Shown here in pieces: positions 1-64,000 of a stretch of 64,000 nucleotides of DNA; within the stretch, counting starts at the first letter, position 1, and each line of letters begins with the position of its first letter. The notes below the pieces were generated by a model. The model made no database searches. It saw only the letters and a program-made list of their open reading frames with translations, and was not told the origin of the DNA. The position numbers and the translations under genes are program-made. This DNA is from an uncultured Bacteroidales bacterium (lineage in GTDB: Bacteria; Bacteroidota; Bacteroidia; Bacteroidales; F082). Location: contig ONFF01000019.1 in the NCBI GenBank assembly GCA_900317055.1, forward strand, positions 56,734 through 120,733. The letters run 5' to 3'.

Positions 1-1093
1 CCAACATGTCGATGACACCAGTGTATTTGTGCGAGCCAACGCCGACATTCCACTCCAACGGAATCACGCCTTGGGCATTGCTGGTGTATTCTTTTTCGGC
101 ACCGCCATCGAGTTTGACACGAGCGGTCAGTTGTGAGTTCTTCCAAGCAGTCACCATGGCCTGAGCCCTATAGGTCTGGCCAGAGAGGAGATATCCACTT
201 TCGGCAAACACACGGGCACCAATCTCATCGAAGGTGAAGTCTTGGGCGTGAATGTTGGTCATCAATTGAGTGATAGCATTCAACTCGGCAGTTTCAGCCT
301 CGGAGATGATCTTGTTCAACAAGGTAACATCAGCAACCAACACCGTGTGGTGGAAGTTGTGGTATTCCCAGCTGTCTTGCACCGGGTCGGTCACACCAGG
401 ATAGTAGCCGATTTTAGCACCATAATATTCACCTTCAAGCGGAAGTCTCTTAAGTTGGGCATCCTTATAGCCGTTTTCCTCAAGATAAGCTTTCGTTCCA
501 TAGATGCTGTCGGTAATCAAGCCGATTTCGTGGATGTGTTGAGGACCCATAGCTTTGACCACTTCACCACGGAAACGTCTGATCTTTTCTGAAAGTTCAT
601 AAGCCTTACCGCCACTGCTGGGACCTTCGGGGTCACCCATCATATAAGCAGTAGGTTTGTTGTAGTTGTCTCTCGATTTGACCTTCGAAGTGTTGATGTC
701 GTAAATCTTACGGCCATTGCGGACAGTGTCAGCTGATTTCAGCAGACCGTCGGCCAGAGCAGTAGTGGCATCCTTCTCCTCAATCTTCTTCACCAAGTCC
801 CACTTGAGGGCCTCGACATAGTTGATGAGGTCTGTGGCTTCCTCTCTCAGGGCTTGAGCCTGTTCCCAATAAGGACCGACTTTTTCCTGATCAAGGCCAT
901 ATTGCTCCTCGAAGGCAGCGTATTTCTGATTAATCTGATTCGAAAGGGTGATGTTAGTGGTTTGCACACCGCTGTTCACTGTGTCGAAGGCATCCAAGAT
1001 GTCCTTCGAGACATTCATGGCTAACAAGGCAGTGTAGACCAGGTACATCATACCGATCATTTTCTGTCTTGGGGTTTCTTTTGCGCCTGACAT
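1..1093 (-). CDS. gldM: GldM/PorM, type IX secretion core protein (partial, N-terminal 364 codons)
   Basis: Inner-membrane T9SS protein; in the family it forms the proton-driven motor with GldL and reaches across the periplasm to the GldK/GldN ring. The ATG is at 1091-1093 and the reading frame stays open to the left edge, so the C-terminal part and the expected gldN lie outside. The start MSGAKETPRQKMIGMMYLVYT is typical of GldM: a short cytoplasmic tail followed by one membrane helix (about residues 12-30), then a periplasmic region with a long helical part. It lies 44 bp downstream of gldL in the gldK-L-M order conserved across Bacteroidota. Identification rests on the N-terminus plus synteny and is secure. 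Confidence 0.95.
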   Translation of the reverse strand, partial: MSGAKETPRQKMIGMMYLVYTALLAMNVSKDILDAFDTVNSGVQTTNITLSNQINQKYAAFEEQYGLDQEKVGPYWEQAQALREEATDLINYVEALKWDLVKKIEEKDATTALADGLLKSADTVRNGRKIYDINTSKVKSRDNYNKPTAYMMGDPEGPSSGGKAYELSEKIRRFRGEVVKAMGPQHIHEIGLITDSIYGTKAYLEENGYKDAQLKRLPLEGEYYGAKIGYYPGVTDPVQDSWEYHNFHHTVLVADVTLLNKIISEAETAELNAITQLMTNIHAQDFTFDEIGARVFAESGYLLSGQTYRAQAMVTAWKNSQLTARVKLDGGAEKEYTSNAQGVIPLEWNVGVGSHKYTGVIDML

Positions 1094-1137
1094 AATTTTA
1101 CTCCTTTTTTATATTAAACAATCAGGTTTGAGTAGAA

Positions 1138-1989
1138 TTATGCCTTGATGTTCATTGCTGACAACATTCCACCATAGACATTGTTCAAAGCGGTCAAGCG
1201 CTGTGACAATTGGGTCAACTGTTGGTTGAGTTGACCGGCATTCTGTGATGAAGCGGTGAGGTTATCCATGTACTTGTTCATAGTTTCGGTCAACTTCTTG
1301 CTGGCGGCTGAAGTCTGCTCGGCACCTTGGAGCTGGAGCTCATAGATGGAGTTGAGCGAGGTCATGCTGTTAGCCACCTTCTTGATGGTGTTGGCATCGA
1401 GGGCGCTGAAGTCGAGTTTGCCCAAAGAATCAGAAAGTTTCTGGTTGGTCTGGACATATGCGTTCGAGAAGTCGGCGATTGACTTCGTGGCGCGATCCAT
1501 AGCGTTGGCATAGTTGGTGGTAGCAGCCATAGCATTGGAGATGTCGGCCATCTGACCAGCGTTCTCAGCCAGTTTGTCAATGCCTCTACCGAGTTTCTTG
1601 AATGTATCTTCGCTGACATTCATCTTTTCAAACATCTTGCTCAACATTGCTTCTTCAGCATCCGTAACAGCAGGCTTACCGGCAGCACCACCGCCTGTTG
1701 TGGCAAATTGTGTACGCGTCTTTCCATCCCAATCCTCTTCGAGTTCAACGAAAACATTGTCCCATGCATAGTCGACATGCTGAGGCTCGAAAGCCGACAT
1801 GAAGAAAATCAATGCTTCGATACCCAGACCGAGAGCCAACATGAAGTCAGCACCAGGAATGTGGGTCAGTTTAAAATATGCACCGATCATAACCACGGAA
1901 GCACCCCAACCATAGAGGTAGCCCATAAAGGTTTTGAACTTTCTCGAAACGAGGAATTGTTGGAATTTGCTAAGTTCTTTTTTTGCCAT
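1138..1989 (-). CDS. gldL: GldL/PorL, T9SS motor stator protein
   Basis: Cytoplasmic-membrane partner of GldM; the GldLM complex uses the proton gradient to power T9SS export and, in gliders, motility. 283 residues. Two hydrophobic helices near the N-terminus (about residues 21-41 and 48-67) carry the typical WGASVVMIGAYFKLTHIPGA stretch; the second contains a Glu (GIEALIFF), the membrane-embedded acidic residue proposed to relay protons. The remaining two thirds is a soluble cytoplasmic tail, helical and rich in Ala/Asn/Ser/Gln. ATG at 1987-1989. It lies 62 bp downstream of gldK and 44 bp upstream of gldM, so probably co-transcribed. Confidence 0.96.
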   Translation of the reverse strand: MAKKELSKFQQFLVSRKFKTFMGYLYGWGASVVMIGAYFKLTHIPGADFMLALGLGIEALIFFMSAFEPQHVDYAWDNVFVELEEDWDGKTRTQFATTGGGAAGKPAVTDAEEAMLSKMFEKMNVSEDTFKKLGRGIDKLAENAGQMADISNAMAATTNYANAMDRATKSIADFSNAYVQTNQKLSDSLGKLDFSALDANTIKKVANSMTSLNSIYELQLQGAEQTSAASKKLTETMNKYMDNLTASSQNAGQLNQQLTQLSQRLTALNNVYGGMLSAMNIKA

Positions 1990-2051
1990 GACAATTGTAA
2001 TTTAAAAGATTGTTATTATGTTATTTTTTTAATTTGTTGATTTCTTGATAA

Positions 2052-3461
2052 TTATCTGTACACCCTTGACATTCTCGGGTTGTCGCCCTTGTTGCGGCCT
2101 AAGTAAGGCTGGATGCAACGGAAGCCTGTGTAGCAGTTAGCAGTATCTTGGTACTGATAGTCGCGGGTAGTAACTTGCATATAGTAAGACACATCCTTCC
2201 AAGAACCGCCGCGGACGACCTTACGCTTCATGACCGGCGGGTCGTCATTCTTGGCGTTATAGGTGTAGTTCGGGTTCATGTCCCAAGTGAAATTGTAGGA
2301 ATTGGGGTCGTAGGCAGTGTTGGTCCATTCGGCCACATTACCAGCCATGTCATAGAGGCCCCAGCCATTGGGAGGATAGCAGCCCACCACGAGGGTGCGC
2401 AGACCACCGTCGGCGAGGTAGTTACCTCTTCTTGGCTTGAAGTTGGCCAGGAAGCAGCCCTTGGCATTGCTAGCATTGGGACCACCCCACGGATAAGGAT
2501 TCAGCATCTTGCCTCCACGAGCAGCCCATTCCCATTCAGCCTCGGTGGGCAAGCGGAACTCCGACACATCAACATCCTTCTTCGAACGCATGTAGGAGTT
2601 GAGCAACTCGGTACGCCACACACAGAAGGCACGAGCCTGCTGCCATGTGACACCCACTACTGGATAGTTGTCGTAGGCCGGATGCCAGAAATACTTCTCA
2701 GTCATCGGGTCGTTGAATGAGTAACTATAGTCGTGAATCCAGCAAAGCGTGTCAGGATACACATTAATGACCTCAGCACGGGCATAAACCGAACGATCAG
2801 TGTAACCCTGCTTACGGTTCGACCAAGCACCCTTACGGTCGACATTAATGCCTGCATCGGCCTCTCCCAACGAATAGTCGTTCGGTGCTAATTTGCCATC
2901 GGCAAAGTCCTTCTTTGCAGCGGCCACCATGTCGAACCAGAAATAGGAATAATACAACTTCCTGGTATCAATTTCCTTACGGCGGAAATATCTCTCATGT
3001 TCAGGGAGATACATCGGCTCAAGAGCCTCGCGCACATCCTGCTCTTTGCTGTTCCAGTCGAGTTTTTCCTTCCAGTTCAGCCTCGGCGGGTCGTACACCT
3101 CACCGGTCTTGCTTTCAGTGATGGCGAAACGATCCGGGAATTGGTCGGCAAGAATTCTTCTTGCGATAGAGTCTCTTACCCAATATACGAATTGGCGATA
3201 CTCATTATTGGTGATTTCGGTCTCGTCCATAAAAAACGCCGACACCGAAACTGTTTTGGGCTCATTGAGATAAGAACCGGTGATGTCTTCACCACCTGCA
3301 CCCATCGTAAAACTGCCTTGCGGGACAAAAACCATCCCGTAAGGATCCGGTTGATTGAAGGTCTTGTTGGACTTTCGCACTCCAACCAACTCGCCTTGGT
3401 TTGAATTGCCGCAGGCTGTGAGCAGCAACGCTACGGAAAACATGAACAATAGTCTTTTCAT
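2052..3461 (-). CDS. gldK: GldK/PorK, T9SS lipoprotein of the periplasmic ring
   Basis: Outer-membrane lipoprotein that in the family forms ring structures with GldN. 469 residues; signal peptide ending in the lipobox LLTAC with Cys17 as lipidation site. Residues about 38-455 form a formylglycine-generating-enzyme/sulfatase-modifying fold, seen in FVPQGSFTMGAGGED, RLPTEAEWEWAARGG, GLYDMAGNVAEWTN and VRGGSWKD. GldK uses this fold structurally rather than as an oxidase. Usual length for the family. It sits between porP/sprF and gldL, which is the order of the Porphyromonas porPKLMN operon. Start ATG at 3459-3461. Confidence 0.96.
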   Translation of the reverse strand: MKRLLFMFSVALLLTACGNSNQGELVGVRKSNKTFNQPDPYGMVFVPQGSFTMGAGGEDITGSYLNEPKTVSVSAFFMDETEITNNEYRQFVYWVRDSIARRILADQFPDRFAITESKTGEVYDPPRLNWKEKLDWNSKEQDVREALEPMYLPEHERYFRRKEIDTRKLYYSYFWFDMVAAAKKDFADGKLAPNDYSLGEADAGINVDRKGAWSNRKQGYTDRSVYARAEVINVYPDTLCWIHDYSYSFNDPMTEKYFWHPAYDNYPVVGVTWQQARAFCVWRTELLNSYMRSKKDVDVSEFRLPTEAEWEWAARGGKMLNPYPWGGPNASNAKGCFLANFKPRRGNYLADGGLRTLVVGCYPPNGWGLYDMAGNVAEWTNTAYDPNSYNFTWDMNPNYTYNAKNDDPPVMKRKVVRGGSWKDVSYYMQVTTRDYQYQDTANCYTGFRCIQPYLGRNKGDNPRMSRVYR

Positions 3462-3668
3462 CTTCTTGACAATGATATGATTACTATTTATTTTTCTTTA
3501 TTTTTTCTATTCAATCTCGCTGACATTTCAAGACAGCGATTCTTATTAAAAACCGCCAAAATTAGAAAATATTATAATCCCCTCCATTTTTTTCCAACTT
3601 TTTTCCCTCAATTCCCTCCTAAATCATCATTAATCTACTCCAAAACATCTACATCTTCATCCAAAAAA

Positions 3669-4646
3669 TTACAGATAACGCACACTGCGATAGTCGCGCG
3701 GCGTCCGGTCGAGGTCAAGCTTGAAGCAATAACTCAGACCTATTTCGTGTGAGCCTGGCAATCCCAAGCCCAAAGTATTAATATCATATGAATAAGCAAT
3801 GGTCAAATCCTTAATACTGATGCCCGCCATCAAACCAACGGATTCCTGGAAACGGTAGTTCACACCCAAGGAAAACACATTATTGTAAATGACACGAGCA
3901 CTGGCATTGAACTGCGTCGAGGCAATATCGCTCATCACGCTGACCGACGGGACGAACGTCAGATTAGGAAGGTCCTCAAACTGGAACGGATAGCCGGCAA
4001 TCGCATAAAAGGTGCGGTCGGTGGTGAAACTGGCACTAGTCTCAGAGTTGTCATTAAGCGCCTCGCTCATCGATTCCAGCACATTGACGACCGAAAAGCC
4101 CAAGAAGAACGAATCGGGGATTTGCCAGAAAAGGCCTACATTGAAGTCGAACATCATGGCACTTTCTTCACCCAAGCCCGCCAAAATCGGGTCACCCTCT
4201 TGATTGGGGTGCAGCTGTCCAAAATCGACGGAGCGGTTAAGCAAGGTGCCCGCCACGCCGATGCCAAGAGTAGAGCCTCCAAGGTCCATGTGGTAGGAAT
4301 AGCCCAACCCCACATTGACATTGTTCTCAAAGCCCAACTTGTCTTGCATGATGGAAAACTCCATGCCGCCATGCAGCTTGCGGAAAGGCATATCGCCCGA
4401 CAAAAGGAAGGTCGTGGGCGCAATCTCGTTACCATCCATATCGGTGAAGCCAGCCCATTGCATGCGATAGAGGCCCAACACATTAATGCCTTCGCTCATA
4501 CCCGCAAATCCAGCATTGGCGTAAGCATAGGAATTCGCGTAATTGGTGAAGATGGGTGCCTGCTGTGCTTGGGCTCCCATGCCTGCTGAAAACAGCATCA
4601 CAATGAGTATAACGATATGTGTTATTTTCGTCTTCAAATTCAACAA
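3669..4646 (-). CDS. porP: PorP/SprF family T9SS outer-membrane protein
   Basis: About 325 residues with a signal peptide ending near SAGMGAQAQ and then a beta-barrel of alternating hydrophobic strands (the NYRFQESVGLMAGISIKDL region and a C-terminal barrel strand are typical of PorP/SprF). In this family the protein is an outer-membrane component needed for secretion or anchoring of T9SS cargo. Position directly upstream of gldK supports PorP of the core operon rather than an orphan SprF. There is no in-frame ATG before the hydrophobic core; a TTG at 4644-4646 gives the best signal peptide, so the start is uncertain. The next gene upstream (rseP) ends about 105 bp away. Confidence 0.9.
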   Translation of the reverse strand: MLNLKTKITHIVILIVMLFSAGMGAQAQQAPIFTNYANSYAYANAGFAGMSEGINVLGLYRMQWAGFTDMDGNEIAPTTFLLSGDMPFRKLHGGMEFSIMQDKLGFENNVNVGLGYSYHMDLGGSTLGIGVAGTLLNRSVDFGQLHPNQEGDPILAGLGEESAMMFDFNVGLFWQIPDSFFLGFSVVNVLESMSEALNDNSETSASFTTDRTFYAIAGYPFQFEDLPNLTFVPSVSVMSDIASTQFNASARVIYNNVFSLGVNYRFQESVGLMAGISIKDLTIAYSYDINTLGLGLPGSHEIGLSYCFKLDLDRTPRDYRSVRYL

Positions 4647-4751
4647 TACTGCTGCGATTGAAACCGCGAATTTACGAAAATAGTATTTATCTAAACAAAT
4701 TAATTTTCGAGCGGTTGAACTAATACTTTGTTTTTCAGTATGATATTTTTT

Positions 4752-6242
4752 TTATTTGAACAATCTGATGATGTCATTGCCATTGGCCAAGATGACCAAT
4801 CCCAACACAAGAATGAGACCCACCGTTTCGGCCACTTCCATGAACTTGTCGGAGGGTTTGCGGCGCGTGATGATTTCCACCAACAGGAAAAGGATATGGC
4901 CGCCATCCAAAGCCGGAATGGGCAAAATGTTCATCACAGCGAGGGCGATGGAGAGGAAGGCCGTCATACGCCAGAACAAACTCCAAATCCAAGTTTCAGG
5001 GAAAATCTTGCCAATGGAGATGAAGCCGCCTACACTTTCATAGGCCTTGGTCTTGGGACTGAAAATAAGCTTCACCTGTTTCCAATAGTCACTCAACCCA
5101 CTGAAAGTCTCAGAGAAACCTGCGGGAATGGCTTGGAAGAAGGTGTATTGCTTCACTGCCATGTCAAACGACTTGACGGTGGCTCCGATGAGAGGTTGTT
5201 CGCCCAGATGCATATCCAAAGCGATTGTGTCTCTTGCCCGAAGTGCCAACAACTTGAGATCCTGATTCCTATATTTTACAATCGTATTCTTGAAATCATG
5301 GAAATAGGGAGTGGCCTCATCATTAATGCCGATGATTTGGTCACCTTTTCTCAGCCCTGCCTTACGGGCGGGGCTCACCTCCATTTTGCCATTGACCGCA
5401 ATGCTATCGGCCACGCTGTCAATCACAAAAGGCAATCGGGTTGAAATAAACTCTGCATCTTGTGTGCTAAGCAAGGTAGCCGTGGCATCTTCAGGCAGTT
5501 CGACGACGACATTTTTGCCTTCGCGTTCTACCTCAACGGTTTTTGCTTTGTCGATGATGATTTGCAACGGTATCTTGGCAAAGTCTTCATAATACTTGCC
5601 GTCAACAGACAATATCTTGTCGCCATCACGGAAGCCCAACTCATAACCCAAGCTGTCGACCGCTATACCGTATTTGTTGACTTCGGCTGTGGGCAGGTAT
5701 GTCTTACCCTCCGAGGTCAGCAGGCCAATATAGATGATAAAGGCTAACACCACATTCATGAACACGCCTGCCACCATGATGATGAAACGCTGCCAAGCAG
5801 GTTTGCTGCGGAACTCCCACTCCTTCGGAGGCTGCTGCATCTGCGACTTGTCCATCGATTCGTCAACCATACCGGCGATCTTGTTGTAGCCGCCCAACGG
5901 GAACCAACCGATGCCGTATTCCGTCTCGTCACTGCGACGCCAGTCGTCCTCGGGCAAGGTATTCAAGTCGATAGGCTCGTAGTTCTTTTGCTTCTTTCCG
6001 GCTGCATCCCTATATTCGGTGACGGTATATTTCTCTGGCACATTCTTCGAGAAGAACTTGAAGCGCCACTTGCCGTTCACCTTTTTGCAACGGAAAAGCG
6101 AAAAGCCCCAGTCGAAGAAAAGATAGAACTTCTCGACACGGGTCTTAAAGGCCTTGGCAGCAAGGAAATGCCCTAATTCGTGGACAAAGATCAAAATGGA
6201 AAGGGAAAGGAAAAACTGTAATACCTTTATTAATATAGTCAT
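4752..6242 (-). CDS. rseP: RseP-type site-2 intramembrane zinc metalloprotease
   Basis: Membrane-embedded protease of the S2P/RseP family, which cuts anti-sigma factors and leftover signal peptides within the membrane. 496 residues. The first helix carries the zinc motif HELGH (His21, Glu22, His25); the third ligand region is near the C-terminus in NILPIPALDGGHILF. Between them is a periplasmic part with two PDZ-like segments (one around VDSLGYELGFRDGDKI, one around ARKAGLRKGDQIIGI), followed by the last helices. Own promoter at 6275-6283. Bacteroidota RseP is usually near 450 residues, so this one is slightly long. No anti-sigma/sigma pair is adjacent. Confidence 0.95.
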   Translation of the reverse strand: MTILIKVLQFFLSLSILIFVHELGHFLAAKAFKTRVEKFYLFFDWGFSLFRCKKVNGKWRFKFFSKNVPEKYTVTEYRDAAGKKQKNYEPIDLNTLPEDDWRRSDETEYGIGWFPLGGYNKIAGMVDESMDKSQMQQPPKEWEFRSKPAWQRFIIMVAGVFMNVVLAFIIYIGLLTSEGKTYLPTAEVNKYGIAVDSLGYELGFRDGDKILSVDGKYYEDFAKIPLQIIIDKAKTVEVEREGKNVVVELPEDATATLLSTQDAEFISTRLPFVIDSVADSIAVNGKMEVSPARKAGLRKGDQIIGINDEATPYFHDFKNTIVKYRNQDLKLLALRARDTIALDMHLGEQPLIGATVKSFDMAVKQYTFFQAIPAGFSETFSGLSDYWKQVKLIFSPKTKAYESVGGFISIGKIFPETWIWSLFWRMTAFLSIALAVMNILPIPALDGGHILFLLVEIITRRKPSDKFMEVAETVGLILVLGLVILANGNDIIRLFK

Positions 6243-6274
6243 AGTAGGTTTTGTTTATCGTTGAAAAAAACGGC

Positions 6275-6283
6275 GCAAAGATA
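6275..6283 (-). promoter_or_regulatory. -7 promoter element of rseP
   Basis: The minus strand reads TATCTTTGC, matching the Bacteroidota -7 consensus TAnnTTTG, 33 bases upstream of the rseP ATG. Confidence 0.7.
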
Positions 6284-6290
6284 GTGATTT

Positions 6291-7226
6291 TTAGTTTTCG
6301 TCGGGATGATTAATGGTCATATAATCAACAGGGTTGACTGCGATACCGCTATGCCATAGTTCGAAATGCAAGTGCTCAATCTCTTCCTGGTCACCTGAGC
6401 GGCCCAAAATGGCTATGGCCTCCCCTGCCCTGACATAGTCGCCTTCTTTCTTGAGCAGCGTTGCATTATGCTTATAGACTGAGAAATAGCTGTCGGAATG
6501 TTGAATGCCGATACAATAGCCGTTGTTGATGCTCCAAGTGGAGAAGACCACAGTGCCGTCGTATGTTGCGTTGATGATTTGGTCGCCGTCAGAAATAATG
6601 TCGACACCAAAATGTCCGTTATCGGGATTGAAGCCATTAATCACCGTGCCATTAATGGGGACAAAGAAATTCTTCACCAACGAACTCGGCTTGGTGGGCG
6701 GCAGATAGTCGGGGCCAAAGAGGTTGTATTGGTTTTGTGCCTCGTATTCAGCGCGCAACAGGCTGTCCTCCACCGATTTCTTCAGCGTAATGGTATCCGT
6801 GACGCCCTTCGGCAATGGTTCGTAAATATTCAACGATGCCAAAGTGCTATCGGCGGCAAAGTCATAGCCTTCGACGATTTTCTTCAGGTTCTCAAAGTAG
6901 ACATCCTTTTTCCGCATCTCGCGACTGAGCGAATCGGCGCGAAGATTGAGTTCGTACACCTCACGGTCCAAGCTAGTGTCAGTGTAACCTGGGATGTATT
7001 CGCGCAAGGGTGTAAAAGCGATGATAAAAGTGGTAATGACAATAAGCAACAGGGCGATGCCGATAATGACGAGGATCAGGTTGAGCAGGTTCAGCTTGAA
7101 GTTGAGTATGGGCCGGCCGCTTTCATCGTGCGACATCAGGAAGTCGTATTTCCGGTTCAGCTTCTTGAGGGAGACATTGCGGAGTTTCGGCCTCTTCGGC
7201 TTTGTATTTTGGGATGTTTCTGACAT
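6291..7226 (-). CDS. M23 family (LytM-type) peptidase, membrane-anchored
   Basis: Cell-wall peptidase of the M23 family. With the start used here (ATG 7224-7226, MSETSQNT) it has 311 residues: a basic cytoplasmic tail, one membrane helix (about residues 45-70, LILVIIGIALLLIVITTFII), a coiled-coil-prone stretch, then the peptidase domain from about residue 190. The zinc/catalytic motifs are intact: GHFGVDI (HxxxD), YKHN and HLHFELW (HxH). An upstream ATG at 7280 would place the promoter at 7255-7263 inside the gene, so the shorter start is preferred. It probably trims peptide cross-links or acts in division, like other membrane-anchored M23 proteins. Confidence 0.9.
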   Translation of the reverse strand: MSETSQNTKPKRPKLRNVSLKKLNRKYDFLMSHDESGRPILNFKLNLLNLILVIIGIALLLIVITTFIIAFTPLREYIPGYTDTSLDREVYELNLRADSLSREMRKKDVYFENLKKIVEGYDFAADSTLASLNIYEPLPKGVTDTITLKKSVEDSLLRAEYEAQNQYNLFGPDYLPPTKPSSLVKNFFVPINGTVINGFNPDNGHFGVDIISDGDQIINATYDGTVVFSTWSINNGYCIGIQHSDSYFSVYKHNATLLKKEGDYVRAGEAIAILGRSGDQEEIEHLHFELWHSGIAVNPVDYMTINHPDEN

Positions 7227-7254
7227 TTTGCTATGTGATAGGTCATAATGACCT

Positions 7255-7263
7255 GCAAAAATA
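7255..7263 (-). promoter_or_regulatory. -7 promoter element of the M23 peptidase gene
   Basis: The minus strand reads TATTTTTGC, 29 bases upstream of the ATG at 7226. It argues against the in-frame ATG at 7280. Confidence 0.7.
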
Positions 7264-7284
7264 GGAAAAAATTGCGACATACAT

Positions 7285-7321
7285 GCAAAAAGGCCAACCG
7301 CTCACGCAGTCAGCCTTTTGC
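7285..7321 (-). terminator. Hairpin ending the T9SS cargo operon
   Basis: Arms GCAAAAAGGC (7285-7294) and GCCTTTTGC (7313-7321) with further pairing inside. On the minus strand it follows the stop of the 7341-10490 gene by about 20 bases and precedes the M23 promoter. A similar hairpin lies at 13782-13817. Confidence 0.65.
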
Positions 7322-7340
7322 TCGTTTAGAAAAGAAATCC

Positions 7341-10300
7341 CTATTCTTTCACCACTACCCGCGCCGTATGGTTTCTCCCTTCTGCATCCGTAATGCACAG
7401 CAGATAAACCCCTTCCACTAAACCAGCCACATTGATTTCATTCGTCCCTCGCACGATCTTCACCAACTGACCAAGCGCATTGTACACCATCACTTCTGAA
7501 GCCTCGACTCCAACTACTGTTACCTTTCCTGTAGTGGGATTGGGATATAATATAAGATTCTTATTTTCAACAATTTCACTAATGCTCCATGTATCGCAAA
7601 CCTCTGCCCAGTCGATGGATGGGTCTTCGGCATTGGGTGCAGGTTGCGACTCGCAAAGGTGGCCATATTCATCGCGGAATGTTATGGTGACTTTGTAGTT
7701 GTAGCAGGAATATTCTGTTTCGTCAATCGGGTCAAAATAACGCACATGGCTCCAATAGCCCGGGTAGGGGAATTGCGCGATTTTCTCGTAACTTCCATTG
7801 TCGTGCGAGCGATACAGATTGTAGTGCAGTTCGCCCATGGAAGGCTCCTCTAATTGCAGCAAATCTTCCCCTTCCATTTGGTTGTCGATGTCGGCCCTGA
7901 CCATGAAGGAGCCATTCATTTCAGGCTTGTACCAATAGCCATCGAGGCAAACCCATCGTCCATCATCCGTTGAGCCGTCGTCGTGCGCGTAGGCGGCTGG
8001 ATTCTCAATGCCTTGTTGGTGGATGATGATCCAGATTGGCCAAGTCATAATCTGGTATGGGTGTTCAAAGTTCACAGTGTGCCATTGGTTTACGCCAGTG
8101 AGTTGCACGGTCTGTTGCCAAACAATCGTAGTGGGCGAATTGTAGCCAGAATAGATTAAAATGTCGTATTCCCCATCGGCAACGCTGTAAAGCGATACGC
8201 TTTTTACGAAAGAGCCCAACATGTCTGCCCCCGTTGCTTTAAAGCCCCAAGAAAGGTTTCCCTCATAGCCCACCGCATCGATGAATTCCCCATTTTCATA
8301 CTGGCAATGCGCTTTGAAAAGGTCTTCTCCCCAATGCAACTCCACGCCGTCAGTGCCTTGGCACCAATCGGCCTCGGCTGCTATGCTACCTATAATCACA
8401 CATTCACCGTACTGATTGGCAAAACCGCTTTGGCATGAACCCGTGGGGAAAATATTGTAGTCGTTCACTTTGTAATAATAGTTGCCTTGAGGAACGGTGT
8501 CCAAGTATTCAAAGGAATCCGATGTGTTGTCCTTGGCCAGAGTGCCAATCAAAGCATACTGATCTTCCAAAATACTTTTGCGGTATACTTCATAGTAGGT
8601 CTTCACATCGTCGCGCAAGGGAATGTCGTCTTCCTTGTCCCAAGTCAGGCGGTTGAGTTCGTCCGTTCCGTTCAACGGCTCGGTGCTGACTTCGAGGTTC
8701 TTTGGCGGATAGCAAGGTCTGACCTCAACGCTTTGCAGGCAGGCTTTGGTAGGATAGTCAAAGAAAAGGTGGTCGTAATAGACATTTTGGATGCTGTAGG
8801 TGTGGATGCCGTGAGGGACATTCTCATCGATATAGTAACATTGGTTCACGCCGTGGGCGATGAGTTCTCCATCGCGGAAGATGTCGCTATAGGACACGCT
8901 AAAAGAAAGAGGTATATAGCCAATGATGTCGAAAGCAATGCCTTGTTGGGTTTGTGTCCCTGGATCAATCATGGGCTGCCACCCCGTAGCCTCGGAATAG
9001 ATGCGAGCCTCGCCCGTAGTGGTTTCGCCCAATCGAGTGACGGGAATCACATGCACATCGTCGCGCAACGAGCCTTTGAACGATGCCACAAACCAATAGG
9101 TGTGATTTGGTTCCAATTCCATCCCCATTCCCACATGTTCCAAATGGGCCAGGGTGTAAAAAACAGGCCGACTGACATCCGAGAAATCGTCCTCGCCGGC
9201 GCGGTAGATGTGAGCCCATTCATAGCAGTCATACCAACCAGAATAAAGACAATTGATGCCATCCCCACCGCCTATAGGACTTCCTCCATTCAGCGGGTCG
9301 CCGTCATAAATGGTAAGGTAGGCAGCCGTAATGGTTGAAGTCGGTGTTGGGCCTTCATAGACATAAAAGCGGAGGCCGGCAAAACTGGTGGGAGCACCTT
9401 CGGGAATGGTGAACTTGTCCATCACCTTGAAACCTGCTTCTTTATCGGCGTTGAAACCGTAAGCTGTTAAGCCGTCATGCAATGCACTGACATCCCAACC
9501 ATCGTTGTAGCCCGCGCCCGGATGGGTGATAACATCGGGCTCACCAATGAACCACTTCTGATTTTCTCCGTCTTTGGATTTGAAAATCTCATACGGCGTG
9601 TCCCAAGTTAGTTCCACATGGGTCGAGTCGATAAACTCGCCGTGAAATTCGTAAACGCCATCAAAATTGGAGCAGGAAGAATAAGTGAAAGTGAACGCTG
9701 TTGTGTCAGAGATGCCGTCAGTGAGGATGCTGGCCACAGAAAGGGTGTAGTCGTGACCATCCTGCAAAGTGTCCGTATCGATTTGGTACTCGTTTTCCGT
9801 CACATCGCCCAGCAAAGCGCCGTCCAACCACAGCCTGAATCCGAGGACATCGTATGAAATGGGTTCTTCTGTCTCGCCGAGAATGGTCACATTGTCGATG
9901 GCAAAATGGTCGTTGGCATAGCAACTCTTGAAGTGGAAACGCATCTCGAAATGATGTGAAATCATCTCGGTTATTTCGCCAAGGAACCTTCCTGATTGGG
10001 CGTTCCAAGGCCAGAAAAGATTACTCCATGACCACAACACGCCATCACTTCTCATTTGACACTCGCCCTCGGTATCGCTCCAATCCTCCATATAATCATA
10101 GTCGAACATGACAAAAGCCCTTTTGTAGCCATGCAAGTCAATGGCGGGCGAATGGAAAAACTCTTCCATGTAATCCGTGCTGTTCAATTGGTTGGATTGG
10201 GCATAAAGGTAGGTGGAACCGTCGGGCGGAAAATTGAGTTGCGGATTGGAGGTAGGTGTCTCGAAACGCCACGGCTCCACAATATTGCCTTCGCTGTAAA

Positions 10301-10490
10301 TGGTCCAGCCTTCAGGCAGTTGGCCATCATTAAAGTCGAAAACGGTTTGTTCAAAAAAATCAGGACTCACCCAGGTGGCATACCCCGTAGCACCCACTTC
10401 CAGTTTGAACGGTTTCTGCGCCTGAACATGCACCACCCCTCCCGCCATCAGCAGGAGCACAAGCAGGGCATAAATCTTCAAGTATTTCAT
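7341..10490 (-). CDS. Large secreted T9SS cargo protein with anchor-J-like and FN3-like modules
   Basis: 1049 residues. Signal peptide MKYLKIYALLVLLLMAGG ending at VHVQAQ. Residues about 45-205 resemble the choice-of-anchor-J/MAM-like domain (FDFNDGQLPEGWTIYSEG, later FHFKSCYANDHFAIDNVTIL). Fibronectin-III-like segments follow, with repeated phrases on how the protein strands open (VELTWDTPYE, LTWDKEDD, ELHWGEDL). A second jelly-roll-like part lies near residues 750-870. The last 80 residues are a type A T9SS sorting domain (LYPNPTTGKVTVVG, EVMVYNALGQLV, GVYLLCITDAEG) that should be cleaved on export. It is last in a three-gene operon; its ATG overlaps the stop of the preceding gene (ATGA, 10487-10490). 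Role unknown; the domain set suggests surface adhesion or hydrolysis support. Confidence 0.85.
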   Translation of the reverse strand: MKYLKIYALLVLLLMAGGVVHVQAQKPFKLEVGATGYATWVSPDFFEQTVFDFNDGQLPEGWTIYSEGNIVEPWRFETPTSNPQLNFPPDGSTYLYAQSNQLNSTDYMEEFFHSPAIDLHGYKRAFVMFDYDYMEDWSDTEGECQMRSDGVLWSWSNLFWPWNAQSGRFLGEITEMISHHFEMRFHFKSCYANDHFAIDNVTILGETEEPISYDVLGFRLWLDGALLGDVTENEYQIDTDTLQDGHDYTLSVASILTDGISDTTAFTFTYSSCSNFDGVYEFHGEFIDSTHVELTWDTPYEIFKSKDGENQKWFIGEPDVITHPGAGYNDGWDVSALHDGLTAYGFNADKEAGFKVMDKFTIPEGAPTSFAGLRFYVYEGPTPTSTITAAYLTIYDGDPLNGGSPIGGGDGINCLYSGWYDCYEWAHIYRAGEDDFSDVSRPVFYTLAHLEHVGMGMELEPNHTYWFVASFKGSLRDDVHVIPVTRLGETTTGEARIYSEATGWQPMIDPGTQTQQGIAFDIIGYIPLSFSVSYSDIFRDGELIAHGVNQCYYIDENVPHGIHTYSIQNVYYDHLFFDYPTKACLQSVEVRPCYPPKNLEVSTEPLNGTDELNRLTWDKEDDIPLRDDVKTYYEVYRKSILEDQYALIGTLAKDNTSDSFEYLDTVPQGNYYYKVNDYNIFPTGSCQSGFANQYGECVIIGSIAAEADWCQGTDGVELHWGEDLFKAHCQYENGEFIDAVGYEGNLSWGFKATGADMLGSFVKSVSLYSVADGEYDILIYSGYNSPTTIVWQQTVQLTGVNQWHTVNFEHPYQIMTWPIWIIIHQQGIENPAAYAHDDGSTDDGRWVCLDGYWYKPEMNGSFMVRADIDNQMEGEDLLQLEEPSMGELHYNLYRSHDNGSYEKIAQFPYPGYWSHVRYFDPIDETEYSCYNYKVTITFRDEYGHLCESQPAPNAEDPSIDWAEVCDTWSISEIVENKNLILYPNPTTGKVTVVGVEASEVMVYNALGQLVKIVRGTNEINVAGLVEGVYLLCITDAEGRNHTARVVVKE

Positions 10491-10630
10491 CTAATCGTGA
10501 TTTTGTTCGTGTAAACTTTACCTTCCGCATCCATGATGCGCACCAGATAAACCCCTTCCACCAAATCCGCTACATCGATCTCATTCGTCCCCCGAACCGT
10601 CTTCACCAACTGCCCAAGGGCATTGTAGAG
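10441..10630. repeat. Junction repeat copy 1 (signal-peptide start plus CTD end)
   Basis: About 190 bp spanning the ATGA overlap: the signal-peptide codons of the downstream gene and the last 45 or so codons of the upstream CTD. Compared base by base with 12111-12300, I count 5 differences in the first 50 bases and 8 in the next 140. Confidence 0.9.
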
Positions 10631-12160
10631 CTGCACCTCATCAACCAAAGCATCTTCGGGCAACACAATCCGTACAGTATTGTTAGTTGGGTTAGGATAA
10701 ACCTGCGAGGTCCTTTCTTGCGGCTGCTGCCATTCCGGCACTTGATAAGTCGTGTAATCCACTGTGTCCGTGACATGAAGAACCCAATAATTCATAGTGT
10801 GACCATCAAAAAGTGTGTCGTTGGTGCAATAATAGTCGCCATTGTGCTCGCCAAGCATGGTTTCGGAGGTTGCTGCAATGACGTATTCCCTGTCACTCTC
10901 TTTTAAAACATCGCCAATTCCTATCCTCGAGCACATGGTGTGTCCTATGGCTCTTTCCCAAAGCAAGTTGCCGTTGGCATCTGTGCGGAACATCCAAATT
11001 TTTCTGCCCAAGTCACCAGTGGGATAGATTAGGTTTTGGGCACTTTGTACATCGCCGTCTTTCGATTCGGTAAGTCCAAACACGGTAAATCCGCCGTCTA
11101 CATTTTGGAAAACCCGCCAGGGGGTATCAAACCCGCTACCGCCATAGCAACGGCTCCAGAGTATGTTGCCATCCATGTCGGTACGCAAAAGCCACACATC
11201 GGTGGTGCGGACACCGGTATGCCAATAGCCTAAATGGTAGTTGGCGTCTTGGAGATCTCCATCCTCGGAATCACTGTTTCCTGCTAGGATTAAGCCATTG
11301 CCAAGTTCCATTAAACAATAACTGTTCTCACTATTGCTCCCGCCATAGCATCGGGTCCATTCCACCTCACCTTGGTGGCTGAGCTTGACGAGGATGTTGT
11401 CATTGGTATAGAGCCCCACATGTATGTCGCAGGCCTCGATGGAGCCATCCCCTATGGTATAGCCCGACAGGAAGGCATAGTAACCTCCATCGGCTGCGTT
11501 GGAGAGATGGTGTATGAATTCAGTTCCCGTCGTACCAATCGAAATCTCCCACTCCACCTGCCCAAGACTATCAAGCTTGGTAATCCATCCATCGCTTTGA
11601 CCATAGTAGAGTCCTATGTCTCCTCCCTCCGAAAAGGTCAGCTGCGCCCCTCCTATCACACCTCCATCGGTGGTGGCACAGCCATATTTCTCGTAAGGGA
11701 AGCTGTAGTTCTCGTTCCCCAAGTTCCGTGACCACAGCAATTCTCCTTCCGAATCGTACTTGGCCATGCAGAGTGAAGCTTTTCCCGTTGTAGGATATCT
11801 TCCTTCACCAATAGAATAATAGACATTCTTATTGGCTATTGATCTATCTAAATCAAGAGGATAGATTGCTGGATAGCAAGTCTGCCAAAGCAGCTCACCA
11901 TGGTAACCGATTTTTAGGAGCCAGTTCCCTGTAGCTTGTTGACCGAAATCGCAAGTGACCATCCCAGAAATAGGCGAACGCCCAACTCCTGCGACAAGAT
12001 ACCCATCATCAGTGGGTGCTATTCCCCAAGCTTCGTCATCGCAGTTCGGCAATTGACCACCGTAGGTCTGCTGCCAATCGATGCGAAGTTGGGCTTGAAG
12101 ATGAATCCCTCCCGCCATCAGCAAGAGTGCAAGCAGGGTGTAAATCTTCAAGTATTTCAT
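10487..12160 (-). CDS. Secreted T9SS cargo protein with propeller-like repeats
   Basis: 557 residues. Signal peptide MKYLKIYTLLALLLMAGG ending at IHLQAQ, nearly identical to that of the next gene. The body has at least five copies of a motif of the form K/T-D-x-x-G-x-x-x-W-x-x-x-x-GG (for example TDMDGNILWSRCYGG, LDSLGQVEWEISIGT, LSHQGEVEWTRCYGG), as in PQQ/delta-60-type beta-propellers. The C-terminus is a type A T9SS CTD ending TNKITIR. ATGA overlaps join it to both neighbours, implying coupled translation. The body and start of the CTD closely resemble the partial gene at the right end of the window (DYTT.QVPE, VYPNPTNNTV). Substrate unknown. Confidence 0.85.
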   Translation of the reverse strand: MKYLKIYTLLALLLMAGGIHLQAQLRIDWQQTYGGQLPNCDDEAWGIAPTDDGYLVAGVGRSPISGMVTCDFGQQATGNWLLKIGYHGELLWQTCYPAIYPLDLDRSIANKNVYYSIGEGRYPTTGKASLCMAKYDSEGELLWSRNLGNENYSFPYEKYGCATTDGGVIGGAQLTFSEGGDIGLYYGQSDGWITKLDSLGQVEWEISIGTTGTEFIHHLSNAADGGYYAFLSGYTIGDGSIEACDIHVGLYTNDNILVKLSHQGEVEWTRCYGGSNSENSYCLMELGNGLILAGNSDSEDGDLQDANYHLGYWHTGVRTTDVWLLRTDMDGNILWSRCYGGSGFDTPWRVFQNVDGGFTVFGLTESKDGDVQSAQNLIYPTGDLGRKIWMFRTDANGNLLWERAIGHTMCSRIGIGDVLKESDREYVIAATSETMLGEHNGDYYCTNDTLFDGHTMNYWVLHVTDTVDYTTYQVPEWQQPQERTSQVYPNPTNNTVRIVLPEDALVDEVQLYNALGQLVKTVRGTNEIDVADLVEGVYLVRIMDAEGKVYTNKITIR

Positions 12161-12300
12161 CTAATCGTGATTTTGTTCGTGTAAACTTTACCTTCCGCAT
12201 CCATAATGCGCACCAGATAAACCCCTTCCACCAAATCCGCTACATCGATCTCATTCGTTCCCCGTACGGTCTTCACCAACTGCCCAAGTGCATTATAAAC
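12111..12300. repeat. Junction repeat copy 2
   Basis: Direct repeat of 10441-10630 at the next gene junction of the same operon. Part of the unit recurs at 63593-63665, where only the last codons of the CTD remain. Confidence 0.9.
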
Positions 12301-13617
12301 CTGCACCTCAGCAGGCTCGATGCAGTCAATGTAAACCGTATGAGATGCAGGATTATGCCACAATGTAAAGGCTTTATTTTCCGTCTCTTCCACAGCTTCA
12401 ATACTGACAAAATGCGCCGTAATCTGTCCACCTCTCGCAACCATGTGGGCATATTCAGGATCTGTTGAAATGGTGTCGCCGTCTTGGTTAGTCCAGCCGA
12501 CAAACTGGTAGTTCTCATTTGCCGTGGCCGTCAGATGGGCTCTTTCACCGAAAAGGTATGTTCCTGAACCGTTTGCCATGCCACCATCACTTGGCTCTGC
12601 AACAACATCAAGTTCAAAAGGCGTGTAAACAGACTCACGGCTGACGAACATCTTTCCAAAGAAGATGGAGCCGTTATACTCGTATGATAACATATAGCCA
12701 TCGGGCAATATGGATAGGCCTGTCTGAATATAATCCATGCCAGAACTGATGTTTTCGAAATTATAGCCACCGTCATTAGAACGATACAATCCTTGAAAGT
12801 CGATATGGGCAATGTAAACATTGTCATTGTCGTCAATTACAATGGAATTGACACGAAAATCACCATTCAGCATTTCCCAAGTCTCCCCATTATCCTCTGT
12901 CCTGAACACGCCGACATCTTCATCGTTATTATATCCATCACATCCTGCATATATAGTTCCGCCAGGACTTTTTGCGAAAGAAATCAAATAGTTCTCATCC
13001 AAACCAACCGGCTCCCAAGAAAGCCCATGGTCTATTGAACGGATAACACCTATATGATAATCGCTAGAATTAGTCAAACATGCGAACAGGGTTCCATCGT
13101 CAAGTTCAACAAAACCATTAACGACGGTCACTCCTTCATGGGGATTGTCCCACGAAGTCCACCAAGTATCACCACCGTCAACCGAGATACGGATGCCTCG
13201 ATTATCGCCTACATATAGTGTGCCGTCAGATGCTTTGATAAATGCCCAAGGAGCCGAAAATGTAGAATGATGCAACATATTCCATGTGTTCCCATCCCAT
13301 TTGTACAAAGGAGATGTAGAAGGAGGTATAGGTGCTACAGAAGCGTATAGCTCATGGTCTTCAGAAAGATACAGAAAATAAACAGATTGGTTTTCAAACC
13401 CAACGCACTGCCATGTATGACAACTATCAGTACTGCGATAAACGCCGTGCATAGATGCCGCATAAACAGTGTCGATACTACGTCCGACAGGATGATGAAA
13501 CCACTCACCATTTGTGTTGACTTCAATCCAGAAATCATCTGCCGACTGGGCTATCATCTTCACCCCTCCCGCCATCAGCAAGAGCACAAGCAAGGTGTAT
13601 AATTTTGTTGCTTTCAT
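12157..13617 (-). CDS. Secreted T9SS cargo protein with Asp-box (BNR) repeats
   Basis: 486 residues, first gene of the three-gene cargo operon. Signal peptide MKATKLYTLLVLLLMAGG. Five Asp-box/BNR motifs of the S/T-x-D-x-G-x-T/S-W/F type (YRSTDSCHTW, ISVDGGDTWW, RSIDHGLSWE, FRTEDNGETWE, YRSNDGGYNF) indicate a beta-propeller as in sialidase-like and Ycf48-like proteins; no sialidase Arg triad could be assigned. Residues about 335-395 match the InlB/Flg_new-type bacterial repeat (AEPSDGGMANGSGTYLFGE then YQFVGWTNQDG). It ends in a type A T9SS CTD (TNKITIR). Promoter candidate at 13645-13653. Function unresolved; enzyme versus binding propeller cannot be decided. Confidence 0.85.
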   Translation of the reverse strand: MKATKLYTLLVLLLMAGGVKMIAQSADDFWIEVNTNGEWFHHPVGRSIDTVYAASMHGVYRSTDSCHTWQCVGFENQSVYFLYLSEDHELYASVAPIPPSTSPLYKWDGNTWNMLHHSTFSAPWAFIKASDGTLYVGDNRGIRISVDGGDTWWTSWDNPHEGVTVVNGFVELDDGTLFACLTNSSDYHIGVIRSIDHGLSWEPVGLDENYLISFAKSPGGTIYAGCDGYNNDEDVGVFRTEDNGETWEMLNGDFRVNSIVIDDNDNVYIAHIDFQGLYRSNDGGYNFENISSGMDYIQTGLSILPDGYMLSYEYNGSIFFGKMFVSRESVYTPFELDVVAEPSDGGMANGSGTYLFGERAHLTATANENYQFVGWTNQDGDTISTDPEYAHMVARGGQITAHFVSIEAVEETENKAFTLWHNPASHTVYIDCIEPAEVQVYNALGQLVKTVRGTNEIDVADLVEGVYLVRIMDAEGKVYTNKITIR

Positions 13618-13644
13618 TTCAAAGTGTTTTTCTATGTTATACGC

Positions 13645-13653
13645 GCAAAATTA
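13645..13653 (-). promoter_or_regulatory. -7 promoter element of the cargo operon
   Basis: The minus strand reads TAATTTTGC (TAnnTTTG consensus), 28 bases before the ATG of the first cargo gene. Confidence 0.6.
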
Positions 13654-13781
13654 TTCAAAAAATCACCAAAAAAGCTATCTGTCAAGCCCTAAATCGGTTT
13701 TGTTCAAATGTTTATGAAAAATCGGATTTTGGGTTTGTCCCTATTTTTTTCTTGGTTTTAAGAGAAAGGAAGGTCAATAAC

Positions 13782-13817
13782 GCAAAAGACCCACCCCTTT
13801 CGAGGCAGGTCTTTTGC
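13782..13817 (-). terminator. Hairpin downstream of groEL
   Basis: Arms GCAAAAGACC (13782-13791) and GGTCTTTTGC (13808-13817). It sits about 100 bases after the groEL stop and before the cargo operon promoter. The 297-base gap 13618-13914 otherwise holds an 'atccgtg' repeat phrase (13838-13890). Confidence 0.6.
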
Positions 13818-13914
13818 TCGTTTTCTATCTAGGAACACGGATCCCACGGATTTAACGGAAATCCATCCGTGTCATCCGTGCTATCCGTGTTCAATGATTA
13901 TCCGCGTTTCAGGA

Positions 13915-15549
13915 TTACATCATCCCGTCCATTCCGCCGCCCATGGGCATTGGAGGTGTGGGAGGTGTAGGCTCCTTGTGGTTGCTGATGACGCACTCGG
14001 TGGTCAGCAGCATGCCAGCGATGGAAGCAGCGTTCTCCAAGGCAACTCTCGACACCTTGACGGGGTCGATGACACCAGTGCTGAGCAAGTTCTCATAGAC
14101 CTCAGTACGGGCATTGAAACCGAAATCGTTCTTGCCTTCCATCACCTTGTTGACCACGACCGAACCTTCGAGGCCGGCGTTTTCAACAATCTGGCGTAGC
14201 GGCTCTTCCAAGGCGCGCTTGATGATGGCGATACCCGTGGTTTCGTCCTCGTTTTCACCCTTCATCTTCTCGATGGCCTTGATGGCACGGATGAAACCGA
14301 CACCGCCGCCAGGGATGATACCCTCTTCGATGGCAGCGCGGGTGGCGTTCAAAGCGTCCTCAACGCGGTCTTTCTTTTCCTTCATCTCGACCTCAGAGGC
14401 GGCACCCACATAGATGACTGCCACGCCACCAGCCAACTTGGCCAAGCGCTCTTGCAGTTTCTCGCGGTCGTAGTCGCTTGTGGTGGTCTTGATTTGGGCC
14501 TTGATTTGGTTGGTGCGGCCTTCGATGTCCTTCTTGGCACCGTGACCGTTCACGATGGTGGTGTTGTCCTTGTTGATGCTGACCTTGTCGGCCTGACCCA
14601 GCATTTGCAGGGTGGCATCCTCAAGTTTGTAGCCCTTCTCTTCGCTGATGACTGTGCCACCGGTCAGGATGGCGATGTCTTCCAGCATCTCTTTACGACG
14701 ATCACCGAAGCCAGGAGCCTTGACAGCAGCGACTTTCAGCGAGCCACGCAGACGGTTGACGACCAAGGTAGCCAAGGCTTCACCATCGATGTCCTCAGCG
14801 ATGATGATGAGGGCGCGACCCGTTTGCAAGGTCTTTTCGAGCACGGGCAGCAAGTCCTTCATCACGGAGATCTTCTTGTCGTAGATCAAGATGTAAGGAT
14901 TCTCGTAGACGGCTTCCATCTTCTCGGTGTTGGTCACGAAGTAAGGCGAGATGTAGCCACGGTCGAACTGCATACCTTCAACGACATCGACATAGGTGTT
15001 GATGCCCTTGGCGTCCTCAACGGTGATGACACCTTCTTGCTTCACCTTGCTCATAGCCTCAGCAATAAGGCCGCCGATTTCGCTGTCGTTGTTGGCGGAG
15101 ATGGTAGCCACTTGTTTAATCTTCTCGTTGTCGCCATCGACCTTCACCGACATCTTCTTCAGCGAAGCGACCACAGCGGCAACAGCCTTGTCGATACCGC
15201 GCTTCAAGTCGAGCGGGTTGGCACCGGCGGTGACGTTTTTCAAACCCGTGGCCACGATGCTCTGAGCCAATACGGTAGCGGTGGTGGTACCATCACCAGC
15301 AAGGTCGTTGGTCTTGGAAGCGACTTCCTTCACCAACTGTGCACCCATGTTCTCAACGGGGTCGATGAGTTCGATTTCCTTGGCGACCGTCACACCGTCC
15401 TTGGTGATTTGGGGAGCGCCATACGACTTTTCGATGACCACATTACGGCCTTTGGGGCCGAGGGTCACCTTCACTGCGTTTGACAAAGCGTCGACGCCTT
15501 TCTTCAGGCCGTCACGCGATTCGATATTGAAAAGAATGTCTTTTGCCAT
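13915..15549 (-). CDS. groEL: GroEL chaperonin (60 kDa)
   Basis: ATP-driven protein-folding chamber in the cytoplasm. 544 residues, the usual length. Recognised along its whole length: [26 protein letters not shown] at the start, the nucleotide-site [11 protein letters not shown], the apical domain, and the flexible tail GGMDGMM. ATG at 15547-15549; it follows groES by 119 bp. The long open frames on the opposite strand here are shadows of GroEL codon bias. No CIRCE element was seen upstream. Confidence 0.99.
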
Positions 15550-15596
15550 GATATTTGTTGTTTATTTGTTGACTGTTGAAGTGTTTAATTGTTGTT

Positions 15597-15661
15597 CGAC
15601 ACGGGACTTCGGGACTCGTGACGCGGGACGGTCTCGCGTCCAATAGTCTCGTGTCTCGCGT
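15597..15661. repeat. Inverted-repeat spacer between groES and groEL
   Basis: Contains GACACGGGACTTCGGGACT near its left end and AGTCTCGTGTC near its right end, which can pair as an outer stem with one G-U type mismatch, plus repeated gacgcgggac/gtctcgcgtc units. A related sequence lies at 28973-29035 between another cotranscribed gene pair. Confidence 0.75.
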
Positions 15662-15668
15662 CTATTTA

Positions 15669-15947
15669 TTAGATGATTGCAATGACATCAGATTCACGCA
15701 TGATCATGTAATCCTTGCCATCGAGATGGAACTCGGTGCCGGCATATTTGCCATAGATGACAGTGTCGCCGACCTTCAGGGTCATTTGGTTGTCTTTCGT
15801 GCCAGGACCCACGGCTACGACGGTTCCTTGTTGGGGTTTCTCTTTGGCGGTGTCGGGGATAATGATACCGCTAGCGGTTTTCTGTTCAGCGGCTGCGGGC
15901 TCGATGACTACGCGGTCAGCCAAAGGTTTGATTGATAATTTTGCCAT
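15669..15947 (-). CDS. groES: GroES co-chaperonin (10 kDa)
   Basis: Lid of the GroEL chamber. 92 residues; typical features include [32 protein letters not shown] split over the beta-barrel and the mobile loop, with [12 protein letters not shown] and [12 protein letters not shown] after it. First gene of the groES-groEL operon on the minus strand. No clear TAnnTTTG element was found in the 190 bases before it. Confidence 0.98.
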
Positions 15948-15996
15948 TTTATTTGATGTTTAATTGTTGATTGTATATTCGTTTAATTGTTGAAGC

Positions 15997-16020
15997 GGCC
16001 CTTCGACAGGCTCAGGGACC
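15997..16020. repeat. Dispersed imperfect palindrome, CCTTCGACAGGCTCAGG family
   Basis: Core CCTTCGACAGGCTCAGG followed by gacc, in the groES/MATE intergenic region. Other copies are at 20929-20945, 20961-20988, 24667-24693 and 61881-61907, with a decayed copy at 19116-19138. Confidence 0.85.
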
Positions 16021-16119
16021 GCGACCTTTCAGAACGGCTTTTGCTTGTCACATTTCGTGCCAAAGTGGAAAATGGCAGGGTTTTGTCAGTCGGGGTGACA
16101 AAGTGACACAAAAAGGGCT

Positions 16120-16127
16120 TATCTTTG
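16120..16127 (+). promoter_or_regulatory. -7 promoter element of the MATE gene
   Basis: TATCTTTG followed by C, 13 bases before the ATG at 16140. It overlaps a possible upstream TTG start at 16125, which it rules out. Confidence 0.7.
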
Positions 16128-16139
16128 CGCTCGAATTCG

Positions 16140-17483
16140 ATGACGGAGCAGCCCGTCAGGCGGCTGATCCTCAAGATGGCTGTGCCGACCATCATTAGCA
16201 TGCTCGTAACCACCATTTATAATATGGTGGACTCGTTCTATGTGGGTCATCTGAGCACCGAAGCCGTGGCTGGCGTGGGCGTTTCGTTTGCCTACATGGC
16301 CTTTATTAATGCTTGCGGCTTCTTTTTCGGGCATGGCTCGGGCAACTACATCTCGCGTGCCTTGGGTGCAAAACAAGGACAGAATGCAGGGCGTATGGCA
16401 GCCACGGGTTTCTTCTCCCCTTTGATTTTGGGTGCTATTGCAGGCCTCATCTGCATGATCTTCATCTCGCCCTTGTCGCGGGCCATGGGCGCCACCGATA
16501 GCATCCTCCCCTACGCCAACGACTACCTGCGGTTCATCTTGATTGCCACGCCTTTCATGATGTCGTCGCTGACGCTCAACAACCAGTTGCGACTACAAGG
16601 CAATGCCCGTTTCGGCATGATTGGCATCGCCTCGGGTGCCATCCTCAACATCATCCTCGACCCGATCTTTATCTTTGTGCTTGACTTGGGTGTCAGTGGC
16701 GCCTCGTTGGCCACGGCGGTGAGCCAGTGTTTCGGCTGGTGTGTGTTGCTTTGGGGCACTTCGCGACCAGGGAATGTGCATATCAAACCGAAGAACTTCT
16801 CTCCTACCCTATACTATTACAAAGAAATCACGCGAGGCGGATTGCCTTCGTTGGCACGACAGGCTTTGTCGGTGGTGGCCACCATCAGCCTCAACCGAAT
16901 GGCGGTGCATTATGCCTTGCCCGGCAACGAAGCCTCCACCGTTGCGGCCTTCACCATCGTTTCGCGCATCACCCTATTCTGTTTCGCCATCGTCATTGGT
17001 TTTGGACAAGGGTTCCAACCTGTTTGCGGCTATAATTATGGTGCCAAACTCTATGCGCGTGTCAAGGAGAGCTATATGTTTTGCATCACACTTTCCACGG
17101 CATTTCTGATTGTCCTTGCAACCGTTGTCTATATCTTCGCTCCTGACATCATCTCATGGTTCCGTGGCGAGGATCCAGAGCTCATCCGCGTGGGCAGTCA
17201 GGCCTTGCGCTGGCAGTGCATCGCCTTCCCGCTGATGGGTATGTGTACTGCGACCAACATGCTGTTCCAAAACATCGGCTACACCTGGCAAGCCACCTTA
17301 CTCTCAATGTGCCGTCAGGGCTTGTATTTTCTACCCGCGGTCTTCCTAATGTCGTGGCTGTGGGGCATCACGGGTCTCGAAGCCGCGCAAGCCATCGCCG
17401 ACGTTTGCACCTTTTTGACTTCTTTGCCGTTTGCTATTTGGATTAGCAGAGCGCTCACCGCGAAGTCCCAAAAGTGTCCATAA
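16140..17483 (+). CDS. MATE family multidrug/sodium-coupled exporter
   Basis: Inner-membrane antiporter of the multidrug and toxic compound extrusion family. 447 residues with about 12 membrane helices in two pseudo-symmetric halves; RRLILKMAVPTIISMLVTTIYNMVDSFYVG is a typical MATE start, and NIILDPIFIFVLDLGVSGASLAT marks the end of the first half. The ATG at 16140 is chosen because the promoter lies just before it. The last codons (SQKCP and the stop) lie inside the direct repeat that starts at about 17470, so the natural C-terminus has probably been replaced when that repeat arrived. Substrate unknown. Confidence 0.93.
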   Translation: MTEQPVRRLILKMAVPTIISMLVTTIYNMVDSFYVGHLSTEAVAGVGVSFAYMAFINACGFFFGHGSGNYISRALGAKQGQNAGRMAATGFFSPLILGAIAGLICMIFISPLSRAMGATDSILPYANDYLRFILIATPFMMSSLTLNNQLRLQGNARFGMIGIASGAILNIILDPIFIFVLDLGVSGASLATAVSQCFGWCVLLWGTSRPGNVHIKPKNFSPTLYYYKEITRGGLPSLARQALSVVATISLNRMAVHYALPGNEASTVAAFTIVSRITLFCFAIVIGFGQGFQPVCGYNYGAKLYARVKESYMFCITLSTAFLIVLATVVYIFAPDIISWFRGEDPELIRVGSQALRWQCIAFPLMGMCTATNMLFQNIGYTWQATLLSMCRQGLYFLPAVFLMSWLWGITGLEAAQAIADVCTFLTSLPFAIWISRALTAKSQKCP

Positions 17484-17550
17484 CTCGAAATTTTGTTGAG
17501 ATATGGACACTTTTGAATGTTATTCTCGGAACAAATCATCCATAACAACC
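17470..17550. repeat. 81-bp direct repeat copy 1 with hairpin (3' flank of the ATPase gene)
   Basis: Shares 75 of 81 positions with 19014-19094 by my count, with the first 54 bases identical. Contains an inverted repeat with arms AAAAGTGTCCATA and TATGGACACTTTT separated by about 20 bases, then the last codons of the ATPase gene. Confidence 0.92.
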
Positions 17551-18947
17551 TCGTTTTGCACAATGCCGGAATGAATACCGCGCAAAACGCCGTAGGTAGT
17601 CACCATAGTTGTAGCAAGGCTTTTTCGGGTCTTGGTTTTTGCCTTGAAGATGGCCAAACGATTGCGCAACTTTTCCTCATATTCCTTGGTGATGGTATAT
17701 GGCGCCTCCGAGAATTTCATTTCGCATAGATTGATAACCCTATCTGAACGGTCAATCACCAAATCGATTTGTGTTCCCTTTTCAGTTTCATCACCCAGCA
17801 TCCTCCACGTGCCTGTTGTGGTTGATATTCCACTGATGCCCAATCTTTGCTTGATTTGTTCAAGATGTGTCATGCAGATGGTTTCAAAGCTGAATCCCTG
17901 CCACGACTCCACCGAATGAGAATGCATGTTGTTTGTCCACCAGTGTTCGTCTTTGGTATTCTTCCCATCCAAGAACTTGAAATAAAACAATGTGTATGGG
18001 TCGCAAATGCGATAAACCGAATTACGGACGGATGACTTGTATTGCGAGTATGTTTCGATGAAATCGCAGCGTTCCAGGTTCTCAAGCACTTTGGTGAGCC
18101 TGCCTCCCGACTGTCCCGTCTTTTTGATAATCTCCGCCCTAAGCAACCCTTTCTTGCTTTCCGACAAGGCGTTCATTACCGCGATGTATTTGTCGGCATG
18201 ACTATACAAAGCGTTGAAAAGTTCATCGAACTCTTCGCGCATCGGGGCGTTTTTGACGAAAAACAAACGGTCTATATTCTGTGCGAGGCTTTGTTCTGGG
18301 TTCAACAGACTCATATAATAAGGAACGCCGCCCAAGGCCATATAGCACTGAAGGATGGTGTATCTGTCCCAAACACATCCGTTTGCGTGCAAGTATTCTT
18401 CACATTCACCCAATCGGAAAGGCCGCAGATAGATTTGTTCTGTGATTCGATTATGCAACCCACCCTTGTTTTTGACCAATTTATTCACCATCCACGAGGT
18501 GGCCGACCCACAAGCAATGAAAAGGATGTCGTTGCGTTGCGCCGCCCAAGCATTCCAAAAATATTCAAGTGCTTCTACAAAAGAACTCCGTGGGGTATCA
18601 ATCCAAGGCATCTCATCGAAGAAGACAACCTTTCTGGTTTCTTTCGGCTTGCTTTCTATCAATGTCCGAAGGGCTTGGAAAGCCTCATCCCAATTGGCCA
18701 AAACTGGAGCAAATGGAGAGCCACTATAGGCTTTCAGTTGTTCGGCAAATCGCTGAAGTTGTTTTTTCGGTTTCTGTTTTCTCGCCCCGACGTAAGCAAA
18801 GGTGAGCCTGTCGGCGAAGACATTGTTCACCAAAAAAGTCTTTCCTATACGGCGACGGCCATAAACAATGACAAACTCCGACTTCCCAGAGTTGAACTTT
18901 CGTTCCAGCGTATCAATTTCGCTTGTTCTTGCAATAATCCTGTTCAT
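17520..18947 (-). CDS. ATP-binding protein, archaeal-ATPase type with C-terminal DUF234-like domain
   Basis: 475 residues. N-terminal P-loop ATPase: Walker A GRRRIGKT (residues 30-37), Walker B region KVVFFDEMPW, sensor-like FIACGSATSWM. The middle part is a winged-helix-like segment (ESKKGLLRAEIIKKTGQSGGRLTKVLENL). The C-terminal 150 residues carry WWTNNMHSHSVESWQGFSFE and later IDLVIDRSDRVINLCEMKF, a D...E-x-K pattern of a PD-(D/E)xK-like nuclease fold, as in the DUF234-type family. Such genes are common and multi-copy in Bacteroidota and archaea; their role is unknown. Promoter at 18969-18977. The gene is bounded by two copies of its own 3' end, suggesting past tandem copies or a mobile unit. 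Confidence 0.88.
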   Translation of the reverse strand: MNRIIARTSEIDTLERKFNSGKSEFVIVYGRRRIGKTFLVNNVFADRLTFAYVGARKQKPKKQLQRFAEQLKAYSGSPFAPVLANWDEAFQALRTLIESKPKETRKVVFFDEMPWIDTPRSSFVEALEYFWNAWAAQRNDILFIACGSATSWMVNKLVKNKGGLHNRITEQIYLRPFRLGECEEYLHANGCVWDRYTILQCYMALGGVPYYMSLLNPEQSLAQNIDRLFFVKNAPMREEFDELFNALYSHADKYIAVMNALSESKKGLLRAEIIKKTGQSGGRLTKVLENLERCDFIETYSQYKSSVRNSVYRICDPYTLFYFKFLDGKNTKDEHWWTNNMHSHSVESWQGFSFETICMTHLEQIKQRLGISGISTTTGTWRMLGDETEKGTQIDLVIDRSDRVINLCEMKFSEAPYTITKEYEEKLRNRLAIFKAKTKTRKSLATTMVTTYGVLRGIHSGIVQNEVVMDDLFRE

Positions 18948-18968
18948 ATTGTCCGATTAATTATGCTG

Positions 18969-18977
18969 GCAAAAATA
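18969..18977 (-). promoter_or_regulatory. -7 promoter element of the ATPase gene
   Basis: The minus strand reads TATTTTTGC, 22 bases before the ATG at 18947. Confidence 0.65.
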
Positions 18978-19013
18978 CAAAAAAAACACAGATACGGACA
19001 CTTATAAATCACA

Positions 19014-19094
19014 AAAAGTGTCCATAACTCGAAATTTTGTTGAGATATGGACACTTTTGAATGTTATTGTCGGAATAAATTGGCCATGACAACC
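19014..19094. repeat. 81-bp direct repeat copy 2: stranded 3' end of a second ATPase gene
   Basis: On the minus strand the right part reads VVMANLFRQ and stop, against VVMDDLFRE and stop in the intact gene, followed by the same hairpin. No reading frame for the rest of a second ATPase is present. A further GGACACTT arm at 18995-19002 can pair with the AAGTGTCC at 19016-19023. This repeat, a decayed copy of the CCTTCGACA family (19116-19138) and a near-palindrome at 19234-19258 (CTTCCGAATT...AATTCGGAAG) fill the 339-base gap 18948-19286. Confidence 0.88.
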
Positions 19095-19286
19095 ATAAAC
19101 AAAGCAGCTGCCACGGTGCTTTGACAAGCTCAGCGACCTTGTGACAGCCCTACACCATCCTTTCCGGGCTGCAAGGCTGTCGTACCACGGCAACCACATT
19201 ATTCATTCGCGCATTGCAAATGCTGATAATCAGGCCTTCCGAATTGCAAATTCGGAAGAACAGGAGATTTGTTTTCTCTAAACACC

Positions 19287-21551
19287 TTACCGCGAAGTCA
19301 CTTTATAACGCGTGACTTTCCCATCTTTCCAAGTACATTCCACCACCTTATTGCCTCGGGCGCATAGCCCTTTGAAATGACCGTCTTTCCATACCGATGG
19401 CAAGGCGGGCAGCAATTCTATTTCACCGTCATGGCTTTGCAACAGCATCTCGGCGATGCCTGCCGTGCCGCCGAAGTTACCGTCAATCTGGAAAGGCGGA
19501 TGGGCGCAGAAAAGGTTGGGATAGGTGCCTGCTGAATGGCTTCCGTCAAGATGGACGGCCGGTTCGAGTAAGTTCCTTAAAAGCTGATAGGTATGGTCGC
19601 CGTCGTGAAGTCGTGCCCAGAAGCAGATCTTCCAAGCCCTCGACCAGCCCGTGCCTTCGTCGCCACGACGACGCAAGGTCTCGCGACAGGCATCCATCAG
19701 TTCGGGTGTCTTGGATTGGGTCAGCATCGTACCAGGATACAAACCAAAGAGATGCGACACATGACGGTGCTGAGGTTCCACTTCCTTGTAGTCTCTCAGC
19801 CATTCCTGCAAATAGCCCTGCTCGCTGACCTGCATAGGTGGGAAATGGGATTTTGCGTCGCAGAGGCTGTCGGAAAAAGCCTCATCGATACCCAAAATCT
19901 CTGCCGACTGACAAACCGCATCGTACAACTCACTTACAATCTGCACATCCATAGTGCTGCCCATGCACACACTGACAGCAATGCTGTCGTTAAGCCAGAA
20001 AGCGTTTTCGGGTGATGTAGTCGGGGCGGTGACAAGCCAGCCGTGTTCGGGTTCCTCTATCATCGCATCAAGGAAAAACTGCGCCGCCTCTTTCATTAAT
20101 GGATAGGCTTCTCGCAAAAATGCCGTGTCCTGCGTGAACTCAAAATGCTGCCATGCGTGGAGAGCAAGCCAAGCCCCACCCGTGTTGGTCGCGCCCCATG
20201 AAGGATGCTCGCCAGGTGCTGTGAAGCCCCACGGATTGCACACCGCATGGGCAGTCCAGCCTCGGGCACCGTAGAAGTCACGGGCCGTCTTACTTCCCGA
20301 AGGCATCAACCCTTCAGCAAAGTGAATTAATGGTAGATGCAGCTCCGAGAGGTTGCAGACCTCGCAGGGCCAGTGGTTCATCTCCACATTGATATTCAGG
20401 TGATAGTCGCCGTTCCATGGGGTTTGGATGGTGTTGGCCCACAGTCCTTGCAGGTTGGGTGGCAGAAGGCTCTCGAAGGTGGAGCTGATGAGTAGGTAAC
20501 GCCCGTAGTGGAAATAACAGGTCGGCAGCCATGGGTCGTCGTTGACAAGGAAGTCTTTCCAATGGTCTTCCAAGGTCAGGTCTTGTTTTTCTTTTGGGTC
20601 GCCAATTACCAACTCCACGCGGTCGAACAGCTCGTGATGGACTTTCAGATGGTCGTTTTTCACGGCCTCAAAGCCTTTTACCATGGCATTTTGCAGGTGT
20701 TCGTTGACATACGCTTCGGGGTCGGTGCATAAAAAATCAGTGGCGGCACAGAAGTAGATAATCGTTTCATTGTTAGATACAACTATTTGTGCCTTAGCAT
20801 AATATCGCATCCCTTCCACACCCTCCACATTGCTGTCCAGCTGGCCAAACATAATGACACTGTCAGCATAGGTGAAAACCTCGGCTTTTTCAGGACGGGA
20901 GAGATTTATCGTAAAAGAAGAGCAGGTCGTTGAGCCTGTCGAAACGCCGTCAATATTTACGGTCGGCCCTTCGACAGGCCCAAGGGCCTTAACTTTTATT
21001 ACCGCAACATCATCTGGGCGGGAGATGAAAGCCTCGCGTTCGTAATGTTGACCACCTTTATCAAAAGAAACCTTGTGGATGGCATCATTAAGAAAAAGCG
21101 TTCGCCTATAATTGGTTACGGGATCAGCATTGGGATATTGATAATCTATAGTCATATTGCCCAAGGTCTGGTAACAACCAAAAGGCACCTTAGCGCCTTG
21201 ACCGTGGCCTGAACCTTGTCCCCCACAAACGAAAGTCTCATACATCAGGTTTTGGGCTTCATCGTTCTTGCCCTCCTTCAACAAGCGTTGTATTTCCGGC
21301 AACGACTCCAAAGCCAAAGGATTGCTGTCATCATTCGGTGCGCCCGACCATAAGGTGATGTCATTCAGCACAATGGTTTCTTTGTCAATGCCGCCATCAG
21401 GCATCATGCCCAGGTGGCCGTTGCCCAGGGGGAAGCACTCCTCCCAGATTTGGGCGGGAGCAGTGTGGGTGAGGTTCCACTGCGGCTGGGGGAACTGCTT
21501 TTGGCAACCGCAAAACATGAATAAGGGGATAATGAAAAGAAGACGCTTCAT
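19287..21551 (-). CDS. GH95-type alpha-L-fucosidase/galactosidase lipoprotein
   Basis: Glycoside hydrolase family 95, which removes terminal alpha-1,2-L-fucose (or L-galactose) by inversion. 754 residues from the ATG at 21549-21551. Signal peptide with lipobox MFCGC. N-terminal beta-sandwich begins [26 protein letters not shown]; the (alpha/alpha)6 barrel carries [20 protein letters not shown] and [11 protein letters not shown], matching the conserved Asn-rich loop and the Glu (general acid) region of the family, and [13 protein letters not shown]. Two palindromic repeats (20929-20945 and 20961-20988) are inserted in frame in the N-terminal domain (residues near [19 protein letters not shown]), apparently without breaking it. 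Cell-surface or periplasmic; probably used on mucin or plant glycans. Confidence 0.92.
20929..20988. repeat. Two opposed copies of the CCTTCGACAGGCTCAGG palindrome inside the GH95 gene
   Basis: 20929-20945 carries gttgagcctgtcgaaac and 20961-20988 carries ggtcggcccttcgacaggcc. They face opposite ways and keep the reading frame open. Confidence 0.85.
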
Positions 21552-21686
21552 GGCAATAGACAACCTTTATTTCGGAATCGATCATGGCAAAATACACAAA
21601 AAAACCGAAACGGCGAATGATCGTCTCGGTTGGAGTCCTCCCCCATGTCGGCCGAACCAGCCAAACAGGTCCGACTCACAGGAAAA

Positions 21687-23009
21687 CTATTTTTTCTTTT
21701 GAAAAACTAATTCTACTCCATATTGAAATAAAGTCATTGTGTTCTTTTCCGGATCAAATTCAAATGTTGCCTCTATCGGGTCATACTTAAATTTGTCCTT
21801 GTCAACTGCTTCAAACGCAAAAACATCATCGCCAATCTGCGCAATCAATGTGTTTCCTTCTTTTGTTACAATAATATCCAAACCGAGTTCCGCGGAAACA
21901 TACTCGCCTAAATAAACGTCCAAGTCCTCCGAAGCGACATTATAAAATTCCGGCAACTCATAAGGTTTGCCGTAAACTGCGCCTAAAACCGCCTTTTTAA
22001 TATCTCCGAGTTTAAAATTAAGCCCGTTAGAAGTCAAGGCATACGAAACATTTCCATCTGCATAATGCGAATAAACAGAAACAAAACCATCTATTGCACC
22101 CGTGTGCCCTAAACCAATGTTATCGCCAAAAGGAATCTCGAACAGTCCAAGACCGTATTCGTCCTTGATGGTTTTCATCATTTCGAGACTTTCATTCGTC
22201 AGAAGCCTTCCACCAAACAAAACGTCTGCGAATTTTGTCAAGTCGGTCGGCGTTGACACTATTGCACCTGCCCCCATCGGAACAGTGCAGTCCGTTTCGT
22301 TTTCAACCACCCAAGAACCCAAGAAGCGATATGATCGGCATTCGTTGTCGTTAGGATTGGTTTTGCCAAAAACGTATGTGTCAGCCAAACCAATTGGCTC
22401 GACAATGTATTCCTGCAACAGGTCGGAATAGGGTTTCGAGAAAATCTTTTCAAGCATGTATGTCAACAGCACATAGTTCGAATTGCTGTAGTCTGCCGTG
22501 CTGTCGGGTTCGAAGTCGCTGCCGCCGTTTTCAATAATCCCAAGCATTTCTTTTTCTGTCTTAGGCTGCGTGCACCAGGACAGATAGTCATCGTTGTGTG
22601 TAAAATCGTGTATTCCGCTCCTATGGCTTAGCAAATGCCTTACAGTTATTTTCTGTGAATTTGCGATTGTCGGAAACCATTTGTCAATCGTTTGGTCAAG
22701 GTCTATTTTCTTTTCTTCAACCGCCTTTAAAACCAGAACCGCTGTAAACGATTTCGAGGCGGAACCAATTCTATATTTGGATTTTTCAGTTGCTTTTACA
22801 TTGTTTTCGACCTCAGCGAAGCCGACTGTTTTTGTGTAGATAATCTCCCCGTTCTTCGTGACGGCAACACTTCCCATAAACTTGTTGTTTTCTTCAAGTA
22901 TATCAAAGTAATTATCCAACTTTGCCTTGTCGAAAAGATCTTGTGCAAATACGCCGCCACTTACTATTAGTAAGAGCATAAGCGCTAATAATTTACGATA
23001 CTGTTTCAT
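21687..23009 (-). CDS. Serine hydrolase, beta-lactamase/class C penicillin-binding-protein family
   Basis: 440 residues, secreted (signal peptide MKQYRKLLALMLLLIVSGGVFAQ). Catalytic motifs of the serine beta-lactamase-like fold are present: SxxK in RIGSASKSFTAVL, YxN in DYSNSNYVLLTYM, and HTGAIDGF in place of KTG. A C-terminal domain of about 100 residues (from EFYNVASEDLDVYLGEY) looks like the small beta-barrel seen in many such esterases/peptidases. The gene is noticeably AT-richer than its neighbours, which may mean later acquisition. Probable D-aminopeptidase or esterase; true beta-lactamase activity is not indicated. Promoter candidate at 23111-23119. Confidence 0.88.
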   Translation of the reverse strand: MKQYRKLLALMLLLIVSGGVFAQDLFDKAKLDNYFDILEENNKFMGSVAVTKNGEIIYTKTVGFAEVENNVKATEKSKYRIGSASKSFTAVLVLKAVEEKKIDLDQTIDKWFPTIANSQKITVRHLLSHRSGIHDFTHNDDYLSWCTQPKTEKEMLGIIENGGSDFEPDSTADYSNSNYVLLTYMLEKIFSKPYSDLLQEYIVEPIGLADTYVFGKTNPNDNECRSYRFLGSWVVENETDCTVPMGAGAIVSTPTDLTKFADVLFGGRLLTNESLEMMKTIKDEYGLGLFEIPFGDNIGLGHTGAIDGFVSVYSHYADGNVSYALTSNGLNFKLGDIKKAVLGAVYGKPYELPEFYNVASEDLDVYLGEYVSAELGLDIIVTKEGNTLIAQIGDDVFAFEAVDKDKFKYDPIEATFEFDPEKNTMTLFQYGVELVFQKKK

Positions 23010-23110
23010 ATAAATTCATATAAATAAACGGGACTCCTTTTTGACATTTTCGCGACGTTTCATCCGATTCCGCCGAAGTCCATTGAACAGAACCAGATGA
23101 TAACGACACT

Positions 23111-23119
23111 GCAAAATTA
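23111..23119 (-). promoter_or_regulatory. -7 promoter element of the serine hydrolase gene
   Basis: The minus strand reads TAATTTTGC about 100 bases upstream of the ATG. The rest of 23010-23223 shows no other feature. Confidence 0.5.
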
Positions 23120-23223
23120 CAAAAAAGATTGTTTTATAGTGCGCAGGCCAGCGTTTTTATACATTGTTTATGCCTAGTATGTGGAGGCTTTTTTCCCAAA
23201 CCGCAAGAGACATTGGATTAATT

Positions 23224-24852
23224 TCAAAACCCCGCCAGCTTCATAGTCACGGTGGGTATTAGCAGCAAGGCACCCAAAACGACCAGCACGAGGATGAACT
23301 TCCAGATGAAACGCACCCATTTTTCCCACGGGATGCGGGCCACGCCGAGAGCGGCCATCAAGACGCCGCTGGTGGGGGTAATCATGTTGGTGAAGCCGTC
23401 GCCAAACTGGAAGGCGACCACCGTAGCCTGACGCGAGATTCCGATGAGGTCGCTGAACGGCGCCATGATGGGCATGGTGATGGCAGCCTTGGCCGATCCA
23501 CTGGGGATGACTATATTAATCAAGGTCTGGATACCATACATGATTTCCGCAGAGGCAATCTTACCCATGTTGCTCATCGACTTGGAGAGGCCATAAAGGA
23601 TAGTGTCGATAATGCCGCCGTCCTGCAACACGATGACGATGCCACCTGCCAAACCCACGATGACCGCCGCCGAGAGTATGTCGCCCATGCCTTCGAGGAA
23701 GAGCTTCGCGATGTCGCTGGCGCTCTTGTCGACGGCCAATCCACTGGCGATGCCAAGCACCAAGAACAATGAGGCAATTTCCATGATATACCACTCGTAG
23801 CCCAGTACGCCGACCACCAAGAAATACACCGTTGCGAAGAGCAAGGTAAGGACAAAATAATGCACCGTTTTGCGAAGCGTGATGATACTCAACAGGACAA
23901 ATACTGCCGTTCCGATGGGGAGCAAGGGCAATGTGGTCTCGCTATTGCCGATTTTCAAGGTAGTCATCGGATAAAGCACCGAGAACACGATTAATACGGC
24001 CGTCAGGAATGCGAAGACCCACCAGGCCTTGCGGGGCGTGTAGCGCTCCAGTTCCTCTTCCTTCACCTCCGCCGACTTGCGCCAATAGGCATCCTCTGCA
24101 TACATGATGGATGACTGCGGGTTTTTCTTCACTTTGTTGGCATACCACAGCACAAAGATAATGCCCACCACCGTCAAGATGGCCCAGCAGACGGCGCGGT
24201 AGCCGATACCCGTAAACAAAGGTATTTCGGCGATGCCTTGCGCGATGCCGATGGTGAACGGGTTGAGCATGGCGCCCGAGAAACCGATGTGCGCCGCCAC
24301 ATACACCATACACAAGCCCACGATGCTGTCGTAGCCCATCGAGACCGCCAAAGGGATGATAATCAAGGCGAAGGCGATAGTCTCCTCGCTCATGCCGAAC
24401 ACGCTGCCAAAGAGGCTAAACAGCAGCATGATCAAGATGATGACGATGTTGTTCACCCCGATTTTTTGCATCAACTTATTGCGTTCCAGGCGTTTGGTAA
24501 ACCTCAAGAACGACATGATGCCCATGTCGATGGCCTTGCTCTTGTTCATGATCCAGAAGGCGCCACCGATGATTAATATGAACACGATGATGTTACTCTG
24601 CTTGACGAAGCCCTTGTAGAAGGCCGAAAACACCTGCCAGGTCTGCGGCTCAGCATGGAACTCGGCGGTCCCTGAGCCTGTCGAAGGGCCGCCTTCCGGC
24701 AATTGGTCGGCATAATAAAATGTCATTACCGTCTCGTCACCGACCTGCTCCGAGACATATTTCCCCGGCGGGATAATCCAAGTGAGCACCGCCGCAATAA
24801 CGATGATAAAGAAAACGATAACGAAGGTATGTGGGACTTTGCGCTTTTTCAT
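23224..24852 (-). CDS. YfcC family carrier (basic amino acid/C4-dicarboxylate-type permease)
   Basis: 542 residues with about 12-13 membrane helices. Starts MKKRKVPHTFVIVFFIIVIAAVLTWIIPPGKY, the signature of YfcC/ArcD-like proteins of the IT superfamily; the two conserved inner loops show GMSEETIAFALIIIPLAVSMGYD and IPSGSAKAAITMPIMAPFSDLIG. In related organisms such carriers take up arginine, ornithine or other amino acids; the substrate here is not known. A 27-base palindromic repeat (24667-24693) is inserted in the first periplasmic loop and read as GGPSTGSGTAEF without a frameshift. Divergent from the DPP-IV-type peptidase gene. Confidence 0.88.
   Translation of the reverse strand: MKKRKVPHTFVIVFFIIVIAAVLTWIIPPGKYVSEQVGDETVMTFYYADQLPEGGPSTGSGTAEFHAEPQTWQVFSAFYKGFVKQSNIIVFILIIGGAFWIMNKSKAIDMGIMSFLRFTKRLERNKLMQKIGVNNIVIILIMLLFSLFGSVFGMSEETIAFALIIIPLAVSMGYDSIVGLCMVYVAAHIGFSGAMLNPFTIGIAQGIAEIPLFTGIGYRAVCWAILTVVGIIFVLWYANKVKKNPQSSIMYAEDAYWRKSAEVKEEELERYTPRKAWWVFAFLTAVLIVFSVLYPMTTLKIGNSETTLPLLPIGTAVFVLLSIITLRKTVHYFVLTLLFATVYFLVVGVLGYEWYIMEIASLFLVLGIASGLAVDKSASDIAKLFLEGMGDILSAAVIVGLAGGIVIVLQDGGIIDTILYGLSKSMSNMGKIASAEIMYGIQTLINIVIPSGSAKAAITMPIMAPFSDLIGISRQATVVAFQFGDGFTNMITPTSGVLMAALGVARIPWEKWVRFIWKFILVLVVLGALLLIPTVTMKLAGF
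24667..24693. repeat. CCTTCGACAGGCTCAGG-family palindrome inside the YfcC gene
   Basis: Reads ggtccctgagcctgtcgaag then ggccgcc; in frame, adding about nine residues in the loop after the first helix. Confidence 0.87.
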
Positions 24853-24893
24853 CGTGTTCCAAATTTAGCTACATTTAATCTTCGATTTGTGGG

Positions 24894-24924
24894 GCAAAGG
24901 TATTGAAATAATCCCTATTTTTGC
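24894..24924. promoter_or_regulatory. Divergent -7 elements between the YfcC gene and the DPP-IV-type peptidase gene
   Basis: 24894-24902 reads TACCTTTGC on the minus strand (42 bases from the YfcC ATG). 24916-24924 reads TATTTTTGC on the plus strand (46 bases before the peptidase ATG). Confidence 0.65.
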
Positions 24925-24970
24925 ACCAAATTGAAAATTCAACGGAGTTAAATCTTAAATTTGAACAAAA

Positions 24971-27124
24971 ATGAAGAAAATTCTGACTCTCTTATTGATG
25001 GCCGTCTTAGCGACTTTTGCCATGCCTGCCACGGCTCAAGAAAAGAAGATGTTCACTCCTGCCGACGCTTCCTACAACAACCGTGCAGTCTATGCCCAAC
25101 GACCCAACCAACTGAAATGGATTGGTAACTCAGAGATTCTGATGCAGGTGAAGGACAAAGAAATAGTAACCACTATGCCTAGCAGCAAGAAAGAAGCTAC
25201 TTTTCTCACCCTTGACGAATTGAATGGCTTCAAAAAAGGAGAAAGCGTCAACGACCTGACACGCATTCCCCAATTGACATGGATCAACGATTACCAGGCC
25301 TATTATTATGGTTTAAGCGAGAGCGGCATCACGCTTAACAAGATGGACATAAAGAGCAAAACCATCGAATCCATCACATCAATTCCTTCAGGTGTTGCAA
25401 ACCAGAATATCTGTGAGTCCACGCTGAATGTAGCTTATACCATCGACAACAATCTTTATGTGGCCAAAGGTAACAAACAGATCCAAATCACCGACAATCC
25501 TGAAGGTGTGGTGGCCGGTCAGAGCGTACACCGCAACGAGTTCGCCATCAACGGAGGCATCTTCTGGTCGCCCGACGGCAAACTCCTCGCCTACTACAGC
25601 ATGGACGAGCGCATGGTGACTGACTATCCTTTGGTAGACATCACTACACGCATCGCCACGGCCAAACCCATCAAATACCCCATGGCCGGCATGACGAGCC
25701 ATCAGGTGACGCTGCACATCTACAACATCGCCACGGGTAAAGAGGTCGTCGTCAAGACTGGCGAACCTGCTGAGCAATACCTCACCGCCATCACTTGGAA
25801 CCCAGACAACAAGCGCATCTATATCGGCGTGCTCAACCGCGAGCAGAACTACCTGAAGTTCAACGAATACAGTGCCATCACAGGCGACTTCATCCAAACC
25901 ATTTTCGAAGACCGCGACGAGCAGTATGTGGAGCCCCAAGGTCCCGCCTACTTCCTGCCCAACAACTCCGACCAGTTCATCTGGAAAGCTCAGCGCGACG
26001 GCTACTATCACCTCTATCTTTACACCATCAGCAAGAAGACTGTAAAGCAACTCACCCACGGCGACTTCGTCATCACCGACTTCAATGGCTTCTCGAAGGA
26101 TGGCAGCAAGATCTACTACCGCTCTACTGAGGTCAGCCCGCTCGAACGCCATTGCTACATGATGGACATCAAGAGTGGCAAGGTGACAAAACTCACTAAG
26201 GAACACGGCACCCACAACATCGTGCCTTCGGGCAACGGCAAGTATTTCCTCGACTTCTATACCAGCACCGATGTACCTTACAATGTCGACCTTCAAGACA
26301 ACAATGGAAAGCTGGTCAAGCGCCTGCATGAGGCCGAGAACCCACTGAAAGACTATAACATCGGCGTGACCGAACTTGGCACACTGAAAGCCGAAGACGG
26401 TCAGACACTCTACACCCGCCTCATCAAGCCTTATAACTTCGACGCTTCAAAGAAATACCCTGTCATCGTTTATGTGTATGGCGGTCCTCATGCCCAACTC
26501 ATCACCGATGAATGGACAGCTGGTGCAGGCATCTACCTCAACTACCTCGCCCAAGAAGGCTTCCTCGTCTTCACCCTCGACAACCGTGGCTCCGCCGACC
26601 GTGGCGAGGCCTTTGAGCAGTGCATCCACCGCCAGTGCGGTCAACTTGAGATGCGCGACCAGTTGGTGGGCATCAATTGGCTGAAGACCCTGCCCTATGT
26701 TGATGCCAACCGCATCGGCAGTGATGGCTGGAGCTATGGCGGTTTCATGTCAACCTCTCTGAAAATTAACCATCCTGAGGTGTTTAAGGTAAGCGTGGCA
26801 GGCGGTCCCGTGCTGGATTGGAAGTACTACGAAATTATGTATGGCGAGCGTTACATGGACACGCCACAAGAGAACCCTGATGGCTACGAACTGACCAGCC
26901 TCGAAAACAAGACCGACAAACTGGAAGGTAAGCTCCTGATGATTCACTGCACTACTGACGATGTCGTAATGTGGCAACACAGCCTCGTCTTTGTTGAAAA
27001 CTGCATCCACAACGGCAAGCAGTTAGACTATTTCGTCTATCCCGGCCACGGCCACAATGTTGCTGGTCCCGACAGGGCGCATTTGATTACTAAGATTACG
27101 CAGTATTTCAAGGATAATTTATGA
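24971..27124 (+). CDS. S9 family dipeptidyl peptidase IV-type prolyl oligopeptidase
   Basis: 717 residues. Signal peptide MKKILTLLLMAVLATFAMPATAQ. An N-terminal eight-bladed propeller (DPPIV N-terminal family) runs to about residue 460, followed by the alpha/beta-hydrolase domain. Catalytic triad visible: Ser588 in GWSYGGF, Asp663/664 in CTTDDVVMW, His693 or His695 in YPGHGHNV. The family cuts X-Pro or X-Ala dipeptides from peptide N-termini in the periplasm or at the surface, feeding amino acid fermentation; Porphyromonas DPPIV is an example. Monocistronic, with a terminator at 27239-27270. Confidence 0.95.
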   Translation: MKKILTLLLMAVLATFAMPATAQEKKMFTPADASYNNRAVYAQRPNQLKWIGNSEILMQVKDKEIVTTMPSSKKEATFLTLDELNGFKKGESVNDLTRIPQLTWINDYQAYYYGLSESGITLNKMDIKSKTIESITSIPSGVANQNICESTLNVAYTIDNNLYVAKGNKQIQITDNPEGVVAGQSVHRNEFAINGGIFWSPDGKLLAYYSMDERMVTDYPLVDITTRIATAKPIKYPMAGMTSHQVTLHIYNIATGKEVVVKTGEPAEQYLTAITWNPDNKRIYIGVLNREQNYLKFNEYSAITGDFIQTIFEDRDEQYVEPQGPAYFLPNNSDQFIWKAQRDGYYHLYLYTISKKTVKQLTHGDFVITDFNGFSKDGSKIYYRSTEVSPLERHCYMMDIKSGKVTKLTKEHGTHNIVPSGNGKYFLDFYTSTDVPYNVDLQDNNGKLVKRLHEAENPLKDYNIGVTELGTLKAEDGQTLYTRLIKPYNFDASKKYPVIVYVYGGPHAQLITDEWTAGAGIYLNYLAQEGFLVFTLDNRGSADRGEAFEQCIHRQCGQLEMRDQLVGINWLKTLPYVDANRIGSDGWSYGGFMSTSLKINHPEVFKVSVAGGPVLDWKYYEIMYGERYMDTPQENPDGYELTSLENKTDKLEGKLLMIHCTTDDVVMWQHSLVFVENCIHNGKQLDYFVYPGHGHNVAGPDRAHLITKITQYFKDNL

Positions 27125-27238
27125 TGGGGATTGCGTTGCAAGAAATCTTTCAAAAATCAATTCAAAATCAATCAAAAAAGCTTTTCTAAAGATTTTGAAA
27201 TAGATTTTCTAGGATTTCTGCCGTAAGGCATCCAAAAT

Positions 27239-27270
27239 AAAGCCCTCCGCCATTAAACGGAGGGCTTTTT
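27239..27270 (+). terminator. Intrinsic terminator of the DPP-IV-type gene
   Basis: Arms AAAGCCCTCCG (27239-27249) and CGGAGGGCTTT (27258-27268) followed by TT, on the plus strand about 115 bases after the stop. Confidence 0.85.
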
Positions 27271-27330
27271 CACTATCTAATAATCTTTTTTGGAATCTTT
27301 CAACTTTGAATGACTTCCTTTTTTCTTTTT

Positions 27331-27453
27331 GCCGTCATAGCGGACTTGATCCGCGATCTCCCACACTGAAGAGTCATCCCTTTCCATTCAGGAGATTGCG
27401 GGTCTGCGCCCGCAAATCCCCGATTCGACGATGCGAAGCGAGTCTATGACGGG
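27331..27453. repeat. Nested palindrome cluster (composite repeat element)
   Basis: Outer arms CCGTCATAG (27332-27340) and CTATGACGG (27443-27451) enclose GCGGACTTGATCCGC (27340-27354) and TTGCGGGTCTGCGCCCGCAA (27396-27415). Occupies most of the 356-base gap 27125-27480. The related inner hairpin TTGCGGGCTTAACCCGCAA occurs in the cluster at 47295-47407, and GCGGGTCTGCGCCCGC recurs at 61606-61623. Confidence 0.8.
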
Positions 27454-27480
27454 TATGGTTTGGAGTTAGTCATTCTAGCC

Positions 27481-28935
27481 TTAGAAATAAAGGTCTCTCT
27501 CGCCCTTCTTGATGCGCTCGATACGGCTCTTCAACTCGTCCAAGAACTTCGGGTCGACATTCTTGAAGTTGTTCTCGATGCACTTCCAACCTTTGGCAGC
27601 GACTTCAGGAGTGGCATAATCCACCAGATACTCGCTCAAAGTGAGGATGGCATTCGGCGTGCAGTAGCGCTTGATGAAGCCCGGCACGCTGAACTCCATG
27701 AAGTGTTCGCCCGTGCGGCCCAAACGGTAGCAAGCGGTGCAGAAGCTCGGGATGAAATCGTGGTCGAGGAGCTTGTCGATGATGTCGCCCAAAGAGCGGT
27801 CGTCACCAATCTTGAACTGTTCGCGGTGGAGGTTCTGGTCCTCCTGCTTGTCGCTGTTCTTCTCCTCTTCCTCGTGGTGGTATTTGTAGTCACCAATCTG
27901 CAGGTTGGTGCCACCATCGATTTGCGAGATGCCGTATTCGATGGCCTTGGCTCGGAAGGCGGCGTCCTCACGGGCGGTCAGGATCATGCCCGTGTAAGGC
28001 ACGGCCAGACGGAAGATGGCAATGATCTTCTCGAAGGTGTCGTCGTCGACAAAATATTTCTTGTCGATGTTCAGGCCCGAAGCGTCTTTGATACGCGGGA
28101 ATGAGATGGTGTGCGGACCCACGTTGAAGCAAGCCTCCAGGTGGTTGGTGTGACGGATCATGGCCAACACCTCGTAACGCCAGTCGTACAAGCCAAAGAG
28201 GATACCGAGACCATTGTCGTCGATGCCGGCCTGCTGAGCGCGGTCCATCGAGGTAAGGCGGTAGTTGTAATCGCCCTTCTTGGTATTAATGGGGTGGTAT
28301 TCGTTGTAAATCTCGGGGCAATAGGTCTCCTGGAAGATCTGATAAGTGCCGATGCCTGCCTCTTTCACGATGCGGAAGCCTTCCACATCCAAAGGAGCGG
28401 CGTTGATGTTGACACGACGGATGCTGCCCTTTCCTTTCTTGGTGGCGTAGGTCACCTTCACGGTGTGAGCGATGTACTCGGGCGAATATTTCGGCGACTC
28501 GCCATAAACGAGGATGAGGCGTTTCTGGCCGTCGTCTTCAAGAGCCTCCACATTGCGGATGAGTTCTTCATCGGTCAGCGTGGTGCGAATCTGCTCCTTG
28601 TTGGAGGAACGGAATCCGCAATACACGCAGTTGTTGACGCAATAGTTGCCTACATATAGCGGGGCAAACAGCACGATACGGTTGCCATAGATGCGGCGTT
28701 TCAGCTCGCGGGCGCCTTCCTTGATCTCTTCCACCAGCGCGGGATCGGTGGTGTTGACGAGGACGGCGGTCTCCTCCATCGTCAGGCGGTTCTTATCCAA
28801 CGACTTTTGGATGATTTCGTGCACACGCTCAGGGGTGCTCTTGGTGTTGTTGATGTAGTCCCAAATCTCTTCCGAGGAGATAAACGGGCGGTTGGGCTCG
28901 TCGGGGATACGACATTTTTCGGGATGGAATTGCAT
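27481..28935 (-). CDS. hydG: HydG, [FeFe]-hydrogenase H-cluster radical SAM maturase
   Basis: Splits tyrosine to give the CO and CN ligands of the hydrogenase H-cluster. 484 residues from the ATG at 28933-28935 (MQFHPEKCRIPDE). Radical-SAM cluster motif CVNNCVYC at Cys99, Cys103, Cys106; the C-terminal auxiliary cluster motif CTAC...RYC is also complete. ThiH/BATS-type domain between. A longer upstream frame would run through the repeat at 28973-29035 and is rejected. It follows the TM1266-type gene by 80 bases and is probably cotranscribed with it. HydE and the hydrogenase itself are not in the window; HydF lies 8.4 kb away. Confidence 0.97.
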   Translation of the reverse strand: MQFHPEKCRIPDEPNRPFISSEEIWDYINNTKSTPERVHEIIQKSLDKNRLTMEETAVLVNTTDPALVEEIKEGARELKRRIYGNRIVLFAPLYVGNYCVNNCVYCGFRSSNKEQIRTTLTDEELIRNVEALEDDGQKRLILVYGESPKYSPEYIAHTVKVTYATKKGKGSIRRVNINAAPLDVEGFRIVKEAGIGTYQIFQETYCPEIYNEYHPINTKKGDYNYRLTSMDRAQQAGIDDNGLGILFGLYDWRYEVLAMIRHTNHLEACFNVGPHTISFPRIKDASGLNIDKKYFVDDDTFEKIIAIFRLAVPYTGMILTAREDAAFRAKAIEYGISQIDGGTNLQIGDYKYHHEEEEKNSDKQEDQNLHREQFKIGDDRSLGDIIDKLLDHDFIPSFCTACYRLGRTGEHFMEFSVPGFIKRYCTPNAILTLSEYLVDYATPEVAAKGWKCIENNFKNVDPKFLDELKSRIERIKKGERDLYF

Positions 28936-28972
28936 ATCAGTTTTTAGTTTTAAGTTGTTGTTCAAGTTTATT

Positions 28973-29035
28973 TGACACGGGACACGGGACTTCGAGACTT
29001 CGAGACTCTTTGTCGTCACGCAGTCTCGTGTCCTT
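28973..29035. repeat. Inverted-repeat spacer between the TM1266-type gene and hydG
   Basis: GACACGGGAC and GGGACTTCGAGACT at the left, AGTCTCGTGTCC at the right; they can form an outer stem. Related in sequence and placement to 15597-15661 between groES and groEL. Its right end enters the last codons of the TM1266-type gene. Confidence 0.75.
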
Positions 29036-29267
29036 TTAATAGCGCCGACTTCACCTCGATGCCTTCGATGCGACCCAACTGGCCCGTGAGGGAACCAATC
29101 TCATCGGTGGTGCCTTCGAAAATGACGGAAATGATGCTGTAATTACCACGGGGAAAGCCTTGGCGGCAGATGATGATGCCTGCGTGACGGGATAGCACCG
29201 CGTTGACTTGTGGCGCGGCTTCACGGTTTCCCACATAAATAAGGACTGAGCCTATTCTCCTTTCCAT
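29016..29267 (-). CDS. TM1266 family putative regulator of the iron-only hydrogenase system
   Basis: 83 residues, a NikR/ACT-like ferredoxin fold without a DNA-binding domain: RRIGSVLIYVGNREAAPQVN, IIICRQGFPRGNYSIISVIFEG and GSLTGQLGRIEGIEVKSALLK are typical. The family is found almost only beside hydrogenase maturase genes (hydE/F/G), as here with hydG next. Its molecular role is not established. The last codons overlap the inverted-repeat spacer. Promoter candidate at 29365-29373. Confidence 0.9.
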   Translation of the reverse strand: MERRIGSVLIYVGNREAAPQVNAVLSRHAGIIICRQGFPRGNYSIISVIFEGTTDEIGSLTGQLGRIEGIEVKSALLKGHETA

Positions 29268-29364
29268 TTGAATGTCCTCCGGATCAGATGATTATGATTC
29301 CCGCAGCGGCCTTGATGTCAACGCGTCGTCTTCATCTCAGCGTGGTGCGGCTAGATTTGAGGCT

Positions 29365-29373
29365 GCAAAATTA
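29365..29373 (-). promoter_or_regulatory. -7 promoter element of the TM1266-type gene and hydG
   Basis: The minus strand reads TAATTTTGC, about 100 bases upstream of the ATG at 29267. Confidence 0.5.
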
Positions 29374-29423
29374 CTGATTTTTTTGTTGTGGGAAACAAAT
29401 CTGCCACAAATCTTAGAACAAAT

Positions 29424-29903
29424 TCAATACTCTACCTTGTCTTGTTTGGCTTCCCAGGCATGGAAAGTCTCAATGGCCTCTTCGCGTAGCAAAGGGATGA
29501 ACGGCACGGAGCGTTCTTCGATGTGCTGTTCCAACTCCCTGTAAATGAAGTCATCGGCGAAGTCGATGGCGGCGGCATCCTTTTTCGTGTTGCCGTAATA
29601 GATGCACTTGATATGCGCCCAATAGATGGCGCCCAGACACATGGGGCAAGGCTCGCAGGAGGTATAGATGACGCAGTCCGAAAGGTCGAAGGTGCCCAGT
29701 TTGCGGCAGGCCTGGCGGATGGTGTTCACCTCGGCATGGGCCGTGGGGTCGTTGTCGCGGGTGACGCTGTTCGAGCTGCCGGCGACAATTTCTCCGTCCT
29801 TCACGATGACGGCCCCGAAGGGACCGCCACCATTTTTCACGCTTTCATCGGCGAGGCGGATGGCCTCGCGCATAAAGGTTTTATCTTGTTCGGTGATGTT
29901 CAT
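29424..29903 (-). CDS. Nucleoside/guanine deaminase-like protein (CDA fold)
   Basis: 159 residues; zinc-dependent deaminase of the cytidine deaminase-like fold. Zinc and catalytic residues: His56-Ala-Glu58 and Cys86/Cys89 in the PCPMC motif. The start REAIRLADESVKNGGGPFGAVIVKDG and the end LREEAIETFHAWEAK fit the guanine deaminase (GuaD-type) branch better than tRNA adenosine deaminase TadA, which usually has a more basic N-terminus. Likely converts guanine to xanthine for purine salvage. Confidence 0.9.
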   Translation of the reverse strand: MNITEQDKTFMREAIRLADESVKNGGGPFGAVIVKDGEIVAGSSNSVTRDNDPTAHAEVNTIRQACRKLGTFDLSDCVIYTSCEPCPMCLGAIYWAHIKCIYYGNTKKDAAAIDFADDFIYRELEQHIEERSVPFIPLLREEAIETFHAWEAKQDKVEY

Positions 29904-29917
29904 ATTTGTTTGTGTTT

Positions 29918-29952
29918 GAAGCAGGGGTTGCGCTACGCTTCAACCCTGCTTA
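29918..29952. repeat. Inverted repeat between the GH89 gene and the deaminase gene
   Basis: AAGCAGGGgTTG and CAACCCTGCTT arms around a short loop, followed by GTCCCTACGGGAC (29962-29974). Lies downstream of the GH89 stop and upstream of the deaminase ATG; it could act as a weak terminator or be a REP-like element. Confidence 0.65.
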
Positions 29953-29982
29953 ATATCCGTTGTCCCTACGGGACTCCTTTAT

Positions 29983-32211
29983 TTATTTCCTATAGCGAGC
30001 TTCCAGCTCGGCGCGGTACTTGTCGGCAATTTCTTTAGCCAAAGCCACGCCATCACCTTCCGGCTCGGCGTTGAAAGTGCCGAAGCGCTCACGCCACCAT
30101 TGGCCTTCATATTTGCAAATGCGCTCGTGATAGGCCTTTTCGTCGAAGGGCTTTTTCGCATCGATGGCGGCATCCACATCTTTGAAGAATTCCTTCCAAC
30201 GATAGGCATAGTAGGTTGCGGTGAGACCTGCCCAAGCACGGCTGGCATATTCGTTGAGCAAGGCATCTTCCTCGCCCCATGTGGTGATGATATTGCGGGC
30301 GTTGCTCTCAAAGTAGTTCTTGTCCTCATCGGTGATGCCAATGGCCCTCGCGTCACGAATCCAACGGCCAACCAAGAATGCGCTTTCGGTAGCAAGAATC
30401 GCATCCGTGTCATCAAGGATGGAGGTCATGGTTTTCTCAATTTGACGCAGTGTTTCATAATCGCCTTCACGGTAGGCCTTCACATAATCTGCATAAAGGT
30501 CGCTGAAGTAGTTGCCCAGCAACTGTCTTGTAATATTGACAGCATCGAAGTGGCGCGTACGCGTGTTGCAGTCGGCAGCCAGCAAGTCGTCCAAGGCATC
30601 TAACAGGGTGATGTTGTTGTACTTATAGGTCGGAGCCACATAATACTGGCGGTATTCGTTGATATCGCCCATAGTCGGTCTTTGGTTGATGCGAACGGTC
30701 TGACCTGGCGAAGACACCTTATTATATACGCTGTCAGCCAACAAGGTCCAAGCGGCACGCATGGCTGGGTCTTCCTTGCCTGCCCGTTGGTCGGCAAGGC
30801 GCAGCACCCAAGCATCCACATCCTTGGTGAGCGGGTTGTCCCATGCCTTCTCGAAGACATACTCATACATGAAAGGGTTACAGTCGAAGCCCTCAAGCGT
30901 TGAGCCGATGCCAATGAAGTTGTCGCCACCTTTTTCAAAAGCCCTTTCGATTCTCACATTCACCGTGTCTAGGTTTCCCGCCAACATGGAGTTGCCACCA
31001 AAGTTTCCGAGATAGCACCAAATATAAGGAACGCCATAATATGAATTCGTGCGTTCCCACACGGGTTGCCGTTCACAGTAGTAGTCGAGCATGATATGTC
31101 TGTCTTTCGGCATGGAGGTGATGTAGGCCTCGATGCGATTGTCAACCTCCCAATACTGGCGTTCGTTCCAGAACAGCCATGCCATTTCAAGCCACTTGGC
31201 ATCAGGATCAGCGGCTTCGAGGGATTCATAGACCTGACGGCTCACGCGTGCGAGGTACTCAGGCTCCCAGCTGGGTGGAATCATCTCGTTGAAGATGTCA
31301 ATGCCATAGATATGGTCGGTGCCATAGAACTCTATCTCCTTCTCGATGAACTTCTTCTGGATTTCAGAATACAACTCGCACTCTGGGTCAAGGAACTTGC
31401 ACCAGCAAATGCTGTCAAAGCCTGCCCAGTCGCCCAAGGAAGCCAAAGGTGCATCGGGGTAAATCCTCGTAATGCAAGGCGGCACATGACCAGCAAAGCC
31501 AGGCAATACGGGCTTCATATTGAGTTCGCGCTCACGGGCAACGATTTGCTTTTGCAGTTCCTTTTGGTTCTCGAGCCATGACATAGGCAGCGGTCCACCC
31601 CAGCGGTCAATGTTCTGCATACGGTGCCAAGGCAAGTGCGCTGGCCCAGTGAAGTAACTTCGAATCTCCTCATCAGTAAGACCGAAGTCGCTCCATACCT
31701 CATACCACACGCTCTCTTGTCCCGTAATGGCCAAAGGCAAATTAATGCCATTGAGTGCCATCCAGTCGATGAAGTGCTCCCACTGCGACCAGTTCCACCA
31801 AGGCAAGGTGTAACCAAAAGTGCAGTAATTAAGGAAGAAGCGTTCGGGCACGCGAGCACTCAGACTCACCTTCTCAGGCACTGTCGGCATGGCGGCAGGA
31901 ATCTGCAAAGGTTCCTCTTTGAACCAAGAGTATTGCGCCATACAGTAGTATTTCAAGTAATGATTGAGGCCGACAGCCATACTGTTGGCGTTGTTGCCGC
32001 GAATAATAAGGCTCTTGCCCTTTGTCTCAATTTCGAAGCGATCGACAGTATCCGTCGTAAGTCGTTCGAGGACAATGTTTTCCGAATATTCGGGAACCAC
32101 ACGGTTCACCAGCCCGCGCATAGCAATGACTTCGGGATCGGTTTCGGCCTTCTTTGTGCAAGAAAAACACAACATGAGGCTTAAGAGGGTGATGAGGTAG
32201 AGTTTTTTCAT
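29983..32211 (-). CDS. GH89 alpha-N-acetylglucosaminidase lipoprotein
   Basis: 742 residues from the ATG at 32209-32211. Lipobox LMLCFSC. N-terminal small alpha/beta domain, then the NAGLU TIM-barrel (RFFLNYCTFGYTLPWWNWSQWEHFIDWM split over its first strands) and a C-terminal helical domain. Two conserved Glu-bearing stretches of the family are intact: YGIDIFNEMIPP and GIGSTLEGFDCNPFMYEYVF. The enzyme releases terminal alpha-GlcNAc, for example from gastric-type mucin or heparan fragments. An earlier in-frame ATG at 32307 is rejected because the promoter (32233-32241) lies between. Confidence 0.94.
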   Translation of the reverse strand: MKKLYLITLLSLMLCFSCTKKAETDPEVIAMRGLVNRVVPEYSENIVLERLTTDTVDRFEIETKGKSLIIRGNNANSMAVGLNHYLKYYCMAQYSWFKEEPLQIPAAMPTVPEKVSLSARVPERFFLNYCTFGYTLPWWNWSQWEHFIDWMALNGINLPLAITGQESVWYEVWSDFGLTDEEIRSYFTGPAHLPWHRMQNIDRWGGPLPMSWLENQKELQKQIVARERELNMKPVLPGFAGHVPPCITRIYPDAPLASLGDWAGFDSICWCKFLDPECELYSEIQKKFIEKEIEFYGTDHIYGIDIFNEMIPPSWEPEYLARVSRQVYESLEAADPDAKWLEMAWLFWNERQYWEVDNRIEAYITSMPKDRHIMLDYYCERQPVWERTNSYYGVPYIWCYLGNFGGNSMLAGNLDTVNVRIERAFEKGGDNFIGIGSTLEGFDCNPFMYEYVFEKAWDNPLTKDVDAWVLRLADQRAGKEDPAMRAAWTLLADSVYNKVSSPGQTVRINQRPTMGDINEYRQYYVAPTYKYNNITLLDALDDLLAADCNTRTRHFDAVNITRQLLGNYFSDLYADYVKAYREGDYETLRQIEKTMTSILDDTDAILATESAFLVGRWIRDARAIGITDEDKNYFESNARNIITTWGEEDALLNEYASRAWAGLTATYYAYRWKEFFKDVDAAIDAKKPFDEKAYHERICKYEGQWWRERFGTFNAEPEGDGVALAKEIADKYRAELEARYRK

Positions 32212-32232
32212 CGGATTAATAATTTGTTTGGG

Positions 32233-32289
32233 GCAAAAATAGTGTTTTTTCTGCAATAACGATTTATCGTAAATATTTTCTATTTTTGC
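32233..32289. promoter_or_regulatory. Divergent -7 elements for the GH89 gene and the RNase H gene
   Basis: 32233-32241 reads TATTTTTGC on the minus strand (GH89). 32281-32289 reads TATTTTTGC on the plus strand, only 4 bases before the RNase H ATG, implying a leaderless mRNA. Confidence 0.7.
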
Positions 32290-32293
32290 ACCC

Positions 32294-32935
32294 ATGTCGA
32301 AAAACAAGTTTTATGTCGTTTGGACAGGCCGAAACCCAGGTGTCTACAACCGTTGGGAGGACTGCAAGAAGGAGATAGAGGGCGTCAAAGGCGCCAAATA
32401 CAAAGGCTTCCCTGACCGCACGAGTGCCGAGACTGCCTTCAAGGATGGCCCTGACAACTATTGGGGCAAAGATGTGGCCCCATCTGTAGACCTTTCGAAG
32501 GCTAAGGAGCAACCTGTCAGTCCCGCCATTGCCGTGGATGCCGCTTGTTCGGGCAATCCAGGCAAAATGGAGTATCAAGGTGTGTTTGTAGATTTCGGAA
32601 CACAACCTGCCACGACTATTCAATTGTTTAAGAGTCCTGTTTTTGAGAACGGTACCAACAACATTGGTGAGTTTCTGGCCATTGTACATGCCTTGGCTTG
32701 GATGAAACAGAAACGCGTTCAATATCCCATCTACAGCGATTCAATTAATGCGCAACTCTGGATCAGACAGAAGAAATGCAAAACCAAGCTACAGCCAAAC
32801 CCTAAAAACGAGTATCTCTTCGAGCTCATCGCCCGAGCCGAAAAATGGCTGAACGAAAATGTAATTGAAGTGCCAATTATCAAATGGAAAACCGAAATTT
32901 GGGGTGAAATTCCCGCAGATTTTGGCAGAAAATAA
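32294..32935 (+). CDS. Ribonuclease HI with N-terminal viroplasmin-like (hybrid-binding) domain
   Basis: 213 residues. Residues 1-50 form the caulimovirus VI/hybrid-binding domain (KFYVVWTGRNPGVYNRWEDCKKEIEG, FKGFPD-type turn); the RNase H fold follows with the acidic residues in AVDAACSGNPG, TNNIGEFLAIVHAL and PIYSDSINAQLW. It degrades RNA in RNA-DNA hybrids during replication and R-loop removal. ATG at 32294 immediately after the promoter. Common architecture in Bacteroidota. Confidence 0.93.
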   Translation: MSKNKFYVVWTGRNPGVYNRWEDCKKEIEGVKGAKYKGFPDRTSAETAFKDGPDNYWGKDVAPSVDLSKAKEQPVSPAIAVDAACSGNPGKMEYQGVFVDFGTQPATTIQLFKSPVFENGTNNIGEFLAIVHALAWMKQKRVQYPIYSDSINAQLWIRQKKCKTKLQPNPKNEYLFELIARAEKWLNENVIEVPIIKWKTEIWGEIPADFGRK

Positions 32936-32988
32936 AAAAACACTATTTTTACCGCCCGAAACAATAGCTCGGTTAGCCCAATACAAGA

Positions 32989-33729
32989 ATGCTGAAATAC
33001 GATTCATATTATTTCCAATGCCCGCATTGCCAAGCCTGGCTCGAAGGTCGCAACCTGAAAGCCGAGATGGTCAATCAGTCTATCTTGTATTCCGATGGTA
33101 AGGTGTTGAATGACAACCTAATAACTACTCCACAAAAGATGATCATGTGTCCATCATGTGGGCACATTTTCTGGATTGAGCATCCCGTTGAGCCATTAAT
33201 CACCTATGAAAAACCCGACGCTGAAATCTATTCCTGGAACACTTGGCGTTTCTTCGGCATCAGTTTCTCGGACAACAAAGGGAAGATGGCTTTGATTAAT
33301 CACTACAAAACCTTCTTGAAAAAAAGCCATTACGACCCGAAGAAAGAGATTTACCTCCGCCGTTTTTTGTGGTGGGCTTACAACGACCTACACCGCAACC
33401 ACCAACATGTGCGTCTTAAGTACTTACTCAATGGTTTCATGAGTTTCGGTGTGTGGCACTGCAATCGTAAGATGATTCTTGAGGGCGAAAAACTATTCCT
33501 CAAGAACCACAAAGCTTTCACCGAAAATCTGCAACGGCTTTTGGCTTTGCTTGAGAAACACCCAGACGAACAGATCGACCTTGAGGTGCCAGAGATTTAC
33601 CGCGAGTTGCGTCAATTCGACAAAGCAAAAGAACTTTTGGACCAGGTAGGCAGCCGCACGCATTTCACCAACGAGATGCTGCGCCATTCCAAATGGAAAG
33701 ACTCCCGTGTGTTTATGGTCTCAGGATAA
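32989..33729 (+). CDS. Conserved-looking protein with two zinc-ribbon-like CxxC pairs
   Basis: 246 residues. No family recognised with confidence. Two CxxC motifs near the N-terminus (CPHC at about residues 11-14 and CPSC at about 54-57) suggest a zinc ribbon. The rest is helical and aromatic-rich (FLWWAYNDLHRNHQHVRL), with late repeated helix pairs such as EKLFLKNHKAFTENLQRLLALLE and EIYRELRQFDKAKELLDQVG that look TPR-like. Cytoplasmic: no signal peptide. It follows the RNase H gene by 53 bases on the same strand, with a weak promoter-like TATTTTTAC at 32944-32952. It could be a regulator or adaptor; this is a guess. Confidence 0.75.
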   Translation: MLKYDSYYFQCPHCQAWLEGRNLKAEMVNQSILYSDGKVLNDNLITTPQKMIMCPSCGHIFWIEHPVEPLITYEKPDAEIYSWNTWRFFGISFSDNKGKMALINHYKTFLKKSHYDPKKEIYLRRFLWWAYNDLHRNHQHVRLKYLLNGFMSFGVWHCNRKMILEGEKLFLKNHKAFTENLQRLLALLEKHPDEQIDLEVPEIYRELRQFDKAKELLDQVGSRTHFTNEMLRHSKWKDSRVFMVSG

Positions 33730-33730
33730 T

Positions 33731-33770
33731 AAAAAAAGAATGACCACTTTCGCGGTCATTCTTTTTTTTT
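33731..33770. terminator. Bidirectional intrinsic terminator
   Basis: Arms AAAAAAAGAATGACC (33731-33745) and GGTCATTCTTTTTTTTT (33754-33770) around an 8-base loop, between two convergent genes. Confidence 0.92.
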
Positions 33771-33782
33771 CGTTTCTTTCAA

Positions 33783-34352
33783 TTAGGGGTTCGGCACGTT
33801 AGGATTTTCCGGATCTTGCCAACCTGGCCAACCAGGAACTCCACCACCGACATGCCATTTATTTGTCATGCCACCATCGACAACAACTCTATATGTAACT
33901 CTGTGTGCATGAAAACGAGGCAATAACATCCATTCGGCAACTTGATGGCTCACTCCTAATTCAGCCATAATAGCTTGTATGGTACCTTCATCACCTTCCA
34001 AAGCACCAGAATATGGGCAAGAATTAGCTGACAAACCATAAATACATTCATTAACGCCAAAAGGTTCTCCTGCAGGAAGGTATGATTCATCAAAGTTTTC
34101 AGGGGTTTCTCCGAAATAATGATAATGAACATCTCCGTGATGTAGTTCTACATGGCAATAAGGACACACATATTCAGCGTTTTTGCCACTTACTTCTTCA
34201 TCAATCAGAGGATCATTCTCGGCGTTCTCAAGAACTGCCTTCCAATTTTGCTTCGGCACCTCATTATTCTTCTTGCATGAATCGAGGCATACGACAGATG
34301 CCAACATCAAGCCCGCCACTAATAATGGCATTAATAATCTTTTCTTCATCAT
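33783..34352 (-). CDS. Hypothetical lipoprotein with Cys/His-rich metal-binding-like motif
   Basis: 189 residues, not recognised. Lipoprotein signal (LASVVCLDSC, Cys about residue 26). The mature part contains CPYCHVELHHGDVHYH, then C and YGLSANSCPYSG, which together look like a metal site; the C-terminus is rich in Gly, Pro and Trp (GGGVPGWPGWQDPENP). AT-richer than its neighbours. Promoter at 34458-34466. It converges with the zinc-ribbon gene through a shared terminator. Start ATG at 34350-34352 (MMKKR; the second Met is equally possible). Confidence 0.72.
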   Translation of the reverse strand: MMKKRLLMPLLVAGLMLASVVCLDSCKKNNEVPKQNWKAVLENAENDPLIDEEVSGKNAEYVCPYCHVELHHGDVHYHYFGETPENFDESYLPAGEPFGVNECIYGLSANSCPYSGALEGDEGTIQAIMAELGVSHQVAEWMLLPRFHAHRVTYRVVVDGGMTNKWHVGGGVPGWPGWQDPENPNVPNP

Positions 34353-34457
34353 AGATTTATGTTTTTAATTGATTAATACTCAGTTATTTGATAATATCTT
34401 ATTGAATGTGAACCATTTCCGCTTCTACCAAGCGAATTTTTCATCCTATTCGACGCA

Positions 34458-34466
34458 GCAAAGATA
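34458..34466 (-). promoter_or_regulatory. -7 promoter element of the Cys/His lipoprotein gene
   Basis: The minus strand reads TATCTTTGC, about 106 bases upstream of the ATG. Confidence 0.6.
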
Positions 34467-34519
34467 AGTATATTTTTCAAATTGATTACTTTTTTTTCAT
34501 TTTTTTTAAACATAATCCA

Positions 34520-35290
34520 TTAATATCGATATTTCTTTCCAAGGAGATTGAACTGTAGGCAAAGCCCTACATTAGCATATTTGAAATCCTTTAAGCTGGC
34601 TTGCAGACGCAGATGCTGCCACAACAAGACATCAGTGCCAAGCAGAAACTCGTTGCCTGTGTATTCGGCCATCAGCCGCCACTGTGGGAAAAACGACGGT
34701 CTGAAAGTGATGCCTCCCACTATGCCGTTCCATTTGGCATTGTAACCACGTAAGAAGCGGCGATAAGCCACAGTCATGCCCAATTCATTTCCTGAAAAAG
34801 TGAATGTCTTAGTTGCTGCCACATACACATTCATGTAATACAGCTGAACATCTGGCCTATCTTTGAAAAAAACCGTAGTCAAGACATCGTTGCAGCCAAT
34901 GGCCACTGCAGGATAGTATTTACCTTCTTTCAATGGCTGTATTTTAATAGAAACATACCGGTCTTTACTCCATTGAATCTGTCCCGTCTGTTCATTAATA
35001 GCTCTTCTCCGTTCCGTGCACACATAGCTCATCTCCATCCAACTGAAGGGTGTCAGGGCAAGGTAATAGTCGAAAGTGTGGTATTTTTCTCCAAGATAGA
35101 GAAAACCCGTGTCGGGCATCATGGCCTTATTGAGGAAATGTGCGCCGATGAGCGCGTCTCCCTCATGGTTCATTTCGCCCGTGGGAATGTGTGCTAAACC
35201 CGAAGTGCCCGTATACTGTTGTGCCTGACCCACAAGTGGGAAGAGGCTCAAGGCCACAATTGCAATTAATCTATTAATAAGGTGTTTCAT
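34520..35290 (-). CDS. YjbH-type outer-membrane protein (exopolysaccharide-related)
   Basis: 256 residues. Signal peptide MKHLINRLIAIVALSLFPLVGQAQ, then TGTSGLAHIPTGEMNHEGDALIGAHFLN, the hallmark start of YjbH-like proteins, followed by amphipathic strands of a barrel (ALTPFSWMEMSYV). It ends in GKKYRY with alternating strands just before. YjbH proteins accompany exopolysaccharide export in other bacteria, but no polymerase or Wza-like gene is nearby. Its ATG overlaps the stop of the upstream gene (35287-35290), so the two are translationally coupled. Confidence 0.78.
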   Translation of the reverse strand: MKHLINRLIAIVALSLFPLVGQAQQYTGTSGLAHIPTGEMNHEGDALIGAHFLNKAMMPDTGFLYLGEKYHTFDYYLALTPFSWMEMSYVCTERRRAINEQTGQIQWSKDRYVSIKIQPLKEGKYYPAVAIGCNDVLTTVFFKDRPDVQLYYMNVYVAATKTFTFSGNELGMTVAYRRFLRGYNAKWNGIVGGITFRPSFFPQWRLMAEYTGNEFLLGTDVLLWQHLRLQASLKDFKYANVGLCLQFNLLGKKYRY

Positions 35291-36201
35291 TGTTGTTCGG
35301 ACTTATTGGTAATAATGAAATCAGGTTCCATAGTATGGCTACCCCAATGCAGCAGGTCGCGGCTGAACCAGCCGTCGCGTTCGTTTTGTTCGGGGTCGGT
35401 ATGGTACATGCAATTGGCATAGTTTTTATACATTATTGTATATGACATCCTATAGTTGGAAGCCAGACGGAAATTCACGGCCCTATGCTTGCGGTGATAT
35501 GGTGGAAGCATGATGACAATCCGAAATCCTCCATCCAAACCATAAACACCACTCCATCGGCCATAGAGCGAGACGGTAGTATGGTTGAAATGGCGCATGG
35601 CCTCAGCCTCCCAGCCAAAATCACGAAATAGATACCTTCCAACGGTGCCACGAAACTGGGTGTTCCATCGCGGCAGATAGATGTCGCCTCCTACGGTCCA
35701 CACAAACCGATCGGGTTTGTATATATGGGGTGAAGGATCTAAATATAATACGCCAACATACCCTGCTTGTGCTTCGAAGGCAAGATTGTCAGACAAAGTC
35801 ACAAAAGTTTTTAAATCCGCACCATAACGGTACATGTCAAAAACGCCCACTGTGGCTTTGAGATACAACTTATTGATACGCATCTCTTTACTAATATTGA
35901 ATGCGCCTATCTGAGTATATTTGTATTCATCGCCAAAGGTGTTAACAATAGGAATCATAGCTTGTCCGGTCAATTGCCAATGGTGCCCCATGTTCCACTT
36001 GAACCCAGGAGTAAGATGGAGTAATACATCATACTGCCTGTAAAAATTCATATCAGCAAAACTGAAATTAATACCCGAAAAGAAATCTATTCCAGGAGAA
36101 GTATCCTGCCCTTTGGCTTGAGGTTGACCTGCCAAAAAAATCAGAGCAAAAAACCCGACAATGAGTGAACGACGTCGAGGTGATGCATTTAAGTGAAACA
36201 T
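35287..36201 (-). CDS. Predicted outer-membrane beta-barrel protein coupled to the YjbH-type gene
   Basis: 304 residues. Signal peptide about residues 1-32 (FFALIFLAGQPQAKGQ). The mature part alternates charged and hydrophobic residues in strands of 9-11 (for example NINFS, YDVLLHLTPGFKWNMGHHWQLTGQAMIP and later TVGGDIYLPRWNTQF). No conserved enzyme motif seen. With the downstream gene it looks like a two-gene outer-membrane unit, possibly the two halves of one YjbH-like function, but each has its own signal peptide. Promoter at 36224-36232. Confidence 0.72.
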   Translation of the reverse strand: MFHLNASPRRRSLIVGFFALIFLAGQPQAKGQDTSPGIDFFSGINFSFADMNFYRQYDVLLHLTPGFKWNMGHHWQLTGQAMIPIVNTFGDEYKYTQIGAFNISKEMRINKLYLKATVGVFDMYRYGADLKTFVTLSDNLAFEAQAGYVGVLYLDPSPHIYKPDRFVWTVGGDIYLPRWNTQFRGTVGRYLFRDFGWEAEAMRHFNHTTVSLYGRWSGVYGLDGGFRIVIMLPPYHRKHRAVNFRLASNYRMSYTIMYKNYANCMYHTDPEQNERDGWFSRDLLHWGSHTMEPDFIITNKSEQQ

Positions 36202-36223
36202 GGTGACAACAGTTTATACGGCT

Positions 36224-36232
36224 GCAAAAATA
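36224..36232 (-). promoter_or_regulatory. -7 promoter element of the two outer-membrane protein genes
   Basis: The minus strand reads TATTTTTGC, 23 bases upstream of the ATG at 36201. Confidence 0.65.
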
Positions 36233-36290
36233 AGGAAATTTCCGATGTGCCAAAGGTTTGCACAAAAAACCTGCTGTTTCATACAAAAAA

Positions 36291-36343
36291 CCGTGAAATT
36301 ATGGGCCATGTGAAGCAATGCTCAATTACCCATAATTCCACGG
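36291..36343 (-). terminator. Terminator of the ssb gene pair
   Basis: Arms CCGTGAAATTATGGG (36291-36305) and CCCATAATTCCACGG (36329-36343), one mismatch. On the minus strand the stem is followed by TTTTTTG, so it fits an intrinsic terminator for the two ssb genes. Confidence 0.75.
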
Positions 36344-36376
36344 ACCAATCACGCTGTCGGCGTGTGGATGACAATC

Positions 36377-36718
36377 TTAATCCTTGACTTTATCTATCAA
36401 GAACAAGTCGTTGACCCAGACTTCGATGTTGGAATGGCGTTGGCCTTTGTCGTCGGTCCATTCGTTGTTGCGCAGGCTGCCGTCAATGGCAACTTGCATG
36501 CCTTTTTTTACATAGCGTTCGACACGGTCGGCGGTTTTTCCCCAAGCCACGAGGGTAAACCATTGCGTGTCGTTCACCCATTCGCGGTTGGCGTTCATAC
36601 GGCGCTCGTCGACGGCAAGGCGGAAACGCGCCACTTTGTTGTTGTTGCTAAAGTTTTTCACTTCAGGTTCTGCACCTGGGCGGCCAATCAGCATGACCGA
36701 ATTTCTCATTGTACTCAT
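36377..36718 (-). CDS. Single-stranded DNA-binding protein, short paralogue 2
   Basis: 113 residues, an OB-fold SSB: NSVMLIGRPGAEPEVKNF, RFRLAVDE, TQWFTLVAWGKTADRVERYVKKGMQVAIDGSLR and a final strand. It stops right after the OB fold, so the long linker and the acidic tip that recruits repair enzymes in housekeeping SSBs are missing. About half of its residues match the next gene upstream, with an identical first 15 residues apart from none or one change. Both share a 'tgtgtgt' leader. It lies 46 bp downstream of its paralogue. Confidence 0.92.
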   Translation of the reverse strand: MSTMRNSVMLIGRPGAEPEVKNFSNNNKVARFRLAVDERRMNANREWVNDTQWFTLVAWGKTADRVERYVKKGMQVAIDGSLRNNEWTDDKGQRHSNIEVWVNDLFLIDKVKD

Positions 36719-36764
36719 AGTTGTGTGTGTTTAAAAGATTAATAATTAAAGGTGTTTAAATGTT

Positions 36765-37115
36765 TTAAGCTGTTTGTTCTTTACCCCAATCCAAAAGGAT
36801 GAAGTTGTTCAAATGGATCTCCGTCGACAAATGACGCTGGCCGTTTTTGTCAGTCCATTCGTTGTTGCGCAAAGTGCCGTCGATGGCAATCTGCTTCCCT
36901 TTCTTCACCGCCAGTGCAACGCGCTCGGCGGTCTTGTCCCATGCAACTACAGTGAACCACTGTGTGTCTTTCACTTGTTCGTTCTTTGCGTTGCGACGCA
37001 TGTTGTTCACAGCGAGGTTGAAGCGCGTGACGATACGGTTGTCGTTGAAGGTTCTCGTTTCAGGTTCTACACCCGGGCGGCCAATCAGCATGACCGAATT
37101 TCTCATTGTACTCAT
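36765..37115 (-). CDS. Single-stranded DNA-binding protein, short paralogue 1
   Basis: 116 residues, OB-fold SSB, tandem paralogue of the downstream gene: NSVMLIGRPGVEPETRTF, RFNLAVNNMRR, TQWFTVVAWDKTAERVALAVKKGKQIAIDGTLRNNEWT. It also ends without an acidic tip (ends LLDWGKEQTA). A pair of tail-less SSBs suggests dedicated or heteromeric use, distinct from a normal SSB expected elsewhere on the chromosome. Three phased direct repeats lie upstream (37227-37268). Confidence 0.92.
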   Translation of the reverse strand: MSTMRNSVMLIGRPGVEPETRTFNDNRIVTRFNLAVNNMRRNAKNEQVKDTQWFTVVAWDKTAERVALAVKKGKQIAIDGTLRNNEWTDKNGQRHLSTEIHLNNFILLDWGKEQTA

Positions 37116-37226
37116 GGTTGTGTGTGTTTAGTAATTAATGAATAAGTTTGATTTGTCGTGTCGCCCCTTTGATTGGTTTGACGATGCAAAGTAACAACAC
37201 TTGTCAAGACTAAGCCGTTGATTAAA

Positions 37227-37268
37227 CGTTTGTAGTCGACTGTAATCGTTTGTTGTCGTTTGCTGTCG
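37227..37268. promoter_or_regulatory. Three phased direct repeats upstream of the ssb pair and hydF
   Basis: CGTTTGTAGTCG (37227-37238), CGTTTGTTGTCG (37247-37258) and CGTTTGCTGTCG (37257-37268): starts spaced 20 and 10 bp, two and one helical turns. Possible binding site for a regulator or an SSB-related operator. Confidence 0.55.
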
Positions 37269-37325
37269 GATATATTATTTATTATCAATTGATTAAGTTT
37301 TTCCTATTTTTCAACAACTTTTTAT

Positions 37326-37334
37326 TATTTTTGC
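37326..37334 (+). promoter_or_regulatory. -7 promoter element of hydF
   Basis: TATTTTTGC, 24 bases before the hydF ATG at 37359. Confidence 0.7.
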
Positions 37335-37358
37335 GTCAAAATTGAAAAACAACGAAAA

Positions 37359-38555
37359 ATGGCAAAGGATTTGAAGCCTCATATCGGCATTTTCGGTCGC
37401 AGAAACTGCGGCAAAAGCAGCCTCATTAATCTTCTTACGGGACAAAATATCGCCATCGTGAGTGACACGGCGGGCACTACAACCGATCCTGTCAAGAAAA
37501 GTATTGAAATTTTCGGCATCGGACCTTGCGTGCTCATCGACACGGCAGGCATTGATGATATTGGTGAACTGGGACAGCAGCGCGTGGAAAAAACGATGAA
37601 AGTGCTGGAGGAAATCGATTGCGCCATCTTGGTCATCACGGAGAACAATTTTGGCGAACCCGAGAAACAACTCATCGTCCGCATGAAGGAAAGGGCGGTG
37701 CCGTTTTTCGTCGTCCACAACAAATCCGACCAAGAGTCGCTCCTTGCCGTAGTGAAGGCGATGATTGAAAAGAACTACGACACAAAAGTACTGAACTATA
37801 GCATTATAAAGGATGTAGATATAGCTCCATTAATTGAACTACTCAAAAATACCATCCCTGAAAGCGCCTATCAAAAGGTGTCGCTGCTGGGTGGTATCAT
37901 CCAACCCAATGAGGTGGTCGTTTTGGTCTGCCCCGTAGACTCCGAAGCCCCCGAAGGCCGATTGATTTTGCCCCAAGTAATGGCCATTCGTGATGTGCTC
38001 GACAACGAATGCATTTGCGTGGTATTGAAAGAAACCCACTTACAGCAATACCTCGACACCATGCCTAAGCCCGCCTTGATTGTCACCGACAGCCAAGTGT
38101 TTGGTTTTGTGAGCAAAATCGTCCCCCATGACATCTCTTTGACCAGTTTCAGCATCGTCATGGCACGGCTGCGTGGCGACTTTGACAACTATGTGAAGGG
38201 CACGCCACATCTCTCACAGTTGCGGGACGGCGACACAGTGCTCTTGTTGGAGTCGTGCACCCATCACAGCACCTGCGAGGACATCGGCCGGGTGAAATTG
38301 CCTAGAATGATTCTGAAGTTCACTGGAAAAGACATCAAGTTCGAATATGTTGCCGGCCTCTCTCCTATCGCCAACCCTGAAAAATACGCAATGGCCATCC
38401 AATGCGGGGGCTGCATGAGCACGCGCAAACAACTGCTCAATCGCACCAATCTCTTTGTCGACCGAGGTATTCCGATTAGTAACTACGGCATGGCATTGGC
38501 CTACATGAACGGCATCTTTACGCGGGTGATGGAGCCGTTTGCCGCACCCCTATAG
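37359..38555 (+). CDS. hydF: HydF, [FeFe]-hydrogenase maturation GTPase/scaffold
   Basis: 398 residues. Scaffold on which the two-iron part of the H-cluster is built before transfer to the hydrogenase. GTPase motifs: G1 GRRNCGKSS, G2 TAGTTTDP, G3 DTAGIDD, G4 HNKSD. The C-terminal cluster-binding Cys/His set is present in ESCTHHSTC and QCGGC. The dimerisation domain lies between. Separate from hydG but under its own promoter. Convergent with the tyrosine phosphatase gene with only 10 bases between stops. Confidence 0.97.
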   Translation: MAKDLKPHIGIFGRRNCGKSSLINLLTGQNIAIVSDTAGTTTDPVKKSIEIFGIGPCVLIDTAGIDDIGELGQQRVEKTMKVLEEIDCAILVITENNFGEPEKQLIVRMKERAVPFFVVHNKSDQESLLAVVKAMIEKNYDTKVLNYSIIKDVDIAPLIELLKNTIPESAYQKVSLLGGIIQPNEVVVLVCPVDSEAPEGRLILPQVMAIRDVLDNECICVVLKETHLQQYLDTMPKPALIVTDSQVFGFVSKIVPHDISLTSFSIVMARLRGDFDNYVKGTPHLSQLRDGDTVLLLESCTHHSTCEDIGRVKLPRMILKFTGKDIKFEYVAGLSPIANPEKYAMAIQCGGCMSTRKQLLNRTNLFVDRGIPISNYGMALAYMNGIFTRVMEPFAAPL

Positions 38556-38565
38556 AGATGCCGAT

Positions 38566-39021
38566 TTATCGCGTCTCAAGGTGTTCCAGCAACCTCTCGC
38601 ATCCCTCCAACACATCCACCCAAGTAGCCTCAAAGTCGCCCGTGTACCATGGGTCGGCGACATCGCCAGGTCTGTGAGTATAGTCCATTAATAGACTGAT
38701 TTTGTGGTCGATATCTTCGCCAAACATCCGCTTCAGGTTGCGCAAGTTGTTACGATCCATGGCGATGACATAGTCGTAATAGGCATAGTCTTGTCGCGTC
38801 ATCTGGCGGGCGGTCTTGCCCTCGCAGCCAATGCCGTGCTCGGCCAACTTGCGCCGCGCCGGAGGATAGACGGGATTGCCGATTTCTTCCGTTGAAGTTG
38901 CTGCGGAGGCAATTTCAAATTGGTCGCTCAAGCCTGCTTCCTCGACGAGGTGTTTCATCACAAACTCGGCCATGGGACTGCGGCAAATGTTGCCGTGACA
39001 GATGAAGAGGATTTTTATCAT
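38566..39021 (-). CDS. Low-molecular-weight protein tyrosine phosphatase
   Basis: 151 residues. P-loop CHGNICRSP with Cys8 as nucleophile and Arg14; the general-acid loop is DPWYTGDFEATW near the C-terminus. In bacteria such enzymes often control capsule or exopolysaccharide tyrosine kinases, but no Wzc-type kinase is nearby. Starts 2 bases after the TatD stop, so cotranscribed; a possible internal -7 element (TAATTTTGC, minus strand) is at 39043-39051. Confidence 0.93.
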   Translation of the reverse strand: MIKILFICHGNICRSPMAEFVMKHLVEEAGLSDQFEIASAATSTEEIGNPVYPPARRKLAEHGIGCEGKTARQMTRQDYAYYDYVIAMDRNNLRNLKRMFGEDIDHKISLLMDYTHRPGDVADPWYTGDFEATWVDVLEGCERLLEHLETR

Positions 39022-39023
39022 GT

Positions 39024-39689
39024 CTATTGTCTAAATAATCGTGCAAAATTAGCAAAGATTCTAGTTTGCAAGACCGATAAATCCATTTCCAACAGATTTG
39101 CTGCAGCCTCATAAACCACTTCAATCCCGATTTCCACCATGTCGGTTTCAAGGAAGAGATAATCCAGATCGATGAACTTTAGTGATTTATGAATCTTTCT
39201 TTCAGGATGCAGCAGACTCTCGCCCACGGAAAGATAAATCCTCTGCCCGAGGAGTTGCTTTATGTCCTGTTCTGTCCCGCTGAAGCCATGGACAATCCAA
39301 GGCTGTTGGGCTTTGCGCTTCTTCCGCAGGGCGATGATTTCGTTATGACTCCTCACATCGTGCAGAATCATGGGCTTTTGCATGGTTTCCGAAAGTTCGA
39401 TTTGCCGCTCAAAGAGTTCTATCTGTTGCTCGAAAGTCTCCTTGTGCATCTTGTCCAAACCCGCCTCGCCAAGGGCAACGACATTCGGCAATTTCACCTT
39501 TTCTTCCAAGGATTGAAGCGCAGTTTCCATTTGGAAATCAGCCTTATCCGCTTCCCAAGGATGGATGCCATAACTGAAAAAGCCTTGCTCGGGACAGGGT
39601 TGGTTTAAATTCAGGTTGACAATTTGGATAAGGTTACTATCAGTATGGACAGTATGCGTGTGAATGTCGATGAAAGAGGATACCAACAT
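39024..39689 (-). CDS. TatD family metal-dependent hydrolase (short form)
   Basis: 221 residues, shorter than the usual 255-265 of TatD. The first metal motif reads FIDIHTHT rather than the usual DxHxH, and VALGEAGLDKM, MILHDVRSHNEI and VHGFSGTEQD match the next conserved stretches; the last Asp motif is ETDMVE. Related enzymes are DNA 3'-5' exonucleases or D-tyrosyl-type hydrolases; activity here is not certain. Upstream of and nearly overlapping the phosphatase gene. Start: ATG or TTG near 39689. Confidence 0.85.
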   Translation of the reverse strand: MLVSSFIDIHTHTVHTDSNLIQIVNLNLNQPCPEQGFFSYGIHPWEADKADFQMETALQSLEEKVKLPNVVALGEAGLDKMHKETFEQQIELFERQIELSETMQKPMILHDVRSHNEIIALRKKRKAQQPWIVHGFSGTEQDIKQLLGQRIYLSVGESLLHPERKIHKSLKFIDLDYLFLETDMVEIGIEVVYEAAANLLEMDLSVLQTRIFANFARLFRQ

Positions 39690-39704
39690 TGGAATAGTCG
39701 TTTT

Positions 39705-40400
39705 TTATCTGTTTCTTGCTGGGCCTTTCACATCCGGAAGTTGTTCTACATACTTGTCAAATTCATTGATTATAGAAAACAACATGCTCTTAAACTCCTC
39801 AAACTTTGGATTGAAAACCAATTCATAATATCCATCTTCCAAAGGTGTATTTGAGAGTAATACTTGTTTCCCATTTTTATAACAACTAATAGTGAAAGTT
39901 GGAATATCATATTCAACATGTTCGTCTCTGTCATACTTTGTTTTTTTCTCTATAATTGAAACTGTCTTTTTCAAATAGAAATCATCAATAGAAGCAAGAA
40001 ACAAATTAATGTGTTCTATGGAGTCGATATAATACACTGGGTGATTCTTTAAGTATTCTACAAAGACAACCATTTTTTTCGACACAAATGAATATGAAAT
40101 GTTATAGGAATCATAATCAGAATCCACGGCATTCCAGTAATTAACAATTATACTGTCAATGTTATTCTCTATTTGATAGAAAGGAGCGTTTTCAGGTTGA
40201 ATTTGGTCTTCATTCTGTACTTCATTACCATTCTCTATTTGATTGGATTGAATAGTATAAGATTCGGCTTTTGCCGTATCGTTATGGGACGATGAATTAT
40301 CTGACCAGCAATTGTTTAACGAGAATAACATAACGAGAACAATACTGGCCATTTTGAGAAACCCCATTCCTTCTAATCTGCAATTATTATGTGTTTTCAT
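39705..40400 (-). CDS. Hypothetical lipoprotein, AT-rich
   Basis: 231 residues, no family recognised. N-terminus with hydrophobic stretch MASIVLVMLFSLNNC followed by a Ser/Asn/Gln-rich linker, so probably a lipoprotein (Cys about residue 31). The folded part (residues about 75-225) has alternating strands and YYELVFNPKFEEFKSML. Much richer in A/T than the flanking genes, consistent with recent acquisition. -7 element at 40426-40434. Confidence 0.72.
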   Translation of the reverse strand: MKTHNNCRLEGMGFLKMASIVLVMLFSLNNCWSDNSSSHNDTAKAESYTIQSNQIENGNEVQNEDQIQPENAPFYQIENNIDSIIVNYWNAVDSDYDSYNISYSFVSKKMVVFVEYLKNHPVYYIDSIEHINLFLASIDDFYLKKTVSIIEKKTKYDRDEHVEYDIPTFTISCYKNGKQVLLSNTPLEDGYYELVFNPKFEEFKSMLFSIINEFDKYVEQLPDVKGPARNR

Positions 40401-40425
40401 AGCAATAGATGTTTTTAATTCAACG

Positions 40426-40466
40426 GCAAAACTATGTATTTATTTTGAATTTCTCCGTATTTTTGC
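40426..40466. promoter_or_regulatory. Divergent -7 elements for the AT-rich lipoprotein gene and the EamA gene
   Basis: 40426-40434 reads TAGTTTTGC on the minus strand. 40458-40466 reads TATTTTTGC on the plus strand, 20 bases before the EamA ATG. Confidence 0.6.
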
Positions 40467-40486
40467 GGCGGCTTGAAAACGGGTCT

Positions 40487-41407
40487 ATGGGATTGAATAA
40501 GTCAACGCTTACGGGGCACCTCGCTTGTTTTGGTGCCTACTGTATCTTTGGGTTCAACATCGTTTGCTGCAAGAACATCTCCAACGCGCATGTAGTGACC
40601 CCCATGGACCTGCTATGCTTTCGTGCGGCGGGTGCCACCCTGTTGTTTTGGATTCTATCCCTCTTCATGCCCAAGGAAAAAGTGCCGCTGAACGACTTGT
40701 GGAAGATCTTCATAGCCTCCATGCTGGGTCTGTTTCTCACCCAATGGAGTTTCCTGAAGGCCATCACCATGACGACCTCCATTGACACGAGCATCACCAA
40801 CACCTGCACCCCCATCCTGACCATGATTGTGGCGGCCATCGTCTTGAAGGAGCCCATCACCTTCAAGAAAGTGGGCGGTATTTTGGTGAGTCTGGCCGGC
40901 GTTTTGATCTTGGTTTTCAACTCGGTAGGACTGGGAGGTGGCGCTTCAGAGACCAAACCCCTGGGCATTGTCCTCGTGGTGGTCAACGGCCTGACCTTCG
41001 CCCTCTATCTCGGCATCTTCCGCCCACTCATCTCGAAATACAATGTGGTCACTTTCATGAAGTGGATGTTCCTGTTCACCATGCTGGTGACCGTTCCATT
41101 CAATGTCAAAAACCTGATACATATTCCTTTCGGACAAATAGAGAGTCCTGTGGCGTGGCAAATCGCTTTTGTGGTGTTTTTCGCCACTTTCGTCGCCTAT
41201 TTCCTCATCCCCATAGGGCAGAAACGCCTGCGGCCAACTTTGGTCAGCATGTATAATTATGTGCAGCCCATTATTGCTACCATCATCAGCATCATCATTG
41301 GTTTGGACCACTTCACTTGGAAGAAGGCTATTGCCATGGTGTTGGTCTTCATCGGCGTTTGGATCGTCAACCAAAGCCGGGCGGCGGCACCACAAAATTC
41401 AAAATAA
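40487..41407 (+). CDS. EamA/DMT family transporter
   Basis: 306 residues with ten membrane helices in two EamA repeats (first: TGHLACFGAYCIFGFNIVCCK; second begins PLGIVLVVVNGLTFALYLGIF). Drug/metabolite transporter superfamily inner-membrane carrier, often an exporter of amino acids or metabolites; substrate unknown. The ATG at 40487 follows the promoter by 20 bases, so an upstream start at 40409 is rejected. recG starts 16 bases after its stop. Confidence 0.9.
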   Translation: MGLNKSTLTGHLACFGAYCIFGFNIVCCKNISNAHVVTPMDLLCFRAAGATLLFWILSLFMPKEKVPLNDLWKIFIASMLGLFLTQWSFLKAITMTTSIDTSITNTCTPILTMIVAAIVLKEPITFKKVGGILVSLAGVLILVFNSVGLGGGASETKPLGIVLVVVNGLTFALYLGIFRPLISKYNVVTFMKWMFLFTMLVTVPFNVKNLIHIPFGQIESPVAWQIAFVVFFATFVAYFLIPIGQKRLRPTLVSMYNYVQPIIATIISIIIGLDHFTWKKAIAMVLVFIGVWIVNQSRAAAPQNSK

Positions 41408-41411
41408 TCAT

Positions 41412-41420
41412 TATCTTTGC
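41412..41420 (+). promoter_or_regulatory. -7 promoter element of recG
   Basis: TATCTTTGC directly followed by CGC and the ATG at 41424, so the transcript should have almost no leader. The same layout (TATTTTTGCCGC then GTG) is seen at 61985-61999. Confidence 0.7.
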
Positions 41421-41423
41421 CGC

Positions 41424-43529
41424 ATGGAAACGAACCTGCTGCAAACGAATATCGCCTATCTAAAGGGTGTCGGGCCAAAAAAGGCCGAAGTCCTGAAGAA
41501 GGAGTTGGGCGTGTCCACTTATCAGGACATGCTCAACCAGTTTCCGTTCCGTTACATCGACCGCAGCCAGATCCAAAAGGTGGCTTATATCAACGATGAC
41601 TCCGTGTATTATCAGTTGGTCGGCACCATCTCTAACATCAAGATGATTGGGGCACCGAGGGCCACACGCGCCACGGGGCTCTTCAGCGACGAGACGGGCA
41701 GCATCGAAGTGGTGTGGTTCCGTGGACTGAAATGGATCAAGAACCGCTTCAAGCCAGGCGTGAAATATGTTCTGTTTGGCAAAGCCAGCGAGTTCAACCA
41801 CAACTTCAACTTTGTCCACCCCGAAATCGATGAGTACGACCCCAAAGACCCACTCATCGGCGAAGGTTTGCAAGGCGTTTACAACACCACCGAGAAGATG
41901 AAAGACCATGGCCTCGGCACGCGCACCATCGCCAAACTACAAAAACTCATCCTGCAACAGGTCTACGAATACATACCCGAGACGCTCCCGAAATCCCTCA
42001 TTGAGCAAGAGCAACTGATACCACGCCGTTACGCCTACTACGAGATCCACCTGCCCTCCAACAACATCGAAATCCAGCAGGCAACGCGCCGACTGAAATA
42101 CGAGGAGCATTTCTTCTTTCAACTGAAAATGCTGCGCAACAAGATGCACCGCGAACAGGCTATCAAAGGTCACATTTTCGGTGTGGTGGGCGACTATTTC
42201 AACGATTTTTACAAAAACCATCTGCCTTTCCCGTTGACTAATGCCCAAAAGCGTGTCATCAAGGAAATCCGAAAAGACTTGGGCTCGGGTCACCAGATGA
42301 ACCGCCTGCTGCAAGGCGATGTGGGCAGTGGCAAGACTATCGTCGCCCTTATGGTGATGCTCCTGGCCTTGGACAACGGCTTCCAAGCCTGCCTTATGGC
42401 ACCTACCGAAATCCTGGCCACCCAGCATTTTGCCACGCTTCAGGAGCAATTGAAGAACATGAACATCAACTTCGCATTGCTGACGGGTTCCACCAAAATC
42501 GCGGAGCGACGGAAGATTTACGCTGGTCTGGCCGACGGCACCATGCAAATCGTGGTGGGCACCCACGCCCTGATTGAAAGCAAGGTGGTGTTCAAGAACT
42601 TGGGTCTGGCCATCATCGACGAGCAACATCGTTTTGGCGTGGAGCAAAGGTCAAGATTCTACGAGAAAACCGAGATTCCTCCGCACACTTTGGTGATGAC
42701 CGCCACACCCATCCCTCGCACTCTTGCCATGACGCAATACGGCGATCTCGATGTCTCCAAAATCGACGAGTTGCCGCCTGGAAGAAAGCCCGTGCAGACT
42801 TATCACATTTACAGCGACGACCGCTATCGCATCATGATGTTCATGAAGCAACAGATTGCGCTTGGGCGACAGATTTATGTGGTCTATCCCTGCATCAAGG
42901 AGTCTGAAAACACGGATATGATTGCGCTTCAGGAGGGCTATGAGGCCCTTCTGCACGACTTCCCCGAGCCGCAATACAAACTCTGCGTCTGCCACGGCCG
43001 ATTGACTGCCGAGGACAAGGACTTCGAGATGCAACGCTTTATTAATAGGAATGCGCAAATCATGGTGGCCACGACGGTCATCGAGGTGGGCGTGAATATC
43101 CCCAACGCCACGGTGATGATCATTGAGAATGCCAACCGTTTTGGTCTGTCGCAGCTGCACCAGTTGAGGGGTCGTGTAGGCCGTGGTGCCGACCAGTCGT
43201 ATTGCATCCTCGTCACCGACCACAAGTTGACTAATGATGGCAAGACCCGCATGAAGACCATGTGCAGCACCAACGACGGCTTCGAAATCGCCGAGGTTGA
43301 CCTAGAACTTCGTGGCCCAGGCGAAACGGGCGGCACACGCCAATCCGGACAAATCGAGATGCTCATCGGAGATTTGCAGAAAGACGGTCCATTAATACCT
43401 CAAGTGAGAGAAGCCGCCATCAAACTTTTGGCCGACGACCCAAAACTCATCAAGCCCGAGAATCGGATGTTAAGGGAGCATTACAAGGAATTGTTTGCGC
43501 AGACTTTTGACTGGAGCCAGATTGGTTAA
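41424..43529 (+). CDS. recG: RecG, ATP-dependent DNA helicase
   Basis: 701 residues, normal length. Branched-DNA translocase that regresses stalled forks and processes Holliday junctions. N-terminal wedge (OB fold; LLQTNIAYLKGVGPKKAEVLKK) then helicase domains with Walker A GDVGSGKT, DExH box DEQH in IIDEQHRFGVEQRSR, motif III TATPIPRT and motif VI QLRGRVGRG. The ATG is set by the promoter three bases upstream; in-frame codons further upstream overlap the EamA gene. Confidence 0.97.
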   Translation: METNLLQTNIAYLKGVGPKKAEVLKKELGVSTYQDMLNQFPFRYIDRSQIQKVAYINDDSVYYQLVGTISNIKMIGAPRATRATGLFSDETGSIEVVWFRGLKWIKNRFKPGVKYVLFGKASEFNHNFNFVHPEIDEYDPKDPLIGEGLQGVYNTTEKMKDHGLGTRTIAKLQKLILQQVYEYIPETLPKSLIEQEQLIPRRYAYYEIHLPSNNIEIQQATRRLKYEEHFFFQLKMLRNKMHREQAIKGHIFGVVGDYFNDFYKNHLPFPLTNAQKRVIKEIRKDLGSGHQMNRLLQGDVGSGKTIVALMVMLLALDNGFQACLMAPTEILATQHFATLQEQLKNMNINFALLTGSTKIAERRKIYAGLADGTMQIVVGTHALIESKVVFKNLGLAIIDEQHRFGVEQRSRFYEKTEIPPHTLVMTATPIPRTLAMTQYGDLDVSKIDELPPGRKPVQTYHIYSDDRYRIMMFMKQQIALGRQIYVVYPCIKESENTDMIALQEGYEALLHDFPEPQYKLCVCHGRLTAEDKDFEMQRFINRNAQIMVATTVIEVGVNIPNATVMIIENANRFGLSQLHQLRGRVGRGADQSYCILVTDHKLTNDGKTRMKTMCSTNDGFEIAEVDLELRGPGETGGTRQSGQIEMLIGDLQKDGPLIPQVREAAIKLLADDPKLIKPENRMLREHYKELFAQTFDWSQIG

Positions 43530-43574
43530 TGTTGTTGATTTTGCAATAAAAATCAATAATGAACGAAAAAAACT

Positions 43575-43583
43575 TATTTTTGC
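43575..43583 (+). promoter_or_regulatory. -7 promoter element of the patatin gene
   Basis: TATTTTTGC, 21 bases before the ATG at 43605. Confidence 0.7.
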
Positions 43584-43604
43584 ACGGTTAATAAATCCGT
43601 AACA

Positions 43605-45911
43605 ATGAAAAAAGTCTACTTACTCATCGCAACTCTTTTAGTTTCTCTCGTGGCCCAAGCCCAAACCAATACCACCATCCAACCGCCCCGCCTCAAAGTC
43701 GGTGTGGTCTTAGGCGGTGGTGGTGCCAAGGGCGCATCGCATATCGGCGCACTGAAATACATCGAAGAATTGGGCATCCCCGTTGATTATGTGGCCGGCA
43801 CCAGCATGGGATCCATCATCGGTGGCTTTTATGCCTTAGGCTACTCTCCCGACGAGCTTACCGAACTCATTGCAGGCATGAACTGGTCAGAGTATATCGG
43901 CAACAAGATTGACCGTTCCATGATGTCGGAGGAAATGAGGCAACGAAACAGCACTCTGTTGCTTCAAGTACCTTTCAACACAGAAAGTCTCTTTGACAAC
44001 GACCCTAATTCGAAGTTTATCAGCCAGTTGCCCAGTGCATATGTCAACAACAGTTCACTTATCAACTTATTCAACGACCTTTGTGTCGGTTATCAGGAGG
44101 AAATGGACTTCAACGACCTGCCCATTCCATTTGCCTGCGTGGCCACCGACATGATTACCGGCAAGGAAGTGGTGTTGCGTAGTGGTAGCGTGCCTACTGC
44201 CATGCGTGCCAGTATGGCCATTCCTGGTGTGTTCTCTCCTGTCACGATTGATGACAAAGTACTCGTTGACGGCGGTTTAGTGAACAACTTCCCCGCCGAT
44301 GTGCTTCGTGACATGGGTGCTGATATCATCATTGGTATTGAAGTTACTTCCACTAAGGATGTCACAATCAACGATTTGAAGTCGTTACCCCAAGTGTTTC
44401 TTCGATTGGTCACTAACAGCACAAGTGCAAAGCGAGTGGAAAACCGCAAGTTGTGCGATGTCCATATCATCCCTGACATCAGCGGCTTCGGCATGCTCAG
44501 CTTCACCCCTGATGCCATCGACACACTTGTGGGTAGAGGCTACAAAAAAGCCAGCGAGTACCACGACCAACTCCTGGCCATAAAAAAGGCCGTCGATGCC
44601 TCGGCAGGGCATCCTGTCAGCAAGACGCTTCGTGCGCCTCATGCCAAGAATTTGGACAAAGAGTCCGTACTCATCCGTTCCATCACCTTCAACAATGTGA
44701 GCCCTCGGGAAGGCAATTGGCTAATCCGAAAAGGTGGACTGAAGGTCAATAAAGTGTATTCAGAAGCCGATATCGAAAACGCCGTTAAGATTTATCGTGG
44801 TACAGGCTGCTTCGATGAAATCACTTATCAAATCAAAGAATCCGATTCCATCCACCAGAATGATCAGCTTTCGGATGCCTACGACTTGAATATCAACATG
44901 AAATACTCCAAGCCCCATGTTTTTGGTCTAGGTGTACGCTATGACACTGAGGAAGGAGCTGCTCTGTTGCTTCACATCGGTCTCAACGAGAAGAAATTCA
45001 ACGGCTCAAAGTTGAACGCTAACTTCAAGCTCAGTTACAACCCCAAAATCGACCTCACTTACACTTATTCAAGGTCATCATTGGCCAATTTCAACTTAAG
45101 CTACGGCTACCGCAATGAGCATTTCGGAATAACAGACACGAATGAGAAGAATTTCAACATGAGCTACAAGCAGCAAAAAGTGAGTGCCTATATCTCGCAG
45201 TTTCACTTGCTCAACTTCAGTACAGCTTTCGGTGTGTCCTACACCAGGACCACTTTCGACCTTTCCTCTATGGAGGGACAAAACATTTTGGATAGCATTG
45301 TTTTTGTGAAAAACAATTTGTTGACACCTTTCGTCAACTTGAAATACGACAACCTCGATGATGCCTATTTCGCCAAACGCGGTATTGCCGCACATGTGAA
45401 CGGAAGCTATCACATGGAAACGAAAGAATTTGACAAGAGGTATTTCGACCTGAATTATTCTTTCCAATCCTACATCACTCCGCTAAATGGAAGATTCACT
45501 ATCATTCCCCAAGTGTATGGCCGTTACATATCGGGCTCTCCTTTCGTTTACAACCTTTGGAATGTGTATGGCGGTGAGATAGCGGGGCGTCATTTCGATC
45601 ATCAGCTACCCTTTATAGGCATTACCTCCATTCAGAGTATGACCGATAATATCGCTGTATTGCGTTGCGATGTGCGCTACAACTTCTTCGGAGACCATTA
45701 TCTGACCGCAATGTATAACTTCTTTGCATTTTGGAATATGATACCCAATGCAGAAAGCCTAGGCAGCGTTTTAGGGTTCGATGCGCAAGGCGCAGGCTTG
45801 AAGTATTCCTACAACAGTCCCTTAGGGCCTATCTCACTGACTGCCTATTGGTCGGACATTTACCGCTTATATCATTATGGTGCCTATTTCTCAATCGGCT
45901 ACACATTCTAA
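43605..45911 (+). CDS. Patatin-like phospholipase with POTRA and outer-membrane barrel (PlpD-like)
   Basis: 768 residues. Signal peptide MKKVYLLIATLLVSLVAQAQ. Patatin domain residues about 30-320: oxyanion GGGGAKG, nucleophile Ser in GTSMGS, catalytic Asp in DGGLVNN. Residues about 350-430 look like one POTRA unit (LIRSITFNNVSPREGNWLIRKGGLKVNKVYSEADIENAVK), and the rest is a 16-strand-type BamA/Omp85-like barrel ending in the strand YGAYFSIGYTF. This is the type Vd autotransporter-like architecture: the phospholipase may be carried to the surface or stay facing the periplasm. Widespread in Bacteroidota. Confidence 0.92.
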   Translation: MKKVYLLIATLLVSLVAQAQTNTTIQPPRLKVGVVLGGGGAKGASHIGALKYIEELGIPVDYVAGTSMGSIIGGFYALGYSPDELTELIAGMNWSEYIGNKIDRSMMSEEMRQRNSTLLLQVPFNTESLFDNDPNSKFISQLPSAYVNNSSLINLFNDLCVGYQEEMDFNDLPIPFACVATDMITGKEVVLRSGSVPTAMRASMAIPGVFSPVTIDDKVLVDGGLVNNFPADVLRDMGADIIIGIEVTSTKDVTINDLKSLPQVFLRLVTNSTSAKRVENRKLCDVHIIPDISGFGMLSFTPDAIDTLVGRGYKKASEYHDQLLAIKKAVDASAGHPVSKTLRAPHAKNLDKESVLIRSITFNNVSPREGNWLIRKGGLKVNKVYSEADIENAVKIYRGTGCFDEITYQIKESDSIHQNDQLSDAYDLNINMKYSKPHVFGLGVRYDTEEGAALLLHIGLNEKKFNGSKLNANFKLSYNPKIDLTYTYSRSSLANFNLSYGYRNEHFGITDTNEKNFNMSYKQQKVSAYISQFHLLNFSTAFGVSYTRTTFDLSSMEGQNILDSIVFVKNNLLTPFVNLKYDNLDDAYFAKRGIAAHVNGSYHMETKEFDKRYFDLNYSFQSYITPLNGRFTIIPQVYGRYISGSPFVYNLWNVYGGEIAGRHFDHQLPFIGITSIQSMTDNIAVLRCDVRYNFFGDHYLTAMYNFFAFWNMIPNAESLGSVLGFDAQGAGLKYSYNSPLGPISLTAYWSDIYRLYHYGAYFSIGYTF

Positions 45912-46028
45912 TCAGTTAGGAGTTAGCAGTTGTTTAGTTAGGAGTTATTTGTTAGTAGTTGTTTCAGTTGTCGCTTTGCATCGCGAGGCTGATCCTGCCA
46001 CCAGTGAAGCGTGGTGGAAGCAGTCCAG

Positions 46029-47279
46029 TTACAGTTTTGAGACCTTGTTTTCTTGCATAAAACGGCGAATGTCCTCGGCATGCCGTCCACGGATGATGAC
46101 ATGATGGTTGCCAATGGAATGTTGGAGCAGATAAGGCTTCAAGTTCACATCGAGCGTGATTTGCGTGCGGCAGAAATGGTTGCTGTAAGGTGCCTCTATG
46201 GCTTGTGCCTCGGTGACAAAATAACGGTCCAATTTCGGGCCACCCCATTTAAATAAGGTATAGTCGGTAAGAGGCAACACACCTTGGATGGCCACGCCAA
46301 TGCCCGACTCGAAATGCGAGCGCACCACAGTCTCATCGCACATGGTCAGCGGGATGGTGCAGTGTGCCAACATGGAGGTTTTATCCGTGAGTTGTGACGG
46401 GTTGGCCATAAATGCCACCTCGCCGCACAAACGTTTGGCCAAATACATGCTCATCAGTGTCTGCATATCACCCTCGCAGCCTGCCACGATGCCTTCATCA
46501 TTGAGCAATGCCAAAGCCAAACAACTCGTCGTGCCACAGGCTTTCACAATGTCGAAGCAGCGGATGGTCATGGCATCCAAGCGCTCCTCTTGACAGATGT
46601 GTTTGATAGCGAGATAGGCTTTGGCAGCTTCCAGCATATCGGTATCCGAAGGCTCTTTGACGGCCTTGGCTCGTTTCACCATAGTTTGCGCCACTTCCCC
46701 AGCCTCAGTTTGAGGCACCATCTTGATGCCATCGATGAGGCGTTGTAAATCTATTTCAACGGTTTCGATACCGTATTTTTGGTGGAGATAATCGCGGTCC
46801 ACCCCGCTGGCAATGAGCCAGTCGGAGGGTTGACCGAACAATCCGATTCGGCCCTGTAGAGACGCGGCGCTCCATGTCTCTACAACGGCCGACATAATCT
46901 CATCATTCGTCCCATGCAAAATCTTTCCTTCCACCCCGATATTGCCCAAATAGGTCAATATTTCCAATGCCGCAGCCAAGGAATTGTTGCGTCCATCGGC
47001 AATCATGGTGACGGTTTTTTGGTGCGATGGCCCACACATAGTTTCAACATCGATGGCCGACCAGATGCGTTTGAACAGGTTTTCCACACCACCGGTGGCG
47101 ATCATAAATGCATCGGGTAACGCCTGTAGAGACACACGGCCGTGTGTCTCTACAAATTCGTCACCGATGATTTTGATTTCAGCATAACATTCGTTTTCCA
47201 GCCTTTGGATCAGGTCGGCATATTCGTTTTTGACAAAATCGTCGGTCTGAAACGAGGAACGAAGGATGATTATTTTCAT
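46029..47279 (-). CDS. L-fucose isomerase-like family protein with two in-frame palindrome insertions
   Basis: 416 residues. Similar in layout to the L-fucose/L-arabinose isomerase superfamily: MKIIILRSSFQTDDF at the start, GPSHQKTVTMIADGRN, RCFDIVKACGTTSCLALALLNDEGIVAGCEGDMQTLMSM (sugar- and metal-binding half) and FCRTQITLD near the end. True activity is not certain; related proteins act on deoxy or branched sugars. Two 30-bp palindromes (46855-46884 and 47125-47154) are read in frame as VETWSAASLQ and VETHGRVSLQ, lengthening two surface regions. It could take the fucose released by the GH95 enzyme. Confidence 0.82.
   Translation of the reverse strand: MKIIILRSSFQTDDFVKNEYADLIQRLENECYAEIKIIGDEFVETHGRVSLQALPDAFMIATGGVENLFKRIWSAIDVETMCGPSHQKTVTMIADGRNNSLAAALEILTYLGNIGVEGKILHGTNDEIMSAVVETWSAASLQGRIGLFGQPSDWLIASGVDRDYLHQKYGIETVEIDLQRLIDGIKMVPQTEAGEVAQTMVKRAKAVKEPSDTDMLEAAKAYLAIKHICQEERLDAMTIRCFDIVKACGTTSCLALALLNDEGIVAGCEGDMQTLMSMYLAKRLCGEVAFMANPSQLTDKTSMLAHCTIPLTMCDETVVRSHFESGIGVAIQGVLPLTDYTLFKWGGPKLDRYFVTEAQAIEAPYSNHFCRTQITLDVNLKPYLLQHSIGNHHVIIRGRHAEDIRRFMQENKVSKL
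46855..46884. repeat. TGTAGAGAC...GTCTCTACA palindrome copy 1 (in frame)
   Basis: Arms TGTAGAGAC and (AT)GTCTCTACA around GCGGCGCTCC; imperfect in the centre. Lies inside the fucose-isomerase-like gene and preserves the frame. Confidence 0.9.
47125..47154. repeat. TGTAGAGAC...GTCTCTACA palindrome copy 2 (perfect, in frame)
   Basis: Perfect palindrome: TGTAGAGACACACGG followed by its reverse complement CCGTGTGTCTCTACA. Same gene and same reading frame as copy 1, 240 bp apart. Confidence 0.92.
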
Positions 47280-47294
47280 GGGATATGGAGTACT

Positions 47295-47407
47295 TTATGC
47301 CCTTTGTCCTTATTGCGGGCTTAACCCGCAATCCCTCGTGCTTTTGGATGACGATTCTGCACGAGGGATGGCGGATGTTCCTCCGCCATGAGGACAAGAG
47401 GCATAAG
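47295..47407. repeat. Nested palindrome cluster (cloverleaf-like)
   Basis: Outer arms TTATGCC...TGTCCT (47295-47310) and AGGACA...GGCATAA (47391-47406) enclose three hairpins: ATTGCGGGCTTAACCCGCAAT (47312-47332, 21 bases with a 5-base loop), ATCCCTCGTGC...GCACGAGGGAT (47331-47369) and ATGGCGGA...TCCGCCAT (47368-47389). Fills the gap between the isomerase-like gene and the thioredoxin-like cargo gene. Confidence 0.85.
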
Positions 47408-47422
47408 GGTGTCTTTTTTAGT

Positions 47423-49267
47423 TTAATGTTTCACTACAAATCTCAGCGTTTTCTCATCAGCCTTCACGACATAAACGCCGTTCTCATAGCCCGTCGTGTT
47501 GATGCGGAGTTCGCTACCATTAGCTTCGTATTCATCCACCTTCTGGCCGAGGGCGTTATAGACGCGCACCGTGCCGAGGTTTTCGCCTTTCAAGGTCATG
47601 AAGTCGTTGGCGGGATTGGGGAAGAGGCTGACAGAAGCTGTGTTGTCATTGACGGACCATGGTTCTTCAAGCATCACAACAAAGGAGGCATCGGGCAGGT
47701 TACTTGTTAAGGTGACAATATCAGGCACGATGCTCTTGGCGACGACATTACATACAATACCTAACTCCTTAGATTCGCCTTGAGGAATGGAGATTTCTAT
47801 TGGTTCATAGCAATAAATATCTTCGCCATCTATATTGAAAGCCAGATACTCGTATTCGTCATGAATACTGGTAACTATAGCGTCTTCAGCAGTATTGTTG
47901 TATACGGTAATCCAATTAATTTCATATTGATTGTCAACTATATTCACTGTATCCTCACTGAAAGTCAGCGTTTCTTCAAATGGGCACGCATATTGCTCAT
48001 AACCTTCTGCGTTCATAGCATTAATAATGTATTCCAGCGTAGGCGGATAGATGTCACGAACTGCAAAGGTGTGGTCGGGACGGATGAGCATGATGGTGGG
48101 ATAGTAGCCCACGGGGATGTCTTGTGCAATCTGATTGCCACCGCCGTCGCGGCTGATGGTGGGATACTGCACGCCGAATTGGTCTACCCAAGTTTGGCAT
48201 TCGTTGTCGTGGCCGTTGGGCGAGATTTCCATGAAGAACACATCGTTTTGATTGCAGCCATAGAGGCGGTAGGCCTCGGTCATGTCGGGCATGGGTTGCT
48301 CGCTGTACGGGTCGCCAGTGAGGAAGAAATTGATGAGCACGGCCTGACCTGCGTCGAGGATGTCATAGAGGTGGATTTCGTTGCCGTCGATGTCGGTGGC
48401 GGTGAAGTCGGGCATGATGTCAGAAGGGCCACTCGGCGTAGTTGTAACCGGCTCTTGGACGACCTCACCGAGGTTGCCATCAATGTCGGCAGGCACTGCG
48501 TAGATTACATATTCCGTGTTGGGCGTCAGGTCGCTGAAGGTGTTGGAGATGACTCCCGAGCCAGGCATACCGTGGTTCCAAAGGTATTCGGGGAGGTCGA
48601 GACCTGCAATACCCATCCATTCCTGGATTTCTGCCTCAGTAGCCAAGGTGTAAGCGTATGATGCGCAGTCTTCATTAGGCGTGAAGGTGGCCGTGACCTC
48701 GGTCTCCAGCACTTGGTCAACCGTGATGCTCACCTGCGGGTCGTAGGTCGCGCCATTGCAGTCATGCTGCTGCAGTCCGTGTTGTTCCAAAGCGGTGATG
48801 ACACTTTGGGCGTTGTTGATAGGCCACAAGTCATTGATGACGATGGAACGGTCCGGCGCAATGAGGATAACTGTGGGGAAAGCTCCGATTTGATAGGTGT
48901 TACTGATGCCAGAACCGCCAGCTGCACCGCTGATAGTTGGGTATTCCACACCATAGTTGTTCACCCAATTGAGGCAAGCCGCATCGCTGTCGCGGTCAGA
49001 AATTTCTATGTAAAACACATCGTGCTGGTTGCAACCCATCGCATAATAGGATTCGACGACTTTCGGTGTAGCTATTTGGCAGGGGCCGCAGTTGACGAAG
49101 AAGAAGTCAACAAGCACATATTGTCCACCATCAAGGATATCGAACAAATGGACTTCTGTGCCATGAACATCCGTAGCAGTAAAGTCAACGGCTTGTGTGA
49201 GAGGGCATTGCGCTTTCAGGCCAAAACCAATGGCCAGCGCGAGAATGAAGGTAATAAGTTTTTTCAT
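47423..49267 (-). CDS. Secreted T9SS cargo with two thioredoxin-like domains, the second lacking the Cys pair
   Basis: 614 residues from the ATG at 49265-49267. Signal peptide MKKLITFILALAIGFGLKAQ. First redoxin domain (about 20-165) has the active-site CGPC in VDFFFVNCGPCQIATP. A linker or FN3-like part follows. A second copy (about 265-410; DFTATDIDGNEIHLYDILDAGQ repeats DFTATDVHGTEVHLFDILDGGQ) has GDPYSEQ where the Cys pair should be. Then a beta-rich domain and a type A CTD (LFPNPANDFMTLKG, VRVYNALGQKVDEY) with a different end from the other CTDs here. Extracellular or surface disulphide chemistry or mere binding is possible. Promoter at 49300-49308. Confidence 0.88.
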   Translation of the reverse strand: MKKLITFILALAIGFGLKAQCPLTQAVDFTATDVHGTEVHLFDILDGGQYVLVDFFFVNCGPCQIATPKVVESYYAMGCNQHDVFYIEISDRDSDAACLNWVNNYGVEYPTISGAAGGSGISNTYQIGAFPTVILIAPDRSIVINDLWPINNAQSVITALEQHGLQQHDCNGATYDPQVSITVDQVLETEVTATFTPNEDCASYAYTLATEAEIQEWMGIAGLDLPEYLWNHGMPGSGVISNTFSDLTPNTEYVIYAVPADIDGNLGEVVQEPVTTTPSGPSDIMPDFTATDIDGNEIHLYDILDAGQAVLINFFLTGDPYSEQPMPDMTEAYRLYGCNQNDVFFMEISPNGHDNECQTWVDQFGVQYPTISRDGGGNQIAQDIPVGYYPTIMLIRPDHTFAVRDIYPPTLEYIINAMNAEGYEQYACPFEETLTFSEDTVNIVDNQYEINWITVYNNTAEDAIVTSIHDEYEYLAFNIDGEDIYCYEPIEISIPQGESKELGIVCNVVAKSIVPDIVTLTSNLPDASFVVMLEEPWSVNDNTASVSLFPNPANDFMTLKGENLGTVRVYNALGQKVDEYEANGSELRINTTGYENGVYVVKADEKTLRFVVKH

Positions 49268-49299
49268 AATGAATGGTATTAATTTGTTGTTATTCCGAT

Positions 49300-49308
49300 G
49301 CAAAGATA
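49300..49308 (-). promoter_or_regulatory. -7 promoter element of the thioredoxin-like cargo gene
   Basis: The minus strand reads TATCTTTGC, 32 bases before the ATG at 49267. Confidence 0.65.
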
Positions 49309-49316
49309 AGAATTAA

Positions 49317-49428
49317 TTATGAATGCTGAATGCTGAATGCTGAATGATGCGAAGTGTCAACTCTCAACTATCAACTCTCAACTATCAACTTTCAACTATC
49401 AACTTTCAACTGACTCTAAACTCTCAAC
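49317..49428. repeat. Low-complexity repeats downstream of lptD
   Basis: Tandem gaatgct units (49321-49346), then about eight imperfect units of caactctcaactat/caactttcaactat (49358-49425). Similar strings are at 58748-58810 and, in the other orientation sense, 45912-45970 (gttaggagttagcagttg). Confidence 0.85.
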
Positions 49429-52304
49429 TAATTATCACGATAATCCTTCTTCTTCTCATACTTCAAGTCCTTCAACGCCTGGGCTTTCACATTGATGGTG
49501 AAATTCCAGCTCTTGTAGCTGCCGATAGGAATCCAGTTGAAGCGCATCTCCCAGCAGTGCAGGTCGCGGTAAACGCTGAGGTTGGTATAAGAAAGCTTGT
49601 TGTTGACAAAGTCCCAACCCGTCGAGAAGGTCACCTTCCACTTGGGCGTAATGCTAATATCACCGTTGAGGCCAATGGTATGCACATGGGTGTTAGTAGC
49701 AATGCCCATAAAGGCAGCGTATGCAATTGATGTCGTGTAGGTTAGGTTGTAGCTCACAGAGAGTGACCAAGGCGTGGTCCAGTCAATGTAAGCATTGGGA
49801 TTACCCAAGATTTCGTTCAATTCATCTGGGTCGAAATTGCCTGATTTTCTAGCATTTTCGTTGATTTCGTCACGCAATTCCTGGCTACCTTTCTTGCCTT
49901 GCAGTTTCTTGAGGTCGTTTTGGTTGAAGCTATAATTCAAACTGAAACGCCAAGACGAGCCCGTCTTTCGGAACAACCGCCCATTGTCAGTAATCTCAAA
50001 GCGATTGATGCGACGACCCAACGAGTCGGCGGCGTAGGGATCCCATGAACTGCTATAGTTGATACCTAACTTCTTGAACAATGTGGTGCGCCCACTAATC
50101 GAAATAGGAGAAAAGTTGACCGAGTCCTTGGTCAGGTCGTAATTGCCCGAAATGCTGAACGATTCCAAAATGGGTATTTTTTTCACCCCTGTGATGGTGT
50201 CGGAACTCGACGGCACCTTGATTTCCAAGTTGTTATTAAAATTATAGGTCAACAGCCCTTGTTGCGTTTGCGATGGCGTGCCATAAAGCGCATTACTGAA
50301 CTTATTGTAAACCTGCTCTTTGCCATTGCCGTCGACATATGAACCATATACACCCCATTTCGGGTCGCCGAAGTTGGGACGGTAGGTAAAACCGATGGTT
50401 GGCGTGAAGACATGGCGAATAGCACGGATGGGACCTTGGGCAAAGTTCACCATACCATAGATTTTGGTGGTCAGGTTGGAACTTGCATTGAAGTCCACCA
50501 AATTACGGAAACCATGGATAGTGTCAGTCTGCAGATGTCCTGTCGAGTCACTGTCATTAATCCATTGGCGTTCAATGCGCTTGAAATACATGTAGTCATT
50601 CAATGTCAGCGAATTGGTCCACGAGAAATGCTTAAAGAGTTTAATAGTGGCATTGATGGGCATCCTGTGCGAAATACCCGTCTGCACATGATCGCGAAGC
50701 ATTTCCCTCGCCCAACCACCGAAGTCATCGGAGATGCCATGGAAAAGCACCGTGTCCACATCATTGATGTAAGCTTTCCCATTCAATGTATAGCCCATGC
50801 TCAGGCTTTGGTACCAATGTTTTTTGCCTGCTTTGCCTACATTTTTCAAAGGATAAAATGTGTTGACAGACAAAGTAAGCTCAGGTAAAGAGGCTGTCAC
50901 TTGTCGCGTCAGTGTGTTCTGACTATGGCTTCCATTCAATGTAAGATAGACCTTACCAGCAAAATTCGTCTGGTAGGAAATACTCGAATTGAAAGTGTTG
51001 CTCAGCTGATCGGTGGTGGTTTGGGCGTTGTATTTGTTGAAGTTGGAGCTCACAATGTTGACATTGGCCGAAAAATTGTGCCTCGGATGAGCTTTGGGGT
51101 CTTGCTTGTGGGTCCACTGGATCTTAAAATCAGTGCTTTCCTGATAATCGGCGGCACCTTTCGTACCTATCTTGTTGACGGCAAAGCCCAAAGCCATCGA
51201 GCCATTGAAACGGTAGCGTTTGTTGTAACGGAACGTCGGCTTGATGCCCCATGAACCGCGTGTGTAGATGTCGCCCAAGACCTGCAAGTCGTAATAGTCG
51301 TTGATGGCCCAATAATAGCCACCGTTTTCCAAATAGAAACCTCTATTGGCCGATTCACCGTAGGTGGGTATGATAAGGCCCGACTTCTTGCCTTTCGTGT
51401 TGGGAATGATGGCGAAAGGTAAAGCCAGGGGCAATGGGATGTCGGAAATGGTCAAATAAATCGGACCCGTGACAATCTTATCGTCTGGGATGACCTTGGC
51501 TTTGGTGAACTTGAACTGATAGTGCGGATCCTCCTTGAGGTCACAGGTAGTGTAGCCTCCCGAACGGATGTTGATGGTGTTGTCGTCCATGCGCTTGATG
51601 CGCTCACCATGCAAATAGCCATCGTTCTCTTCAGTCCAAACCTTGGTGATGATACCTTTTTTTGTCTTGAAGTTGTATAGCATTTCCACGGCCTCAAAAG
51701 TGCTTTCCCCTTGTGTAAAGACAGGTCGCCCTTGCAATTTGCCTAACGAATCGGCAACACCGTAAGCACGGCAAGTGCTGGTCTCAAGGTCGAATTCCAG
51801 GCATGCCGCTGTCAAAGTGATGTCATCGTATTTGGCTTCGGCCTGACCGAAATAGTAAATCTTCTTCTTGTTCATGTCGCGGTACGACGAATCCACTGCC
51901 GAGCAAATCACCTTCGTCTCGATGGCCGACTCCGAACGTTTAGGCTCGATACGGCGAGGTTTTGTTTGCTTCAATGTATCGTTCGTCAAAGAATCAACTT
52001 GGAGACTGTCAGTAGAAATTCGTAAAGAATCAAAAGCAGCAATGCTATCCGCTGGAAAAGTCAAAGAGTCGGAGAAGTGTTGGGTAATAGTGTCGGGTTG
52101 AATGGAATCCAAAACCAATGTTATCGTATCGACAATGCGCTCTGGAGCCACCGACACACTATCTACCTTGTTTTGCTCAATATCATACTTATCTTTCTCA
52201 GTATGAGATAATTGTTTACACCCATAAAACAACACGACCATGGCGGTGAGCAAAGAAAAGGCCGCCTTATGAAAATAATTCTTATGTGCCGTGCGTTCTG
52301 TCAA
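49428..52304 (-). CDS. lptD: LptD/OstA-like outer-membrane LPS assembly protein
   Basis: About 958 residues. Places lipopolysaccharide in the outer leaflet. N-terminal LptA/OstA-like repeats (IYYFGQAEAKYDDITLTAACLEFD, VEMLYNFKTKKGIITKV, GERIKRMDDNTINIRSGGYTTCD) precede a large barrel with typical LptD phrases (YWAINDYYDLQVLGDIYTRGSW, RYNKRYRFNGSMALGFAVNK) and an end WNFTINVKAQALKDL. No in-frame ATG lies between the promoter (52342-52350) and the first conserved part; the TTG at 52302-52304 gives a lipoprotein-like N-terminus (HKAAFSLLTAMVVLFYGC). An LptE partner is not in the window. Start uncertain. Confidence 0.9.
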   Translation of the reverse strand: MTERTAHKNYFHKAAFSLLTAMVVLFYGCKQLSHTEKDKYDIEQNKVDSVSVAPERIVDTITLVLDSIQPDTITQHFSDSLTFPADSIAAFDSLRISTDSLQVDSLTNDTLKQTKPRRIEPKRSESAIETKVICSAVDSSYRDMNKKKIYYFGQAEAKYDDITLTAACLEFDLETSTCRAYGVADSLGKLQGRPVFTQGESTFEAVEMLYNFKTKKGIITKVWTEENDGYLHGERIKRMDDNTINIRSGGYTTCDLKEDPHYQFKFTKAKVIPDDKIVTGPIYLTISDIPLPLALPFAIIPNTKGKKSGLIIPTYGESANRGFYLENGGYYWAINDYYDLQVLGDIYTRGSWGIKPTFRYNKRYRFNGSMALGFAVNKIGTKGAADYQESTDFKIQWTHKQDPKAHPRHNFSANVNIVSSNFNKYNAQTTTDQLSNTFNSSISYQTNFAGKVYLTLNGSHSQNTLTRQVTASLPELTLSVNTFYPLKNVGKAGKKHWYQSLSMGYTLNGKAYINDVDTVLFHGISDDFGGWAREMLRDHVQTGISHRMPINATIKLFKHFSWTNSLTLNDYMYFKRIERQWINDSDSTGHLQTDTIHGFRNLVDFNASSNLTTKIYGMVNFAQGPIRAIRHVFTPTIGFTYRPNFGDPKWGVYGSYVDGNGKEQVYNKFSNALYGTPSQTQQGLLTYNFNNNLEIKVPSSSDTITGVKKIPILESFSISGNYDLTKDSVNFSPISISGRTTLFKKLGINYSSSWDPYAADSLGRRINRFEITDNGRLFRKTGSSWRFSLNYSFNQNDLKKLQGKKGSQELRDEINENARKSGNFDPDELNEILGNPNAYIDWTTPWSLSVSYNLTYTTSIAYAAFMGIATNTHVHTIGLNGDISITPKWKVTFSTGWDFVNNKLSYTNLSVYRDLHCWEMRFNWIPIGSYKSWNFTINVKAQALKDLKYEKKKDYRDN

Positions 52305-52341
52305 AGTGAAAACAATTACTTTTGTACGGTAGAAATCCGCT

Positions 52342-52350
52342 GCAAAGATA
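52342..52350 (-). promoter_or_regulatory. -7 promoter element of lptD
   Basis: The minus strand reads TATCTTTGC, 38 bases before the proposed TTG start, in the divergent gap with the amidase gene. Confidence 0.65.
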
Positions 52351-52383
52351 GTTTTTCTTCGCGCATAAATAAACAAACTCAGT

Positions 52384-53481
52384 ATGATAGAACGAAAGAT
52401 TTCGCGATTTGGTGTTTTAGCCCTGCTATTTCTAATGCCTTTATGGTCCTTTGCCCAAAAAGGTGAAAAGATACAAACCATCGTCATCGACGCAGGTCAT
52501 GGCGGCAAGGACACGGGGGCCTTAGGCAAGGTAACCAACGAAAAGACACTCAATTTGGCTGTCGCGCTCAAGTTTGGAGCATATATCGAAGAGAACCTTC
52601 CCGATGTGAAAGTAATCTACACGCGAAAAAAAGACAAATTCGTCGAACTGAGCGAGCGTGCCGCCATTGCCAATCGCAACAATGCCGACGTGTTCATCTC
52701 GATTCACTGCAATTCGACGGAGACACCCAACTCGGCCTCTGGCGCGGAGACTTTCGTGATGGGTGAATCGAAAAACGAGAAAAACCTTGCCGTCGCAAAG
52801 AAGGAAAATGCGGCCATCCTGTTAGAAGACAACACCGATGCTTACGACAACTTCGATCCCAACAGCACCGAAGCCTATATCCTCTTCTCACTCTCACAAA
52901 GCCTCTACCAAAGCCAAAGCCTCGATTTGGCAGGCAAGGTGCAAAAACAGTTTGCCAACAAAGGTCGCAACGACCGAGGCGTACAACAGGCTGGTTTTCT
53001 GGTGCTTTGGAAAACTTCCATGCCGAGCATCCTCGTGGAATTAGGCTTTATCAATAATACAAAAGAGGAGCAGTTCCTCAATTCCGAAAAAGGACAAACG
53101 CAAATGGCTTTGGCTTTGTACCGCGCCTTTGAAGAGTACAAGCGGGAATTTGAAGCCGAGAACCATGTTTCCAGCAAGCCTGAGACCAGTGATGAAAAGC
53201 CTTCTTCAGTCGTTGGAGACACCTATTTTTCGGTTCAGTTCTCCACCTTGAACAAGAAAGTGCCCGTTACAGACAAGGCTTTTAAAGGAGTGAAAGATGT
53301 GGAAGTATACGAATACAACGGCGCTTATCGCTACATTTCAGGCCGTTTTCTGACCAAAGCTGAAGCCTTGGCACGACAGAACGAAGTGCGCGATTTAGGC
53401 TTCAAGGATGCCTTCGTCATTGCCTTCATCAACGGTGAGCGCGGCACGGTGAAACAGGCTGAGGAGGCGCTGAAGAAATAG
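52384..53481 (+). CDS. N-acetylmuramoyl-L-alanine amidase (AmiC-type) with SPOR-like C-terminus
   Basis: 365 residues. Signal peptide ending SFAQ. Amidase_3 domain: zinc ligands in VIDAGHGGKDTGA, a Glu in the following helix, SIHCNS and the catalytic VELGFINN. Residues about 285-360 (YFSVQFSTLNKKVPVTDK and AYRYISGRFLTKAEALARQNEV) look like a SPOR peptidoglycan-binding domain. Cuts septal peptidoglycan between MurNAc and the peptide. Divergent from lptD, so two envelope genes share the control region. Confidence 0.93.
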   Translation: MIERKISRFGVLALLFLMPLWSFAQKGEKIQTIVIDAGHGGKDTGALGKVTNEKTLNLAVALKFGAYIEENLPDVKVIYTRKKDKFVELSERAAIANRNNADVFISIHCNSTETPNSASGAETFVMGESKNEKNLAVAKKENAAILLEDNTDAYDNFDPNSTEAYILFSLSQSLYQSQSLDLAGKVQKQFANKGRNDRGVQQAGFLVLWKTSMPSILVELGFINNTKEEQFLNSEKGQTQMALALYRAFEEYKREFEAENHVSSKPETSDEKPSSVVGDTYFSVQFSTLNKKVPVTDKAFKGVKDVEVYEYNGAYRYISGRFLTKAEALARQNEVRDLGFKDAFVIAFINGERGTVKQAEEALKK

Positions 53482-53483
53482 TT

Positions 53484-53501
53484 TTTGCTCATCGAAGGCC
53501 T
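53484..53501. repeat. Remnant of the small lipoprotein gene
   Basis: tttgctcatcgaaggcct, an 18-base exact match to 55627-55644 inside the small lipoprotein gene, placed directly after a CTD gene just as in the intact pair at 58811-59935. Confidence 0.65.
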
Positions 53502-53511
53502 TCTCTGTCGC

Positions 53512-54882
53512 TTATTTTATTACCGTGACGCGTTCCGTTTGCGAAACTCCCATTGCATTGGTAATCCGCAGCAGGTAAACCCCTTGCGGCAGGTCTGCAA
53601 CGGGGATTTCATTCGTGTTCCGCACAGTCTTCACCAACTGCCCAAGCCCATTATAAACCTGCACCTCGGCAGCTTCAATTCCTTCAACAACAACCCTATC
53701 CATAGCCGGATTAGGCCAAAGCGTCAGCATATTGCCGTTCTGTTCCTCGATTCCATTAGTCGATGAGTAATGGAAATCAAGATAGAAATAGTCGCCATCC
53801 TCGTCCATGATGAGTTGATCCACCTTGTTGGAAATCGGGAATGAAAACTCAAACAAGTCCCACAATAACGAAAGGCCAGAGATGTATTCAATTCCAAGTG
53901 TTCCGTATGCTATGTGATACACTTCTTCCAGCTCCCATGTCTCGTCATAAACATAGTAGAAATATTCGTAATAGTCGGTGCAGTTGTTGTCTTCGTCGTA
54001 CAAATACTCATACTTATTGCGGTAAGTCCAGTCTTGAGTGCCCGATTGATGAAAATAGGAAATCTCGATGTGAAGAGTCCCCGCAGCGTCATATTCATAG
54101 CTGTTTTTGTACAACTCATACCATTCTTCCCCGTAACCGTACTCAATCTTTTCATAACAGAGCTGTTGGGCATCATAATGGTAAACGGTTTTGCTCTCAT
54201 TATACCAAGCCTCCGACCAATAGCTTTCAATCATCTCCGTGCAAAGACCATCGCCGTCATAGTGGTATTCTATTCTCCTGTCGCCAACCCATTCGCCGTT
54301 CTCATTGATATAGTAGGTAGTGTTCGCTTGAAGCAGACCATTCTCGTAGTCCCATGTCTGTTTGCCCGACTCAACCCATTCACCTTCCACATAAGAATAG
54401 CCCCTGGAAAGTGTCATATTGTTGTCTTCATCATAAGCCAAGACGTTTTTCAAATAGAGGCGCCAAGTTCCGTTGGCTTGATAGCTGGAGCGATAGATTT
54501 CTTCCACAAGGTCCTGTGCATTATAGATGTATTCTTCTTTTTCCTCGCTATCATAGTCAATCACGTAGGTCAGGCGGTTCTGTTCATCATAACCATATTC
54601 GAAGGCAAATTCCATCTCCCATTCGTCATCGAGGTAATATATGGCAATCCCCGTACAATTGGAATGCGCATCGTAATCGAGAATAACTTTCATATTGTCA
54701 CTACCGTACATCGTAACGCTGTCCAATTCCGTGGTATAAACATTCTCATGGCGATTCATTTTCTCTACCATCTGGAGGGTTTCTTCCAATGACCTCCGAA
54801 CTTTAGGCTCCTTATTGAAACTTTGTGCAGAGGCCGAAACCATGCAACACATGGAAACTACAAATAATACTACTTTTCTCAT
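53512..54882 (-). CDS. Secreted T9SS cargo with repeated Tyr-Asp-rich (YD-like) segments
   Basis: 456 residues from the ATG at 54880-54882 (another in-frame ATG is 12 bases upstream). Signal peptide MRKVVLFVVSMCCMVSASAQ. The body is a run of about ten 25-40-residue units, each ending in Y-E/D-Y-D-x-x/N-x-x (for example VILDYDAHSNC, FEYGYDEQNRL, YEYDAAGTLHIE, YEYLYDEDNNC), resembling the beta-hairpin repeats of YD/RHS-like and DUF3836-type secreted proteins. Ends in a type A CTD (LWPNPAMDRVVVEG, TERVTVIK) nearly the same as the CTD of the 59048 gene. Cotranscribed with the next lipoprotein gene (29 bases). Confidence 0.83.
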   Translation of the reverse strand: MRKVVLFVVSMCCMVSASAQSFNKEPKVRRSLEETLQMVEKMNRHENVYTTELDSVTMYGSDNMKVILDYDAHSNCTGIAIYYLDDEWEMEFAFEYGYDEQNRLTYVIDYDSEEKEEYIYNAQDLVEEIYRSSYQANGTWRLYLKNVLAYDEDNNMTLSRGYSYVEGEWVESGKQTWDYENGLLQANTTYYINENGEWVGDRRIEYHYDGDGLCTEMIESYWSEAWYNESKTVYHYDAQQLCYEKIEYGYGEEWYELYKNSYEYDAAGTLHIEISYFHQSGTQDWTYRNKYEYLYDEDNNCTDYYEYFYYVYDETWELEEVYHIAYGTLGIEYISGLSLLWDLFEFSFPISNKVDQLIMDEDGDYFYLDFHYSSTNGIEEQNGNMLTLWPNPAMDRVVVEGIEAAEVQVYNGLGQLVKTVRNTNEIPVADLPQGVYLLRITNAMGVSQTERVTVIK

Positions 54883-54911
54883 TGTTGTTATCATTGTTTA
54901 ATGTTATCAGT

Positions 54912-55415
54912 TTATTTAAACATCTCATCCGTAAGGATAAGCGTATAAGTCCTAGTGCCATCATACCCTTCATCATCAGGGCTGCATGTCCATGCCTCGC
55001 GTGTGAAGAAATACCGCTGCGCATTGCTGGCATTCTCGTCATGGCGATAAGTAATGGTGGCTGCACCATCAGAACTGCGCGTAAACCTCACGCTGTCATA
55101 TTCAGTCGACAAATAAGTGAAAGCATTCTCTATTGAAACACTTCCCACCCCGGTATAATGGTAAATTGGAAGCTCTTCATATTGCCCGTCTTGTTCATTC
55201 TGTGGTGTTGGGTAAAACACTGCAGAATGATCCCTGACGAGTTCCCCTAAACTCCAAGCTTCAAAAGTGACGGTGTCAACTGAAGAAGTTGGGGTACAGG
55301 TGGCTATAAAACCAACTGGCACCTTGGGAGTGCATGAGGTCATGAAAGACACCGTAAAAGTCATTGCCGCCAAAAACACCAGCAGCGTTCCGAATCTGAA
55401 TTTTCTGTTGTTCAT
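54912..55415 (-). CDS. Hypothetical lipoprotein
   Basis: 167 residues, not recognised. Lipobox FMTSC (Cys about residue 28). A short beta-rich domain follows, with VRFTRSSDGAATITYRHD and a C-terminus TYTLILTDEMFK. First gene of a two-gene operon with the YD-repeat T9SS cargo. Promoter candidate at 55461-55469 (TACTTTTGC on the minus strand). Confidence 0.75.
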   Translation of the reverse strand: MNNRKFRFGTLLVFLAAMTFTVSFMTSCTPKVPVGFIATCTPTSSVDTVTFEAWSLGELVRDHSAVFYPTPQNEQDGQYEELPIYHYTGVGSVSIENAFTYLSTEYDSVRFTRSSDGAATITYRHDENASNAQRYFFTREAWTCSPDDEGYDGTRTYTLILTDEMFK

Positions 55416-55460
55416 AATACTTTAATTTTAGGTATTGATAATTTGATTTGAATTTATGAT

Positions 55461-55469
55461 GCAAAAGTA
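55461..55469 (-). promoter_or_regulatory. -7 promoter element of the 54912 lipoprotein gene
   Basis: The minus strand reads TACTTTTGC, 46 bases before the ATG at 55415. Confidence 0.5.
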
Positions 55470-55570
55470 TAGCAAATTATCGCTGTTTTTTCAAGTCCAA
55501 AGGCCATTACAAACATTTGCAAAACCACTTCGTTGTTTTACAACACGTTGCAATTCTAGATTACAACATT

Positions 55571-55804
55571 TCACTTATCGCTCTCCCACCTGCTCATCCC
55601 CCCATGCAACACATGCCACCGCCGCATTTGCTCATCGAAGGCCTCCACCGAGTCCTTTTTCAGGCTGTCGGCAGGCTCCTTACCGCTTTGGATAGCGGTT
55701 TTGGCAGGCCCCTTTTGGTCACTTCGCTGGCATCCCACCAGCAGCAGGGCGGCCAAAGCCGCCACTGCTGTTGCAAGAATGATAGTTTTTGTGTTATTTT
55801 TCAT
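55571..55804 (-). CDS. Small lipoprotein, paralogue 1
   Basis: 77 residues. Lipobox LLLVGC (Cys25); then a short linker and a C-terminus RRWHVLHGGMSRWESDK. The second half is identical, but for a few residues, to the gene at 58811-59044. Unknown function; size and lack of a domain suggest a surface or periplasmic peptide. 5' gap 55805-56075 (271 bases) shows nothing recognisable. Confidence 0.78.
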   Translation of the reverse strand: MKNNTKTIILATAVAALAALLLVGCQRSDQKGPAKTAIQSGKEPADSLKKDSVEAFDEQMRRWHVLHGGMSRWESDK

Positions 55805-56075
55805 TTAATGCTTCTCCTTTTTGAACTGGATGTATTGAACTTCTTAAGTCCTGTCTGTCTTTGTCACCATGGCAAAAACGCCCATCAGCATACCATTCAG
55901 CCAGCTACTGTCCAAACAAGTTCAGCTGGTCGAATGTGAATTGCTCTTCAAAGTCTCCGGTGTTGTCTGTTCGCACGGCTTAATTAGCAAAAACACCTTA
56001 ACCATACATAAAATCTTGCAAAATTCATACTGATGAAAACAGTTTCGGGGGCGACGCAAGGGCCGCCCCTGATCT

Positions 56076-56582
56076 TCATGGTATCCACTGCCGTGCAATG
56101 GTGCTGTCCGGCTTGTAGTCAAATGGGTGGAAATAGAAATAGTCATCCTCTCCTGCTCTTTTAATACAAGTGTCGTTCACTATCTCGAAGGTGTGCAGGA
56201 TTGACACCCCCGAACCCATGGCCGGCCAAAACCATTTTGACCATTTGAGGGTGTCGCCTTCCACTACAAAAACCCCCCAAGCAGTCTGACTACTGAAATC
56301 ATTATGACCTTGATGGGTGATGCAATCCACAGTAACCTCATCAGGGACGGTCGTTTGAACTGTTGCAGCTCTTAGAAAAGTGCCGTCACGATACATAAAA
56401 TACAGGTTCATACAGTCCGGCTTCCAGTCATACTGCGAGTAGTGGATATTATACCAAAACCCATCAGTCCGAAGTTCATTCCCATAGTATGGCGTTCTCG
56501 GGAAGTTCAGGGGTTCATATTTATTCTTGTTGCAACTTGCCATCAACAATACCAAGAGCAGAATCAAACTTATCTTTTTCAT
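56076..56582 (-). CDS. Hypothetical lipoprotein after the RHS tip (candidate immunity protein)
   Basis: 168 residues from MKKISLIL (ATG at 56580-56582); lipobox LLMASC. Aromatic-rich mature part (FWYNIHYSQYDWKPD, WSKWFWPAMGSG, DDYFYFHPFDYKPD). No family recognised. It starts 20 bases after the stop of the RHS/type 23 toxin gene, the usual position of an immunity gene, and a lipoprotein could act in the periplasm. Immunity role is inference only. Confidence 0.7.
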   Translation of the reverse strand: MKKISLILLLVLLMASCNKNKYEPLNFPRTPYYGNELRTDGFWYNIHYSQYDWKPDCMNLYFMYRDGTFLRAATVQTTVPDEVTVDCITHQGHNDFSSQTAWGVFVVEGDTLKWSKWFWPAMGSGVSILHTFEIVNDTCIKRAGEDDYFYFHPFDYKPDSTIARQWIP

Positions 56583-56602
56583 ATTGAATCTGATTTTAAG
56601 GT

Positions 56603-57925
56603 TTACCATAGTGTGTCTCCCGTGCCTGTTCCGTATTGGAAATAAACTGATGGCTCAATATCCAAGGGCAAGAACCAATAGGCATCGCCGCCAGTTAAGC
56701 GATCATGCGCAAACCGGTTTTGGAAAGCGTGCCTGATGCTCTCCGAATTGCGGCCGAACCTCAGGTTGCCAAAACCGACATACAGCACCCCCGCCCGTTG
56801 GTCTGGATTTAGAGCATCGAGTTGGGTGTAGTAATAATGCTGATTCCAGTTGGCATCATAAATTTCTTCTGCACCTTCATCTCTATAATCGTCATCGTGG
56901 CCCGGATCACCCGTGAACAGGTTGGTTCCGATTTCCAAAACCCCTCCCCAGTTTATTCTAACGGCCGCAGAGCGCCAGCGGTCGCCTTTGTCGGCTGCAT
57001 AGGGGCCCAATACAGAGCCGATATTCCACATGAAGTCGTTCTCGTATGAAATTCGGAGGAAGGGTGCGACCTGCATCGAAACCTTGTTGGTGATTTGCGA
57101 ATAGGAGCCCGCTGTGAACTTCGTTCCGGAGTATGACAGCACTCCCATGATACGGATTTCCGATCCGGTGCGCGTCTCCCAGCTGTTATAGTTGCCGTAG
57201 ATGTTCCTGCCAAAATAATACGACGCCCCGCAGTGCCAGCGGTATGAATTGAGCCCAGGCAAACCCAGCGAGACATCCAAGCCGATATGATTGCGGGAGC
57301 CAAACCCGTAGTTAAGTTTGAAAGCCACGGGAGAAATGGTTTTCTGAAAATCATAACCGGCTTCGGTGTTGGGGAAATTCAGGAAATATGAGGTGGTTCC
57401 AAAAGCCAGAGCCGTAGAAGAGAAGAGTCCTCCCGAAAGCATATCGCCCCCTGCCATCGTGAGCCACCAATTCAAGTCGCTTTGTACCTGTACCAACGGT
57501 CCAGGTGGGGTGTACGTCCTGGTTTCAGGCTTGCGGAGTAAGCCTGGAACCATCTGCCATCCGCTCGGGTCGGTGTACTTCAAGGGGTTGTTCAAACAGT
57601 AAGCATAGCGGTTGAAGTTCTGCGAGTTGTCGGGCGCCTGGATGTAGTTGTCGGGCGAGAGAAACGTGCTCATCACCGGGTCGTAGACGCGCCCGTTCAT
57701 GTTGATGAGGCCAAACATGTGAAGGTGCTCGTGCCCGGTGAAGCCACGGTCGAACATCGGCGTGTTGTTGTAATCACAGCTCCACGTCTCCGGGTCGCGC
57801 ATGTTGCCCCACGCGTCGAAGCTCTGCTCTGCAATCACTTGGCCTCCGGCATCGGTTATTGTCGTCCAGCTGCCGAGGTGGTCCTTATGGATGTAGTGGA
57901 GCTCGTATGTGCCTTCTGTTGCCAA
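56603..57925 (-). CDS. Orphan RHS-repeat core tip with probable polymorphic toxin type 23 C-terminus
   Basis: About 440 residues from a TTG at 57923-57925; only the end of an RHS protein is present. RHS core signature: YIHKDHLGSWTTITDAGG, RGFTGHEHLHMFGLINMNGR, VYDPVMSTFLSPDNYIQ and YAYCLNNPLKYTDPSGW at about residues 110-130. The 300 residues after it (GASYYFGRN, RISYENDFMWNIG, GNLRFGRNSESIRHAFQNRFAH then HDRLTGGDAYWFLP in the last 60) resemble the Ntox23 toxin domain; assignment from memory of the family. No signal peptide. A -7-like element (57942-57950) lies just before. It is either a silent tip cassette awaiting recombination or an expressed fragment. Confidence 0.78.
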   Translation of the reverse strand: MATEGTYELHYIHKDHLGSWTTITDAGGQVIAEQSFDAWGNMRDPETWSCDYNNTPMFDRGFTGHEHLHMFGLINMNGRVYDPVMSTFLSPDNYIQAPDNSQNFNRYAYCLNNPLKYTDPSGWQMVPGLLRKPETRTYTPPGPLVQVQSDLNWWLTMAGGDMLSGGLFSSTALAFGTTSYFLNFPNTEAGYDFQKTISPVAFKLNYGFGSRNHIGLDVSLGLPGLNSYRWHCGASYYFGRNIYGNYNSWETRTGSEIRIMGVLSYSGTKFTAGSYSQITNKVSMQVAPFLRISYENDFMWNIGSVLGPYAADKGDRWRSAAVRINWGGVLEIGTNLFTGDPGHDDDYRDEGAEEIYDANWNQHYYYTQLDALNPDQRAGVLYVGFGNLRFGRNSESIRHAFQNRFAHDRLTGGDAYWFLPLDIEPSVYFQYGTGTGDTLW

Positions 57926-57941
57926 GTGTCTGGGTTTTTCT

Positions 57942-57950
57942 GCAAAGATA
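57942..57950 (-). promoter_or_regulatory. -7-like element before the RHS tip
   Basis: The minus strand reads TATCTTTGC, 17 bases before the TTG at 57925. Confidence 0.45.
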
Positions 57951-57978
57951 GTGGTTTTTTGCGGGTTGGCAAATCTAT

Positions 57979-58002
57979 GGGCGGGTTCCGCGGAACCCGC
58001 CC
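57979..58002. repeat. Perfect 24-bp palindrome
   Basis: GGGCGGGTTCCG then its reverse complement CGGAACCCGCCC, between the RHS tip and the 58024 gene. No T-run follows on either strand, so a REP-like element rather than a terminator. Confidence 0.85.
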
Positions 58003-58023
58003 AAGATAGAACGATACATTCTT

Positions 58024-58434
58024 TTATTTGCATTGCGACAGAGCCACCATGAAACATACAAAAGAAAGAACAACAAATATAAGTATTGCTATTCCTTTCA
58101 GCCATGAGAGCCTGTCGCCTTTGTGCTTTTTAGCTAATGCCTTATACTTTTCTTTTAAATCACCTATAAAAAGTTCGGCAAAAAAATAAAACAAACCAAA
58201 AGGGAGAAGTGTGATGATGATGTGCATTGTTTTAATTCTGATTCCAAAATACCATAAGACGACCGTCTCTAAAGCTAATGTATAAGAGCAAAGAGCCGTC
58301 ACAAGCACCAGCAATCCCCAACTGTAGCAACTCTGAATCAAAAGATACCCTGGCGCGTCCTCAATTCCAAAGATGTCTTTGTATGCTTTCGCTATTCTGA
58401 AGTAGACGTATTGAAATAGGTTTTTCATTGCCAC
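58024..58434 (-). CDS. Small membrane protein with three predicted helices
   Basis: 136 residues, no family recognised. Hydrophobic segments at about 38-62 (LLVLVTALCSYTLALETVVLW), 70-90 (MHIIITLLPFGLFYFFAEL) and 112-132 (AILIFVVLSFVCFMVALS). Between the helices are short basic loops. Neighbour of the RHS tip, so a membrane immunity role is possible. Start MAMKNLF at 58432-58434; starts 2 bases after the stop of the preceding gene. Confidence 0.72.
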   Translation of the reverse strand: MAMKNLFQYVYFRIAKAYKDIFGIEDAPGYLLIQSCYSWGLLVLVTALCSYTLALETVVLWYFGIRIKTMHIIITLLPFGLFYFFAELFIGDLKEKYKALAKKHKGDRLSWLKGIAILIFVVLSFVCFMVALSQCK

Positions 58435-58436
58435 TA

Positions 58437-58625
58437 TTATTTGAAAGGTTGGTAGACTGGGTAGCCTGGATTGAATCCGTCTTTTATCAATTCGCCCAAG
58501 GTTAATTCAACGTATGAGCATTGCTTCGGAAGTCCGATTCGGCCACGATAAATACTGTTCTGGGCAAAACCAAGTAACTGTATTGCCATCACCACAACCA
58601 AAATAAAAATCCTTATCGCTCTCAT
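58437..58625 (-). CDS. Small exported protein
   Basis: 62 residues: hydrophobic N-terminus (RIFILVVVMAIQLLGFAQ, likely signal peptide) and about 40 residues of mature sequence (SYVELTLGELIKDGFNPGYPV). Unknown. Coupled to the membrane-protein gene downstream (gap of 2 bases). Short, so confidence is moderate. Confidence 0.6.
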   Translation of the reverse strand: MRAIRIFILVVVMAIQLLGFAQNSIYRGRIGLPKQCSYVELTLGELIKDGFNPGYPVYQPFK

Positions 58626-58747
58626 TGTTCTATTAGTCTTATCAGTCCTTTCCTCCTATGAAATCGAAGATTCGACGTAGTCAAAGGGGGTGCCGCTTCG
58701 CGGCGGGGGAGTTCCCACTTCGTTAGCACGTTAGCACGCATAACGAT

Positions 58748-58810
58748 CAACTCAAAACTATAAACTCTCAACTCCCCACAACTCTAAACTCTAAACACTA
58801 AACACTAAAC
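58748..58810. repeat. Low-complexity aactctaaac repeat tract
   Basis: Units caactc/aaactctc/aaacactaaacact; same kind as 49358-49425, at the 3' end of the small lipoprotein gene. Confidence 0.8.
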
Positions 58811-59044
58811 TCATTTATCGCTCTCCCACCTGCTCATCCCGCCATGTAGCACATGCCACCGCCGCATTTGCTCATTGAAGGCCTCCACCGAGTCCTTTTT
58901 CAGGCTGTAGGCAAGTTCCTTACCGCTTTGGATAGGGGTTTTGGCAGGCTCCTTTTGGTAACTTCGCTGGCATCCCGCCAGCAGCAGGGCGGCCAAAGCA
59001 ACCACTGTTGCCACGAGAATCTTGGATGAAGGCGAATTTTTCAT
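58811..59044 (-). CDS. Small lipoprotein, paralogue 2
   Basis: 77 residues, lipobox LLLAGC; the last 50 residues match the 55571 gene closely at the DNA level too (ttatcgctctcccacctgct at both 3' ends). Starts 3 bases after the stop of the 59048 CTD gene, so cotranscribed. Function unknown. Confidence 0.78.
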   Translation of the reverse strand: MKNSPSSKILVATVVALAALLLAGCQRSYQKEPAKTPIQSGKELAYSLKKDSVEAFNEQMRRWHVLHGGMSRWESDK

Positions 59045-59047
59045 GGC

Positions 59048-59935
59048 TTATCTTATTACCGTGATGCGTTCCGATTGCGAAACTCCCATAGCATTGGTAA
59101 TCCGCAGCAGGTAAACGCCCTCCGTCAAGCCCTCTACACCGATTTCATTTGAGTTTCGCACCGTCTTCACCACCTGCCCAAGCGCATTGTAAATCTGCAC
59201 TTCGGTGGGCTCTATGCCTTCGATGCGAACCGTCTCGGATGCCGGATTGGGGTAGACAGAAACCACAGGCGCAACCTCTTCCTCCACGGCATCAATCATG
59301 CAGGTGCCATAATACTCGTTTTGCCAAACCAATTCTTCGTTCTGATGGAAGCATAAGGCCCTGTAATACCCTCCTGTGGCATAATACCATCCGCTGAAAA
59401 GCAACCCCATGTCGCTGCCAATGCCTTCTGTCCATGTCTCGATGGCAAGCGGCTCACCAATAAAGTCATATTCCAATCCGAACCAGAACTTTCTCCTGTC
59501 CTTGCCTCCAATTTGCTCTATGCTAATGGAATCAACGACAAAATATTCAAATTGGGCAAAATCGCCGAAACGCAAGGTGTCACCAACTTGGGCAGTGAAA
59601 TCGTAAATCAAAATATCGGTCGCCAATTTTCTTTTCCAGACTTTGCCGTCTTCTTCCCTCAACAGGGTGGCTAATTTCGGCGTGCCTTCACCATTTCTGG
59701 TCTCCAAGACTTTTGTGTATCGAACGCCATCAACAAGCGTGTCGTCCGAAAGCCAATGGACCAAAGTGCTGTAATGATCATTTGGCGGAAAGCCAGGGTT
59801 TACGATGACATCAAGGGTGTGCCATTCGTTGCCTTCCTGGATAATCGGTTCATAATCTTGTGCCTTTGCCGTGCCCGCCACTGCCAGCAGCAGGAGGAAA
59901 AGGACTTTTGCCATTGTGTTGGTCGCTTTATTCAT
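59048..59935 (-). CDS. Secreted T9SS cargo protein, short
   Basis: 295 residues. Signal peptide ending VAGTAKAQ. Body of about 190 residues (GNEWHTLDVIVNPGFPP, YDFTAQVGDTLRFGDFAQFEYFVVDSI) with no recognised family; the repeating strand pattern suggests a beta-sandwich. Ends in a type A CTD (VYPNPASETVRIEG, ALGQVVKTVRNSNEI, SERITVIR) that is a close match to the CTD of the 53512 gene. Promoter and a palindromic operator lie upstream (60032-60064). Cotranscribed with the small lipoprotein. Confidence 0.83.
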   Translation of the reverse strand: MNKATNTMAKVLFLLLLAVAGTAKAQDYEPIIQEGNEWHTLDVIVNPGFPPNDHYSTLVHWLSDDTLVDGVRYTKVLETRNGEGTPKLATLLREEDGKVWKRKLATDILIYDFTAQVGDTLRFGDFAQFEYFVVDSISIEQIGGKDRRKFWFGLEYDFIGEPLAIETWTEGIGSDMGLLFSGWYYATGGYYRALCFHQNEELVWQNEYYGTCMIDAVEEEVAPVVSVYPNPASETVRIEGIEPTEVQIYNALGQVVKTVRNSNEIGVEGLTEGVYLLRITNAMGVSQSERITVIR

Positions 59936-60031
59936 TGTATTTTTGTTTAGGTTACCTGTAATTGTTTATCCATTACTAGAATGATGCAACAGGGTTCATC
60001 ATTTCACATTCGTTAGGTTTTGAACTTTTTT

Positions 60032-60040
60032 GCAAAACTA
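60032..60040 (-). promoter_or_regulatory. -7 promoter element of the 59048 cargo operon
   Basis: The minus strand reads TAGTTTTGC (TAnnTTTG). A TTG at 60061-60063 lies 20 bases upstream, a fitting -33 element. Confidence 0.6.
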
Positions 60041-60046
60041 CACCCT

Positions 60047-60064
60047 CTTGACACGCGTGTCAAG
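60047..60064. promoter_or_regulatory. Perfect 18-bp palindrome, candidate operator
   Basis: CTTGACACG then CGTGTCAAG. It covers the -33 position of the 59048 promoter, so a bound protein would block RNA polymerase. It lies just after the stop of the TPR-HTH regulator gene. Confidence 0.65.
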
Positions 60065-60112
60065 AAAAACAATGTATCAATTTGTATCAATTTTCACGCA
60101 ATATCTTGATTT

Positions 60113-61987
60113 TTAACCATTTGTTTCCTTTGCAAAATCAAGAAGTGTTGTAGGCAGAGGAGCCTCATTTTTAAAAATAGCCTTCATCTTTCGGGCACGA
60201 TGCGACACCGTGGGATAAGCTTTCTGCATCATAGCCGCAACGTCGGCATCCGAAAGGCCGAGCAGATAGAGGCAGCAATAGTCAAGGTCGCCCTTGGTGA
60301 GCTCGGGATAGGCCTTGGCCAAACGGACGGTGAACTGCCCGAAGTGGCGGTCGGCAGCCTCGCGCAACGCCATCACCTGTTCCTTGCCCAAGGCATAGTC
60401 CTGATATAGCTTGCAGTCCATCTGCGCCTTGAACTGTCCTTCGTTCACCCGCTCCATGATGAGGCGACAGATAGGCTCTTCGTTGAACGACACCGCTTGC
60501 GCCTCCTGTTTCGGCGCAACGTTGCCCGCCTGTTGCCGCATCTGTTCCTTCAGCTCGCGCAGTTCCTGGTTGCTCCGTTTCAGCCTCCCCGACATAGATG
60601 CTTTCTCCAAGCGGTGCGCCTCTCGTTCAGCTTCCATCTGCTGGCTCGCCGCGTCGCGCTGCTGCCGCATCTTGCGCCTATAAAACAGCCAAGCCAACAG
60701 CACCGCCACTACAACGAGAGCGCACACCACAACGATCATCCTGTTCCTCCGCAGCCGCGCTGCCTGCTGCCTTTCGGCTTCGGTTCGCCCTTGCTTCCAC
60801 TGCAAATGTTGTTGAAACAGGTCGTTCAATTGGGAGACCCGCTTTTGGCTTTCGGCTGCTGCAGCTACATCTTCTATGATGAATTGGGCATATTGGTTGG
60901 CTTTCAAGGTGTCGCCCTCACCAATAGCGATGTCATGCAAAGCCTTTGCTGCAAGTTTTTTTCCAATGTCGTCATTTGAAAAATCAAATACTGCTTTCAA
61001 ATATACCTTGGCAGAATCGAATTGTCTGGCATTATGATAAATGTCGCCAATGGTTGAATATCGGTTTATTCTTTCAATATTGCTTTCGGATAGGGCTGCC
61101 ATGCTTTTCAGATTGTCCAAGGCTTTTATGGTGTCGTGGAGATGATAATAATCAAACAAAGATTGTGAAGCCATCAAATCCCTGTAAACCATAGTATTTC
61201 TGTCATGCAAGGCATTAAACGCCGCATCATAATAGAAAACAACGCTGTCTGGTTTTTGCAATATATGATATTGTAATCCAATCTGATACAAAATATTGGC
61301 TTTGGCGTTAAGCGAAGTCGGTGCAATCTGGTTGTATAACAAGTACTGCTTGGCACAATAAATGGCGGATTCTGGCATAAGTTGGCCTTTGAACATATCA
61401 ATAAGACGGCCGTATGTCAAGGCCATAAACCGCGCCTTCTTATCCACCAACTCCTTTTCCGAGAAATGGCTTTCCATGATCCGCAAGGTGTTGAGGTATT
61501 CCGTACAGGCGTTCGCCAAATCCCCTTGTTCATAGAATCCCACACCATTCATATAATGGGCGCGGGCGGAGAGGAAAACGATGTTGTCGTTTCGTGTCGG
61601 AGATAGCGGGTCTGCGCCCGCTATGAGGCTTTTTGGGGTGGGGGTGTCGTTCAAGGTGAAGTTTAGGCTGTCGAAATATGCTACCGCTTTCAACAGATCC
61701 TTCCTATTGCTCTGTACATAGTCATTCTTAAACAGCAGCTCCGCAATCAGCACCTGGCAATAATGCCCCTCAAACTCACCAAGGCTATCCGCCGCCTCAC
61801 TCCCCGCAAACTCCATCATCACCGCCAAGGCGCTGTCAGGCCGCTGCCACATCAAACTGTCGATGGTCGCCAACTCTTTGGTCGGCCCTTCGACAAGCTC
61901 AGGGACCTCAACTTTAGTAGGTTTGGAGCAAGCCACCAGCATGGCCAGCCCAAACAAAAAGCTCACTATGTGCAAACACCGTTTCAC
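60113..61987 (-). CDS. Membrane TPR protein with C-terminal HTH, putative regulator
   Basis: 624 residues from a GTG at 61985-61987, three bases after the promoter. Order: lipoprotein-like start (LAMLVAC, Cys20), about ten TPR-like units (for example NILYQIGLQYHILQKPDSVVFYYDAAFNAL, STIGDIYHNARQFDSAKVYLKAVFDFS in pieces), one membrane helix (RMIVVVCALVVVAVLLAWLFY), a basic coiled coil, and a DNA-binding-like end (LTKGDLDYCCLYLLGLSDADVAAMM, HRARKMKAIF) resembling a LuxR/sigma-4 type HTH. Typical of Bacteroidota periplasm-sensing regulators. Two palindromic repeats are inserted in frame (residues PELVEGP near 30 and LIAGADPLSP near 135). Confidence 0.84.
   Translation of the reverse strand: MKRCLHIVSFLFGLAMLVACSKPTKVEVPELVEGPTKELATIDSLMWQRPDSALAVMMEFAGSEAADSLGEFEGHYCQVLIAELLFKNDYVQSNRKDLLKAVAYFDSLNFTLNDTPTPKSLIAGADPLSPTRNDNIVFLSARAHYMNGVGFYEQGDLANACTEYLNTLRIMESHFSEKELVDKKARFMALTYGRLIDMFKGQLMPESAIYCAKQYLLYNQIAPTSLNAKANILYQIGLQYHILQKPDSVVFYYDAAFNALHDRNTMVYRDLMASQSLFDYYHLHDTIKALDNLKSMAALSESNIERINRYSTIGDIYHNARQFDSAKVYLKAVFDFSNDDIGKKLAAKALHDIAIGEGDTLKANQYAQFIIEDVAAAAESQKRVSQLNDLFQQHLQWKQGRTEAERQQAARLRRNRMIVVVCALVVVAVLLAWLFYRRKMRQQRDAASQQMEAEREAHRLEKASMSGRLKRSNQELRELKEQMRQQAGNVAPKQEAQAVSFNEEPICRLIMERVNEGQFKAQMDCKLYQDYALGKEQVMALREAADRHFGQFTVRLAKAYPELTKGDLDYCCLYLLGLSDADVAAMMQKAYPTVSHRARKMKAIFKNEAPLPTTLLDFAKETNG
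61604..61625. repeat. GCGGGTCTGCGCCCGC-family palindrome inside the TPR-HTH gene
   Basis: Arms ATAGCGGG and CCCGCTAT around tctgcg; same core as in 27396-27415. Read in frame as LIAGADPL. Confidence 0.87.
61881..61907. repeat. CCTTCGACAAGCTCAGG palindrome inside the TPR-HTH gene
   Basis: gtcggcccttcgacaagctc then agggacc; in frame as VPELVEGPT, right after the lipobox. Confidence 0.87.
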
Positions 61988-61990
61988 GCG

Positions 61991-61999
61991 GCAAAAATA
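61991..61999 (-). promoter_or_regulatory. -7 promoter element of the TPR-HTH regulator gene
   Basis: The minus strand reads TATTTTTGC, then CGC and GTG: transcript would be leaderless, as for recG. Confidence 0.65.
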
Positions 62000-62099
62000 C
62001 TCAAAATCCAGCAAATTAAATAAAAAGCCACCAAAGGCCTTAAACCGTCTCCATGTCGCCGATGGGAATGGCTAGGCTTTCGATGGCTTTATCTAAACC

Positions 62100-63590
62100 T
62101 CAATCTACCACCACCAACCGCACATCGCTTTTGATCAAGCCTTGCTCCATCAGCAGAAACAGCCGCTTCGTCTTGTCTGAATTATAGCTTTGGGCGGCGA
62201 TGCCGGCAACACCTTTGCCGTCGATGACATTCACGGTCTCGTTCCCCTCCTGGTCCAAGATGATCTCGCGGAGCTTGGTCTGCAAAAACCGCGGGTCTTG
62301 TGAGGCCGCCACATCCGATGGATATTTGTACTTGGAGCAGACCATCGAATAATAGCAAAGGTTACCATTGATGTCGAACAATTCATCGGTGACCACTTCT
62401 TTGGGGCCGATAATCTCATTACTGTAAGGCTTCCTCCATAATAGTTTTCCGTCAGCATCGAACATGTTCAGGATGCTACCTTGTTTCCCGTACTGGTAAT
62501 ACGCACCCGTATGAGTGCTAATGACCTCATCATAATTATAAACACCTGTCACACAGACACGGCCATCGTTCATGAAATAGGGCTGAAAATCAATCCAATG
62601 AACCTCATTGTCTTTGCTCTTGCCTTCCTTGGCATTAAGGTAAACGTCTACGTCTTCATTTGTGAAAGGATACATATCGGAAGTGACAACGGCTTGCTCT
62701 TTCATGTCGAATACGGTAACATACATCCCGCAAAGGGCTGCGTTTCTATTGAACAAAAACATCCAGTCACCGTATTTCTCGCCTTTCAGCGAACCCGTAA
62801 CCCAAAGACGATTGCCGTTCAAAGCAAGTTCCGCACTCCCGATGTTGACGGGCAAAGGGAATGCCATTTGTTCTTCTCCTTCGTTCGACATGACCACGAG
62901 CGCCGCTATTGCCTTGTCTTCGGTGTCGGCAAGATAATAGCCTGCCAATATGACCCTGCCGTCGTCAATAGGCACGAAATCGGCAAAATGGAGATCCGTA
63001 TCCCTGCTCCATAAGGTCGCACCTGTCTTGTTGTCCAACATCACGACCTTCCACACGCTGGGTGCGCCATTCTTGCACTGGTCCAATCGCACCAGCGCAC
63101 GATGGGATCGGTCAGGAGATAGTTTGCTGGAAACCGTAAGCATATCCTTCAGCTTGACAGGATCCATGTTGATGACATGCTTTTTCCCGTCTTCGAAAGG
63201 CGAGAATCCGATGTCATCGGTCGAGGCCAATGTCATGTCCGACTTCTTTATCGTGAATTTTTCGAGGCGATAGCCCTCCGGCTCGCACTTTGCGGTAACC
63301 AGCTCGATGTTTTCGCCAAACACTCCTCCATAAATGGGGAAACGCACCGACAGCCCAGACTTGTATTCCTTCTCCACTTTCAGCGACAAGTCGGTCTTGC
63401 TGAAACCAAGGACGGCTGTCTTAATGGAACAGTCAAAGAAATAATAACAGGACTCGTCCTCTCCTATATACATTGCCTGATTGGTGAGTTTCACACCTTT
63501 GGCCAAAGGGCCTTGCTTGATTGTCGGCATTTGGGCGAATGAAAAACAAGTGTAGAATACACTTAACAGAACTAATAATTTTGTTTTCAT
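62100..63590 (-). CDS. Exported protein of unknown function
   Basis: 496 residues. Signal peptide MKTKLLVLLSVFYTCFSFAQ. The rest is beta-rich with many DxxG turns (MLDNKTGATLWSRDTD, MFDADGKLLWRKPYS, VLAGYYLAD-like GRVILAGYYLAD), suggesting a propeller of about seven blades as in PQQ-like proteins. No CTD at the C-terminus (ends VRLVVVD), so not a T9SS cargo by that route. Its ATG overlaps the stop of the CTD remnant upstream (TAATG). Confidence 0.8.
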   Translation of the reverse strand: MKTKLLVLLSVFYTCFSFAQMPTIKQGPLAKGVKLTNQAMYIGEDESCYYFFDCSIKTAVLGFSKTDLSLKVEKEYKSGLSVRFPIYGGVFGENIELVTAKCEPEGYRLEKFTIKKSDMTLASTDDIGFSPFEDGKKHVINMDPVKLKDMLTVSSKLSPDRSHRALVRLDQCKNGAPSVWKVVMLDNKTGATLWSRDTDLHFADFVPIDDGRVILAGYYLADTEDKAIAALVVMSNEGEEQMAFPLPVNIGSAELALNGNRLWVTGSLKGEKYGDWMFLFNRNAALCGMYVTVFDMKEQAVVTSDMYPFTNEDVDVYLNAKEGKSKDNEVHWIDFQPYFMNDGRVCVTGVYNYDEVISTHTGAYYQYGKQGSILNMFDADGKLLWRKPYSNEIIGPKEVVTDELFDINGNLCYYSMVCSKYKYPSDVAASQDPRFLQTKLREIILDQEGNETVNVIDGKGVAGIAAQSYNSDKTKRLFLLMEQGLIKSDVRLVVVD

Positions 63591-63669
63591 TATATCGTGA
63601 TTTTATTTGTGTAAACTTTTTCTTCAGCATCCGCAATGCGCAGCAAATACACCCCTTCTACCACTCCGC
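63591..63669 (-). pseudogene. Leftover C-terminus of a TNKITI-type T9SS CTD
   Basis: The minus strand reads ...VVEGVYLLRIADAEEKVYTNKITI and stop, matching the CTD ends of the 10487 and 12157 genes (LVEGVYLVRIMDAEGKVYTNKITIR). It is not attached to an open gene: the preceding gene ends at 63670 in another frame with a different CTD. Confidence 0.85.
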
Positions 63670-64000
63670 TCATTCCCTCAGCACTTTCCGTGTGAGGCAC
63701 ACTTCCGCATTGCGGATTCTCAGCATGTACATCCCTTTGGGCAAGTCGCCCATCTCCATCCAACCACCCTTGCCGCCGAAGGTCTTTGTGGCCACCACCT
63801 GGCCGCTCATGTTGATGAGTTCCATTTCCGTGGCCTCGGCCTCGTTGGGAAGCAGCACGCAAACCGTGTTGTTCGTCGGGTTGGGATAAACCTCCACCGC
63901 TGCCTCTTCCTTTGGCATTGGTCGTTCCGGCACCTGCAAGGTGGTGTAGTCCACCGTATCAGTGATGTGGAGAATCCAATAATCCAACGAACGGCCGCCA
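63670..64000 (-). CDS. T9SS cargo protein, C-terminal part (cut by the right edge)
   Basis: The last 110 residues of a gene whose start lies beyond the window. Sequence LDYWILHITDTVDYTTLQVPE, then VEVYPNPTNNTVCVLLP closely follow the 10487 gene (NYWVLHVTDTVDYTTYQVPE, QVYPNPTNNTVRIVLP), so the two are paralogues. After that point the two CTDs diverge: here ELINMSGQVVATKTFGG and a different end (CLTRKVLRE) against EVQLYNALGQLVKTV and TNKITIR. Downstream lies the leftover of the old end. Confidence 0.87.
   Translation of the reverse strand, partial: GGRSLDYWILHITDTVDYTTLQVPERPMPKEEAAVEVYPNPTNNTVCVLLPNEAEATEMELINMSGQVVATKTFGGKGGWMEMGDLPKGMYMLRIRNAEVCLTRKVLRE

What the first reader, a model, noticed from the sequence alone, without database searches (positions are those of the whole stretch)
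63591..63700. A T9SS sorting-domain end stranded behind a gene that has switched to another sorting domain
The partial cargo gene at 63670-64000 is a paralogue of the 10487-12160 gene up to and including the PNPTNNTV stretch of the CTD, after which it carries a different second half. Directly behind its stop, out of frame with it, lies the missing piece (VEGVYLLRIADAEEKVYTNKITI). The simplest reading is that a new CTD end was inserted or recombined in front of the old one. That would be a genetic scar of CTD exchange, and would mean cargo proteins can change their sorting or anchoring signal while keeping the body.
Basis: partly seen in the sequence, partly recalled or inferred. Interest (0 to 1): 0.8.

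Follow-up and report, generated by a model that had tools for sequence, protein, structure and literature searches.

The report
Leftover tail of a lost neighbour gene
A short piece of DNA behind a surface-protein gene is most likely the leftover end of another, lost surface-protein gene; the surviving gene did not change its export tag, although such tags and protein bodies are swapped in other genes of related bacteria.

Summary
Behind the partial T9SS cargo gene (stop 63672-63670, minus strand) lies an out-of-frame 27-codon piece (63673-63593, MSGVVEGVYLLRIADAEEKVYTNKITI), homologous to the last third of type A sorting domains. It runs straight into the start of the 496-aa ORF (62100-63590).

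Its body plus LTRKVLRE end ("gene A") match as one piece in 12 loci of 9 other genus genomes. Against the five close copies there is no step near 63850 (three distant copies step at 63888 but carry the same kind of end). None of 13 inspected genes with this end has the tail behind its stop, nor do 8 other full-length copies of the 496-aa ORF have it in front. The best reading is a relic of a third cargo gene, joined out of register to gene A's stop (3-5 nt microhomology) in a variable cargo slot. The lost gene itself was not seen.

The parts
63670..63999 (-). 3' end of gene A (T9SS cargo; body paralogous to 10487-12160; type A sorting domain ending LTRKVLRE); runs off the contig, 5' part on contig C10
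   Evidence: TIGR04183 50.1 bits, cut-off 23; 95-97% continuous with five relatives
63670..63850 (-). last 181 nt of the sorting domain, also 95-97% identical behind an unrelated LRR body (G000 contig C31, G083, G059)
   Evidence: LRR_5 in the C31 gene
63593..63673 (-). stranded sorting-domain tail, 27 codons (ATGA overlap with gene A's stop; TAA 63592-63590 overlaps the next ATG)
   Evidence: TIGR04183 positions 50-71 of 72 at 13.0 bits, below cut-off on its own
63668..63672 (-). junction: TGAGC, shared by gene A's stop region in G060 and by ..TTGAGCGG.. in CTD-coding tails; TGAG is shared with G074 and only TGA with the other TGA-ending copies
   Evidence: the role as a join is inferred, the lost gene is not seen
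62100..63590 (-). 496-aa ORF with a signal-peptide-like start; its 8 other full-length genus copies are not preceded by the tail
10487..12160 (-). paralogue of gene A's body with a KITIR-type end

Best explanation
The stretch 63593-63673 is the last 27 codons of a vanished T9SS cargo gene (X) that stood directly in front of the 496-aa ORF. Gene A sits in a variable cargo slot between the tyrosyl-tRNA synthetase side and the 496-aa ORF. The DNA between gene A's stop codon and the middle of X's sorting domain was lost, probably by a join at 3-5 identical bases (TGA to TGAGC), roughly 80 nt out of register. An in-register crossover between the two sorting domains would have left one hybrid gene; this join left A's whole end plus X's tail. 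Either X was A's neighbour in a tandem array and was deleted (favoured slightly, about 55:45), or A came in over X with homology at leader plus signal peptide on the left and microhomology on the right. Shown: gene A's end belongs to gene A in its relatives, the tail is of another cargo gene's kind, the slot is variable, and both contig ends carry gene A. Inferred: X at this spot, the join mechanism, and deletion against displacement. The setting is a genus whose T9SS cargo genes recombine at two repeated segments, the leader plus signal peptide (about 24 codons) and the sorting domain.
For: Gene A with the LTRKVLRE end matches over query 16-329/333 in 12 loci of 9 other genomes. Identity of the five close copies to G000: 91-96% before YPNPT, 95-100% over the next 38 nt, 97-99% over the last 181 nt. 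None of 13 other LTRKVLRE genes inspected (10 with gene A's kind of body, 3 with an LRR body) has a KITI tail in the 90 nt after the stop; 7 have a conserved 48 nt and then gene B, 6 a repeat-like sequence. The 8 other full-length 496-aa ORF copies have no tail before them; in 173 family genomes no match spans the whole tail plus ORF start (4 candidates scored per genome). C10 carries the SHMT/TyrRS flank followed by gene A's 5' part; the same flank precedes a slot and then the 496-aa ORF in G074, G066, G004 and G028, empty in G066 and G004. In-place recombination: G055 against G083 (GroEL-RseP address) keep leader, signal peptide and CTD while the first body changes, breaks at ATG+72 and 8 nt before YPNPT; G053 against G000 C31 do the same at another address.
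Against: No genome shows an intact gene X in front of the 496-aa ORF, so the parent arrangement is inferred. A microhomology of 3-5 nt is weak evidence by itself. The junction lies 331 nt from a contig end and 254 residues of gene A are missing from the assembly. In the three more distant copies tested (G075, G053:C83, G047) identity to G000 does step at YPNPT, from 68-71% before to 92% and then 87-91% after, so CTDs of this kind evolve more slowly than the body or are exchanged among themselves. Two of the 12 loci (G060:C5, G007) are frame-broken. Only one such stranded tail is known; other short-frame tails in the genus are frame-broken or nearly bodiless cargo genes.
Confidence: 0.83

Rival explanations
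1. One reading: a gene with this body and a KITI end received a new CTD end in front of its old one, which remains as the tail.
For: Paralogues with the same kind of body carry KITIR (10487-12160) and MEKVMVR (C11) ends. CTD-end exchange on a kept body is real in other genes. Distant copies of gene A step in identity at YPNPT.
Against: Gene A with this end is shared by 12 loci in 9 other genomes, the distant ones included; no step near 63850 against five close copies; no tail behind 13 relatives.
Confidence: 0.04
2. Gene A displaced X by homology-facilitated illegitimate recombination: leader/signal peptide as anchor, microhomology on the other side, X's tail left downstream (a sub-case of the best explanation, as against plain deletion).
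For: The slot leader (200 nt) of G000 is 86-92% identical to that of G074, G028, G066 and G004, and the block shared with G074 runs to ATG+71, after which the bodies differ. The same model is published for T6SS effector displacement (PMC5361080, passages seen).
Against: The same picture follows from deletion inside an array; donor and recipient are not seen; the leader is also similar upstream of gene A elsewhere (G055 83%, G060 68%).
Confidence: 0.37
3. Assembly chimera: the contig tip wrongly joins gene A to the 496-aa ORF.
For: The junction is 331 nt from the contig end; gene A is broken over two contigs.
Against: C10, the contig on the other side of the slot by synteny, independently carries gene A's 5' part beside the TyrRS flank; a 3-5 nt join is too short for a k-mer assembler (recalled).
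Confidence: 0.05
4. The 27-codon piece is kept as a translated linker: ATGA with gene A's stop and TAATG with the next start pass ribosomes on to the 496-aa ORF, which lost its own leader.
For: The frame is open from ATG 63673 to the TAA that overlaps the next ATG; in G066 and G004 a leader stands directly before that ORF.
Against: Seen in one genome only; overlaps of a CTD gene's stop with the next start are usual in these arrays; 27 codons in one genome allow no test of selection.
Confidence: 0.06

Closest known systems
T9SS type A sorting domain (TIGR04183 / PF18962)
   Same: Gene A's end and the cargo paralogues tested match above cut-off; the tail aligns with TIGR04183 positions 50-71 of 72
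   Different: The tail alone is below cut-off and has no cargo body or signal peptide
T6SS effector displacement leaving orphan immunity genes in Vibrio cholerae (PMC5361080, passages seen)
   Same: A conserved segment on one side, an illegitimate join on the other, a remnant of the former occupant left downstream
   Different: Here the remnant is a 27-codon gene end, not a working gene; T9SS cargo rather than effector modules; plain deletion fits as well
Domain rearrangement and allelic exchange in Porphyromonas gingivalis surface proteins (PMC5266723, abstract and passages seen)
   Same: T9SS-dependent surface proteins vary as modules
   Different: There catalytic and adhesin domains of large proteins; here whole bodies between signal peptide and CTD, and CTD ends on a kept body, in tandem arrays
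Rhs C-terminal displacement (named in the passages of PMC5361080; the paper itself not read)
   Same: Displaced gene ends left behind a changed gene
   Different: Opposite polarity: Rhs keeps its 5' region and changes the 3' region

Membership tests
T9SS type A sorting domain (TIGR04183) | Visible gene A end matches the model above its cut-off | tested here: met
   50.1 bits against 23; PF18962 44.4 against 27
T9SS type A sorting domain (TIGR04183) | Stranded tail matches above cut-off on its own | tested here: not met
   13.0 bits against 23, positions 50-71 of 72; no Pfam match: a fragment, not a domain
T9SS cargo | Signal peptide plus C-terminal sorting domain in one gene | tested here: inconclusive
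   5' part on C10 MKATRIYTLLVLLLMVGGVTMQAQ (signal peptide judged by eye), 3' part; the middle is not assembled; intact relatives have both
T9SS cargo | Actually secreted and anchored by T9SS | not testable with these tools
   needs an experiment
   one history with the five close copies; distant copies step at YPNPT but carry the same kind of end
Displacement by homology-facilitated illegitimate recombination | Homologous anchor on one side | tested here: inconclusive
   leader and signal peptide shared with the slot in relatives; whether it served as anchor is unknown
Displacement by homology-facilitated illegitimate recombination | Short microhomology at the other side | tested here: inconclusive
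   TGAGC with G060, TGAG with G074, TGA with others; parent gene X not seen
Displacement by homology-facilitated illegitimate recombination | Remnant of a former occupant downstream | tested here: inconclusive
   63593-63673 is a cargo-gene tail; that its gene once occupied this slot is inferred

The most novel reading that the evidence does not exclude
In this Bacteroidales genus T9SS cargo arrays work as a diversification system: repeated leader/signal-peptide and sorting-domain segments serve as recombination borders, so that bodies are changed between fixed export signals and export-signal ends are changed on fixed bodies. The stranded tail is one misregistered product of that traffic.
Probability: 0.3. 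Interest if true: 0.68.

Novelty: new variant of a known kind. Interest (0 to 1): 0.42.

Why it matters
The scar itself is small and ordinary in kind. What it points to is more useful: within one genus, near-identical T9SS cargo bodies are found with different CTD ends, and one CTD is found behind unrelated bodies. In P. gingivalis loss of the last two residues of RgpB stops export, and a CTD from Tannerella forsythia did not work in its place (PMC11285876, passages seen). Natural pairs with the same body and different ends allow a direct test of which CTD ends are interchangeable and what they change in sorting or anchoring.

Tried and rejected
CTD switch in gene A: rejected. Donor of the KTFGGKGG/LTRKVLRE half: G000 C31:44322-44548 looked like one at first (91%), but there the same CTD follows an LRR body and leads into gene B as in relatives. 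Gene A's kind of body with this end is the more widespread form (12 loci against 3 LRR loci), so the LRR body is more likely the changed part. A decayed tail in G074 before the 496-aa ORF (match from query 381): 143 of 2000 mononucleotide shuffles score as well, not accepted. In the same test G066 and G004 were reached by only 15 and 9 of 2000 shuffles; their alignment covers the leader, so I do not read it as a tail, and it stays unexplained; G015 and G028 were reached by 586 and 937. Short-frame tails elsewhere (G018:C18, G074:C45, G053:C46, G054:C36): the G018 case is a signal peptide plus CTD with about ten residues between, G074:C45 has a like tail, and the other two appear frame-broken; none is a parallel. 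No structure prediction was run; it would not decide the question.

Limits and dropped rows: one search scored at most 6 candidates per genome and at most 4, so their absences are not exhaustive. Not counted among the 12 continuous loci: two partial matches (G077:C20 query 16-201 at a contig end, G024:C32 query 115-318), the LRR loci, and G052:C62 (query 277-331). Absence of the tail before the 496-aa ORF was seen directly in the 8 other full-length copies; a ninth hit (G095) covers only residues 465-496. Of the 12 loci the downstream DNA was inspected in 10 (not G058:C177 and G074:C58), and identity by segment in 8. The cargo-gene counts come from loci fetched because they matched, not a random sample: 69 genes detected, 7 dropped by filters on start, body length and named ids (62 used), and one more (G053_L055_5388, whose tail duplication puts its last 150 nt out of register) dropped in the recount. 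With it the counts were 32 of 1706 and 63 of 119; without it 32 of 1652 and 60 of 116.

Full report
What is there. The window is the last 64,000 bases of contig C29 of its genome (G000), and the partial gene runs off the contig. On the minus strand the gene's last 109 codons end in CLTRKVLRE and TGA at 63672-63670. One base earlier, in another frame, ATG 63673 opens 27 codons, MSGVVEGVYLLRIADAEEKVYTNKITI, closed by TAA at 63592-63590; its last base is the first base of the ATG of the 496-aa ORF 62100-63590. The piece aligns with positions 50-71 of 72 of the T9SS type A sorting domain at 13.0 bits, below the cut-off of 23; the gene end itself scores 50.1. In G000 the piece matches 12 other places at E <= 1e-5, all in frames of 267-892 aa. 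'Propeller' is used below as a working label for gene A's body: the only support is a weak match of the paralogue to a beta-propeller lipoprotein model (30 bits, cut-off 400).

Did this gene switch its end? No. In the genus (99 genomes including its own) the DNA from query 16 to 329-333, body plus CTD, matches as one piece in G060, G055, G053, G084 and G074 at 95-97% and in seven further loci (G075, G053:C83, G047, G060:C5, G058, G074:C58, G007) at 79-84%: 12 loci in 9 genomes (two of them, G060:C5 and G007, frame-broken). In the five close copies identity to G000 is 91-96% before YPNPT (63888), 95-100% over the next 38 nt, and 97-99% over the last 181 nt. In three more distant copies (G075, G053:C83, G047) identity does step, at YPNPT: 68-71% before, 92% and then 87-91% after. 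These copies still carry the same kind of end, so the step speaks of a slower or shared evolution of the CTD, not of a switch in G000. In the 90 nt after the stop, 13 other genes with this end (10 propeller-bodied, 3 LRR-bodied) show either a conserved 48 nt leading into a second cargo gene (7) or a repeat-like sequence (6), never the KITI tail.

Whose tail is it? The 496-aa ORF has 8 other full-length copies in the genus; none has the tail before it. In a search of 173 genomes of the family (at most 4 candidates scored each) no match spans the whole tail and the ORF start. Matches to the ORF begin at or up to 21 nt inside its ATG, except G074, which begins 30 nt before it (a stretch no better than 143 of 2000 shuffles); matches to the tail end 6-13 nt beyond that ATG position. 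The closest tail by protein is G083:C16:55352 (89%, end of a 447-aa cargo gene). The tail is thus the end of some other cargo gene that once overlapped the start of the 496-aa ORF, as stops and starts of these arrays do.

Where does gene A sit? Its residues 1-220 are on contig C10:4-669, at the contig's start, and residues 221-474 were not found. Beyond them C10 carries tyrosyl-tRNA synthetase and serine hydroxymethyltransferase genes (names tested on the G074 copies). In G074, G066, G004 and G028 the same flank is followed by a slot and then the 496-aa ORF. The slot is empty in G066 and G004, where a leader stands directly before the ORF, and holds a 249-aa ORF in G028 and a 377-aa ORF in G074. 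In G015, G054 and G088 the TyrRS side is not in the fetched DNA; G024 has another context. Both contig ends therefore put gene A in the same variable slot, which speaks against a chimeric contig. The C10 flank is 90% identical to G074 through leader and signal peptide and stops being similar at ATG+71, where the bodies differ.

How the join may have formed. The CTD-like sequence reaches into the TGA that is also gene A's stop: tails elsewhere read ..TTGAGCGG.. and gene A in G060 continues TGAGCTAATG, so TGAGC is common to both sides; G074 shares TGAG and the other TGA-ending copies TGA. An in-register crossover between two sorting domains would give one hybrid gene. Here the join is roughly 80 nt out of register, so gene A's whole end and the last 27 codons of the other gene survive. 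Deletion of a neighbour and displacement by an incoming gene both fit; I put them near 55:45. The lost gene has not been seen, so this step is inference.

The wider setting. At the GroEL-RseP address (names) G055 and G083 share the leader and signal peptide (88%, ending at ATG+72), then have unrelated first bodies (propeller and BspA-type LRR), then share CTD, 48 nt and the next signal peptide (93%). The second gene repeats this (bodies unrelated by blastp; CTD block 89%). The third gene's bodies are unrelated too, but its 78% CTD block is no closer than to a neighbour's CTD (77%), so it adds nothing. At a second address, behind a ~600-aa gene and before gene B, G053 (propeller) and G000 C31 (LRR) share the signal peptide (97%) and the CTD block (90%) around different bodies. 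G083 looks like G059 without its first gene, with the two alignments overlapping inside the signal peptide, as a crossover between two signal-peptide segments would give. Of 61 cargo genes from the fetched loci, 32 of 1652 pairs with unrelated bodies share at least 90% of the last 150 nt, 60 of 116 pairs with related bodies share less than 75%, and of 36 pairs whose bodies are at least 80% identical 12 do, among them one with bodies 99% identical. For 34 of 62 genes the nearest CTD in another genome sits on an unrelated body, 33 of the 61 that have a related body elsewhere in the set (this count includes the gene dropped). One case in detail: bodies 92-95% identical in protein across types, ends KITVQ and KITKR in G000 and G060, LEKVMVR in G053 and G074; identity of the last window is 42-45% between the types and 90-97% within. 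These loci were fetched because they matched, so the counts show that exchange happens, not how often; pairs are not independent events.

Comparison with print. The nearest published mechanism is displacement of T6SS effector modules, for which homology-facilitated illegitimate recombination was proposed and which leaves remnants of the former occupant downstream (PMC5361080, passages). Modular variation of T9SS-dependent surface proteins is known in P. gingivalis (PMC5266723, abstract and passages). By their listings (titles and abstract starts; 20 of 28, 2 of 2, 1 of 1, 0, 12 of 16, 12 of 660 and 12 of 38 papers) the searches showed no paper on exchange of T9SS cargo bodies between signal peptide and CTD; the library holds only part of the literature.

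Organism. The 8 named records carrying a relative of the 496-aa ORF are MAGs or uncultured Bacteroidales/Bacteroidia, among them bacterium F082; two bear ruminant sample names and several RUG codes (recalled as rumen genomes).

Verdict. A real but ordinary scar: most likely the tail of a lost neighbour, not the old end of this gene.

Noticed in passing
L055:5388-6959 (G053): A cargo gene whose CTD tail is tandemly repeated by about 25 nt (CTTTTTGGAGAAGGTGATGGTGAGG twice), so that the frame reads about 30 aa past the usual end.
   Followed up: partly
L091:3999-4382 (G018); like tail in L092:174-254 minus (G074): Very short cargo gene: signal peptide and sorting domain with about ten residues between them; the L092 copy was seen only by its tail.
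   Followed up: partly
L021:9309-10790, L053:6759-8231, L055:5388-6959, L057:5433-6914: Near-identical cargo bodies with two kinds of CTD end (KITVQ/KITKR and LEKVMVR): natural exchange of the CTD end.
   Followed up: yes
L056:6829-7632 (G084) and L057:6911-7711 (G074): Gene B bodies 99% identical but last 150 nt of the CTD only 71% identical.
   Followed up: partly
L021:6370-7648 (G000 C31) and L066 (G083): An LRR cargo gene plus its CTD and the next signal peptide, 97.6% identical at two different chromosomal addresses; the shared block begins at the ATG and ends in the next gene's signal peptide.
   Followed up: partly
window 17470-17550 and 19014-19094: 81-nt repeat, 93% identical, with an inverted repeat AAAAGTGTCCATAACTC..GAGATATGGACACTTTT; purpose unknown.
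   Followed up: no
window 61880-61915 (also 15993-16028, 20961-20996): Short repeat (..GGCCCTTCGACA..) that at 61880 lies inside the ORF 60113-62014 and codes PELVEGP there.
   Followed up: no
behind gene A's stop in L055, L057, L068, L069, L070, L072: A repeat-like sequence (TCGTCGCTTCGCGTC..TTGCGA and variants) in place of the usual 48-nt spacer.
   Followed up: no
G000:C6:4-1341 and G000:C25:65-358: A second, more distant gene with gene A's kind of body may also be split over two contig starts (38% and 40% identical to gene A).
   Followed up: no
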